Source: Burkholderiales bacterium
Lineage (GTDB): Bacteria > Pseudomonadota > Gammaproteobacteria > Burkholderiales > Burkholderiaceae_E
Reading direction: 5' to 3'
Assembly: GCA_017307915.1 (NCBI GenBank)
Contig: JAFKGG010000380.1
Span: forward strand, 1 to 42,800
Length of the DNA stretch: 42,800 nucleotides
Below the pieces are notes generated by a model. It was given only the letters and a program-made list of their open reading frames with translations, did not search any database and was not told the DNA's origin. Each line of letters begins with the position of its first letter. The stretch's first letter is position 1. Made by a program: the position numbers and the translations under genes. Below are positions 1 through 42,800 of this stretch, one piece after another.

Positions 1-1783
1 TGATCTCGGTGCACAGGTTCGAGCTGTGCACGACGCCGACGTGCTGCTGCGGCGAGCGCACGTTGCACGGATCCTTGAACGTGATCCACGGATGACCGGT
101 TTCGAACAGCATCGACAGCATCCGCCGCCACAGGTTCACCGCCGGTATCTTCTTGAACAGCTTCAGCTCGCCGCTGGCGGCGCGCGCCTCGTAGCGCAGG
201 TAGGCTTCCTCGAAGGCCTTGCCGTACTTGTCGTGCAGGTCGGGGCAATCCGACGGCGAGAACAGCGTCCACTCGGCGTTTTCCATCACGCGCTTCATGA
301 ACAGGTCCGGAATCCAGTTCGCGGTGTTCATGTCGTGCGTGCGGCGCCGGTCGTCGCCGGTGTTCTTGCGCAGCTCCAGGAATTCTTCGATGTCGAGGTG
401 CCACGATTCCAGGTAGGCGCAGACGGCGCCCTTGCGCTTGCCGCCCTGGTTCACGGCCACTGCCGTGTCGTTGACCACCTTCAGGAACGGCACCACGCCC
501 TGGCTCTTGCCGTTGGTGCCACGGATGTGGCTGCCCAGCGCGCGCACCGGCGTCCAGTCATTGCCCAGGCCGCCGGCGTATTTGGCCAGCAGCGCGTTTT
601 CCTTGATCGCCTCGTAGATGCCGTCGAGGTCGTCGGACACCGTGGTGAGATAGCACGACGACAGCTGCGAGCGCTGCGTGCCCGAGTTGAACAGCGTCGG
701 CGTCGAGCTCATGAAGTCGAACTTCGACAGCAGCTGGTAGAACTCGATGGCGCGCGCTTCGCGGTCGATCTCGTTCAGCGACAGGCCCATCGCGACGCGC
801 ATGAAGAAAGCCTGCGGCAGCTCGATGCGCACTTCGTCGACGTGCAGGAAGTAGCGGTCGAACAGCGTCTGCAGGCCCAGGTACGAGAATTGCAGGTCGC
901 GATCGGCCTGCAAGGCTTCGCCCAGGCGCTTCAGATCGAACTGCTGCAGCTTGTCGTCGAGCAGGCCGGCTTCGATGCCGCGCTTGATGAACAACGGAAA
1001 ATATTCGGCATAGCGGGTGCGCATCGCTTCCTGCGGCACTTCCTCGCCCAGCACTTCGCGGCGGATCGTGTGCAGCAGCAGCCGTGCGGTGACCTGGCTG
1101 TAGGCCGGATCTTTCTCGATCAGCGCGCGCGCCGACAGGATGGCCGACTTGTGCACCTCTTCGAGCGGCACGCCGTCGTACAGGTTCTTCACCGTCTCGC
1201 CGAGCACGGCGTCGACGCTGACCACCTCACCCAGGCCGGCGCAGGCTGAGCCGATCAGCGCGCGCAGCGTTTCCAGGTCGAGCGGCTTGCGCAGGCCGGC
1301 GTCGGTGACGTGCAGCGTCGGGCGCTCGGCCTCGACACGCTCCTTGGCCTTGGCGGCGCGCTCTTGCGCGCGGCGCTCGCGATACAGCACGTAGGCGCGG
1401 GCCACTTCGTGCTCGCCGGAACGCATCAGCGCCAGCTCGACGTGATCCTGGATGTCTTCGATATGGAAGGTGGCGCCGCCGGGCTTGCCGCGCACCAGTG
1501 CGGCCACCACGCCGCGGGTCAGCTGCTCGACCAGCTCGCGCACGCGCGCCGAGGCCGCACCCTGCCCGCCGTTGACGGCCAGGAAGGCCTTGGTCACCGC
1601 GATCGCGATCTTGCCCGGTTCGAAGCCGACCACCGAGCCGTTGCGGCGGATGACCTTGAAGTCGGCCAATTGCGTCGCAAACTGCTGATTGAATGCCGCG
1701 GCCGTGGCCGACGCATCGGTCGTCCCTGCCGACGGGGAATAGGGGGTCGGGGTCGATTGCGCTTTTTCAGCGACCCATTGCAT
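1..1783 (-). CDS. nrdA: Ribonucleoside-diphosphate reductase, class Ia large (alpha) subunit; C-terminal part beyond window
   Basis: This is the catalytic subunit that reduces ribonucleoside diphosphates to deoxyribonucleotides in the cytosol, together with the radical-bearing NrdB. The frame is open to the window edge, showing 594 codons. After a low-complexity start, an ATP-cone lies at about residues 40-135 and a second cone-like region at about 155-245 (key string NLYDGVP). Further on are STPTLFNSGT and SQLSSCYL, the latter carrying the first redox cysteine. The last visible residues are NLCTEI (N589, C591, E593), matching the family's catalytic Asn-Cys-Glu triad with the radical cysteine. 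The rest of the barrel and the C-terminal cysteine pair lie outside. The ATG follows a strong GGAGGAAG ribosome site. Two NrdR-type boxes lie about 110-155 bases upstream. The N-terminal extension is longer than in E. coli NrdA. Confidence 0.95.
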   Translation of the reverse strand, partial: MQWVAEKAQSTPTPYSPSAGTTDASATAAAFNQQFATQLADFKVIRRNGSVVGFEPGKIAIAVTKAFLAVNGGQGAASARVRELVEQLTRGVVAALVRGKPGGATFHIEDIQDHVELALMRSGEHEVARAYVLYRERRAQERAAKAKERVEAERPTLHVTDAGLRKPLDLETLRALIGSACAGLGEVVSVDAVLGETVKNLYDGVPLEEVHKSAILSARALIEKDPAYSQVTARLLLHTIRREVLGEEVPQEAMRTRYAEYFPLFIKRGIEAGLLDDKLQQFDLKRLGEALQADRDLQFSYLGLQTLFDRYFLHVDEVRIELPQAFFMRVAMGLSLNEIDREARAIEFYQLLSKFDFMSSTPTLFNSGTQRSQLSSCYLTTVSDDLDGIYEAIKENALLAKYAGGLGNDWTPVRALGSHIRGTNGKSQGVVPFLKVVNDTAVAVNQGGKRKGAVCAYLESWHLDIEEFLELRKNTGDDRRRTHDMNTANWIPDLFMKRVMENAEWTLFSPSDCPDLHDKYGKAFEEAYLRYEARAASGELKLFKKIPAVNLWRRMLSMLFETGHPWITFKDPCNVRSPQQHVGVVHSSNLCTEI

Positions 1784-1891
1784 GAGCACTTCCTCCGAGA
1801 GACGTTGCTTGACGAGCCCCCGCGGCGGCGCGGGAACAACTGATCGAGAGAGTTCGGGGCAGAACGCGCGCCGACGGCGGGGTCTGCAGGA

Positions 1892-1938
1892 ACACTAGAT
1901 ATAGTGGGGTGAACCGGGAACGGGACCAATTCTAGTGG
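1892..1938 (-). promoter_or_regulatory. Tandem NrdR boxes upstream of nrdA
   Basis: ACACTAGATATAGTGG at 1892-1907 matches the NrdR box (ACAC-w-ATATAT-w-GTGT) at nearly every position. A second, degenerate copy, GGACCAATTCTAGTGG at 1923-1938, starts exactly 31 bases away, the three-helical-turn spacing typical of NrdR box pairs. The pair lies upstream of nrdA, so repression of this gene by the ATP/dATP-sensing NrdR is inferred. Of the surrounding gap (1784-2122) I could assign nothing else; no clear -35/-10 pair stands out. Confidence 0.8.
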
Positions 1939-2122
1939 TTGCTCGGGGGCTCGGCAAGCTCGACGCGCACCTTGCGATGCACATCGGCCGGAAAGCCGCG
2001 AACTTGCTGGGCATCAAATTGCAAAGCTCGAATCCATGCGGCTTCGCGGGCCAAATCACCGCGCGACACGCATGAATACGCGTGATCAACCGCGTTGCGC
2101 GGCTGCCGCAGTCGCTACACTC

Positions 2123-2713
2123 TCAATAGGGTCGCACCAGACCGTATGCTTGTGGCAACGCCAACACACGCGGCCAATCGAACCGCGGCCCTGGGTCGGT
2201 CTTGCGATCCGGCGCGATGTCGCTGTGGCCGGCCAGCCAGCGCAACGGGTGGCGCTCGCGCAGCATGGCGATGAGCCGCGCCAGTCGCCGATACTGCGGC
2301 TCGGTGAAACGATGCTCACCATCGCCTTCGAGCTCGACGCCGATCGAAAAATCGTTGCAGCGTTCGCGCTCGCCGAAACGCGATACGCCGGCGTGCCAGG
2401 CGCGCGCGTCGGTGCCGACGAACTGCAGCAGCTCGCCACGGCGGCGGATCAGGAAATGCGAGGACACGCGCAGGCCGCTCAGCGGGGCGAATGCGGGATG
2501 CTCATCGGCATCCAACCGGTTGGTAAACAATCGCTCGACGGCATCGCCGCAGAAGCGGCCGGGCGGCAGGCTGATGTAATGGATGACGAGCAGATCAATC
2601 TCGATGCCGGGCGGGCGCTCGTCATGATTGGGTGATGGCACGTGCCGCGCGCGCCTCAGCCAGCCTGGGGCATCGGGGAGCCAGTCTGCGGGGGGGCTGC
2701 GATCGGGGGTCAC
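2123..2713 (-). CDS. ampD: 1,6-anhydro-N-acetylmuramyl-L-alanine amidase AmpD
   Basis: Cytosolic zinc amidase that splits anhydroMurNAc from stem peptide during peptidoglycan recycling. The Amidase_2 fold is evident: VIHYISLP with H45, SSHFLIR, AWHAGVS, CNDFSIGVELEG and GHSDIAPDRKTDPGP. H45, H163 and D173 correspond to the family zinc ligands. The GTG start chosen gives 196 residues and puts WLRRARHVPSP where E. coli AmpD (183 residues) has its own N-terminal motif. The frame is open upstream to an ATG at 2827, which would add 38 Pro/Arg-rich residues; no clear ribosome site decides between them. It lies between nrdA and the palindromic elements, with amgK, another recycling gene, beyond them. 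Confidence 0.88.
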   Translation of the reverse strand: MTPDRSPPADWLPDAPGWLRRARHVPSPNHDERPPGIEIDLLVIHYISLPPGRFCGDAVERLFTNRLDADEHPAFAPLSGLRVSSHFLIRRRGELLQFVGTDARAWHAGVSRFGERERCNDFSIGVELEGDGEHRFTEPQYRRLARLIAMLRERHPLRWLAGHSDIAPDRKTDPGPRFDWPRVLALPQAYGLVRPY

Positions 2714-2842
2714 GGGGCTGGGCGCTTGAGAGAAGTGGGTGATCTGCTGGCGTGTTGCAGATTGGGCCGGCGGGGGTGGCTGTCGTGCGTGCGGCAGATA
2801 GAACGGACGAAGACGTGGGGCTCGCATGCGACAAGCTGGCGT

Positions 2843-3081
2843 GCGAAGGCGTGGGCGAGGTGGGGTGGCGGAGTAACCGCTTGCCCCCCGCTACGCGGGG
2901 GGTGCCCTGCGGTGCTCGGCCTGATGGCCCCGCGGCATGACTCGCTCCGCGCCCTGCGGGCGCTGCGCTCAAACAGATGCCGCGAGTCAGAAGCACGAGG
3001 CGCGCTGCGCGCGCGGGCCACCAGGCCTGCGCTCCTCGGCTGCGCAGATACCCCGCCACCCCACCTCGCCCACGCCTTCGC
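2843..3081 (+). repeat. Nested palindromic element, copy 1
   Basis: A 239-base element without a credible gene. It is bounded by a perfect 29-bp inverted repeat (2843-2871 / 3053-3081). Inside lie an 8-bp hairpin with a TAC triloop (2884-2891 / 2895-2902), then a 13-bp stem with one mismatch (2918-2930 / 3015-3027) that directly brackets an 84-base core (2931-3014). The core itself holds TGACTCGC/GCGAGTCA (2938-2945 / 2982-2989), GCGCCC/GGGCGC with a TGC triloop (2949-2963), and an alternative pairing GCGGCAT/ATGCCGC (2932-2938 / 2977-2983). Copy 2 has the same plan in the opposite orientation. No flanking target duplication was seen. Family not recognised; it could be a MITE-like or REP-like element or a structured RNA. 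Confidence 0.85.
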
Positions 3082-3294
3082 CGATACAACGGTGGACTGC
3101 AATGAACACACCATCAGTCGCGTGATGACGTGATGGGGTTGTCCGCTCGAAATCCTGGCCCGATACTTGATTACGTCAATCAATTGGACTCGTGGCAGGA
3201 CTTCTTGTTCGCCTATCCCCGGTTCGACTAGTAGGGCTATGAACAATCTGCGATCAATCGACGTGTGTTTCGTCGAAAACAGCCCAAGTTTGTT

Positions 3295-3530
3295 GCGCGG
3301 CGGGTGGTGAGGGGTTTGGCGCGCTGTTTGCGGCGCCGAGCAGCGCAGTCTTGGGGCTGGCGCGCGCAGCGCGCTTCGTACTTCTGACTCGCGGCATCTG
3401 TTTGAGCGCAGCGCCCGCAGGGCGCGGAGCGAGTCATGCCGCGCAGCCCCAAGGCGAGCAGCGCAGGGCAGCCCGCCCGTAGGGCGGGCCGCCGCGATCA
3501 GCGCGCCAAACCCCTCACCACCCGCCGCGC
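3295..3530 (-). repeat. Nested palindromic element, copy 2 (opposite orientation)
   Basis: A 236-base element bounded by a perfect 32-bp inverted repeat (3295-3326 / 3499-3530). Read on the minus strand it has the plan of copy 1: outer arm, an 8-bp hairpin with TAC triloop (3471-3478 / 3482-3489), a TGCCCTGCG box, and a perfect 10-bp stem (3350-3359 / 3444-3453) bracketing an 84-base core (3360-3443). The core matches copy 1 in 82 of 84 bases. Outer arms, TAC hairpin and inner stem differ in sequence from copy 1 but remain self-complementary. The 213 bases between the copies (3082-3294) hold only a 32-codon frame ending at 3231 that I do not recognise. Confidence 0.85.
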
Positions 3531-3630
3531 CGCGCCAAACCTGCGCATGCCACTCCCCGTGCGAACACCCTCGAACCAACCCACCGACAATGCACCCGAC
3601 ATCTACGAAGGCACCCACACCGCGCATCAT

Positions 3631-4701
3631 CTAGAACGTATAACCCGTCTTCACCGCCCGCTGCTCGATCCGTTCGATCAGCCGCGTCAGTGCGTCGAAT
3701 TCGCCGTAGCGGCGCGTCACCGGCAGAACGTAGTTCAGCACGCGCGGCATGTCGGCCAGGTAGCGATCCTTGCCGTCGCGGTGGCACAGGCGGGCGAAGA
3801 TGCCCAGGACCTTCAGGTGGCGCTGCAGCCCCATCCATTCGAAATCGCGATAGAACAGCGAGAAGTCGGCATCGACCGGCAGGCCGCGCCGGCGCGCCGC
3901 TTCCCAGTAGCGTGCCGCCCAGTCGATCTGCTGCGCTTCGGGCCAGTCGATGTAAGCGTCGCGCAGCAGCGACACCAGGTCGTAGGTGATCGGGCCATAG
4001 ACCGCGTCCTGAAAATCGAGCACGCCTGGGTTGTCGCTGCCGGCCAGCACCATCAGGTTGCGCGAATGGTAGTCACGGTGCACGAACACGCGCGGCTGCG
4101 CCAGATTGTTGGCCAGCAGCTTCTCGAATACCGCGGCCAGCTGCTGCTCTTCGGTGGGGCTCAAGGTGATGCCGCGATGCCGCGCCACGTACCATTCCGG
4201 ATACAGCTTGAGCTCGCGTTCGAGCAGCGCGCGATCGTAGTCGGGAAAAACGCCCGGCCGGCTGGCTGCCTGCAGGTCGACCAGGCACCTGATCGCGTCG
4301 CGATACAGTGCGTCGGCCTGCGGGGTGGCGAGCTGCGACAGGTAGGTGGTCGAGCCGAAATCGTCCAGCAACAGAAAGCCGCGGTCGAGATCGGCCGCCA
4401 GCACGGTCGGCACCCTCACGCCGGCGGTGGCAAACGCGCCGGCGGCGGCCACGAACGGGCGGCAGTCTTCCATCGGCGGCGGCGCATCCATCGCGATCAC
4501 GCTGCGGGCGCCAGCGCCGGGGTCGGCGCAATCGATGCGGAAGTAGCGGCGAAAGCTGGCGTCGTCGGAGGCCGGACGCAGCGTGGCGGGCAGCAAGGCC
4601 GGCGGCGTGGGCAGCGCCGGTTGCTGCGAGGCCGGTGAAGCAAGCGAATCGAGCCAGCCGCGCAGCTCGGCCAGCCGAAGGTCTTCGGTATCGGGTGTCA
4701 T
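3631..4701 (-). CDS. amgK: AmgK-type anomeric MurNAc/GlcNAc kinase (aminoglycoside phosphotransferase fold)
   Basis: Cytosolic sugar kinase of the APH fold. In pseudomonads AmgK phosphorylates the anomeric carbon of MurNAc/GlcNAc in the recycling route that feeds UDP-MurNAc synthesis. Visible are the nucleotide-binding N-lobe (DDASFRRYFRI, SVIAMDAP, LLLDDFG), the catalytic loop FVHRDYHSRNLMV and the metal-binding VLDFQDAVYGPITYDLVSLLRD. The ATG at 4701 gives 356 residues, near the family's usual 330-350; an upstream in-frame ATG would run into the lptD leader. It is divergent from lptD, as in pseudomonads, but the usual downstream partner murU is not present; the palindromic elements follow instead. 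Assignment to AmgK rather than a general phosphotransferase rests on motifs and the lptD context. Confidence 0.85.
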   Translation of the reverse strand: MTPDTEDLRLAELRGWLDSLASPASQQPALPTPPALLPATLRPASDDASFRRYFRIDCADPGAGARSVIAMDAPPPMEDCRPFVAAAGAFATAGVRVPTVLAADLDRGFLLLDDFGSTTYLSQLATPQADALYRDAIRCLVDLQAASRPGVFPDYDRALLERELKLYPEWYVARHRGITLSPTEEQQLAAVFEKLLANNLAQPRVFVHRDYHSRNLMVLAGSDNPGVLDFQDAVYGPITYDLVSLLRDAYIDWPEAQQIDWAARYWEAARRRGLPVDADFSLFYRDFEWMGLQRHLKVLGIFARLCHRDGKDRYLADMPRVLNYVLPVTRRYGEFDALTRLIERIEQRAVKTGYTF

Positions 4702-4725
4702 GAAGGGGGCGGCAATGCAGCCCCG

Positions 4726-4731
4726 TATAAT
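4726..4731 (+). promoter_or_regulatory. Candidate -10 box in the amgK/lptD divergent region
   Basis: A perfect TATAAT lies in the 119-base region between the two divergent starts, about 90 bases before the lptD ATG. No recognisable -35 box sits 16-18 bases upstream. The reverse strand reads TATTAT at the same place, so either direction is possible. Confidence 0.35.
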
Positions 4732-4820
4732 AGTCCACCGCCGTTCGAGCTTCGGCATCCACCCCCGGTGCGGCACCGCCCGGGTCCAATCCGTCCACCT
4801 CGCGATTTCCCGCGCGACGA

Positions 4821-7175
4821 ATGCGCCGGCCCAGCATCCGACCGACCCTCGCGCCGTTGTTCCGTGTTGCCACCGTGCTGATGCTGGGGGCCGCTGCCGG
4901 CCTGCCTGTCGGCCATGCCGCTGGGACTGCTGGTGACGCTGGCGCCACCAGGGCCGCCGATACAGCTGGCTATGTCGAGCCTGATGGCGCCGGCGTACGC
5001 CTGAAGCTCGACCCGGCCCTGAGCGAAGAACGCGCCGAGATCACCGAAGGCCGGCCCGTCTATGCGCGCGGCCAGCGCCTGTACGGCCGCGCCGAACGCG
5101 AAACCACGCTGGAAGGCGACGCCGAGCTGCGCCGTTCCGGCACCGTCGTGCGCGGCGACCGCATCACCTACTACGAGGCCGACGACGAAGTGATCGGCGT
5201 CGGCAACGTCAGGATCACGCGCCAGGGCAACGTCTTTACCGGCCCGCAACTGCAACTGAAGATCGACACCAATGAAGGTTGGTTCGACTCGCCCAGCTAC
5301 TACCTGCCCGCCTACGGCGGGCGCGGCCGGGCCAGCCGTGTCGATTTCCTCGGCCCGGAGATGATGCGGCTGAATCAGGCCAGCTACACCACCTGCGAGC
5401 CCGACAACCCCGACTGGATCCTGCTCACCGATACGATGACGATCGACCAGACGCAGGGCGAGGGCACCGGCCGCTCGGCGCGTCTGTACTTCAAGGGCAT
5501 CCAGATCCTGGGCGCGCCGGTATTCGCATTTCCGCTGTCCGATGAACGCAAGAGCGGCTTCCTGCCGCCGTCGCTGTCGATCAATTCGCGTACCGGCGGC
5601 GAGATCGTCGTGCCGTATTACTGGAACATCGCGCCCAACCGCGACCTGACGCTGTACCCGCGGCTGAGCATGCGCCGCGGCCTGCAACTGGGCGCCGAGT
5701 TCCGCTATCTTGAGCCGAGCTTCTTCGGCCGCGTTGCGTTCGACTGGAACCCGAAGGATCTGAAAACCGATTCCAGCCGTTACTACTTCAACCTGACCAA
5801 CCGCTTTTCGAACTGGGCCGGCTGGGATGGCGGATGGGACATCCGCGGCGTATCCGACGACAACTACTTCGTCGACTACTCGCGCTCGATCCTGTCCAGC
5901 GCCGAGCGCGTCCTGCCGCGGCAGATCTTCGCCACGCGTTCGCTCGGCCAGGACTGGACGGCACTGGTCAACGTGCAGAAGTGGCAGTCGATCCTCGATG
6001 CGCGCCCGGGGCCCTACGAGCGCGTGCCGCAGGTGCAGCTTCGCAACATCAAGCGCGGCGTGGCCGGCTTCGACATCGACACGACCCTCGACGCCACGCA
6101 GTTTGCCGCGCCGCTGCCGAGCATGGTGCAGGGCTGGCGGCTGGTGGCCAATCCGCAGGTCAGCTATCCGATCGTGCGGCCCGGCTGGTTCATCGTGCCC
6201 AAGGCCTTGCTGCACCTGAGCAGCTATCAGCTCGACAACCCCGGGGCGTTTCCCGATTCGGTGCACCGTGTCGTGCCCACGCTGTCGATCGACAGCGGCC
6301 TGGTGTTCGAGCGACCAGCACGCTTTTTCGGCCGCGACGTGACGCAGACGCTCGAACCGCGGCTGTTCTATGCGCGCACGCCGTATCGCGACCAATCGCG
6401 CATCCCGGTGTTCGACACCACGGTGGCCGACTTCAATTTCGCGCAGCTGTTTTCCGAGAACACCTTCATCGGCAACGACCGCATCGCCGACGTCAACCAG
6501 CTCACCGCCGCTGCCGTCTCGCGGCTGATCGACCCCGACAGCGGCGCCGAACGCCTGCGCTTCGCAGTCGGCCAGCGCATCTATTTTTCCGAACAGCGGG
6601 TGGCGATCCCGGGCGTTCCGCCGCGCACCGACGAGCGATCCGACCTGCTGCTGGCGGCTTCCGGCGATCTGGGCCGCGGTATGAGCTTCGATACCGGCTT
6701 GCAGTACAGTTTCGAGAATTCGAAGATTCCGCGCGTCAGCCTGCTATGGCGCTACCTGCCGCCCGATGGCCGAATCCTGAACGTCGGCTTGCGCTATCGG
6801 CGCGACGAGCTCGGTCAGCTCGACACGTCGTGGCGCTGGCCGGTGGCGCCGCGCTGGACGGCGCTGGGGCGGCTGAACTATTCGTTCCTCGACAAAGGCG
6901 TCGATCCGATCAGCCGCATTCCCAACGAGCGCGGCGTCATCGAGGCGGTGTTGGGCTTCGAATACAGCGCGTGCTGCTGGGGAACGCGCTTCGTCGTGCA
7001 GCGGTTCCAGACCGCACAGGGCCAGGCGACGACGGCGTTCTTCATCCAGCTCGAACTGAAGGGGGTCGCCCGGATCGGCTCCGACCCGTTTGATATATTG
7101 CGCAGGAACATTCCCGGCTATCGGTTGCCCAACGATCGGCCTGAGGTGCCTTCCCGCTATTTCGGCTACGAGTGA
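4821..7175 (+). CDS. lptD: LPS-assembly protein LptD
   Basis: Outer-membrane beta-barrel that, with lipoprotein LptE, inserts lipopolysaccharide into the outer leaflet. The 784 residues show a signal peptide (hydrophobic stretch VLMLGAAAGLPVGHA), an OstA/LptA-like periplasmic domain at about residues 75-190 (strings such as GDAELRRSGTVVRGDRI and YYEADDEVIGVGNVRI), and a long barrel rich in alternating aromatic strands. A cysteine in YTTCEPDNPDW and an adjacent pair in YSACCWG near the C-terminus match the disulphide pattern known for LptD. Length agrees with E. coli LptD (784). The stop overlaps the surA start, indicating translational coupling. Confidence 0.96.
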   Translation: MRRPSIRPTLAPLFRVATVLMLGAAAGLPVGHAAGTAGDAGATRAADTAGYVEPDGAGVRLKLDPALSEERAEITEGRPVYARGQRLYGRAERETTLEGDAELRRSGTVVRGDRITYYEADDEVIGVGNVRITRQGNVFTGPQLQLKIDTNEGWFDSPSYYLPAYGGRGRASRVDFLGPEMMRLNQASYTTCEPDNPDWILLTDTMTIDQTQGEGTGRSARLYFKGIQILGAPVFAFPLSDERKSGFLPPSLSINSRTGGEIVVPYYWNIAPNRDLTLYPRLSMRRGLQLGAEFRYLEPSFFGRVAFDWNPKDLKTDSSRYYFNLTNRFSNWAGWDGGWDIRGVSDDNYFVDYSRSILSSAERVLPRQIFATRSLGQDWTALVNVQKWQSILDARPGPYERVPQVQLRNIKRGVAGFDIDTTLDATQFAAPLPSMVQGWRLVANPQVSYPIVRPGWFIVPKALLHLSSYQLDNPGAFPDSVHRVVPTLSIDSGLVFERPARFFGRDVTQTLEPRLFYARTPYRDQSRIPVFDTTVADFNFAQLFSENTFIGNDRIADVNQLTAAAVSRLIDPDSGAERLRFAVGQRIYFSEQRVAIPGVPPRTDERSDLLLAASGDLGRGMSFDTGLQYSFENSKIPRVSLLWRYLPPDGRILNVGLRYRRDELGQLDTSWRWPVAPRWTALGRLNYSFLDKGVDPISRIPNERGVIEAVLGFEYSACCWGTRFVVQRFQTAQGQATTAFFIQLELKGVARIGSDPFDILRRNIPGYRLPNDRPEVPSRYFGYE

Positions 7176-8491
7176 TGCTTCGTAATCTGCTGTCAGGTCT
7201 TGTCACTGCGGTCGCGCTGAGTCTGGTGCTGCCGGCGGCGATCGCGCAACGCGCGCCGGTCGTCGAAGTCGACCGAATCGTCGCGGTCGTCAACAGCGAA
7301 GCGATCACGGCGCGCGAGCTGGCGCTGCGCATCGACATCGCACAGCGTCAGCTCCGGCGGCAGAACATCGAACTGCCGCCGCACGATGCGCTGGAAAAGC
7401 AGGTGCTGGAACGCATGATCGTCGACCGTGCGCAGATGCAGCAGGCGCGCGACCTGGGCATTCGCATCGAGGAAGCGCAGCTCGACCGTGCGCTCGCCGG
7501 GCTGGCGCAGGAAAACCGGCTGACGCTGACGCAACTGCGCGAGCGCGTCGAGCGCGACGGCAACAGCTTCGAGCGTTTCCGTGAAGACCTGCGCGATGAA
7601 ATGACCCGCCAGCGGCTGCGCGAACGCGAGATCGATTCCAAGATCCAGATCGGCGAGGCCGACGTCGACGCGTTCCTGGCTGCGCACAAAGACGGCAACG
7701 CCGCCGACAGCGAGCTGCACATCGCGCAGATCCTGTTGCGCCTGCCGGAAGGGGCTACCGCCGAACAGATCGAGCGGCAGCGTGCCCGCGCCGAAGAACT
7801 CGAGCGCCAGTTGCAGCGCGGCGCCGATTTCGGCCGCTTGGCGGCGTCGTTTTCCGATGCTCCCGAGGCGATGAGCGGCGGCAGCCTCGGCTGGCGCTCG
7901 CCCGAGCGTTACCCGCAGTTGTTCGTCGATGCCGTGAGCAAGCTGCGCCCCGGGCAAGTGGCGGCGGTGTTGCGCAGCCCGGCTGGCTTTCACATCCTGC
8001 GGCTGGTCGATCGTCGCTCGGCGTCGGCGCCGCAGCTGTCGGGCGCGCCGGTGACGCAGACGCATGCGCGCCACATCCTGATCCGCCCGAACGAACTCGT
8101 CACCGAAGCCGAGGCGCTGCGGCGCCTGAACGAGATCAAGCAGCGCGTCGAAGGCGGCAACGGCGATTTTGCCGAGCTGGCGCGCCAGTATTCGGCCGAC
8201 GGCAGCGCCGGGCGTGGCGGTGATCTGGGTTGGGTCTACCCTGGCGATACGGTGCCCGAATTCGAGCGCGCTATGGATGCGCTGCAACCCGGTCAGATCA
8301 GCGATCCGGTGCGCACACCGTTCGGCCTGCACCTGATCCAGGTGATCGAGCGTCGCACCGACGAAGCCTCGCCCGATCGCGTGCGGCAGGCGGCGCGGCA
8401 GGCGCTGCGCGAGCGCCGCATCGAAGAAAACTACGAAGACTGGCTGCGCCAGCTTCGCGATCGCACCTACGTCGAGTACAAGCTCGAGTAA
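7175..8491 (+). CDS. surA: Periplasmic chaperone and peptidyl-prolyl isomerase SurA
   Basis: Chaperone that escorts unfolded outer-membrane proteins, including LptD, across the periplasm. It has a signal peptide ([20 protein letters not shown]), an N-terminal chaperone domain ([21 protein letters not shown] onward) and two parvulin domains at about residues 177-277 and 295-395; the second carries ARHILIRP and [15 protein letters not shown]. The ATG shares its A with the lptD stop (TGATG); a GTG one codon earlier is equally possible. The 438 residues fit the family. pdxA, which separates surA from rsmA in E. coli, is absent here. Confidence 0.95.
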
Positions 8492-8522
8492 GCGCGCCGC
8501 CGCCGCGCTCGGTTCGACACCG

Positions 8523-9413
8523 ATGAATCCCGCCCGGCCGGTCGACGGCCATCAGGCCCGCAAGCGTTTCGGCCAGCATTTCCTGGCCGACGTCTCGGTC
8601 ATCGAGGCGATCGTCGCCGCGATCGCGCCGCGTCCGGGGCAATCCATCGTCGAGATCGGCCCCGGCCTGGCGGCCCTGACGACGGCGTTGTTGGCGCGCA
8701 TCGAGCATCTGCATGCGATCGAGATCGACCGCGATCTGGCCGCCCGGCTGCGGCGCCGCTGGGGACCGCAGCGGTTGAGCCTGCACGAGGCCGACGCGCT
8801 GGCCTTCGATTTCGCGGGGCTGGCGGCGCAGATCGGTGCTGCTGGTGCCGATGGTGCGGCCGGCGTTACCGATGCTGGTGCTGGTGCTGGTGCTGGTGCT
8901 GGTGCTGGTGCTGGTGCCGCGCCGGCCCGGCTGCGCGTGGTCGGCAACCTGCCGTACAACATCTCCAGCCCACTGCTGATCCACTTGCTGTCGTTTCGCG
9001 GCTGCATCATCGATCAGCACTTCATGCTGCAAAAGGAAGTGGTCGATCGCATCGTCGCCGAACCGGGCGGCGCTGATTACGGCCGCCTGTCGGTGCTGTT
9101 GCAGGCGTTCTACGAGGTGGAGTCGCTGTTCGTCGTACCGCCCGAAGCCTTCGATCCGCCGCCGCGCGTCGATTCGGCTGTGGTGCGGATGATCGTGCGC
9201 GAAGACCCGCCGCTGGCCGATCCGCAGCCGCTGCAGCAGATCCTGGCGGCGGCCTTTGCGCAGCGCCGCAAGATGCTGCGCAAGACGCTGCTGCCCTGGC
9301 TGGCCGAGCGCGGTGTCGCCGCTGACGATATCGACGCCACGCAGCGTGCTGAAGATCTGCCGGTGGCGCTCTGGATCGATCTGGCCCGGCGTCTGGCCGC
9401 GTCGCGCGATTGA
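8523..9413 (+). CDS. rsmA: 16S rRNA dimethyladenosine transferase RsmA (KsgA)
   Basis: SAM-dependent enzyme that dimethylates two adjacent adenines near the 3' end of 16S rRNA late in small-subunit assembly. Seen are [10 protein letters not shown], motif [16 protein letters not shown], acidic motif [10 protein letters not shown], and motif [20 protein letters not shown], followed by the C-terminal helical domain ([13 protein letters not shown]). The 296 residues exceed the usual ~270 because a Gly/Ala tract (about residues 118-131) is inserted between the SAM-site strands and motif IV. It is encoded by seven GCTGGT hexamers. The gene starts 31 bases after surA. Confidence 0.95.
8874..8915 (+). 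repeat. (GCTGGT)7 microsatellite inside rsmA
   Basis: Seven perfect head-to-tail copies of GCTGGT encode alternating Ala-Gly. Because the unit is six bases, gain or loss of units keeps the frame. The flanking DNA (8838-8873) contains decayed GCTGGT/GATGGTGC-like units, suggesting an older, longer tract. Confidence 0.97.
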
Positions 9414-9527
9414 CGATCGCGCCGATTCGGCGCAGAGTGGGTCGCCTGTGCTTGGCTCCGGCTCGATAGCCATCATCGACGCACGAGGCCAGCCGCCACT
9501 CCAGCGATCCCTTCGTCCGGAGGTGCC

Positions 9528-10004
9528 ATGGACGACGCTGCCCCGAAGCTGCAATCCGCGGGCGAAGCGGAGGTGTCCTTGCCGACGCGCCTGCTCCATA
9601 CGGGTTGCATTCTGTGTGCGCTATTGATGGCCGCGATGCTCGCGGCCAACGTCGGCGCCGTGTTGACGCAAGACGAGCTCAAGGTGCTGCTGCTGCGGCA
9701 ATGGGTGCTCACGCCGGGCCTGTTCCTGCTGAACCTGCTGCTGCTGGCGGTGTTGATCCTGGCCAAGACCTTGCGCCCCAGCGGCATACGCCGCCTGACG
9801 CGGCTCACCGAGCGGCTCTATTTCGTGCTGGCGATGACGGTGCTGGTACTGCTGCCGTCGGCGGTGCTGGGGTGGATGTGGGCGTCGCGGTTGCAGCCGG
9901 TGTCGGGGGCGGTCGCCACTTCGTCGGTCGAGGCGCTGGCGCAGCTAATGGTGTTGCTGCTGATGTGGCGTAATGCGCTTGATGCGGCGCGTCTTCGCGT
10001 CTGA
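9528..10004 (+). CDS. Small inner-membrane protein, function unknown
   Basis: A 158-residue protein with four hydrophobic segments (about residues 25-46, 63-82, 102-122 and 134-152) and short hydrophilic loops, so probably an integral inner-membrane protein. The ATG has a strong GGAGGTGCC ribosome site. Nothing in the sequence identifies a family or active site. It follows rsmA by about 115 bases on the same strand and converges with gloA. Confidence 0.75.
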   Translation: MDDAAPKLQSAGEAEVSLPTRLLHTGCILCALLMAAMLAANVGAVLTQDELKVLLLRQWVLTPGLFLLNLLLLAVLILAKTLRPSGIRRLTRLTERLYFVLAMTVLVLLPSAVLGWMWASRLQPVSGAVATSSVEALAQLMVLLLMWRNALDAARLRV

Positions 10005-10053
10005 TGCGGGCAGCGCCCAAGGCTCGGGTGAGGGGCCGGTCTGAACTTGCGCG

Positions 10054-10443
10054 TTATTGCGGCCGGCGTTCGATCAGCTCGATCTTGTAGCCATCGGGAT
10101 CCTGCACGAACGCGATGACGGTATTGCCGCCCTTGACCGGCCCAGCCTCCCGCGTCACCGCCCCGCCAGCTTCGCGAATACGCTGACAGGCCGCCGCCGC
10201 ATCAGGCACCTCGATCGCGATATGACCATAGGCGCCACCCATCTCATAGTGGTCAACGCCATAGTTGTAGGTCAGCTCCAGCACGGCCTGATCGGTTTCG
10301 CTGCCAAAGCCGACGAAGGCCAGCGAATACTTCTGGTCGGGTCGGTCGGTGGTGCGCAGCAGCTGCATGCCCATCACCTTGGTATAGAAATCGATCGAGC
10401 GCTGCATGTCGCCGACGCGCAGCATGGTGTGCAGAATCCTCAT
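10054..10443 (-). CDS. gloA: Lactoylglutathione lyase (glyoxalase I)
   Basis: Converts the hemithioacetal of methylglyoxal and glutathione to S-lactoylglutathione, detoxifying methylglyoxal in the cytosol. The 129 residues form the two glyoxalase repeats. H5, E56, H74 and E122 fall at the same positions as the metal ligands of the nickel-type E. coli enzyme. Other hallmarks are [25 protein letters not shown] and [14 protein letters not shown]. The ATG has a GGAGGCCGCG ribosome site. It is the last gene of the long minus-strand run, 45 bases after the YgjP-like gene. Confidence 0.96.
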
Positions 10444-10488
10444 CGCGGCCTCCTGGTCGTTTCGATTGGCGGTTGGCGCGCCCGAGCT

Positions 10489-11328
10489 TCAGCCCACCGG
10501 CATATCTTCCGGAAAATCGCGCAGCCAGGTGCGTGCCCGCTCAAAATCGGGAAACAGATCCCCCACCGTCGACCAGAAGCGCGGCCCATGGTTGAGCTCG
10601 CGCAGATGCGCCAGCTCGTGCGCAATCACGTAATCAACGATGTCGAGCGGGAAGTGCACCAGCCGCCAGTTCAGGCGGATGGCGCCGTCGGGCGTACAGC
10701 TACCCCAGCGCGTGCGCGCCGAAGACAGGGCCCAGCGCGTCGGCGCGCGGCCCAGCCGCTGCGCGAAGATCGGCAGGCGTTCGGCGAACACTTCGCGCGC
10801 GCGTTCCTGCAGCCAGGCCTGCACGCGGTCTTTCAACTGCTCGGCGCAGGCGTTCGGCGGCAGGCCCACGATCAGGCGGCTTTCGTCGCGCACCACGTCG
10901 CGCGCGCCGTCGCGCACTTCCAGCGTCAGGGTCTGACCGAGAAAGCGCAGCGGCGCGCCGTGTTCCCAGCGCACCGTCATGCGTTCGCGGCGCGCTTCGT
11001 GCGCGCGCCATTCGACCAGCTTGCGCACGATCCAGCGCGCTTTTTCCTGCAGCGCGCGTTCGATCTCGGCCAGCGTGACCCAGCGCGGTGCGGTGACGCG
11101 CAGGCCGCGATTGTCGATGACGAAGCCGATCGTGCGGCGGCGCGATCGGCGCAGCTCGTACTGCACCGGCTGCTCGCACAACCAGACGCTGCGCGAACCG
11201 TCGGCGCTGCGTTTCGGCGCCGACGGCGTGGGCGTCGGCACCGTGTCGAACAAGGGCAGGCTCAATTGCAGCGCTGCATCGGCTGCACCGGGCCTGGGAT
11301 GGGCGTTGGGCGTGTTTCGGCGTTTCAA
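10489..11328 (-). CDS. YgjP-like (WELM-motif) metal-dependent hydrolase
   Basis: A 279-residue protein of the YgjP/DUF45 metallopeptidase-like family. The zinc site HELAHLRELNHGPRFW is near the C-terminus, preceded by the family string RWGSCTPDGAIRLNWRLVHFP. About 60 N-terminal residues are Pro/Ala-rich and likely unstructured. Physiological substrate is not established for the family; protease and nucleotide-hydrolase roles have been proposed. Its ATG overlaps the plsC stop by 4 bases, so the two are translated together. Confidence 0.85.
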   Translation of the reverse strand: MKRRNTPNAHPRPGAADAALQLSLPLFDTVPTPTPSAPKRSADGSRSVWLCEQPVQYELRRSRRRTIGFVIDNRGLRVTAPRWVTLAEIERALQEKARWIVRKLVEWRAHEARRERMTVRWEHGAPLRFLGQTLTLEVRDGARDVVRDESRLIVGLPPNACAEQLKDRVQAWLQERAREVFAERLPIFAQRLGRAPTRWALSSARTRWGSCTPDGAIRLNWRLVHFPLDIVDYVIAHELAHLRELNHGPRFWSTVGDLFPDFERARTWLRDFPEDMPVG

Positions 11329-12089
11329 GCGGTCTCGTGCTCCGTCGCGACGGTAGCGGGTCCGGCGTGGCGATACAGATGCGGACTGAGTCTGCGCATC
11401 TCGGATTCTATCCAGGCTTCGACTTCCGTGTTCAATCTTTCGGTGGTCTTGCCCGCGCTTTCGATCGGCTTGCCGATCGACACGGTGATCAGGCCCGGAT
11501 ATTTAAGGAATGATTTGCGCGGCCAGCACTCGCCCGAGTTCACCGCGATCGGCACCACCGGCGTGCCGGTGCGCACCGCCAGCCGTGGGCCGCCGCTCTT
11601 GTACCTGCCTTGCGAGCCGGCCGGCGTGCGCGTGCCTTCGGGGAACATGATGATCCAGCGCCCCTCGGCGAGCTTGCGCGAGCCTTGCCGCACCACGTGC
11701 TCGAACGCATCGGTGCCGCGCCGCCGGTCGATGTGGATCATGCTCAGCAGCCCGATGCCCCAACCGAAGAACGGCACGAACAGCAGCTCGCGCTTGAACA
11801 CGAAGCACAGCTCGCGCGGCATGTAGGCCGGATAGAAGAAGGTCTCCCACGTCGATTGATGCTTCGACAGCAGGATCGCCGGCCCATCGGGCAGGTTCTC
11901 GGCGCCGATGACGCGATAGCGGATGCCGAGGATCCAGCGCGCCGCCCAGATGATCAGTGCCGGCCAGCCGGCGGTGAGCCGGTAGCGCCAGTGCAGCGGC
12001 AGCGGCGCCCACAGCAGGCAGGCCAGCGCGTACGGAATCACCGTCACGATCTGGAACAGCAGAAACAGGGCGGAGCGCAGCGCGAGCAT
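11325..12089 (-). CDS. plsC: 1-acyl-sn-glycerol-3-phosphate acyltransferase
   Basis: Inner-membrane enzyme that acylates lysophosphatidic acid to phosphatidic acid. The 254 residues begin with a membrane segment (about residues 5-30). The acyltransferase block I reads KHQSTWETF with H77 and, where most family members have Asp (HX4D), Glu at residue 82. Block III is MFPEGTRTPAG with E151. Neighbouring gmhB ends 21 bases upstream and the YgjP-like gene overlaps downstream. The Glu may be normal for betaproteobacterial homologues. Confidence 0.92.
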   Translation of the reverse strand: MLALRSALFLLFQIVTVIPYALACLLWAPLPLHWRYRLTAGWPALIIWAARWILGIRYRVIGAENLPDGPAILLSKHQSTWETFFYPAYMPRELCFVFKRELLFVPFFGWGIGLLSMIHIDRRRGTDAFEHVVRQGSRKLAEGRWIIMFPEGTRTPAGSQGRYKSGGPRLAVRTGTPVVPIAVNSGECWPRKSFLKYPGLITVSIGKPIESAGKTTERLNTEVEAWIESEMRRLSPHLYRHAGPATVATEHETA

Positions 12090-12110
12090 CGCGTCAATGG
12101 CCGTTGCGAC

Positions 12111-12644
12111 TCAGGGCGCCAGCTCGGCGGCCACCGCGGCCAGGTCGACGCGCACCACGGTGTCGGGCGGCAGATCGCCTTTCTTCATCGTGGCCTGGCC
12201 CTTGCCGGTCAGCACCAGCACCGGCCGGCAGCCGGCCGCATGCGCCGCTTGCAGGTCGCGCAGATGATCGCCGATCGCGTGCACTTCGGCTGGTGCGGCG
12301 CGAAAGCGTTGCAGGATCTCGAGCAACATGCCCGGCTTGGGCTTGCGGCAGGCGCAGCCGGCGTCGGGCCCATGCGGACAGAAGAACACCGCATCGATGC
12401 GCCCGCCCGCGGCGGCCACCGCCTGCTGCATCTTGGCATTGATGCGGCCCAGCGTGGCCAGGTCGAACAGCCCGCGCGCCACGCCTGATTGGTTGGTGGC
12501 GACCACAACCCGATAGCCGGCCTTGCACAGCCGCGCGATCGCTTCCAGGCTGCCGGGCAGCGGCCGCCACTCGTCGGGGTTCTTGATGAAGGCGTCGCTG
12601 TCGTGATTGATGACGCCGTCGCGGTCGAGAATGATCAGCTTCAC
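12111..12644 (-). CDS. gmhB: D-glycero-beta-D-manno-heptose-1,7-bisphosphate 7-phosphatase
   Basis: HAD-family phosphatase of the ADP-heptose pathway for LPS core synthesis. The catalytic motif is LDRDGVIN, with nucleophile D7 and acid/base D9; TNQSG is motif II. The structural zinc loop CPHGPDAGCACRKPKPGM has Cys89, His91, Cys97 and Cys99, typical of GmhB. Motif IV is IGDHLRDLQAA. The 177 residues match the family. It sits between glyS and plsC, with short gaps on both sides. Confidence 0.94.
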   Translation of the reverse strand: MKLIILDRDGVINHDSDAFIKNPDEWRPLPGSLEAIARLCKAGYRVVVATNQSGVARGLFDLATLGRINAKMQQAVAAAGGRIDAVFFCPHGPDAGCACRKPKPGMLLEILQRFRAAPAEVHAIGDHLRDLQAAHAAGCRPVLVLTGKGQATMKKGDLPPDTVVRVDLAAVAAELAP

Positions 12645-12682
12645 GATGGTGGGCTCGGCGGCTCGGTAACGGGCTTGGCGGC

Positions 12683-14773
12683 TCAGGCCGACAGCCGCGA
12701 GATGTCGGCGACGCGGTTCAGCAGATGGCGCAGCCCCGACAGCAGCGCCAGCCGGTTCGAGCGTACGTTCGGGTCATCGGCCATCACCATCACCTCGTCG
12801 AAGAAGCGGTCGACCGGTTGCCGCATCTGCGCCATCAGCGTCAGCGCGGCGGTGAAATCCTGCGCGTTCATCCGTGCGTCGACCTGCGGGCGCAGTTCGT
12901 CGATGCGCGCGGCCAGTGCCTGCTCGGCGGGCTCGGTCAGCAGCGCCCGATCGATTGCGTCGCCGACGAAGCCATCGGCCTTACGCAAGATGTTGGCGAT
13001 GCGCTTGTTGGCGGCGGCCAGCGCCTCGGCTTCAGGCAGCTTGCCGAACGCGCGCACCGCTTCGAGCTGCGCCGGCACCTGGGCCAGATGCGCGGGCTGC
13101 TGGTCGACCACGGCGGCCACTTCCTGCACCGAGAAACCGCGTTCGCGCAGATAGCCCGACAGCCGTTCGTAGATGAACTGTTCCAACTCGGTGCGTGCCG
13201 GCTTGATGCGATCGCCGAAGGCGGCGAACGCGGCATCGAGCAGGGCGTCGAGCCGCAGGTCGAGCCGCTTTTCGATCAGCATGCGCACCACGCCCAGCGC
13301 ATGGCGGCGCAGCGCGAACGGGTCTTTGTCGCCGGTGGGCAACTGACCGATGCCGAACAGGCCGGCCAGCGTTTCGAGCTTGTCGGCCAGCGCCAGCACG
13401 GTGCCGGTCTCGCTGGCCGGCAGCGCATCGCCGGCAAAGCGAGGCTGGTATTGCTCGGTGAGCGCACGCGCCACCGCGTCGGGCTCGCCGTCGTGCCGCG
13501 CGTAATAGGTACCCATCACGCCTTGCAGCTCGGGGAACTCGCCGACCATGCCGGTGAGCAGGTCGGTCTTGGCCAGCAGCGCGGCGCGGTCGGCCAGCGC
13601 GGCGTCGGCGCCCAGCAGCTTGGCGCTTGCACGCGCGATCGCACGCACGCGTTCGACGCGCTCGCCTTGCGTACCCAGCTTGGCGTGATAGACGACGCTG
13701 GCCAGTTTCGGCACGCGCTCGGCCAGCGGCGTTTTCAGATCCTGCTCGAAGAAGAAGCGCGCATCGGCCAGCCGCGGGCGCACCACGCGCTGGTTGCCGT
13801 CGATGATGAAGTGCGGATCGGCCACCGCCATGTTCGACACGATCAGGAACTTCGGCAGCAGCTTGCCCTGTGCGTCGAACAGCGGAAAATACTTCTGGTT
13901 GGTGCGCATCGTCAGGATCAGGCATTCCTGCGGCACCTGCAGAAACTCGTGCTCGAACTCGCCGACGTAGACGGCGGGCCACTCGACCAGCGCCGTGACT
14001 TCTTCCAGCAGCGGCACGACCTGGGTTTCGTCGCCCAGCGAGGCCTGCAAGGCTTGCGCGCGCTCGCGCAGCATCGCGTCGATGCGTGCGCGGCGCGCTT
14101 CGAACGAGGCGATCACACGGCCGCGCGTTTCCAGCAGGCTTTCGTATTGGCCGGCGTCGGCGATGTCGATCGAGCCTTCCGACTGGAAGCGATGGCCGTG
14201 CGTGCTGCGTCCCGATTGCAGGCCCAGTACCGAGGCAGGCACGACGCGCTCGCCGTGCAGCACGATCAGCGCGTGCGCCGGCCGCACGAAGCTCACCGTG
14301 GTGTGGCCGTCGGCGAGCTGGTATTGCATCAGCTTCGGAATCGGCAGCTTGGCCAGCGCCTGCGTGATCACCGGCGAGATCGCCTCATCGAGCGACTCAC
14401 CGGTCACCGTGCTCTGAAAATAGAAGCACTCCTGCTTGCCGTCGCTGGCGCGGGTGAGCTGATCGATGCGGGCGCCTTGCTTCTCGGCCCATTTGATCAG
14501 CGCCTGCGTCGGCTGGCCGGCGGCATCGAGCCCGACCTTCAGCGACGGGCCTTTCAGTTCGACCTGCCGATCGGCGGCGCGCACCGGCACGCCGGCCACG
14601 CGCACGGCCAGCCGGCGCGGCGAAGCGAAACCATCGATGCGTGCGTCGGACGCGGCCAGCCCGCGCGCGCGCAAGCCTTCGACGATGGCGGAGCAGAAGG
14701 ATTCGCCCAGGCGCTTGAGCGCCTTGGGCGGCAGTTCCTCGGTGAACAGTTCGACCAGCAGGGAAGCGCTCAT
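12683..14773 (-). CDS. glyS: Glycyl-tRNA synthetase beta subunit
   Basis: Beta chain of the alpha2-beta2 bacterial glycyl-tRNA synthetase; it binds tRNA. The start LLVELFTEELPPKAL is typical of GlyS. Other recognisable parts are LLEEVTALVEWPAVYVGEFE, RTNQKYFPLFDAQGKLLPKF, DADARFFFEQDLK-like string ADARFFFEQDLKTPL, and DPFALRRHALGVVRML, followed by the C-terminal anticodon-binding region. The 696 residues match the usual ~690. The ATG lies 7 bases after the glyQ stop, supporting this start over the in-frame extension upstream. Confidence 0.96.
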   Translation of the reverse strand: MSASLLVELFTEELPPKALKRLGESFCSAIVEGLRARGLAASDARIDGFASPRRLAVRVAGVPVRAADRQVELKGPSLKVGLDAAGQPTQALIKWAEKQGARIDQLTRASDGKQECFYFQSTVTGESLDEAISPVITQALAKLPIPKLMQYQLADGHTTVSFVRPAHALIVLHGERVVPASVLGLQSGRSTHGHRFQSEGSIDIADAGQYESLLETRGRVIASFEARRARIDAMLRERAQALQASLGDETQVVPLLEEVTALVEWPAVYVGEFEHEFLQVPQECLILTMRTNQKYFPLFDAQGKLLPKFLIVSNMAVADPHFIIDGNQRVVRPRLADARFFFEQDLKTPLAERVPKLASVVYHAKLGTQGERVERVRAIARASAKLLGADAALADRAALLAKTDLLTGMVGEFPELQGVMGTYYARHDGEPDAVARALTEQYQPRFAGDALPASETGTVLALADKLETLAGLFGIGQLPTGDKDPFALRRHALGVVRMLIEKRLDLRLDALLDAAFAAFGDRIKPARTELEQFIYERLSGYLRERGFSVQEVAAVVDQQPAHLAQVPAQLEAVRAFGKLPEAEALAAANKRIANILRKADGFVGDAIDRALLTEPAEQALAARIDELRPQVDARMNAQDFTAALTLMAQMRQPVDRFFDEVMVMADDPNVRSNRLALLSGLRHLLNRVADISRLSA

Positions 14774-14780
14774 CGCAGAC

Positions 14781-15686
14781 TCAGGCGGCAGTGACCAGGG
14801 TCGATGCGGCCCCGTTCGTCTTGACCATCGGAAAACCCAGCCGCTCGCGGGCATCGTAATAGGCTTGCGCCACGGCGCGCGCCAGCGCGCGCACGCGGCC
14901 GATGTAGGCGGCACGCTCGGTCACGGAGATGGCGCCGCGCGCATCGAGCAGGTTGAAGGTATGCGAGCACTTCATCACCATCTCGTAGGCCGGCAGCGCC
15001 AGCTCGGCGCGGATCAGCCGCGCCGCTTCGGCCTCGTATTCGTCGAAATGGCGGAACAGCATCTCGGCGTTCGAATGCTCGAAGTTGTATTTGGACTGTT
15101 CCACCTCGTTCTGGTGGAACACGTCGCGATAGGTGACGCCGTCGGTCCAGACCAGGTCGTAGATGCTCTCGACGCCTTGCAGGTACATCGCCAGCCGCTC
15201 GATGCCGTAGGTGATCTCGCCGGTGATCGGCTGGCACTTCAGCGAGCCCACTTCCTGGAAGTAGGTGAACTGCGTCACTTCCATGCCGTTCAGCCACACT
15301 TCCCAGCCCAGGCCCCAGGCGCCCAGCGTCGGTGATTCCCAATCGTCTTCGACGAAGCGCACGTCGTTGACGCTGGTGTCGATGCCCAGCGCCTGCAGCG
15401 AGCCGATGTACAGGTCGAGGATGTTCGGCGGCGACGGCTTGAGCACCACCTGGTATTGGTAGTAGTGCTGCAGCCGGTTCGGGTTGTCGCCGTAGCGGCC
15501 GTCTTTGGGCCGGCGCGACGGCTGCACGTAGGCAGCCCGCCAGGGCTCGGGCCCGATCGCGCGCAGGAAGGTGGCGGTATGAAAAGTACCGGCGCCGACT
15601 TCCATGTCGTAGGGTTGCAGCAGGGCGCAGCCTTGGCTGTCCCAGTACGCCTGCAGCCGCAGGATCACTTGCTGAAAGCTGAGCAT
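14781..15686 (-). CDS. glyQ: Glycyl-tRNA synthetase alpha subunit
   Basis: Catalytic alpha chain of glycyl-tRNA synthetase, a class II enzyme charging tRNA-Gly. The opening [18 protein letters not shown] and following [20 protein letters not shown] are hallmark GlyQ strings; [19 protein letters not shown] and [20 protein letters not shown] follow. The 301 residues match E. coli GlyQ (303). It is placed between lnt (about 90 bases upstream) and glyS. Confidence 0.97.
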
Positions 15687-15774
15687 AGGGCCGAGGGGGC
15701 TGGAAAAGGCGACATTCTAGCGGGTTCGCGCGCGCTGACCGTGTTTGCGCGCGGTGTTTTGCCGTGTGGCCGGC

Positions 15775-17538
15775 TCAATGCAGGTCGCCGGCTCGATGCA
15801 TGCGGGCCCTGCGCTGCGCGCGGCGATCGGCGAGCAGCCCGGCGGCGAGCAAGGTGAGGGCGAGCGCCGCCGGCAGCAATACCGCGGCGCGGGAGAACGG
15901 CGTCATGCCGTCAGCGCCTTCGACGCTGACGGCGAGTGCGCCCACCGTGTATGCCGGCAACTGGCCGATCACGCGGCCGCGCGCATCGATCGCCGCGGTG
16001 ACGCCGGTGTTGGTCGAGCGCAGCATCGGCCGCGCGAACTCGATGGCGCGCATCCGCGCGATCTGCAGATGCTGCGGCAGCGCGTGCGAATCGCCGAACC
16101 ATGCAATATTGCTGACGTTGACCAGAATCGTCGCGCCGTCGCGCACCTGCTGCGCCAGTTCTTCACCGAACAGGTCTTCATAGCAGATGTTGAACGCGAT
16201 GCGCGCACCGGCCAGCGTCAGCGGCGGCTGGCGCGCGCCGCCGCGTGCGAATTCGCCCAGCGGAATGTTCATCATTCGCACGAACCAGCCGAAGCCCAGC
16301 GGAATGAACTCGCCGAACGGCACCAGGTGCCGCTTGTCGTAGCGCGTCGCGATCAGTCCCCGGCCATCGATCACGGCCACGCTGTTGGTCAGCCGCAGCG
16401 CCTGGGGCGCATCCGCGGACGGCGCCACCACCAGCGGCATGCCGATCGCGATCACGCCGCCGTGCCGCGCGGCGTGATCGGCCAGCGCCTCGGCCAGCGG
16501 TGCCGGCGTGGCGCTCCACGGCGTCGTCCACGCCGTTTCGGGCAGCACGGTGAGCTGGGCGGGTGCCTGCAATACCTGCTCGGTGTAGTGCTGCATCGAA
16601 CGCAGGCTGCGTTCGCGATCGAACTTCATTTCCTGCGGCACGTTGCCTTGCAGAAGACGAACCGCTAGCGGTTTGCCGGCCGGTTCGACCCAGTCGATGC
16701 CGGCCAGCGCCACGCCGGCGGCCAGCGGCAGCAGCGCGCAGGCGAGGCCGCTCCATGAAGCGGCGCGGCGCGTCGCGGCAGCCCGCAGGACGAGCGCAAG
16801 ACCGGCCGCGGCCAGCGCTGCCAGTGCGCTGATGCCGTAGACGCCCACCCACGGTGCAAAGCCGGCCAGCGGGCCGTCGACGTGTGCGTAGCCGATCGCC
16901 AGCCACGGAAAGCCGGTGAACAGATGGCCGCGCACCATCTCGGTGATGCCCCAGCCGCCGGCAAACAGCAGTGCGGTGCTGATGCCTGGCGCTGATTCGC
17001 GGGCGGTCGATTCAGGCTGGGCAGTGCCCGGCTGGGCCGTGCCCTGCCGGGCAGCGCCGATGTCGAGGGCATGGACCGCGAGCGCGCCGCGCCGGCGTAA
17101 CGGCCATGCCGCCAGCAGCGAGACCAGCATCGGAAACAGCGCCAGATAAGCCGCAAAGGCCAGCAGCGCCAGCCCGGCCAGCGGCGCCGGCATGCCGCCG
17201 TAGCGATGCATGCTGATGTACAGCCACGAGACGCCAGCCAGGAACCAGCCCAGGCCGAAAGCGAAGCCCGACAGTGCCGCGCGCGCCGGCGCGTGCATGA
17301 TCAGCAGTGGCAGCACGGCCAGCGCGGCCAGCTGCAGCCACCAGGCATCGAAGGGCGCGAACGCCGCCGCCTGCAAGGCGCCGGCGCCGAATGCAATGGC
17401 TGCGAAAATCAGCGCACCGCGCTTGCTTCTGCCACCCTGTCTGCCGTTGGGCCTTGGCGCAGGCCCGTATCCGGCCACGTGCTCGCGCGCCAAGCCGAGC
17501 GGCACCGGCTCAGGCCGCACGCGGGCCGGCGTCGGCAT
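15775..17538 (-). CDS. lnt: Apolipoprotein N-acyltransferase
   Basis: Inner-membrane enzyme that adds the third acyl chain to lipoproteins. Several hydrophobic segments fill the N-terminal half, then a periplasmic nitrilase domain with the catalytic triad in LPETAWTTPW (Glu), YDKRHLVPFGEF (Lys) and FNICYEDLFGEE (Cys), and a last membrane segment. The 587 residues are longer than E. coli Lnt (512), in part through a GTAQP-type repeat (17016-17060) and a charged N-terminus. The ATG chosen overlaps the end of corC by 29 bases; a later start is possible. Co-localisation with corC and ybeY matches the E. coli cluster. Confidence 0.95.
   Translation of the reverse strand: MPTPARVRPEPVPLGLAREHVAGYGPAPRPNGRQGGRSKRGALIFAAIAFGAGALQAAAFAPFDAWWLQLAALAVLPLLIMHAPARAALSGFAFGLGWFLAGVSWLYISMHRYGGMPAPLAGLALLAFAAYLALFPMLVSLLAAWPLRRRGALAVHALDIGAARQGTAQPGTAQPESTARESAPGISTALLFAGGWGITEMVRGHLFTGFPWLAIGYAHVDGPLAGFAPWVGVYGISALAALAAAGLALVLRAAATRRAASWSGLACALLPLAAGVALAGIDWVEPAGKPLAVRLLQGNVPQEMKFDRERSLRSMQHYTEQVLQAPAQLTVLPETAWTTPWSATPAPLAEALADHAARHGGVIAIGMPLVVAPSADAPQALRLTNSVAVIDGRGLIATRYDKRHLVPFGEFIPLGFGWFVRMMNIPLGEFARGGARQPPLTLAGARIAFNICYEDLFGEELAQQVRDGATILVNVSNIAWFGDSHALPQHLQIARMRAIEFARPMLRSTNTGVTAAIDARGRVIGQLPAYTVGALAVSVEGADGMTPFSRAAVLLPAALALTLLAAGLLADRRAQRRARMHRAGDLH
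17016..17060 (-). repeat. 15-bp tandem repeat (3 imperfect copies) inside lnt
   Basis: Three adjoining 15-base units, at 17016-17030, 17031-17045 and 17046-17060, share about 11-13 of 15 bases pairwise. They encode Gln/Gly-Thr-Ala-Gln-Pro-like pentapeptides in a loop between membrane segments. The unit is a multiple of three, so copy changes keep the frame. Confidence 0.85.
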
Positions 17539-18382
17539 TGCCGAGCCGTTCGACCAGCAGCAACTGCGCCTGCCGTGCATCGGCGCGCAGCACGTCGAAG
17601 CGCAGTCCGCCGAACTCGACGCGCTCGCCGCGCCGCGGCACGCGCCGCAACTGCTCGGTGACCAGGCCGCCGATGGTGTCGAATTCTTCATCCGACAGCG
17701 TGGTGCCCATCACTTCGTTGAACTGGCCGATCTCGGTGATGCCGCGCACGCGGTAGCGCGCGCCGTGCTCGCCGGGTTCGACCGCGACGATGTGATCGCT
17801 TTCCTCGTCGAAATCGAACTCGTCTTCGATGTCGCCGACGATCTGTTCGAGCACGTCTTCGATCGTGATCAGGCCGGCTGTGCCGCCGTACTCGTCGACC
17901 ACGATCGCCAGGTGGTTGCGGTTGGCGCGAAAATCGCGCAACAGCACGTTCAGCCGTTTCGATTCGGGGATGAACACCGCCGGCCGCAGCAGGTCGCGTA
18001 CGTCGACGCTATCGTCGGTGTACAGCCGCAGCAGTTCCTTGGCATGCAGGATGCCCAATACGTTGTCGCGGTCGCCGGCCACGACCGGGAAGCGCGAATG
18101 CGCGGTTTCGATGACCCGCGGCACGAACTCGGCAGGCGACTCGGAGATGTCGATGACATCCATCTGGGCGCGTTGCACCATGATGTCGCGCGCCGACAAT
18201 TCCGAGACTTGCAGCACGCCTTCGATCATCGACATCGCGTCGGCGTCGAGCAGCGATCGATCGTGCGCCTGGCGCAGCACGGCCAGCAGCTGTTCACGGT
18301 CATCAGGGACGCGCATCAGCAGCGCGGCGAGGCGTTCGAGCAGCGGCTTGCGATGGTCGCCGCCCGAAGAAGCGTCGGACAT
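17510..18382 (-). CDS. corC: CorC/YbeX-type CBS-domain protein
   Basis: A soluble 290-residue protein of the CorC/HlyC family. After an N-terminal helical part, LSARDIMVQRAQMDVID opens the first CBS domain (about residues 60-120). The second CBS domain contains HLAIVVDEYGGTAGLITIEDVLEQIVGDIEDEFD (given here as two parts: HLAIVVDEYGGTAGLI and TIEDVLEQIVGDIEDEFD). The C-terminal CorC_HlyC domain has EFDTIGGLVTEQLRRVPRRGE. Links to magnesium/cobalt efflux and to ribosome metabolism are known for the family. ATG is used here; a TTG two codons upstream is possible. It lies between ybeY and lnt. Confidence 0.93.
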   Translation of the reverse strand: MSDASSGGDHRKPLLERLAALLMRVPDDREQLLAVLRQAHDRSLLDADAMSMIEGVLQVSELSARDIMVQRAQMDVIDISESPAEFVPRVIETAHSRFPVVAGDRDNVLGILHAKELLRLYTDDSVDVRDLLRPAVFIPESKRLNVLLRDFRANRNHLAIVVDEYGGTAGLITIEDVLEQIVGDIEDEFDFDEESDHIVAVEPGEHGARYRVRGITEIGQFNEVMGTTLSDEEFDTIGGLVTEQLRRVPRRGERVEFGGLRFDVLRADARQAQLLLVERLGNADAGPRAA

Positions 18383-18473
18383 GGGCAAAAACGGGAGTCT
18401 GTCTGCGATTCAGGATACCCGAAGCGTGCCGCCGCTGCCAATCGCCGGCGGCGGGCGTGATCGGGCATGCTGC

Positions 18474-19001
18474 TCAGCGGTACCGTGCCGGGGAAGGCTT
18501 GCGCGGCGAGCCGGCCGGCGCGTCGCGATACGGATCGGCGATGCGAAAGCGCGCCAGCCGCCGCACTTCCTCGGCTTCCATCTGCTGCGCTTCGTCGGGG
18601 GTTTCATGATCATGGCCGCCGGCGTGCAACACGCCGTGCATCACCAGATGCGCCAGATGGTCGCGCAACGTCTTGCCTTGCTCGCGCGCTTCGCGGCGTA
18701 GCACCGGCAGGCACAGCACGATGTCGGCGCGCAGCACGCCGTCGCCGACGTCGTCGTAGCAAAAGGTCAGCACGTTGGTGGCGTAGTCGCGATGCCGGTA
18801 CGCGGCGTTCAGCATGCGGCCTTCGTGCGCGTCCACGAAGCGCAGCGTCAGCGCCGCATCGGCGTCGAGCGCGGCGGCCACCCAGCGGCGCAGTTGCGTG
18901 CGCGATACCGGCAGCTCGCCGACGCGCGCGCCACGCTGGATCGATAGCGACAGCGCGAAAGCGCGCGCGCTATTCTTGCGCGGCGAAGGTTTCGTAGGCA
19001 T
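18474..19001 (-). CDS. ybeY: Endoribonuclease YbeY (16S rRNA maturation)
   Basis: Zinc-dependent RNase involved in 16S rRNA 3'-end maturation and ribosome quality control. The metal motif is HLVMHGVLHAGGHDH, with H122, H126 and H132. TNVLTFCYDD and ADIVLCLPVLRREA are the other conserved strings (usually TDVLSFP and GDIVI). The chosen ATG gives 175 residues and overlaps the phoH end by 32 bases. The C-terminus has a short basic tail beyond the usual end. Confidence 0.93.
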   Translation of the reverse strand: MPTKPSPRKNSARAFALSLSIQRGARVGELPVSRTQLRRWVAAALDADAALTLRFVDAHEGRMLNAAYRHRDYATNVLTFCYDDVGDGVLRADIVLCLPVLRREAREQGKTLRDHLAHLVMHGVLHAGGHDHETPDEAQQMEAEEVRRLARFRIADPYRDAPAGSPRKPSPARYR

Positions 19002-19935
19002 CGACGATGCGGGCGACCAGCGGATGGCGAACCACGTCGCTGCTGTCGAATTCGGTGAACGCAAGCCCGCGCACCTGCTTGAGCACGCGTCGTGCCTGGA
19101 TCAAGCCCGAAGCCTGTCCCTTGGGCAGGTCGATCTGCGTCATGTCGCCGGTGATCACGGCGCGTGAACCGAAGCCGATCCGCGTCAGGAACATCTTCAT
19201 CTGTTCCGGCGTGGTGTTCTGCGCCTCGTCGAGGATGATGAACGAATGGTTCAGCGTGCGCCCGCGCATGTAGGCCAAGGGCGCGATTTCGATCGCCTGC
19301 TTCTCGAACATCTTGGCCGTGCGCTCGAAGCCGAGCAGGTCATACAAGGCGTCGTACAGCGGGCGCAGATACGGGTCGACCTTCTGCGCCAGATCTCCGG
19401 GCAGAAAGCCCAGCCGCTCGCCGGCTTCCACCGCCGGACGGGTGAGCACGATGCGCTTGATCGTGTCGCGTTCCAGCGCATCCACCGCGCAGGCCACTGC
19501 CAGGTAGGTCTTGCCGGTGCCGGCCGGGCCGATGCCGAAGGTGATGTCGTGCGACAGGATGTTGCGCAGGTATTCGCGCTGGCGCGGCGTGCGGCCTTGC
19601 AGGTCGGAGCGCCGCGTATGCAGCACCGGGGCATCGGCGTCGGTGCCCCCTTCGGCGGCGGCCGGCGGGCCCTTCAGTTCGACCAGGCCGAGCTGCACGT
19701 CATCGAGCGTCAATGATTTGTCCGAGCGCTGCCAGAAGTATTTCAGCGCGGCCAGAGTGCGTCGTGCCGACGCGGCCGGGCCTTCGACGCCGAAGGTATC
19801 GCCGCGACGCGTGATGCGAACGTCGAACGCTTCTTCGATCTGCCGCAGGTTCTGGTCGAGCGCGCCGCACAGGTTGGCCAGCCGGCGGTTGTCGGGCAGA
19901 TCGGGGGTGAATTCGTGCGAGCGCGTCTTGGTCAT
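18970..19935 (-). CDS. ybeZ: PhoH-like ATPase (YbeZ)
   Basis: Cytosolic P-loop ATPase of the PhoH family, genetically tied to YbeY and thought to act in RNA metabolism. Walker A is GPAGTGKT at residues 136-143 and Walker B is [40 protein letters not shown] is the family's sensor region. The N-terminal ~110 residues include a KH-like segment ([20 protein letters not shown]). The 321 residues match. The ATG overlaps the miaB stop by 4 bases and the 3' end overlaps ybeY. Confidence 0.95.
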
Positions 19936-21455
19936 GCGGGGCGGGCCATGGCTGGACGGTCGGCGTTAGCCGCCGTTTCGCGCGTGATCACCTCGCCGCG
20001 CAAGGAGTGCGGCAGCGCGGCCGTGATGCGCAGCTCGATGAAGTGGCCGATCAGGCGTTCATGCCCGGCGAAATTGACCACGCGGTTGTTCGAGGTACGG
20101 CCGGCCAGCTCGGTGGCGTCCTTGCGCGCGTGGCCTTCGACCAGCACGCGCTGCACGCTGCCGACCATGGCTGCGCTGATGCGCTGGGCCTGGGCGTCGA
20201 TGGTCGCTTGCAGGCGTTGCAGGCGCGCCAGCTTCACTTCGTGGGGCGTGTCGTCGGGCAGGTCGGCCGCCGGCGTGCCGGGGCGCGGGCTGTAGATGAA
20301 CGAGAACGAGCTGTCGAAGCCCAGTTCCTCGACCAGCGCCATCGTCTTCTCGAAATCGGCTTCGGTTTCGCCCGGAAAGCCGATGATGAAATCCGACGAC
20401 AGGCTCAGCTGCGGCTGCGCGGCGCGCAGCCGGCGCACGATCGATTTGTATTCGAGCGCCGTGTAGCCGCGCTTCATCGCGGCCAGCACGCGATCGGAAC
20501 CCGATTGCACCGGCAGGTGTACGTGGCTGGCCAACTGCGGCAGCCGCGCATGTGCGTCGATCAGCCGCTGCGTGAATTCTTTCGGATGCGAAGTGGTGTA
20601 GCGAATGCGTTCGATGCCCGGGATCTCGGTCACGTATTCGAGCAACAGCGCGAAATCGGCAAAGTCGGCATCGCCGTTGCCGGCTTCGCCTGGCATTGCG
20701 CCGCGATAGGCGTTCACGTTCTGGCCCAGCAGCGTCACTTCGCGCACGCCTTGCTGCGCCAGGCCGGCCACTTCGACCAGCACGTCTTCCAGCGGCCGTG
20801 ACACCTCTTCGCCGCGCGTATAGGGCACGACGCAGAAACTGCAGTATTTGCTGCAGCCTTCCATGATCGACACGAAGGCGCTGGCGCCTTCGACGCGCGC
20901 CGGCGGCAGGTGGTCGAACTTCTCGATCTCGGGAAAGCTGATGTCGACCTGCGGGCGGCCGCTGTCGCGCCGACGCGCGATCAGCTCGGGCAGCCGGTGC
21001 AGCGTCTGCGGGCCGAACACCACGTCGACGTACGGTGCGCGCGCCACGATCGACGCGCCTTCCTGGCTGGCCACGCAGCCGCCGACGCCGATGATCAGAT
21101 CGGGCCGCTCGCGCTTGAGCGCCTTCAGGCGGCCCAGGTCGGAGAACACCTTTTCCTGCGCCTTTTCGCGCACCGAACAGGTGTTGAACAAGATGATGTC
21201 GGCGTCTTCGACGCGGTCGGTGGGTTGTGCGCCGTCGGTCTGCGCCAGCACGTCGGCCATGCGGTCGGAGTCGTACTCGTTCATCTGGCAGCCGAAGGTG
21301 CGGATGTAGACCTTCTTGGCGGCGTGCGCTGCGCTGGCCGGCCGTGCGGCGCCGCTGGCTGGCGCGCCCGCTGCGGAGGCAGGCACGGTGGCGGATGCGG
21401 TGGCAGGAACGGCTGCCGTTTCGATGCTCGCGTTGCGGTCCACGATGTCGCTCAC
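19932..21455 (-). CDS. miaB: tRNA-2-methylthio-N6-dimethylallyladenosine synthase MiaB
   Basis: Radical-SAM methylthiotransferase that modifies i6A37 in tRNAs reading UNN codons. The N-terminal UPF0004 domain holds [25 protein letters not shown] and [11 protein letters not shown] with its three cluster cysteines. The radical SAM motif is [19 protein letters not shown]. The TRAM domain is at the C-terminus ([18 protein letters not shown]). The 507 residues exceed the usual ~450 because about 45 Ala/Pro-rich residues precede [10 protein letters not shown]. The start is GTG, overlapping the upstream stop (GTGA). Confidence 0.96.
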
Positions 21456-21907
21456 TGCTGCGTGGCGATGCCGGCGGCCGCGTCGGCGGCCGATGCACCA
21501 CTGCCGCTGCCACCGCCGGTGATCGGCGAGGTCTTGAGGCGGGCCTGCGCGGCGGCCAGTTCGCTGTCGGTGAGGATCCAGACGCGGCCGATCAGCCCGT
21601 TCATGTCGCGTTCGAACAGTACCGCTTGTGCGCCCGACACGCTGGCCGGCGTCGTGATCAGGTTGTTGCGATCATAGATGCGCGTGCCGGCCGACAGAAG
21701 TACCGGTACGTCGTTGATGCGGGCCTGGGGGAAAGACAGGATTTCGAGCTTGCCCAGTTCGGCCGACGGCGGAATCGGCCGCACGATCTGCGCCGTTGCC
21801 GGGGGCGGCAGTACGGCGGTAAGGGCCACGAACCCGATCGCGGCCGCCGTGGCAGTCAGCGCCGCGAAGGCGTGGCGAACTCGCATCGAGAATGTCGGAA
21901 CGGGCAT
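21452..21907 (-). CDS. Small exported protein, function unknown
   Basis: A 151-residue protein with a signal-type N-terminus (basic MRVRHAF, then a hydrophobic stretch ending PPPATAQ). The mature part contains [29 protein letters not shown] and [21 protein letters not shown]-like strings (here [16 protein letters not shown]), with no cysteines or catalytic motif I recognise, and a Gly/Ala tail. The ATG is preceded by GGAG at a good distance. It overlaps miaB by 4 bases and so heads that operon; I would expect it to be exported, and its conservation with miaB in relatives would be informative. Confidence 0.8.
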
Positions 21908-21962
21908 CGCAGACTCCGGGCCCGGCGCGGCAGCCGCGAGCGCCAAGGCCTCGTCACCGGAA

Positions 21963-21988
21963 CGCCGCGGCGTGCATCTGCCGCGGCG
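21963..21988 (-). terminator. GC hairpin between the tRNA and the miaB operon
   Basis: A 9-bp perfect stem (CGCCGCGGC / GCCGCGGCG) with an 8-base loop lies 40 bases past the tRNA 3' end. There is no T tract after it, so termination is only a possibility. Confidence 0.35.
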
Positions 21989-22027
21989 CTCAGCCGGCTG
22001 GCGGCCGCAAGGTCTTCGAAAATAAGG

Positions 22028-22104
<77 letters not shown>

Positions 22105-22119
22105 GCAAAAGAACCCATA

Positions 22120-22148
22120 ATTCTACGAATCCTTGGCGCATCTGTCAA
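22120..22148 (-). promoter_or_regulatory. Sigma-70 promoter of the tRNA gene
   Basis: TTGACA (22143-22148) and TAGAAT (22120-22125) are separated by exactly 17 bases, 15 bases before the mature tRNA 5' end. The -35 box overlaps the last codons and stop of pyrF. Confidence 0.85.
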
Positions 22149-22954
22149 AGTCGGGCTAGCGCCGCACGCAGCGCGTCGCGTGTTTGCCGCGCCGCGGCGC
22201 CGGCGGCGGCAGCGAAATCGTCGCCCCCGCTGGCATACAGGATGGCTCGCGACGAATTCACCACCATGGCGCGGCCGCCGGCGCGCACGCTGGCGTCGAT
22301 GTCGCCGCCCTGCGCGCCGATGCCCGGTACCAGCAGCGGCATGTCGCCGACCAGGGTGCGCACGCGTGCCAGCTCGTCGGGAAAGGTGGCGCCCACCACC
22401 AGCCCGAGCTGGCCATTGCGGTTCCACGACCCGGCAGCCAGCCGCGCCACGTGCTCGAACAGGCGTTCGTTGCCGACCTGCAACGCCTGCAGATCGCTGC
22501 CGCCGGGGTTGGAGGTGCGGCACAGCAGGAACACGCCGCGATCGCCCCAGCCCAGATAAGGCTCGATCGAATCGAAGCCCATGTACGGGTTGACGGTGAC
22601 GGCGTCGGCACCATAACGCTCGAAGGCTTCGCGCGCGTACTGCTCGGCGGTGGCGCCGATGTCGCCGCGCTTGGCGTCGAGAATCACCGGAATGCCGGCG
22701 TGGTGGCGGTGGATGTGGTCGATCAGCGCTTCGAGCTGATCCTCGGCGCGTGCCGCCGCAAAGTATGCGATCTGCGGCTTGAACGCGCAGACGTAGGCGG
22801 CGGTGGCGTCGATGATTTCGCGGCAGAATGCGAAAATGGCATCCGGGCGCTGCGCCAATCCGGCGGGCAGCCGCGCCGGATCGGGGTCGAGCCCGACGCA
22901 CAACAAGGAATCGGCCTTGTGCCAGGCCGCCTGAAGCGATTTCACGAAGCTCAC
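22145..22954 (-). CDS. pyrF: Orotidine-5'-phosphate decarboxylase
   Basis: Decarboxylates OMP to UMP, the last step of pyrimidine synthesis. [13 protein letters not shown] at the N-terminus and the catalytic [18 protein letters not shown] (K95) mark the longer, type 2 PyrF family common in betaproteobacteria. [20 protein letters not shown] and [14 protein letters not shown] follow. The GTG start is preferred: AGAAGGGG lies 6 bases upstream and it gives 269 residues beginning [10 protein letters not shown]. An ATG eight codons upstream lacks such a site. It is divergent from the EamA permease. Confidence 0.94.
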
Positions 22955-23003
22955 CCGATGCCCCTTCTTTGCCGTCATCAACGGCCGTGATTCTATCGAT
23001 CCC

Positions 23004-23897
23004 ATGAACTCATCGCTGCGCTTGTCGCCCCGTGATCTCTGGCTGCTTGCGCTGATCACCATCGCCTGGGGCGTGAACTGGCCGATCATGAAACTCGGCG
23101 TCGAAGGCCTGCCGCCGATGACCTTTCGCTGCCTGAGCATGGTGATCGGGCTACCTCTGCTGGCCGCCATTGCCCGCGCACGCGGCATCTCGCTGCGCGT
23201 GCCGCGCGAACATTGGCGCGAGCTGTTGTTTCTGGCCCTGTTCAACCTGACCTTCTGGTTCGTGCTGGCGATGTACGGCGTGAAGCTCCTGTCATCGGGC
23301 CGCGCGGCCATCCTCGGCTACACGCTGCCGATCTGGTCGGCCGTGATCGGCGCCTGGGTGTTCGGCGAGCACCCGTCGCGGCGCGTGTGGGGCGGCGTGG
23401 CGGCGGCCGCGCTCGGCGTGCTGCTGCTGGTGGCCGGCGAAGCCGCGGCGCTGGCCGGCCAGCCGCTGGGCACCGTGCTGATGCTGGCTGCCGCGGCGAG
23501 CTGGGCCTATGGCACGCACCTGATGCGCCGGCGCCGGCAGACCACGCACGTGCTGACGATCACGTTCTGGTCGCTGGCGATCTCGCTGGTGGTGTGCGGT
23601 GCAATCGCCGCCGTGTTCGAGCATTCGAGCTGGACGCGCAACCCGAGCGGTGGCGCCTGGTTCGCGGTCTGCTACAACGCCTTCATCATCTTCGGGTTGG
23701 TGCAGGTGATCTGGTTTCGCATGGCCTCGACGCTGCCGCCGGTGGCCAGCGGGCTGTCGCTGATGCTGATACCGGTCATCGGCCTGTTCTCGGGCGCGCT
23801 GATGCTGGGTGAGCCGATCACCTGGATGGATCTGGCAGCGCTGGCTTCGATCGTCGTGGCGATGTCGACCGTGCTGCTGCCGGGGCGTTCGCGCTAG
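23004..23897 (+). CDS. EamA-family (DMT) permease
   Basis: A 297-residue inner-membrane protein with about ten transmembrane helices in two EamA repeats. The first repeat starts [21 protein letters not shown], and each repeat ends with a glutamate-containing helix start ([25 protein letters not shown]). The family exports or imports small metabolites such as amino acids or nucleosides; the substrate here cannot be told. Its start lies about 50 bases from that of pyrF on the other strand. Confidence 0.9.
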
Positions 23898-23919
23898 GCG
23901 GCGTGCCGGCGCGGGCTGT

Positions 23920-23964
23920 CTAGGCGGCCTAGGTGGCCCAGGCTGCGCAGGCTGCTCAGGCGGA
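23920..23964 (+). repeat. Degenerate 9-bp tandem repeat
   Basis: Five 9-base units (CTAGGCGGC, CTAGGTGGC, CCAGGCTGC, GCAGGCTGC, TCAGGCGGA) follow directly on one another after the permease stop. The rest of the gap to 24143 shows a weak CATAAT at 24032-24037 that may belong to the iorAB promoter; no matching -35 was seen. Confidence 0.7.
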
Positions 23965-24143
23965 GCCCAGGGGCAACCGGTTCCGACCTACCCGGGCGCG
24001 AAGTTTGCACGCCTTCACCATCAAACTGGTCCATAATTAAAAAGTGCTGCTGCGCCACAAGCGCAGCGGCCACCCCGCACCGCATCAGGTCGCGGTGTCG
24101 GGCCATTGACCAGGACACGATCTCGGTTGGAGGCAAGACGACC

Positions 24144-27100
24144 ATGAACGCACCCGTTTCACGGGCCGTATCCGAGGCGCTCGAACGCGCGCTCGCAGAA
24201 GTCACCCTAGAAGACAAATACACGCTCGAACGCGGCCGCGCGTTCATGTCGGGCACGCAGGCGCTGGTGCGCTTGCCGATCCTGCAACACGAGCGTGATC
24301 GCCGCGCCGGGCTGAACACGGCCGGCTTCATTTCCGGCTATCGCGGCTCGCCGTTGGGCGGTTTCGATCAGGCGCTGTGGAAGGCGCGTGAACACCTGCA
24401 GGCGCATCGCATCGTGTTCCAGCCGGGGCTCAATGAAGACCTGGCCGCCACCAGCGTATGGGGCTCGCAGCAGGTCAATCTGTCGCCCAAGGCCAAGGTC
24501 GACGGCGTATTTGCGCTGTGGTACGGCAAGGGGCCGGGCGTGGATCGCAGCGGCGACGTGTTCAAGCACGCCAATGCGGCCGGCACCAGCCGCCATGGCG
24601 GCGTCATCGCGCTGGCCGGCGACGATCACGGCGCCAAGTCGTCGACGCTGCCGCATCAATCCGATCACATCTTCAAGGCCTGCGGCTTGCCGGTGTTCTA
24701 TCCGGCCACCGTGCAGGAATATCTCGACCTGGGCCTGCACGGCTGGGCCATGTCGCGCTGGTCGGGCCTTTGGGTGGCGATGAAGACGGTGACCGAAGTG
24801 GTCGAAGCCTCGGCCTCGGTCGAGATCGACCCCGACCGCGTGAGCATCGTGCTGCCCGAGGATTTCGCGCTGCCGCCCGACGGACTGAACATCCGCTGGC
24901 CCGACACGCCGCTGGCGCAGGAAGCGCGGCTGTTCGACTACAAATGGTATGCGGCGCTGGCCTACGTGCGCGCCAACCGGCTGAACCACACGGTGATCGA
25001 TTCGCCGCACGCATGGTTCGGCATCATCACCGCCGGCAAGGCGTATCTCGATACGCGCCAGGCACTCGAGGACCTGGGCCTGGATGAAGCCGCCTGTGCG
25101 CGCATCGGCATCCGGCTGTTCAAGTGCGGCGTGGTGTGGCCGCTGGAAGCGCACACGGTGCGCGAGTTCGCTACCGGGCTGGGCGAGATCCTGGTGGTCG
25201 AGGAAAAGCGCCAGATTCTCGAATACGCGCTGAAAGAAGAGCTGTACAACTGGCGCGACGACGTGCGTCCGCGCGTCTATGGCAAGTTCGATGAAAAGGA
25301 CGGCCGCGGCGGCGAATGGGCGATGCCGCAAGGCCAGTGGCTGCTGCCGGCGCATGCCGAGCTGTCGCCGGCGCTGATCGCCAAGGCAATCGCCGCGCGC
25401 CTGCTCAACCCGGGCAAGTTCGGTTCCGAGTTCGAGCTGGCCCCTGACCTGCGCGCGCAGATCGAAGCGCGCCTGTCTATCATCGAGGCCAAGGAGCGCT
25501 CGCTGGCCGTCACCGCGCACGCCGCGGCCAACCGCGTGCCCACCTATTGCTCGGGCTGCCCGCACAATACGTCGACGCATGTGCCGGAAGGCTCGCGCGC
25601 ATTGGCCGGCATCGGCTGCCACTACATGGCCACCTGGATGCCCGAGCGGCGCACCGAGACCTTCTCGCAGATGGGCGGCGAGGGCGTGCCGTGGATCGGC
25701 CAGGCGCCGTTCACCGAAGAAAAGCACGTGTTCGCCAATCTCGGCGACGGCACCTACTTCCACTCGGGCCTGCTGGCGATTCGCGCGTCGATCGCGGCCG
25801 GCGTCAACATCACCTACAAGATCCTGTACAACGACGCGGTGGCGATGACCGGCGGCCAGCCGATCGACGGCACGCTCACCGTGCCGATGATCGTCGCGCA
25901 GCTGGCCGCCGAAGGCGTGCGCAAGATCGTCATCGTCACCGACGAACCCGAGAAGTACGAGGGCGCCGCGCGCCGCGAGCCGGCGCTGGCCGGCATCGAG
26001 GTGCATCACCGCGATACGCTCGACTGGCTGCAACGGCAACTGCGCGAAGTGCCGGGCTGCACGGTATTGATCTACGACCAGACCTGCGCGTCGGAAAAGC
26101 GCCGCCGCCGCAAGAAAATCGTCGACGGCAAGCCCGGCTTTCCCGATCCGGCGCGGCGCGTGCTCATCAACGAGCTGGTCTGCGAAGGCTGCGGCGATTG
26201 CAGCGTGCAGAGTTCGTGCGTGTCGGTCGAGCCGGTGGAAACCGAGTTCGGCCGCAAGCGGCGCATCAACCAGTCGTCATGCAACAAGGATTTCTCGTGC
26301 CTGAAGGGCTTCTGCCCGAGCTTCGTCACGGTCGAGGGCGGTGCCTTGCGCAAGCCTGGGCAGGGCAAGGGGCGCGATGCCGGCCTGGCGGCGACGGCGG
26401 GTGCTGATGCGGGTGCCGCGAGCGTTGCCGGCGCCGGCATGCCGCCCGATGCCGGCGGCGATCCGCGCGTCTACGAGCTGCCCGAACCCACCACGCTGCG
26501 CATCGATGCTTCCGGCAATCGCAGCTATGGCGTGCTGATCACCGGTGTCGGCGGCACCGGTGTCGTCACCATCGGTCAGTTGCTCGGCATGGCTGCGCAC
26601 CTGGAAGGCAAGGGCGTGTCGGTGCTCGACATGGCCGGCCTGGCGCAGAAGGGCGGCGCCGTGTTCTCGCACGTGCAGTTTGCCGAGCGGCCCGAGCATC
26701 TGTTCGCCACGCGCATCGCCACCGGCGAGGCCGATCTGTTGATCGGCAGCGATCTGGTCGTGTCGGCCAGCAATGAGTCCTTGTCGAAGCTGCGTCCGGG
26801 CGTGACGCGCGCCGTGGTCAACAGCGACGTGATGCCGACTTCCGATTTTCTGCGCAACCCCGACTGGCATCTGCCCGAGCCGGCCTTGCAGCAGAGCATT
26901 CGAGAGGCTGCCGGCCCGATCGACGTCGATTTCATCGAAGCCACCGAGGCCGCCGAAGCGCTGCTGGGCGATGCCTTGTTCACCAATGCGCTGTTGATCG
27001 GCTATGCGTGGCAGAAGGGTTGGTTGCCGCTGCAGCGCCGTGCCATCGAGCGCGCCATCGAGCTGAACGGCACGCAGGTGGCGACCAACCGCCGCGCCTT

Positions 27101-27944
27101 CGACTGGGGACGGCGCTTCGCGCATGATCCGCTGGCGCTGCGCCGGCGTTTCGCCAAGCCGGCACCGGTGCAGGTCATCGAGTTCCGCCGCAAGCCCGGC
27201 ACGATCGCGGCCGCATCGGCCGCGGCGCGTGCTCCTTCAGCGGCCGCCTCGGCTGTCACCGACGAGGCCCTCGATCGGCTGATCAGCCATCGCGAACGTT
27301 TTCTTGCCGACTACCAGAACCGCGCCTATGCCCAACGCTATCGGCATCTGGTCGAACGCGTGCGTCGTATCGAAGCCGAACGGCTGGGGACGCAGTCCAG
27401 CCATGCGCTGACCGAAGCGGTGGCCCGCTACGCGTTCAAGCTGATGGCCTACAAGGACGAATACGAAGTGGCGCGGCTGCACACCGACCCGGAGTTCATC
27501 AAGCGCATCGACGCGCAGTTCGAAGGCGACTGGAAGCTGCATTTCCATCTCGCGCCGCCGCTGCTGTCGCGCGTCGATCCGAAGACCGGCCGGCCGCGCA
27601 AGACATCGTTCGGCCCCTGGCTGCTGCCGCTGCTGCGCGGCCTGGCCGGAATGCGCTTCCTGCGCGGCACGCCGCTGGATCCATTCGGTTACACGCATGA
27701 ACGCCGCATCGAGCGCGTGCTGATCGTCGAGTACGAAGCGCTGATCGATGAGCTGCTGGCCGGGCTGGATCCGTCCAATCACGCACTGGCCGTGGAATTG
27801 GCCTGGCTGCCGGAAGGGATCCGCGGCTTCGGCCCGGTCAAGGAGCAGCATCTGGCCGAGGTGCGCCAGCGGCAGGCGCAGCTGATGGCACAGTGGCGCG
27901 GCGAGGCGAAGGCAACGCAGCCGGAGAAAATGCGGGCGGCCTGA
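24144..27944 (+). CDS. Indolepyruvate ferredoxin oxidoreductase, fused alpha-beta form
   Basis: Thiamine-diphosphate enzyme that oxidatively decarboxylates aryl pyruvates (indolepyruvate type) to acyl-CoA with reduction of a ferredoxin. In 1266 residues the order is: pyrimidine-side domain from the N-terminus (NTAGFISGYRGSPLGGFD), TPP domain with YCSGCPHNTST near residue 468 and GDGTYFHSGL, a cluster region CEGCGDCSVQSSC near 681 with CNKDFSCLKGFCPSF, then the gamma-type domain (GVLITGVGGTGVVTIGQLLG) from about 795, and a C-terminal DUF6537-like region. An Ala/Gly-rich linker (about residues 745-775) separates the cluster and gamma domains. This fused form is usual in proteobacteria. GGAGG lies 10 bases before the ATG. 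It stands alone. Confidence 0.93.
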   Translation: MNAPVSRAVSEALERALAEVTLEDKYTLERGRAFMSGTQALVRLPILQHERDRRAGLNTAGFISGYRGSPLGGFDQALWKAREHLQAHRIVFQPGLNEDLAATSVWGSQQVNLSPKAKVDGVFALWYGKGPGVDRSGDVFKHANAAGTSRHGGVIALAGDDHGAKSSTLPHQSDHIFKACGLPVFYPATVQEYLDLGLHGWAMSRWSGLWVAMKTVTEVVEASASVEIDPDRVSIVLPEDFALPPDGLNIRWPDTPLAQEARLFDYKWYAALAYVRANRLNHTVIDSPHAWFGIITAGKAYLDTRQALEDLGLDEAACARIGIRLFKCGVVWPLEAHTVREFATGLGEILVVEEKRQILEYALKEELYNWRDDVRPRVYGKFDEKDGRGGEWAMPQGQWLLPAHAELSPALIAKAIAARLLNPGKFGSEFELAPDLRAQIEARLSIIEAKERSLAVTAHAAANRVPTYCSGCPHNTSTHVPEGSRALAGIGCHYMATWMPERRTETFSQMGGEGVPWIGQAPFTEEKHVFANLGDGTYFHSGLLAIRASIAAGVNITYKILYNDAVAMTGGQPIDGTLTVPMIVAQLAAEGVRKIVIVTDEPEKYEGAARREPALAGIEVHHRDTLDWLQRQLREVPGCTVLIYDQTCASEKRRRRKKIVDGKPGFPDPARRVLINELVCEGCGDCSVQSSCVSVEPVETEFGRKRRINQSSCNKDFSCLKGFCPSFVTVEGGALRKPGQGKGRDAGLAATAGADAGAASVAGAGMPPDAGGDPRVYELPEPTTLRIDASGNRSYGVLITGVGGTGVVTIGQLLGMAAHLEGKGVSVLDMAGLAQKGGAVFSHVQFAERPEHLFATRIATGEADLLIGSDLVVSASNESLSKLRPGVTRAVVNSDVMPTSDFLRNPDWHLPEPALQQSIREAAGPIDVDFIEATEAAEALLGDALFTNALLIGYAWQKGWLPLQRRAIERAIELNGTQVATNRRAFDWGRRFAHDPLALRRRFAKPAPVQVIEFRRKPGTIAAASAAARAPSAAASAVTDEALDRLISHRERFLADYQNRAYAQRYRHLVERVRRIEAERLGTQSSHALTEAVARYAFKLMAYKDEYEVARLHTDPEFIKRIDAQFEGDWKLHFHLAPPLLSRVDPKTGRPRKTSFGPWLLPLLRGLAGMRFLRGTPLDPFGYTHERRIERVLIVEYEALIDELLAGLDPSNHALAVELAWLPEGIRGFGPVKEQHLAEVRQRQAQLMAQWRGEAKATQPEKMRAA

Positions 27945-28031
27945 GCGCTACTTCGAGACAGGGCTCGATGGTGGACGTGTCCACGGGCACTGTATTTGCT
28001 CGAGAACCTGGATCGTTCACGGAGGTTGATG

Positions 28032-28700
28032 ATGCACAAGAGCAAATTGCTGGTTCTGGCACTAACGGTATCGCTGGGCGCCGCGGGCTGCGCCAACATG
28101 ACCGATACGCAGCGGCGCACGGCCACGGGCGCCGGTATCGGCACGGCCGCCGGCGCCGTGCTCGGCGCAGCGGTGGGCGGTGGCAGCGGTGCGCGCACCG
28201 GCGCGGTGATCGGGGCGGCCGGCGGCGCCCTCGGCGGCTACATCTGGTCCAATCGTATGGAAGAGCAGAAGCGCGCGATGGAGCAGGCCACGCAGGGCAC
28301 CGGCGTCGGCGTGACGCAGACCGCCGACAATCAGTTGAAGCTGGAAGTACCCAGCGACGTATCGTTCGACGTCGGCCGCGCCGACATCAAGCCCAACTTC
28401 CAGCCGGTGCTCGACCATTTTGCGCAGACGCTGAACAGCAATCCCACCACTACCGTGCGCATCGTCGGCCACACCGATTCGACCGGCAGCGACGCGATCA
28501 ACGATCCGCTATCGGTGAACCGTGCCGCCAGCACGCGGCAGTATCTGGCCGCGCGCGGCGTCAGCCCCGAGCGGGTCACGATCGACGGCCGCGGCTCGCG
28601 TGAGCCGATCGCCGACAACCAGTCTGAACAGGGCCGCGCGAAAAACCGCCGCGTCGAAATCTACGTCGGCGAACCTCAGCAGGCACAACTGTCTCGATAA
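28032..28700 (+). CDS. OmpA-family outer-membrane lipoprotein
   Basis: A 222-residue envelope protein. A lipoprotein-type signal ends at LGAAGC, with Cys20 as likely lipidated residue. It is followed by a glycine-zipper segment (GAGIGTAAGAVLGAAVGGG and AVIGAAGGALGGYIW) and a C-terminal OmpA domain that binds peptidoglycan (FDVGRADIKPNF, VRIVGHTDSTGSDAIN, RAASTRQYLAARGV, GSREPIADN, NRRVEIYV). It resembles YiaD-type proteins. Two adjacent ATGs exist; the second has the better distance (6 bases) to GGAGG. Confidence 0.9.
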   Translation: MHKSKLLVLALTVSLGAAGCANMTDTQRRTATGAGIGTAAGAVLGAAVGGGSGARTGAVIGAAGGALGGYIWSNRMEEQKRAMEQATQGTGVGVTQTADNQLKLEVPSDVSFDVGRADIKPNFQPVLDHFAQTLNSNPTTTVRIVGHTDSTGSDAINDPLSVNRAASTRQYLAARGVSPERVTIDGRGSREPIADNQSEQGRAKNRRVEIYVGEPQQAQLSR

Positions 28701-28702
28701 GA

Positions 28703-28725
28703 ATTGATATTTATTATTTATCAAT
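28703..28725 (+). terminator. AT-rich inverted repeat after the OmpA-type gene
   Basis: ATTGATA and TATCAAT (perfect 7-bp arms) flank a 9-base all-A/T loop, directly after the stop codon. It is the most A/T-rich spot nearby. It could be an operator or promoter part for the next gene as well as a weak terminator. Confidence 0.35.
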
Positions 28726-28809
28726 GACTTGTGAATAGCTCTCCCGTTCTGCGGAATTGGTGAGGGTTGCGCTAGGGGCTGCGCCAGGCGGGTGTGACAA
28801 TGCCGGCGC

Positions 28810-29646
28810 ATGTCCGAAGTTCAAGACAACCCGCCCCCGCACCGTGACGATTCACGCTACGTCACGGCGCTGGTGCGCGGGCTCGAGATCCTTGAAGCGT
28901 TCAAGGACGGCGTGCTGCTGGGCAACCAGGAGATCGCCGGGCTGACCGGTCTGCCGCGCTCGACCGTGTCGAGGTTGACGCAGACGCTCACCGCCTTCGG
29001 CTACCTGCTGTACGACGAGCCGACGCGCAAATACCGCGCCGGCGCCGGCTTTCTCGGCCTGGGCGCGTCGATCCAGCGCAACCTGCGCGTGCAGAACTGT
29101 GCGCGGCCGTTCATGCAGGCGCTGTCGCGCGAACTCGGCGTCACCGTGGCGATCGGCTCGCGCGATCGCCTGGGCATCGTGTTCCTTGAGATCACGCGCC
29201 CGCAGCAGACGCCGCGCGTCGTCAACACCGACGCCGGCACCGTGCTGCCCCTGCACAACACGGCGATCGGCCTGGCCTATCTGGTCGGCGCCACATTGGC
29301 CGAACGCGCCAGCGTGCTCGAAGAGCTGCAACGGCGGCACGCCGCCAACTGGAGCGAGATCCGCGCCGTCATCGAGCGCGCCCATGCCGACTACCGCAAG
29401 CGTGGCTTCGTGGTGTCGCTGCGTTCATGGTCGCGCGCCGTCAATGCGGTCGGCGTGCCCTTGCTGCTGCCCGGCGGCCAGGGCGTTTATGCGTTCAATT
29501 GCGCCAGCCCTTCGCAAGATGCGCCGCGCAAGCGGCTGATCGAGGAGTTTGGCCCGCGATTGGTCGAGACGGTGACGCGTATCCGCGCCGAACTCGAGCG
29601 CGCCGCACCGCCGATGCTGGTGCCACCTAGCGTTCATCACCCCTGA
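28810..29646 (+). CDS. IclR-family transcriptional regulator
   Basis: A 278-residue regulator. The winged helix-turn-helix is at about residues 16-80 (ALVRGLEILEAF, NQEIAGLTGLPRSTVSRLTQTL, YLLYDEPTRKYRAG), followed by the IclR effector domain (ARPFMQALSRELGVTVAIGS, LPLHNTAIGLAYL, GVPLLLPGG). Such proteins usually control an adjacent catabolic operon in response to its substrate. It stands about 60 bases before the hydrolase-TctC-dioxygenase-hydrolase genes on the same strand and is the likely local regulator. Confidence 0.93.
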   Translation: MSEVQDNPPPHRDDSRYVTALVRGLEILEAFKDGVLLGNQEIAGLTGLPRSTVSRLTQTLTAFGYLLYDEPTRKYRAGAGFLGLGASIQRNLRVQNCARPFMQALSRELGVTVAIGSRDRLGIVFLEITRPQQTPRVVNTDAGTVLPLHNTAIGLAYLVGATLAERASVLEELQRRHAANWSEIRAVIERAHADYRKRGFVVSLRSWSRAVNAVGVPLLLPGGQGVYAFNCASPSQDAPRKRLIEEFGPRLVETVTRIRAELERAAPPMLVPPSVHHP

Positions 29647-29707
29647 GCCGGCGCACCGCGCCGCGCGGCGTGCCCGATCCCGGTTTTCACCGAAAGGAGC
29701 CTTTCCC

Positions 29708-30511
29708 TTGAGCCTCTATCGTTTCCCCGATTACCAGGTCACCGGCGATGCCGACACCACGGTGTTCCTGCTGCACGGAGCCTATGGTTCGAAGCGCTAC
29801 TACGAGCATGAAACCGAAGTGCTGGTGCGAGCCGGTTACCGCGTCGTCGCCTGGGATGCACCCGGCTATGGCATCAGCCCGCTGCCCGGCGACTACAGCA
29901 TCGAAGGCCTGGCCGACACCTGCGCCGAACTGATTCGCCGTACCGGCACGCGCCGCAACGTGCTGTTCGGCCACAGCATGGGCGGCATCATCGCGCCGCG
30001 CGTGGCCGTGACGCTGCCCGACCGGGTCAATGCGCTGATCGTGTCGGCCACGCTAGGTTCGTTCACGCGCAAGAGCGCCGAAGACCGCCGCGTGTTCCTT
30101 GAAGAGCGCCTGGCGCCGCTCGATCGCGGCTTGACGCTGGCCGATGCCGCGATGCCGGTGATCCGCTCGATGTTCGCGCCGGGATCGCAGGGGCCGCTGG
30201 TCGACCGCGTGATCGAAGTGGCCGCCGCCACGCCGCTGAAAACCTTCCGCGCCGCGATCACCGCGATCGTCAACTACGACGGCGATGCGGCGCTGGCCCA
30301 GATCGCGGTGCCCACGCTGCTGATCGCCGGCGAATACGACAAGGTCGGCCGCCCCGAAGGCATGCGCGAGACCGCCAAGTCGATCCGCGGCGCCGAATTC
30401 GTCTGCGTGCCGAATAGCGCGCATTACGCATGGGCCGAACAGCCCGACCTGTTCAACCAGCACCTGCTGGGTTTCATCGAACGCGCGCTGGCCGCGCGCA
30501 CGAATGCCTGA
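29708..30511 (+). CDS. Alpha/beta hydrolase (first of a paralogous pair)
   Basis: A 267-residue alpha/beta-hydrolase-fold enzyme. The oxyanion region is LLHGAYGSKRYY, the nucleophile elbow GHSMGG, the acid lies in IAGEYDKVG and the histidine in NSAHYAWAEQ. The start is TTG, placed 8 bases after AAAGGAG; the alignment with the paralogue at 33069, which begins MRSYRLPDY against this MSLYRFPDY, confirms it. Substrate unknown; position in the dioxygenase cluster suggests ester or C-C hydrolysis in the same pathway. Confidence 0.9.
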   Translation: MSLYRFPDYQVTGDADTTVFLLHGAYGSKRYYEHETEVLVRAGYRVVAWDAPGYGISPLPGDYSIEGLADTCAELIRRTGTRRNVLFGHSMGGIIAPRVAVTLPDRVNALIVSATLGSFTRKSAEDRRVFLEERLAPLDRGLTLADAAMPVIRSMFAPGSQGPLVDRVIEVAAATPLKTFRAAITAIVNYDGDAALAQIAVPTLLIAGEYDKVGRPEGMRETAKSIRGAEFVCVPNSAHYAWAEQPDLFNQHLLGFIERALAARTNA

Positions 30512-30545
30512 TTGCACGGGCATCGAAAAACCAAAGGAGAAGCGC

Positions 30546-31523
30546 ATGAACTTTCTGAACCGGCTGCGGCCGATGTTGCTGGGCGCCGCGGCCTTGTCGC
30601 TGGCGCTGGCCGCGGGCGCGGCCCAGGCCGCCTGGCCCGAGCGCCCGATCAAGCTGATCGTTCCGTATCCGCCGGGCGGGCTCACCGACGTCGTCACGCG
30701 TACGATCGGCGATGAAGTGGGCCGCATCCTGGGGCAGCCCGTGGTGGTTGAAAACCGCGCCGGCGCCGGCGGCAAGATCGGCCTGGACGCCGTCAAGCGC
30801 GCCGACAAGGACGGCTACACGATCGGCCTGGCGGTGCCCGCCACCATGGTGTCGCTGCCGCTCACCGACAAGAACTTCGGCCTGTCGATCCAGGATTTCG
30901 ATCCGATCACGATCGCCATCGAGACCTACACCGTGCTGGTGGCCAACCCGCAGCTGAAAATCAGCAAGCTGGCCGAATTCACCGAGCAGGCCAAGCGCTC
31001 GACGCGCAAGTTCAACTACGGCACGCCGGGGGCCGGCACCAGCTATCACTTCAATACGGTCAGGCTGGAGCGCGTGCTCGGCTTTCAGGCCACGCACGTG
31101 CCGTACAAGGGCGAAGGGCCGGCGCTGAGCGACCTGGCCAGTGGGCAGATCGACTTCATGATCGCCACCAATACCGCCAAGGCCTTCATCGACAGCGGCC
31201 GCCTGACGGCGCTGGCGGTAGCCGCGCCGCAACGCGTCGAGGTGCTGCCGCAGGTACCGACCTTCCGCGAACTGGGCATCGATTTCACCACCGACGGCTG
31301 GGTCGGTTACGTGGCGCCGGCCGGTGTGCCCACCGACGTACTGGAAAAACTGAATGCCGCGTTCTCGCAGGCGCTGAAGACGCCGCGCATCCAGCAGAAC
31401 TTTCGCGCCATGGGTTACACGGTGATCGCCAACTCGCCGCAGGAGTTCCGGCGGATCGTCGAGCAGAGCACGCAGCGCTATGCCGAACTGATCCGCTCAG
31501 GGGCCATCAAGCTCGAAAACTGA
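30546..31523 (+). CDS. TctC/Bug-type periplasmic substrate-binding protein
   Basis: A 325-residue exported binding protein of the tripartite-tricarboxylate (Bug) family. The signal peptide ends AAQAAWPERPIKL. IVPYPPGGLTDVVTRTIGDE, VVVENRAGAGGKIG, FNYGTPGAGTSYHF and HVPYKGEGPALSDLASGQIDF are the family strings. The ATG has AAGGAGAAGCGC before it. No TctA/TctB membrane genes are present in the window, as is common for these proteins in Burkholderiales. Ligand probably a carboxylate fed to the cluster, by inference. Confidence 0.93.
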   Translation: MNFLNRLRPMLLGAAALSLALAAGAAQAAWPERPIKLIVPYPPGGLTDVVTRTIGDEVGRILGQPVVVENRAGAGGKIGLDAVKRADKDGYTIGLAVPATMVSLPLTDKNFGLSIQDFDPITIAIETYTVLVANPQLKISKLAEFTEQAKRSTRKFNYGTPGAGTSYHFNTVRLERVLGFQATHVPYKGEGPALSDLASGQIDFMIATNTAKAFIDSGRLTALAVAAPQRVEVLPQVPTFRELGIDFTTDGWVGYVAPAGVPTDVLEKLNAAFSQALKTPRIQQNFRAMGYTVIANSPQEFRRIVEQSTQRYAELIRSGAIKLEN

Positions 31524-31539
31524 AACCGAGGGGGAAGCC

Positions 31540-33048
31540 ATGCTCGAAGTCTTCAATACCGTCCAGCTCACCATCGCGCCCGGCAACGACAATCCGTTCC
31601 TGCACGGACCGTTCGAACCGAACGCACGCGAATACACCGCCGACACCGACACTCTGAAAGTGATCGGCGAGATTCCTAAAGACCTGCACGGCATCTTCGT
31701 GCGCAACACGCACAATCAGGTGCATGAATCGATCGGCGTGTATCACCCGTTCGACGGCGATGGCATGCTGCATGCGGTGCACTTCGAGAATGGCCGCGCC
31801 ACCTACCGCAACCGCTTCGTGCGCACCACCGGCTTTCTGGCCGAGCAGGCGGCCGGCCGTTCGCTGTGGCCGGGGCTGATGGCGCCGCAACTGGCGGCCC
31901 GGCGCGGCTGGGGCGCCATCGGTGCGATGAAGGACAACGCCGGCACCGACGTGTTGTGTCATACCGGCAAGCTGATCTCCGTCATGTCGCAGGGCAGCGA
32001 GCCCTGGCGGCTGGATCCGATCACGCTGGAAACGCTGGGCCCCGACCAGAACTGGGCGCGCAAGGTACCCGACGGCCTGAGCTCGCACTTCAAGGTCGAT
32101 CCCGAAACCGGCGAGATGATGTTCTTCAATTACCCGGAACATTGGCCGTACATGCACTACGGCATCATCGATCGCAACAACCAGTTGACGCATTACGTGC
32201 CGATCGAACTGCCGGGGCCGCGCTGGCCGCACGACCTGGGCATCACGCGCAACTACACGATCCTGCACGACCTGCCGCATTTCTTCGATCCCGAGGCGCT
32301 CAAGCGCGGCGAGCGCAAGCTGGGCTTCTATCCCGACATGCCGGCGCGTTTCGGCGTCGTGCCGCGCCATGGCGGCAACGACCAGATCCGCTGGTTCGAG
32401 GCCAGCTCGTGCTTCATCCTGCACATTAGCAACTGCTACGAAGACGGCGACGAGATCGTGATGGACGGCTGCATCATGCCCAAGCCGTTCGTGGCGCCGG
32501 TCGGCTATGAGGGCAAGGACATCTACGAGCGTATCCGTTCGCGGCTGGACAAGCACAACAACAAGACGATGATGCATCGCTGGCGCTTCAACCTGAAGAC
32601 CGGCAAGACCAGCGAGCAATACATCGACGACGAGGTCACCGAATTCCCGGTGTGCAGCAATGACTACGTCGGCCGCCCGTATCGCTACAGCTACAACATT
32701 CTTTACAAGAAGGGCGACTGGCTGTTCTCGGGCCTGAAGCGCTATGACCTGCTCACCGGCCAGACGATGCGCTACGAGTACGGTGAAGGCCGCTACGGCA
32801 GCGAGCCGCAGGTGGCGCGCCGCATCGGCGCCAAGGCCGAAGACGACGGCTACGTCATCGTGATGGTGGCCGACATGAACGCCAACCGCTCTGAAGTGCT
32901 GGTGCTGGATGCCGCCAACATCAGCGCCGGACCGGTGGCGACCATCGTGCTGCCCGAACGCATGTGCTGCGGCACGCATGCCTGCTGGGTCGAGGGCGAT
33001 CGCATCCACGGCGAAGCGCGCGCGCTTGAGGCGATTCCCGCTGCCTGA
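31540..33048 (+). CDS. Carotenoid-cleavage-type (RPE65/lignostilbene) non-haem iron dioxygenase
   Basis: A 502-residue seven-bladed propeller dioxygenase of the carotenoid oxygenase family, which cleaves double bonds of apocarotenoids, stilbenes or phenylpropenes to aldehydes. Four iron-ligand histidines can be placed: H183 (SSHFKVDPETGEM), H231 (WPHDLGITRNYTILHD), H295 (FILHISNCYEDGDEIV) and H480 (CCGTHACW). The N-terminal signature GIFVRNTHNQ and YHPFDGDGMLHAV is also typical. No signal peptide is seen, so cytosolic. GAGGGGGAAGCC precedes the ATG. It lies 17 bases after the binding-protein gene and 21 before the second hydrolase. Substrate not predictable from sequence alone. Confidence 0.92.
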   Translation: MLEVFNTVQLTIAPGNDNPFLHGPFEPNAREYTADTDTLKVIGEIPKDLHGIFVRNTHNQVHESIGVYHPFDGDGMLHAVHFENGRATYRNRFVRTTGFLAEQAAGRSLWPGLMAPQLAARRGWGAIGAMKDNAGTDVLCHTGKLISVMSQGSEPWRLDPITLETLGPDQNWARKVPDGLSSHFKVDPETGEMMFFNYPEHWPYMHYGIIDRNNQLTHYVPIELPGPRWPHDLGITRNYTILHDLPHFFDPEALKRGERKLGFYPDMPARFGVVPRHGGNDQIRWFEASSCFILHISNCYEDGDEIVMDGCIMPKPFVAPVGYEGKDIYERIRSRLDKHNNKTMMHRWRFNLKTGKTSEQYIDDEVTEFPVCSNDYVGRPYRYSYNILYKKGDWLFSGLKRYDLLTGQTMRYEYGEGRYGSEPQVARRIGAKAEDDGYVIVMVADMNANRSEVLVLDAANISAGPVATIVLPERMCCGTHACWVEGDRIHGEARALEAIPAA

Positions 33049-33068
33049 ACGCATCCAGGAGACGAGCG

Positions 33069-33857
33069 ATGAGATCCTATCGACTGCCCGACTATCTGGT
33101 CAGCGGTGAAGGCGACACCACCCTCTATCTGCTGCATGGCGCCTACGGTTCGAAGGAGTACTGGCGCTATACGACCGCGCGGCTGAACGCCACCGGTTAT
33201 CGCGTCGTCGCCTGGGATGCGCCGGGCTACGGCAGCAGCCCGGTGCCCGAACAACTGAGCATCGTCGGCATGGCCGAGCTGCTGGGCCGGCTGATCGAGG
33301 CGACCGCGACGCGGCGCACGGTGGTGCTCGGTCATAGCATGGGCGGCATGGTGGCGCAGAAGGTGGCCGATCTGCACGGCGTCAGCATCGATGCGCTGGT
33401 GCTGTCGGCTACCGCGCACACCTTCAATCATTCGGGCGAGGCCTGGCAGCAGAATTTCCTGCGCACTCGCGTGGCGCCGCTCACGCAGGGGCGCCCTATC
33501 GCCGAATACGCGCCCGATTTGCTGCGCTCGATGATGGGGCCGGGCGCCGCCGGGCCGGCGATCGATCACGCGCTCTACTGCATCCGGTTGATGAACGGCG
33601 CAGGCTTCCAGAAGGCCATCCAGGCGACGTCGCAATACCTGGAAGACGACGTGCCGGCGCGTCTGCAGATGCCGGTGCTGTGCATCGCCGGCGAACTCGA
33701 CGAAACCTGCCCGGCGCGCGTCATGCAGGCAATGGCGAAGATGATGCCGCGCGGCGAGTTTCACGAGATGAAGGGCGTTGGGCACTTCGGCTGGGCTGAG
33801 CGCGAGGATGAGTATCACGACGTGCTGGGCGCGTTCCTGAAGCAGCATCTGGATTGA
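33069..33857 (+). CDS. Alpha/beta hydrolase (second of a paralogous pair)
   Basis: A 262-residue paralogue of the hydrolase at 29708: both share YR-PDY, LLHGAYGSK, GYRVVAWDAPGYG-SP and GHSMGG. Nucleophile is the serine of GHSMGG; the acid is in IAGELDETCP and the histidine in GVGHFGWAERED. An AGGAGA site precedes the ATG. The lid region differs from the first copy (for example LYCIRLMNGAGFQKA), suggesting a different substrate within one pathway. It is the last gene of the cluster. Confidence 0.9.
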   Translation: MRSYRLPDYLVSGEGDTTLYLLHGAYGSKEYWRYTTARLNATGYRVVAWDAPGYGSSPVPEQLSIVGMAELLGRLIEATATRRTVVLGHSMGGMVAQKVADLHGVSIDALVLSATAHTFNHSGEAWQQNFLRTRVAPLTQGRPIAEYAPDLLRSMMGPGAAGPAIDHALYCIRLMNGAGFQKAIQATSQYLEDDVPARLQMPVLCIAGELDETCPARVMQAMAKMMPRGEFHEMKGVGHFGWAEREDEYHDVLGAFLKQHLD

Positions 33858-33863
33858 GGGGCG

Positions 33864-33883
33864 CATGATGCGCTTGCATCATG
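33864..33883 (+). terminator. Hairpin after the hydrolase/dioxygenase cluster
   Basis: CATGATGC and GCATCATG form a perfect 8-bp stem with a 4-base loop, 6 bases after the stop codon. There is no T tract. Likely the 3' end structure of the operon. Confidence 0.45.
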
Positions 33884-33970
33884 ATCGCGGTTGACAGCGG
33901 CTCTGCTGGTGCGGCTCTGGCCGCGCCCCGGCAGCCGCTGACAGACCGCTCGGCGCGCTTGGTCAGGCAT

Positions 33971-33989
33971 TTTCCATAAATACTGGAAA
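33971..33989. promoter_or_regulatory. Inverted repeat upstream of the sigma-54 promoter
   Basis: TTTCCA and TGGAAA flank TAAATAC; with a one-base bulge the arms extend to GCAT/ATGC. It lies about 100 bases before the sigma-54 promoter of the exosortase-substrate gene, the usual distance for a sigma-54 activator site. Assignment is inference. Nothing else was recognised between 33884 and 34084. Confidence 0.4.
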
Positions 33990-34084
33990 TGCTCGGAAAG
34001 CCGCACCAGATCTAGCTCTTCGCCGCTTGACGAAGCCAACGCTTCAAGCGAGACGGCGCCTCGACAGCCTCGCCCGCCATGCAA

Positions 34085-34100
34085 TGGCATGCAATTTGCA
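34085..34100 (+). promoter_or_regulatory. Sigma-54 (-24/-12) promoter
   Basis: TGGCATGCAATTTGCA matches TGGCACG-N4-TTGCA at every consensus position but one (T for C), with the invariant GG and GC doublets 10 bases apart. It predicts a transcript start near 34111 and a leader of about 40 bases before the GTG start of the exosortase substrate. Confidence 0.75.
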
Positions 34101-34150
34101 CTGGGGCGGATGCCCATCGATACGGGCATTTCATACCCAAGGAGCAAGTC

Positions 34151-35137
34151 GTGGCTATTTCTTCAGTTCGAGCGCGCCATAAGTTGAGCGGCGCAATGGC
34201 GGCACTGGTCGTTTCGATTGCGGCGGGCCTGGCACCGGCCAGCGCCAGCGCGGAGCTGATCTTCACCGGCGAAGCCGGAGCGGACTATCAGCAGGCGCCG
34301 TTTTATCGCGGCTTCGCGTATTCCGGATTCAACAATGACGATGGCCCGGGCTTCGTAATCGATAACGGTGTGATCCACGACAGCAATATCGCGCCGCGCC
34401 CGAGCCTGTCGGTCAACGCCACTGCCACGAAGAACGGCGCGACGATGCAGTCGAACGCCTATTCGCTGTACAACGGTTTCTACTCGGGCCGCGCCTATGC
34501 CAGCCTGACGGTAACCAACGCCAATGCCAACGACGGCTACTACGCGGTGGCCGGGCAGGGCAACTGGACCACGGCCACTTTTTATACGGCCGCTGCGGCT
34601 GCCGAACGGGCCGTGTTCAGATTCAATGTGACCGGCAGTGAATCGATCCCCTTGGGCGAAGGCGGGAGCCGCTTGGACATGCTGGTGGCGCCGCATGCGC
34701 TGGGCTACGACTGGAACGACATGTTCCTGACGTCGGGCATCGGTGCGCAGACGTACCTCGGGCCGGGCATGTACGAATACCAGGCGAACATCATCGTCGG
34801 CCAGGAGATGGACTTCATGTTCTGGGCCGCCGCCTATGCTCAGGTCAATCCCGGCCAGGCTGCGCAGGGCCAGAATTTCACGATCACGGCCGACTACGGC
34901 CACACCTATGATCTGGTGGGCATCGACTTGTATGACGCGAACGGCCAGTTGATCACCGAGTGGGAACTGATCGATGCGCTGACCAATCTGGTCGTGTTCA
35001 ATCAGAACGGCCGCACCGATGCGGAGCTGTTTCCGATCGGCGAGCCGCCGGTTTCCGACGTACCGCTGCCGGCCACGGCCGCGCTGCTCGGCCTGGGGCT
35101 GCTGGGTTTGAACGGCACTTCGCGCCGGCGGAGCTAG
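34151..35137 (+). CDS. Exosortase-sorted exported protein (VPLPA/PEP-CTERM type)
   Basis: A 328-residue surface or secreted protein. The signal peptide (GAMAALVVSIAAGLAPASASA) leads to a Thr/Asn/Ala/Tyr-rich body with few charges and no cysteine. The C-terminus is VPLPATAALLGLGLLGL then a basic NGTSRRRS tail: sorting motif, membrane helix and positive stop that exosortases recognise. The start is GTG, 6 bases after AAGGAG; the in-frame ATG at 34079 lies upstream of the sigma-54 promoter and can be excluded if that promoter is used. No exosortase gene is in the window, so it acts at a distance. Proteins of this class are tied to extracellular polysaccharide and floc formation. Confidence 0.88.
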   Translation: MAISSVRARHKLSGAMAALVVSIAAGLAPASASAELIFTGEAGADYQQAPFYRGFAYSGFNNDDGPGFVIDNGVIHDSNIAPRPSLSVNATATKNGATMQSNAYSLYNGFYSGRAYASLTVTNANANDGYYAVAGQGNWTTATFYTAAAAAERAVFRFNVTGSESIPLGEGGSRLDMLVAPHALGYDWNDMFLTSGIGAQTYLGPGMYEYQANIIVGQEMDFMFWAAAYAQVNPGQAAQGQNFTITADYGHTYDLVGIDLYDANGQLITEWELIDALTNLVVFNQNGRTDAELFPIGEPPVSDVPLPATAALLGLGLLGLNGTSRRRS

Positions 35138-35143
35138 CGAGGC

Positions 35144-35166
35144 TGCGCGGCTGGGAGCCAGCCGCG
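35144..35166 (+). terminator. Terminator hairpin after the exosortase-substrate gene
   Basis: GCGCGGCTGG and CCAGCCGCGC form a perfect 10-bp stem with a GAG loop, directly after the stop codon; only a weak T-rich stretch follows. Confidence 0.6.
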
Positions 35167-35206
35167 CTTGCCGATTTGACGCCGGCGATGCCGGCGGTCC
35201 AAAGAA

Positions 35207-35227
35207 AAAGCCCGCGCGAAGCGGGCT
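35207..35227 (-). terminator. Rho-independent terminator of groESL
   Basis: On the minus strand AAGCCCGC / GCGGGCTT pair around a 5-base loop and are followed by a TTTTTCTTT tract. This is the clearest terminator of the window, about 90 bases past the groL stop. Confidence 0.85.
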
Positions 35228-35284
35228 TGCAGCATGCCCCGCGCCGGCGCGGGGAAAAGCAGAAAACAGGCGCCGGCGAGGGAA

Positions 35285-35308
35285 GGTGGCCCGGCGAGCC
35301 GGGCCACC
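35285..35308 (-). repeat. Hairpin directly after groL
   Basis: A perfect 10-bp stem (GGTGGCCCGG / CCGGGCCACC) with a 4-base loop lies just past the groL stop. A second palindrome (CCCCGCGCCGGCGCGGGG, about 35236-35253) separates it from the T-tract terminator. Probably 3'-end stabilising structures. Confidence 0.6.
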
Positions 35309-35315
35309 CCGGGAC

Positions 35316-36989
<1,674 letters not shown>

Positions 36990-37277
36990 TTACTCGACCA
37001 CGGCCATGATGTCTTCTTCGCGCATCACCAGCAGCTCGTCGCCGTCGACCTTGACGGTCTGGCCGCTGTACTTGCCGAACAGCACTTTGTCGCCGACTTT
37101 GACGCCGAGCGGACGGACCTTGCCGTCATCGCCGACCTTGCCGTTGCCGACGGCAAGGATCTCGCCCTGGTCCGGTTTTTCGGCGGCGTTGTCAGGAATG
37201 ACAATCCCCGACGAGGTTTTGCGCTCGTTGTCCAGACGCTTGATGATCACGCGATCATGCAAAGGACGGAGTTTCAT
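36990..37277 (-). CDS. groS: Co-chaperonin GroES
   Basis: 10-kDa lid of the chaperonin. The 95 residues begin [19 protein letters not shown] and contain the mobile-loop region [34 protein letters not shown] and end [17 protein letters not shown] precedes the ATG. It is the first gene after a CIRCE element. Confidence 0.98.
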
Positions 37278-37399
37278 CTAACAGCTCCCAAGTGTTTGAA
37301 AAACTTGAAAAAATCAAGAGCCGGCGGGGCGGCTCGAAGGGGTCCCGCGGGTGAGGCTGGGGGATGCGCCGGACGAAACCTCAGGTTTCCGTCATGTCG

Positions 37400-37426
37400 C
37401 TAGCACTCACCGCTGGCGAGTGCTAA
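37400..37426 (-). promoter_or_regulatory. CIRCE operator (HrcA site) of groESL
   Basis: TAGCACTC, nine bases, GAGTGCTA, with one further mismatched outer pair, is the CIRCE inverted repeat. HrcA repression with release on heat shock is known for this site. The leader between it and groS (37278-37399) shows no other signal. Confidence 0.95.
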
Positions 37427-37454
37427 TTGTATGGGTCAAGGCGCGAGTTATCAA
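37426..37454 (-). promoter_or_regulatory. groESL promoter, sigma-70 with overlapping sigma-32-like match
   Basis: TTGATA (37449-37454) and TACAAT (37426-37431) are 17 bases apart, with the -10 box abutting CIRCE. The same stretch reads CTTGAT-N14-CCCATACA, resembling the sigma-32 consensus, so basal and heat-shock polymerase may share the site. Confidence 0.75.
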
Positions 37455-37642
37455 GTGAAGGTCTGTTCGCGGACGAAATGTGATGTGGCGCGAAATGATT
37501 GACGGATTGGCGTGAAATGGATGAAAGATTCTCGCTGCGCCGCAGCATTGTCGGTATCGCAAGGCCGTTGCGACAGATGAAAAGCTCGGAAGCAATCAGT
37601 GGGCGGAGCGGTAGATTCACCACACATCGCTTTCCGTGGGTA

Positions 37643-38218
37643 CTACTCCCATCGCAGCTCGGCGTGGCCTCGGCCGAGATCCTTGCGTATGTCTTTGGCT
37701 GCCTTCGGCAGACTAGCCTTGGACGGGCTCCGAATGAAGGAGCGGAGGGAGGTCAGCACCGGTATCGAGGCGAAAAGCGTCATGTTGACCCACTCCGCTT
37801 CAAGCTCCTGGAGGACGGATTCTTCGGTCTCCAGGTCCGGTCGATGAATGCGAAGGTGCGCTCTGTTCGCTCCAAAATCGACAGCGGCGTACATCAGCAG
37901 GATGACGACACGATAGCGCGCTTCGAGGTCTTTACGTCGGCTGTCCTGAACAGCTTTACGCCGGCGCAATGAGTGCTGAACGAGCGCAGTCAGCGCGGTT
38001 CCTATGCCTAGGTGCAGTTGCTGCGGAGTCGGTGTGCGAGGTACGAAAGCTGGATCGGCGACCAGTGTTTCGTAAACGGTACCTTGCATCATCCGATCCA
38101 GGTCTACAAACCCGATTGGAGCACGCGCTTTTGCGAGGACCAGCAGCAATCGGCGGTGAGCCGGCGCAAGGTGCTCGAACATTGCGCGGAACACTGGGCG
38201 CTGCTCTTTCCGACCCAT
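37643..38218 (-). CDS. Orphan hypothetical protein (uncertain)
   Basis: A possible gene of 191 residues reading MGRKEQRPVFRAMFEHL at the start. It has no signal peptide, no membrane helix and no motif I recognise; the middle is helical in look (LVQHSLRRRKAVQDSRRKDLEARYRVVILL) and the end basic. The start is arbitrary: no ribosome site is visible and the frame stays open to 38524. An overlapping plus-strand frame (37499-37972) is less protein-like. The surrounding DNA is visibly less GC-rich than the neighbours. It may be a gene of foreign origin or a remnant. Confidence 0.4.
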   Translation of the reverse strand: MGRKEQRPVFRAMFEHLAPAHRRLLLVLAKARAPIGFVDLDRMMQGTVYETLVADPAFVPRTPTPQQLHLGIGTALTALVQHSLRRRKAVQDSRRKDLEARYRVVILLMYAAVDFGANRAHLRIHRPDLETEESVLQELEAEWVNMTLFASIPVLTSLRSFIRSPSKASLPKAAKDIRKDLGRGHAELRWE

Positions 38219-38375
38219 TTCGCTGCCCGCACGTGGCGGCGATGGGGGCAGTTCCGCCCGCGCTTCATCGCCTGCCGCTGCGGCGACTGAGCCCGGCCTC
38301 GCGCGGCCGTTTCGGCACGGTGGTCTGATCCGCAGCATGCCCACCGAGCTCCTCGCGTTCGAACGTTGAATGATT

Positions 38376-38394
38376 TTCGGCCGCGACGGCCGAA
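38376..38394. repeat. Hairpin in the 38.2-38.66 kb gap
   Basis: TTCGGCCG and CGGCCGAA form a perfect 8-bp stem with a CGA loop. It lies in a 446-base stretch (38219-38664) where I recognise no gene. That stretch also holds a candidate promoter further right. Confidence 0.5.
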
Positions 38395-38525
38395 GTTTCG
38401 CGCTCCCTTGCGCTCTGATCGCCGGGAATTTTTTTGGGGGATCCAATTTATCGAAAATCCTGATCAGAGCTTGAAGCTTTCTGGGTAATTTGCTCGATTT
38501 ACGTCGCAATCCGGCTCGCTCCATG

Positions 38526-38554
38526 TTGACTGGTCACGGTAGTATCGGTAAAAA
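38526..38554 (+). promoter_or_regulatory. Candidate promoter of the reductase/acyl-CoA dehydrogenase operon
   Basis: TTGACT and TAAAAA are 17 bases apart, about 110 bases before the GTG start of the reductase gene, within A/T-richer DNA. A plausible but unproved sigma-70 promoter. Confidence 0.4.
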
Positions 38555-38664
38555 TATGGGACCAAATAACCGAACCGTAGCCTGCCAGGACTGCCGCGGG
38601 CGTCGGCGGCCGATAGCTCCTCCGAGCTGCCGAACCTCGCGGGCCATTTCACTGGAGATGTGTA

Positions 38665-39666
38665 GTGAAGCGAATCGAGCTTGCCGAATGCGGTGCGCCC
38701 GAAGAAGTGGCCAGGTGCGTCGAGAGGCCGGATGTGGGCGTTCCCGCCGCGGACGAGGTCAAGTTCGAGGTGCTCGCGTTTCCGATCAATCCCTCGGATC
38801 TCATGTTCTGCACCGGCGACCATGGTGTGAAACCGGCGCTCCCCGCGTGCCCGGGAACGGAATGCGTCGGGCGGGTGATTGCCGTAGGGCGGCAGATTGC
38901 GCATGTGGCTCCCGGAGATCTGGTGATCAACCTTCAGCGGGAAAACTGGGCGCAGCAGCGCCGAGTCAAGGGCGACGATGTGATTCGGCTGCCGCACGGA
39001 ATCGACCTGCGACAGGCGGCGATGCTCAAGGTTAATCCGGCGACGGCCTTGCTGATGCTCGACTTGGTCGACCTACGGCCGGGCGACTGGGTCATGCAGA
39101 ATGCTGCAAACTCGGCCGTGGGCAGGTTGCTGATCAGCCTCGCCCGAGCTCGGGGTCTGCGAACGATCAACATCGTGCGACGCGAGGCCGTCGTGGACGA
39201 ATTGAAGCGCCTGGGCGCGGACGTCTGCCTCGTCGACGGGCCGAGTCTGGCCCGGCGAGTCGGAGAAGCGGCCGGCGGTGCGCCGGTTCGTCTCGCCATC
39301 GACGCAATAGGCGGACGTGAAGCCCGGCGCTTGGGCTTCGCCGTTTCCGAGGACGGGACGGTTTGCAATTACGGCACCTTGAGCGGCCCCGACGTCGTCG
39401 CGGCCTCTTCCGATCTGATCGTCAGAGGCGTCCGCTACGTCGGTTTCTGGCTGGCAAGGTCTCTCCGAACGAGATCCCTGGACGAGATCCGTTCGATGTA
39501 TGCGCAACTTGCCGGGCTTGTCCTCGCAGGAGAACTGCACGCGCCGGTTGAGGCGGTCTATCCGATCGAGGAGATCGGCTCGGCGATCAGGCACGCGCAA
39601 CGGGGAGGCCGGAACGGGAAGATCCTGGTCGCGAACGGCGGGATAACCGATCGAGGACTGCAATGA
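38665..39666 (+). CDS. MECR-like medium-chain dehydrogenase/reductase (enoyl-thioester reductase type)
   Basis: A 333-residue NADPH-dependent MDR enzyme. The GroES-like N-terminal domain has FPINPSDLMFCTGDHG and CPGTECVGRVIAVG; the Rossmann domain has VMQNAANSAVGRLLISLARARG, characteristic of the 2-enoyl thioester reductase (MECR/ETR1) branch rather than zinc alcohol dehydrogenases, and no zinc-ligand pattern is seen. The GTG start lies 7 bases after GGAG. It overlaps the next gene by 4 bases. With two acyl-CoA dehydrogenases downstream, a role in saturating or desaturating an acyl-CoA or side chain is likely. Confidence 0.88.
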   Translation: MKRIELAECGAPEEVARCVERPDVGVPAADEVKFEVLAFPINPSDLMFCTGDHGVKPALPACPGTECVGRVIAVGRQIAHVAPGDLVINLQRENWAQQRRVKGDDVIRLPHGIDLRQAAMLKVNPATALLMLDLVDLRPGDWVMQNAANSAVGRLLISLARARGLRTINIVRREAVVDELKRLGADVCLVDGPSLARRVGEAAGGAPVRLAIDAIGGREARRLGFAVSEDGTVCNYGTLSGPDVVAASSDLIVRGVRYVGFWLARSLRTRSLDEIRSMYAQLAGLVLAGELHAPVEAVYPIEEIGSAIRHAQRGGRNGKILVANGGITDRGLQ

Positions 39667-40721
39667 TCTCCTTTCAGCTCACGGAAGAACAAGCGGCCGT
39701 CCAGGAGGCGGTTCGGCGCTTTGCGCAGGAAGTGGTGGCGCCGCATGCCCGGAATCGCGACGAGGCGCAGGCGATTCCCGCTTCGTTGATCGATGCGGTC
39801 TGGCGGATGCAGCTTGTCGGAAGCCGGTCTGCGGTGACGAACGCCCTGGTCTGCGAAGAACTCGCTGCCGCGGATGCGAGCGTGGCGCTGCTCGTCTCGT
39901 CGACCGTCGGCACCTTTTCGGCGATCTGCGATCACGGCACAGCCGAGCAGCGGAAGATCGCGGAGGATGCCTACCTCGGCGCCCAGGCGGCGTTCGGTTC
40001 GCTCGCTCTGCTGGAACCCCGCTTCGGTTTCAGGGCGGATCAGTTGGCGACCCGCGCCAAGCCCCACGACGATGGCTACGTGCTGAACGGCTGCAAGGCG
40101 TTCGTGCCGATGGCCAACGGCAGCGCTTACCTGCTCGTCGTCGCTGCGGTCGATCGAGAGCGCCATGTCTTCGTGGTTCCGGCGGACAGCCCGGGCGTCA
40201 CGATTCTTCCCGCCCGGGGCTCGCTGGGTCTGCGCAGCCTCGGCCTCACCCGGCTCGACCTGTCCGATGTGCGCGTGCCGGCGGGCATGCGGCTGGGCGT
40301 CGATCCGGCTGCCGTCTACCAGAATCTGCTCGACCGGGCGCGTACGGCCCTGGCCGCCATGCTGATCGGTGTGGCGCGCGCCGCTTTCGAGTACGCGATT
40401 CCGTATCTGAAGGAGCGAGTGGCGCACGGAACGGCACTCGCCCGCAAGCAGGCGATTGCCTTCCGGCTGGCCGACATGCACGTCAACCTTCGCGCGATGC
40501 GGCTGCTGGTCTGGCGGGCTGCGTGGGCGCTCGAGAATGGCCTCTCGGCTACGCGGCAGGCGCAGCTCGCCTTCATCTATGCGAAGGAGCAGGCCTTCGG
40601 TGCCGTCGACGAGGTCCTCCAGGCATTCGGCGGGCATGGCTATATCCGCACATTGCCGGTGGAGAAGTGGTACCGGAACGCCCGTTCACTCGCCGCGCTC
40701 GAAGGCGTGGCGGGGCTTTGA
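39663..40721 (+). CDS. Acyl-CoA dehydrogenase, short C-terminus (first of tandem pair)
   Basis: FAD flavoprotein of the acyl-CoA dehydrogenase family, 352 residues. The N-terminal helical domain begins SFQLTEEQAAVQEAVRRFA; the middle beta domain has GYVLNGCKAFVPMANGSAYL; the C-terminal domain contains QAFGGHGYIRTLPVEKWYRNAR. Alignment to the next gene (RNARSLAALEGVAGL against RDARIFDIFEGPGDI) places a glutamate at the usual catalytic site, but the chain stops six residues later and lacks the final helix. It may pair with the second protein as a heterotetramer. Confidence 0.88.
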   Translation: MISFQLTEEQAAVQEAVRRFAQEVVAPHARNRDEAQAIPASLIDAVWRMQLVGSRSAVTNALVCEELAAADASVALLVSSTVGTFSAICDHGTAEQRKIAEDAYLGAQAAFGSLALLEPRFGFRADQLATRAKPHDDGYVLNGCKAFVPMANGSAYLLVVAAVDRERHVFVVPADSPGVTILPARGSLGLRSLGLTRLDLSDVRVPAGMRLGVDPAAVYQNLLDRARTALAAMLIGVARAAFEYAIPYLKERVAHGTALARKQAIAFRLADMHVNLRAMRLLVWRAAWALENGLSATRQAQLAFIYAKEQAFGAVDEVLQAFGGHGYIRTLPVEKWYRNARSLAALEGVAGL

Positions 40722-40739
40722 ACTACTGGATGAACGCAA

Positions 40740-41888
40740 ATGCTCGACTTCCGCTTCACCGATGCCGACGAACGGATCCTGAAGGCGATCAGCGAGGAAC
40801 GGCCAATCGCACGCAGCTATGCCAGATACTACGACGAGCACGAGGACGAGATTCCGCCCTTGATCTTTGAAGAGGTCCGAGAAAGGATCTCGCCCTATGA
40901 CCTGGTCGACATGGAGGCGGGCGCGACCAGCGGCACCGCGCTGATGAAGGCGATGGTGGCCCTCGAGGAATCCTGCAGCGACATACGCCTTCGACGGCTC
41001 CTCAATGGCTTGGGAAGTATCGTGATCAACTACGCCGGCACCGAAGAGCAGGTGGCGCGCTGGGGCGGCAAGAACATCGTCTTCGCGTTGACGGAGCCGA
41101 GCGCTGGTTCGGATGCCGCGGCCATCCGGGCGCGGGCAGTCCTCGACGAGCAGTCGGGAGTCTGGACCTTGAACGGCGAGAAAGTCTACGTCAGCGGATT
41201 CGGCGGCGCGGATGGCGTGCTGGTCCTGGCGAAAGTGCGGGACGAGCAGGGGCGGCAGGCGTTCGGCGCCTTCGTCCTCGAAAAGGGAACTCCCGGGCTT
41301 CGCTCGAACGGCCAGACCCGGAAGATGGGAATCCGCCATTGGGACACCGAGGATATCGCGCTGGTCGAGTGCAAGGTTCCCGAGCTGCACAGAATCGACG
41401 TCGATTTCAAGAAGACCCTGTTGGTCTTCAACGGAACTCGCCCGACAGCCGCCGCCTACGGCCTGGGTGTGGCCAAGGCTTTGCTGGATTTTGCGCGCGA
41501 ATGCCTGGGACTCGATCAGGACGAACGGCGATTCCGCAAGCTGGCGGCGGAGCGCACGGCGACCGAGGAATCGCTGTTGCGCATGGAAGCTCTCTATGAC
41601 GCCGCGCTGCTCACCGTCATGCACAGCAAATGGAGCGAGGATCGCGGCGAGGTGCAGGACGCGAAGCTCAACGGGGCCGCAGCCAAGGCCCTCGGCGGCA
41701 TGGCGGCCAGAAGAATCTCGCAGGGATGCATGGAGATCCTGGGAGCGGCGGCGCTGAGCGAGGAGCACCTGGCCGAGAAGTGGTTCCGCGATGCCAGGAT
41801 CTTCGATATCTTCGAGGGGCCGGGCGACATCAATCGTCTCATCATCGCGAGAGTCATCCTCGGATACTCCGCCAAGGAGTTGAACTGA
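40740..41888 (+). CDS. Acyl-CoA dehydrogenase (second of tandem pair)
   Basis: A full-length acyl-CoA dehydrogenase of 382 residues. FALTEPSAGSDAAAIRA is the FAD/substrate-binding signature, WTLNGEKVYVSGFGGADGV the beta-domain string, and FRDARIFDIFEGPGDINRL carries the catalytic glutamate, followed by the closing helix IIARVILGYSAKEL. It starts 18 bases after the first dehydrogenase, with no strong ribosome site, so coupling is likely. Acyl-chain specificity cannot be told. The gap after it to 42009 holds nothing I recognise. Confidence 0.92.
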   Translation: MLDFRFTDADERILKAISEERPIARSYARYYDEHEDEIPPLIFEEVRERISPYDLVDMEAGATSGTALMKAMVALEESCSDIRLRRLLNGLGSIVINYAGTEEQVARWGGKNIVFALTEPSAGSDAAAIRARAVLDEQSGVWTLNGEKVYVSGFGGADGVLVLAKVRDEQGRQAFGAFVLEKGTPGLRSNGQTRKMGIRHWDTEDIALVECKVPELHRIDVDFKKTLLVFNGTRPTAAAYGLGVAKALLDFARECLGLDQDERRFRKLAAERTATEESLLRMEALYDAALLTVMHSKWSEDRGEVQDAKLNGAAAKALGGMAARRISQGCMEILGAAALSEEHLAEKWFRDARIFDIFEGPGDINRLIIARVILGYSAKELN

Positions 41889-42009
41889 AACGTTCCGCCT
41901 GAAGTCGCCGGTTCGGCTGCGGGGCGTCTCCTGCGGTGCCACCGCCTGCTCCGGGGCCCGACCGCCGGGCTGCCTTCCCGTTGCGGTCGTTCCCGCGTGA
42001 GGCAGGCCG

Positions 42010-42800
42010 TCAGTCGAACTTGATGCCGGATGCAGCGATCAACGCTTCCCAATCCGCTCGCGATTTTCTGACGAACGCGCCGAAATCGGCGTGATCCAGA
42101 TAGTCCACCTGGAACTTGTTCTTGGTCAGCACCTCCTTGACGGACGGATCGTCCAAAGCCTTGGCGACGGCGCCGCTCAACTGCTCGAGCGCAGGCCGGG
42201 GCGTCGCCCTGGGGGCGAACAGGGCCAGCCACTGCTGGTCGGCCGGCATGGTCGGTACAACGCTTCGAAGGGTCGGCAAATCCGGGTAGAACGGCGACGG
42301 ATTTCCTGTCGTGATGGCGATGTAGCGAATGTGGCCGGCCTGCGCGGCGCTGTCGAAGACTGCGGACGGTGGTGTCGTCGTGAGGTGGATCTGTCCGCCG
42401 ATCAGCGCCGTGATGATGTCGGCGTTGCCCTTGTACGGCACGAGGGTGGTCTTGGCCCCGATGTTGCGTTCGAACGCGCGCAGCATCACTTGGATGGAAC
42501 CCCCCGATCCGGCGGAACCCCATAGAACGCCTTGAGGCTGGGTCTTTGCCCAGGCGATGAACTCTTGAGGGGTGCGTGCAGGCACGTCCTTGTTGACCAT
42601 CATCAGATAGGGGCTGGTGGTCAGCTTGGCGACGGCTTCGAAGTCATTGATCGGATCGTAGTCAGCACCCTGCAGGGTGCCAGGATTCATCATGAAGCTA
42701 TGGGCGTGCAGGCGCAGTGTGTTGCCATCCGGCGCGGCCCGTTGCACCAGCCGGGTACCGATGAGTGTCGATCCGCCAGGCCTGTTCTCCACCAGCACGC
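42010..42800 (-). CDS. TctC/Bug-type periplasmic binding protein; N-terminus beyond window
   Basis: The C-terminal 263 residues of a tripartite-tricarboxylate-type binding protein. LVENRPGGSTLIGTRLVQRA, YDPINDFEAVAKLTTSPYLM, WGSAGSGGSIQVMLRAFE, TLVPYKGNADIITALIGG and the end WEALIAASGIKFD are family strings. Signal peptide and first domain lie outside the right edge. It converges with the acyl-CoA dehydrogenase operon and may supply its substrate, by inference. Confidence 0.92.
   Translation of the reverse strand, partial: VLVENRPGGSTLIGTRLVQRAAPDGNTLRLHAHSFMMNPGTLQGADYDPINDFEAVAKLTTSPYLMMVNKDVPARTPQEFIAWAKTQPQGVLWGSAGSGGSIQVMLRAFERNIGAKTTLVPYKGNADIITALIGGQIHLTTTPPSAVFDSAAQAGHIRYIAITTGNPSPFYPDLPTLRSVVPTMPADQQWLALFAPRATPRPALEQLSGAVAKALDDPSVKEVLTKNKFQVDYLDHADFGAFVRKSRADWEALIAASGIKFD

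Follow-up and report, generated by a model that had tools for sequence, protein, structure and literature searches.

A convergent, gene-free pair of hairpin halves dispersed in Burkholderiales genomes, with a fold apparently conserved as DNA

The locus and the layout of the element

The window analyzed here is a stretch of 42,800 nucleotides from a Burkholderiales contig (JAFKGG010000380.1). Between two genes on its minus strand lies a region in which a first-pass annotation had noticed two nested palindromic elements around a conserved core. The features of the region are as follows.

2123-2827, minus strand: flanking gene of the Amidase_2 family (Pfam), AmpD-like; its start is possibly further in
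2838-3550: composite repeat unit of A hairpin, spacer and B hairpin; approximate limits, from alignment to other copies in the same genome
2843-3081, plus strand: A-type half (239 bp), comprising outer stem, hairpin 1, boxes, inner stem and head
2843-2871, plus strand: left arm of the A outer stem, 29 bp, perfect
2884-2902, plus strand: A hairpin 1, 8 bp with a TAC loop; compensatory variation among aligned copies
2903-2918, plus strand: conserved box TGCCCTGCGGTGCTCG (alignment, column conservation)
2918-2930, plus strand: 5' arm of the A inner stem, with its partner at about 3015-3027 (alignment, covariation)
2932-2938, plus strand: 5' arm (GCGGCAT) of head stem P3, with its partner ATGCCGC at 2977-2983; strong covariation
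2949-2963, plus strand: apical hairpin P4 of the head (alignment, covariation)
3000-3014, plus strand: head hairpin P5, GCGCGC-TGC-GCGCGC (alignment, covariation)
3053-3081, plus strand: right arm of the A outer stem
3082-3294: spacer between the halves, alignable in part and variable among copies; no gene found
3295-3530, minus strand: B-type half (236 bp)
3499-3530, minus strand: 5' arm of the B outer stem, 32 bp, perfect, with its partner at 3295-3326
3631-4776, minus strand: flanking gene for a phosphotransferase of the APH family (Pfam)

From its position next to lptD, we take the APH-family kinase gene at 3631-4776 to be AmgK-like. The measurements of the first-pass annotation were repeated and stand. 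The 82/84 identity of an 84-base core was recovered in a best block that matches 2931-3014 on the plus strand to 3443-3360 on the minus strand, each outer stem was again perfect, over 29 bp in A and 32 bp in B, and hairpin 1, the box and the inner stem were re-read in the sequence at the positions given before. The element had also been said to carry no credible gene, and the open reading frames at 2642-3130 (plus strand) and 2713-3630 (minus strand) have no Pfam match. The longest perfect inverted repeat in the region (span of at most 260) is 32, whereas none of 200 mononucleotide shuffles goes beyond 13, and folding is far stronger than in dinucleotide shuffles for both halves (z of -11.0 and -10.8), with 0 of 200 shuffles as good in each case. 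Covariance-model matches cover 2883-3054 in the A half (163.5 bits) and 3321-3490 in the B half (177.7 bits).

A dispersed unit of two facing halves

The two palindromes are the A (plus strand) and B (minus strand) halves of one convergent, gene-free dispersed element. They are not two separate insertions, as the whole A-spacer-B pair recurs as one convergent unit. A DNA search of the window's own genome with the A half returned 31 matches, some of which are single arms of the same copies, and the alignment of seven whole loci from that genome showed that what is repeated is A, a variable spacer and an inverted B, in a unit of about 0.6-0.9 kb. In the copy-rich genome G005 of the same genus, 38 matches in the fetched regions resolve into 15 pairs and 8 single halves, and all 15 neighboring pairs are convergent. 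Two of these (L111 and L115) are B-B rather than A-B pairs, and in three (L104, L114 and L116) the A half lacks the usual hairpin 1; in the latter a further hairpin repeat, beginning GGTGGCAAGGCGCGAACCGC, stands in place of A's outer part or directly next to it. In most aligned loci A and B are separate subtypes that differ in hairpin 1 and in their ends, the exceptions being L041, L043 and L044, which belong to neither subtype. Among weak distant matches convergence does not always hold, as in L179 (divergent) and L180 (a tandem of two). A GGTTGRCGCG-like motif was seen by eye at both unit ends in some copies. Several copies, in genome G002 (e.g. L159) and at L021 and L003 of the window's own genome, are bordered at the A end by short tandem repeats with a length of about 16 bp (GCGTGCGnnGGTT-like). 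There are also truncated copies. At L018 (G000:C295, about 1496-1755) the left part of A is fused to the right part of B through the core center and the middle of the pair is missing, as if it had been lost by deletion of the large inverted repeat; this form may also be an assembly artefact.

Further copies had been sought in the genome and its relatives by means of a covariance model (R1), for which the shared part of 170 nt was taken from 51 copies, and they were found in the window's own genome, in relatives of the genus and beyond. R1 detects at least 20 copies in the own genome, copies in at least 17 of 18 genomes of the same genus and at least 40 copies genome-wide in G005. In the family it matches at least 25 of 74 genomes, from at least 5 of 16 genera, and in the order Burkholderiales at least 60 of 300 sampled genomes (E of at most 1e-6), from at least 32 of 134 genera. 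Across the phylum, 9 of 299 sampled genomes have matches, two of the nine being inside the class but outside the order. Several of the genomes compared are incomplete assemblies, and the named records with close copies are metagenome-assembled genomes titled Burkholderiaceae or Pseudomonadota. Of the distant named pairs, one is in Comamonas odontotermitis (NZ_CP083452.1) and another in Variovorax paradoxus (CP063167.1). Each pair is convergent and lies clear of the listed genes; these copies have a hairpin of the type CTTTCTT...AAGAAAG near each outer end (L240, about 2460-2990; L241, about 2460-3120). Phage records gave no match, and viral contigs gave none for one exact pattern. G330, a genome of another family, contains six pairs with an identical 267-nt offset, whose ends look, by eye, like those of A and B in the genus. 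Since the A/B pair is thus found in another family, it is either older than these families or has been passed between them. In the flanks of L183, L185 and partly L182 from this genome, the units lie between another inverted repeat, beginning GCTTGCGGCCCTTT.

Dispersal can be followed at individual sites. In G002, five units are nearly identical through both hairpins, differ in spacer length and end sharply, after which the flanks are unrelated. On the 3' side of ampD, a B half is found in G005 and a pair in G002, and inspection by eye gave end-like remnants in G013 and G004, with weaker ones in G006. One of the other loci read at this site has a weak model match (L150, 20.5 bits) and the others have none. 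The orthologous ampD site, located in each genome with an imperfect protein query and then judged by eye, therefore presents the element as present, as absent and as probable scars. No target-site duplication was recognized in the compared copies, including the G002 and G330 units; such an absence would fit a single-strand mechanism.

Covariation of the fold and the level at which it is kept

The halves hold the same fold while their letters change, and the covariation is very strong. Across 128 distinct cores, 97.2% of the cells are paired, as against 28-50% in controls with slid partners, and 739 cells are changed on both sides versus 215 (sd 13) in shuffles, where cells count sequences and not events. 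Outside the genus, pairing amounts to 93.5% in 40 rows (alignment A3) and to 93.4% in the 36 rows left once a fragment and three antisense matches that duplicated counted copies had been taken out; in both sets, 40 of 44 pairs show two-sided change. Alignments A2 and A3 were fitted to the model and hence lean towards the model structure, and in the unfitted alignment A1 two-sided change is seen in 25 of the 44 pairs. The first alignment took in 51 of 68 hits, truncated, rearranged or odd hits being left out. Further copies, in which a loss of pairing would have refuted the first-pass annotation, still pair in the core and in the outer arms. Columns conserved at 95% or more make up 40 of the 82 unpaired head columns versus 42 of the 88 paired ones; the two classes are equally conserved, which suggests that the folded head is recognized. 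A second pairing in the head, a pseudoknot of GACTC with GAGTC, was considered and rejected, as GAGT changes to GAGA and AAG with the partner unchanged.

The order in which changes accumulate could also be read from the cores. Among nearly identical cores (46 row pairs) there are 28 one-sided and 9 two-sided changes, and in cores more than 20% divergent 80% of changes are two-sided. One-sided changes thus prevail at low divergence and two-sided ones only at higher divergence, so that compensation looks stepwise. The first-pass annotation had spoken of independent divergence with kept pairing; pairing is indeed kept, but this description is too simple, since single mispairs seem to appear first and to be compensated afterwards.

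Covariation is usually taken as proof of structured RNA, and together with the intergenic position it would recommend a structured regulatory RNA or another element acting at the RNA level (terminator, stabilizer or sRNA). Selection at the RNA level on the element strand should, however, strongly favor G-T over A-C, and the wobble signature expected from it is absent by comparison with RNase P of the same order (18 of 30 fetched control loci used; match in 41 of 41 genomes). In the core, GT and AC stand at 155:57, versus 163:8 in RNase P; a single fixed pair accounts for 109 of the core GT, and with that pair set aside G-T wobbles do not outnumber A-C. The outer arms, counted beyond 16 nt, have 51 GT and 83 AC in 118 of 122 elements (128 distinct rows less 6 short ones, with 4 of the 122 skipped near contig ends). 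The one-sided share of changed standard pairs comes to 6.0%, to 3.4-3.8% and, unfitted (MAFFT), to 4.4%, against 31.4% for RNase P. As wobble is rare and, the fixed pair aside, shows no strand bias, a structured RNA is unsupported. Identity to a catalogued element was checked as well, and no Rfam family reaches its gathering score in positions 2000-4500 of the window or in 23 scanned loci. Below threshold there are three matches in one of these scans and one in another, the best being mir-2545 (E of 1.4e-6, 49.6 of 94 bits) in the spacer of the Variovorax pair, outside the hairpin halves. No terminator-like site was found in positions 2000-4600. We therefore consider an RNA-level function very improbable. 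The fold is apparently conserved as DNA and not as RNA, although low wobble is compatible with transcription. Of the two identities offered earlier for the element, a MITE/REP-like family is supported, and a structured RNA, given a wobble pattern unlike that of RNase P, is not.

The arms raise the separate question of what keeps them complementary. In G005, B arms reach at least 100 bp in 16 of 23 copies, one of them standing at 171, the limit of the search. Over a length of 75 bp, the two arms of a copy have a mean complementarity of 95%, and between copies B arms are 64% identical versus 58% when shuffled, with cores 93% identical; the comparison takes in 22 of the 23 copies, L108 being left out for its interrupted arm. 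Complementarity could on this evidence be kept mainly by mutation, that is, by template switching during replication, which would repair one arm from the other and leave palindromes that are perfect yet fast-drifting. G005 B arms match their own partner and hardly those of other copies while cores stay alike, and differences between A outer stems of the own genome are mostly two-sided (96 versus 24 one-sided, from 7 copies and 21 non-independent comparisons), both of which fit such a process. One study reports that hairpins arise and persist through template switching (PMC8794818). Correction alone gives no account of the conserved unpaired letters of the head, however, and the predominance of one-sided changes in the most similar cores means that most core changes were not simultaneous. 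As the main cause, template switching is hence a possible but rather doubtful explanation. As agents of re-matching, we think that selection for folding and hairpin-templated repair are both to be favored.

Comparison with known systems and possible mobilization

The best explanation, which we hold to be moderately probable, is that the element is a non-autonomous, REPIN/MITE-like mobile repeat with facing A and B halves that is kept through its folded DNA form. This reading follows from the dispersed copies, the unrelated flanks, gain and loss at one site, the convergent pairs and covariation without wobble. From one DNA strand, each half can be extruded into a long stem with hairpin 1 and a branched head; the head consists of a stem of 7-8 bp capped by an apical hairpin, plus a side hairpin, and presents the conserved unpaired letters. 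A putative enzyme would act on the folded single-stranded or cruciform DNA, copying or moving the pair; copies that still fold would be those that spread, and arms that had become mispaired would later regain their match through such selection, through repair templated by the hairpin, or through the two together.

A transposase was found neither in between the halves nor next to them. In the genus, the Y1 transposase family (PF01797) matches 3 of 18 genomes, two of them over the cut-off, and a search for HUH Y2 transposases, a weak one whose built-in control was silent in 14 of 14, gave 2 of 18. Among the 17 element-bearing genomes tested, nine have a Y1 match (eight matches in G273 alone), and none was found in G005, G079, G075, G023, G330, G240, G209 and G628, some of which are incomplete assemblies; G005, G330, G079 and G075 are copy-rich. 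Given the nine genomes with a match, a Y1-type helper may serve the element in some genomes. Autonomous copies were sought in the wide gaps of G079, G240 and G203, where none of six open reading frames matches a transposase family: three have no Pfam match, and the others encode a LysR regulator, a helix-turn-helix protein and a FemAB/GNAT-like protein.

The element was further compared with known systems, in so far as the available parts of their descriptions allow. REPINs and BIMEs are intergenic, non-autonomous dispersed units of two inverted palindromic repeats, associated with RAYT transposases (PMC3116915). The present element is likewise an intergenic, non-autonomous inverted doublet of palindromic repeats, but each half has a core of about 170 bp and arms of about 30 to more than 100 bp, compared with 20-40 bp for a REP. 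It also differs in its branched head, in its two distinct halves, mostly forming a heterodimer, and in that no Y1 transposase was found in 8 of 17 element-bearing genomes. Because it is larger, mostly heterodimeric and does not track Y1, it is not filed under REPIN/BIME, although it appears to work like one. GTAG- and CGTC-tagged REPs (PMC3733652) are interspersed palindromic DNA of 20-40 bp with paired arms and dimers, features that recur here at a much larger size. BRE, a GC-rich repeat of about 90 bp known from Bordetella, Comamonadaceae and Azoarcus, is usually intergenic and often in tandem with variable number, and the available part of its description contains neither a fold nor convergent pairing (PMC3110155); its taxa overlap with those of the present element, from which it is set apart by description and not by sequence. 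Bor-1 of Bordetella (PMC2267715) is an intergenic, structured stem-loop family with many copies, like the element, but shorter (93-117 bp), again as compared by description. The available part of a survey of non-coding RNAs (PMC8632094) holds nothing on the element, and a literature search of partial coverage returned no description of such a paired element. With MITEs it shares a short, non-autonomous dispersed unit and, in some copies, similar outer ends, but no target duplication was recognized in the compared copies and no cognate insertion sequence found in the wide gaps searched. In integron attC sites, a GTTRRRY/RYYYAAC core in a folded single strand is recombined by IntI.

Instead of being selfish, the element could serve the host as a chromosomal landmark, for instance a BIME-like site for a protein or for gyrase. 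Its presence in at least 17 of the 18 genus genomes and its position between genes at the sites looked at are in line with such a role, but the ampD site differs among species and the bias in gene orientation is not significant. A preference for the 3' ends of genes, suggested at first by 0 of 23 divergent sites, was not upheld against the background (divergent at 4 of 35 sites versus 30 of 157, p = 0.34), in a test that used crude ORF calls and in which one ORF spans the element at L118. We judge the landmark reading improbable. Returning to the mobile repeat, we tentatively suggest, as a wider and less likely proposition, a superfamily that extends across the order and into other orders of the class. 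Its members would be mobile elements with a heritable identity that lies in a folded single-stranded or cruciform DNA shape, an A/B dumbbell moved by a putative enzyme class; copying templated by the hairpin would rewrite their long mid-stems, replacing the letters but preserving the shape.

Inverted repeats of more than 100 bp are usually considered unstable, and the element keeps near-perfect ones despite the usual instability of that size. Its many natural copies offer material to separate selection for DNA folding from correction by template switching. Its many compensated changes without RNA wobble, judged against RNase P of the same order, make it a candidate for a clean case of structure conservation at the DNA level, and the element points to a putative mobilizing system in a large bacterial order.
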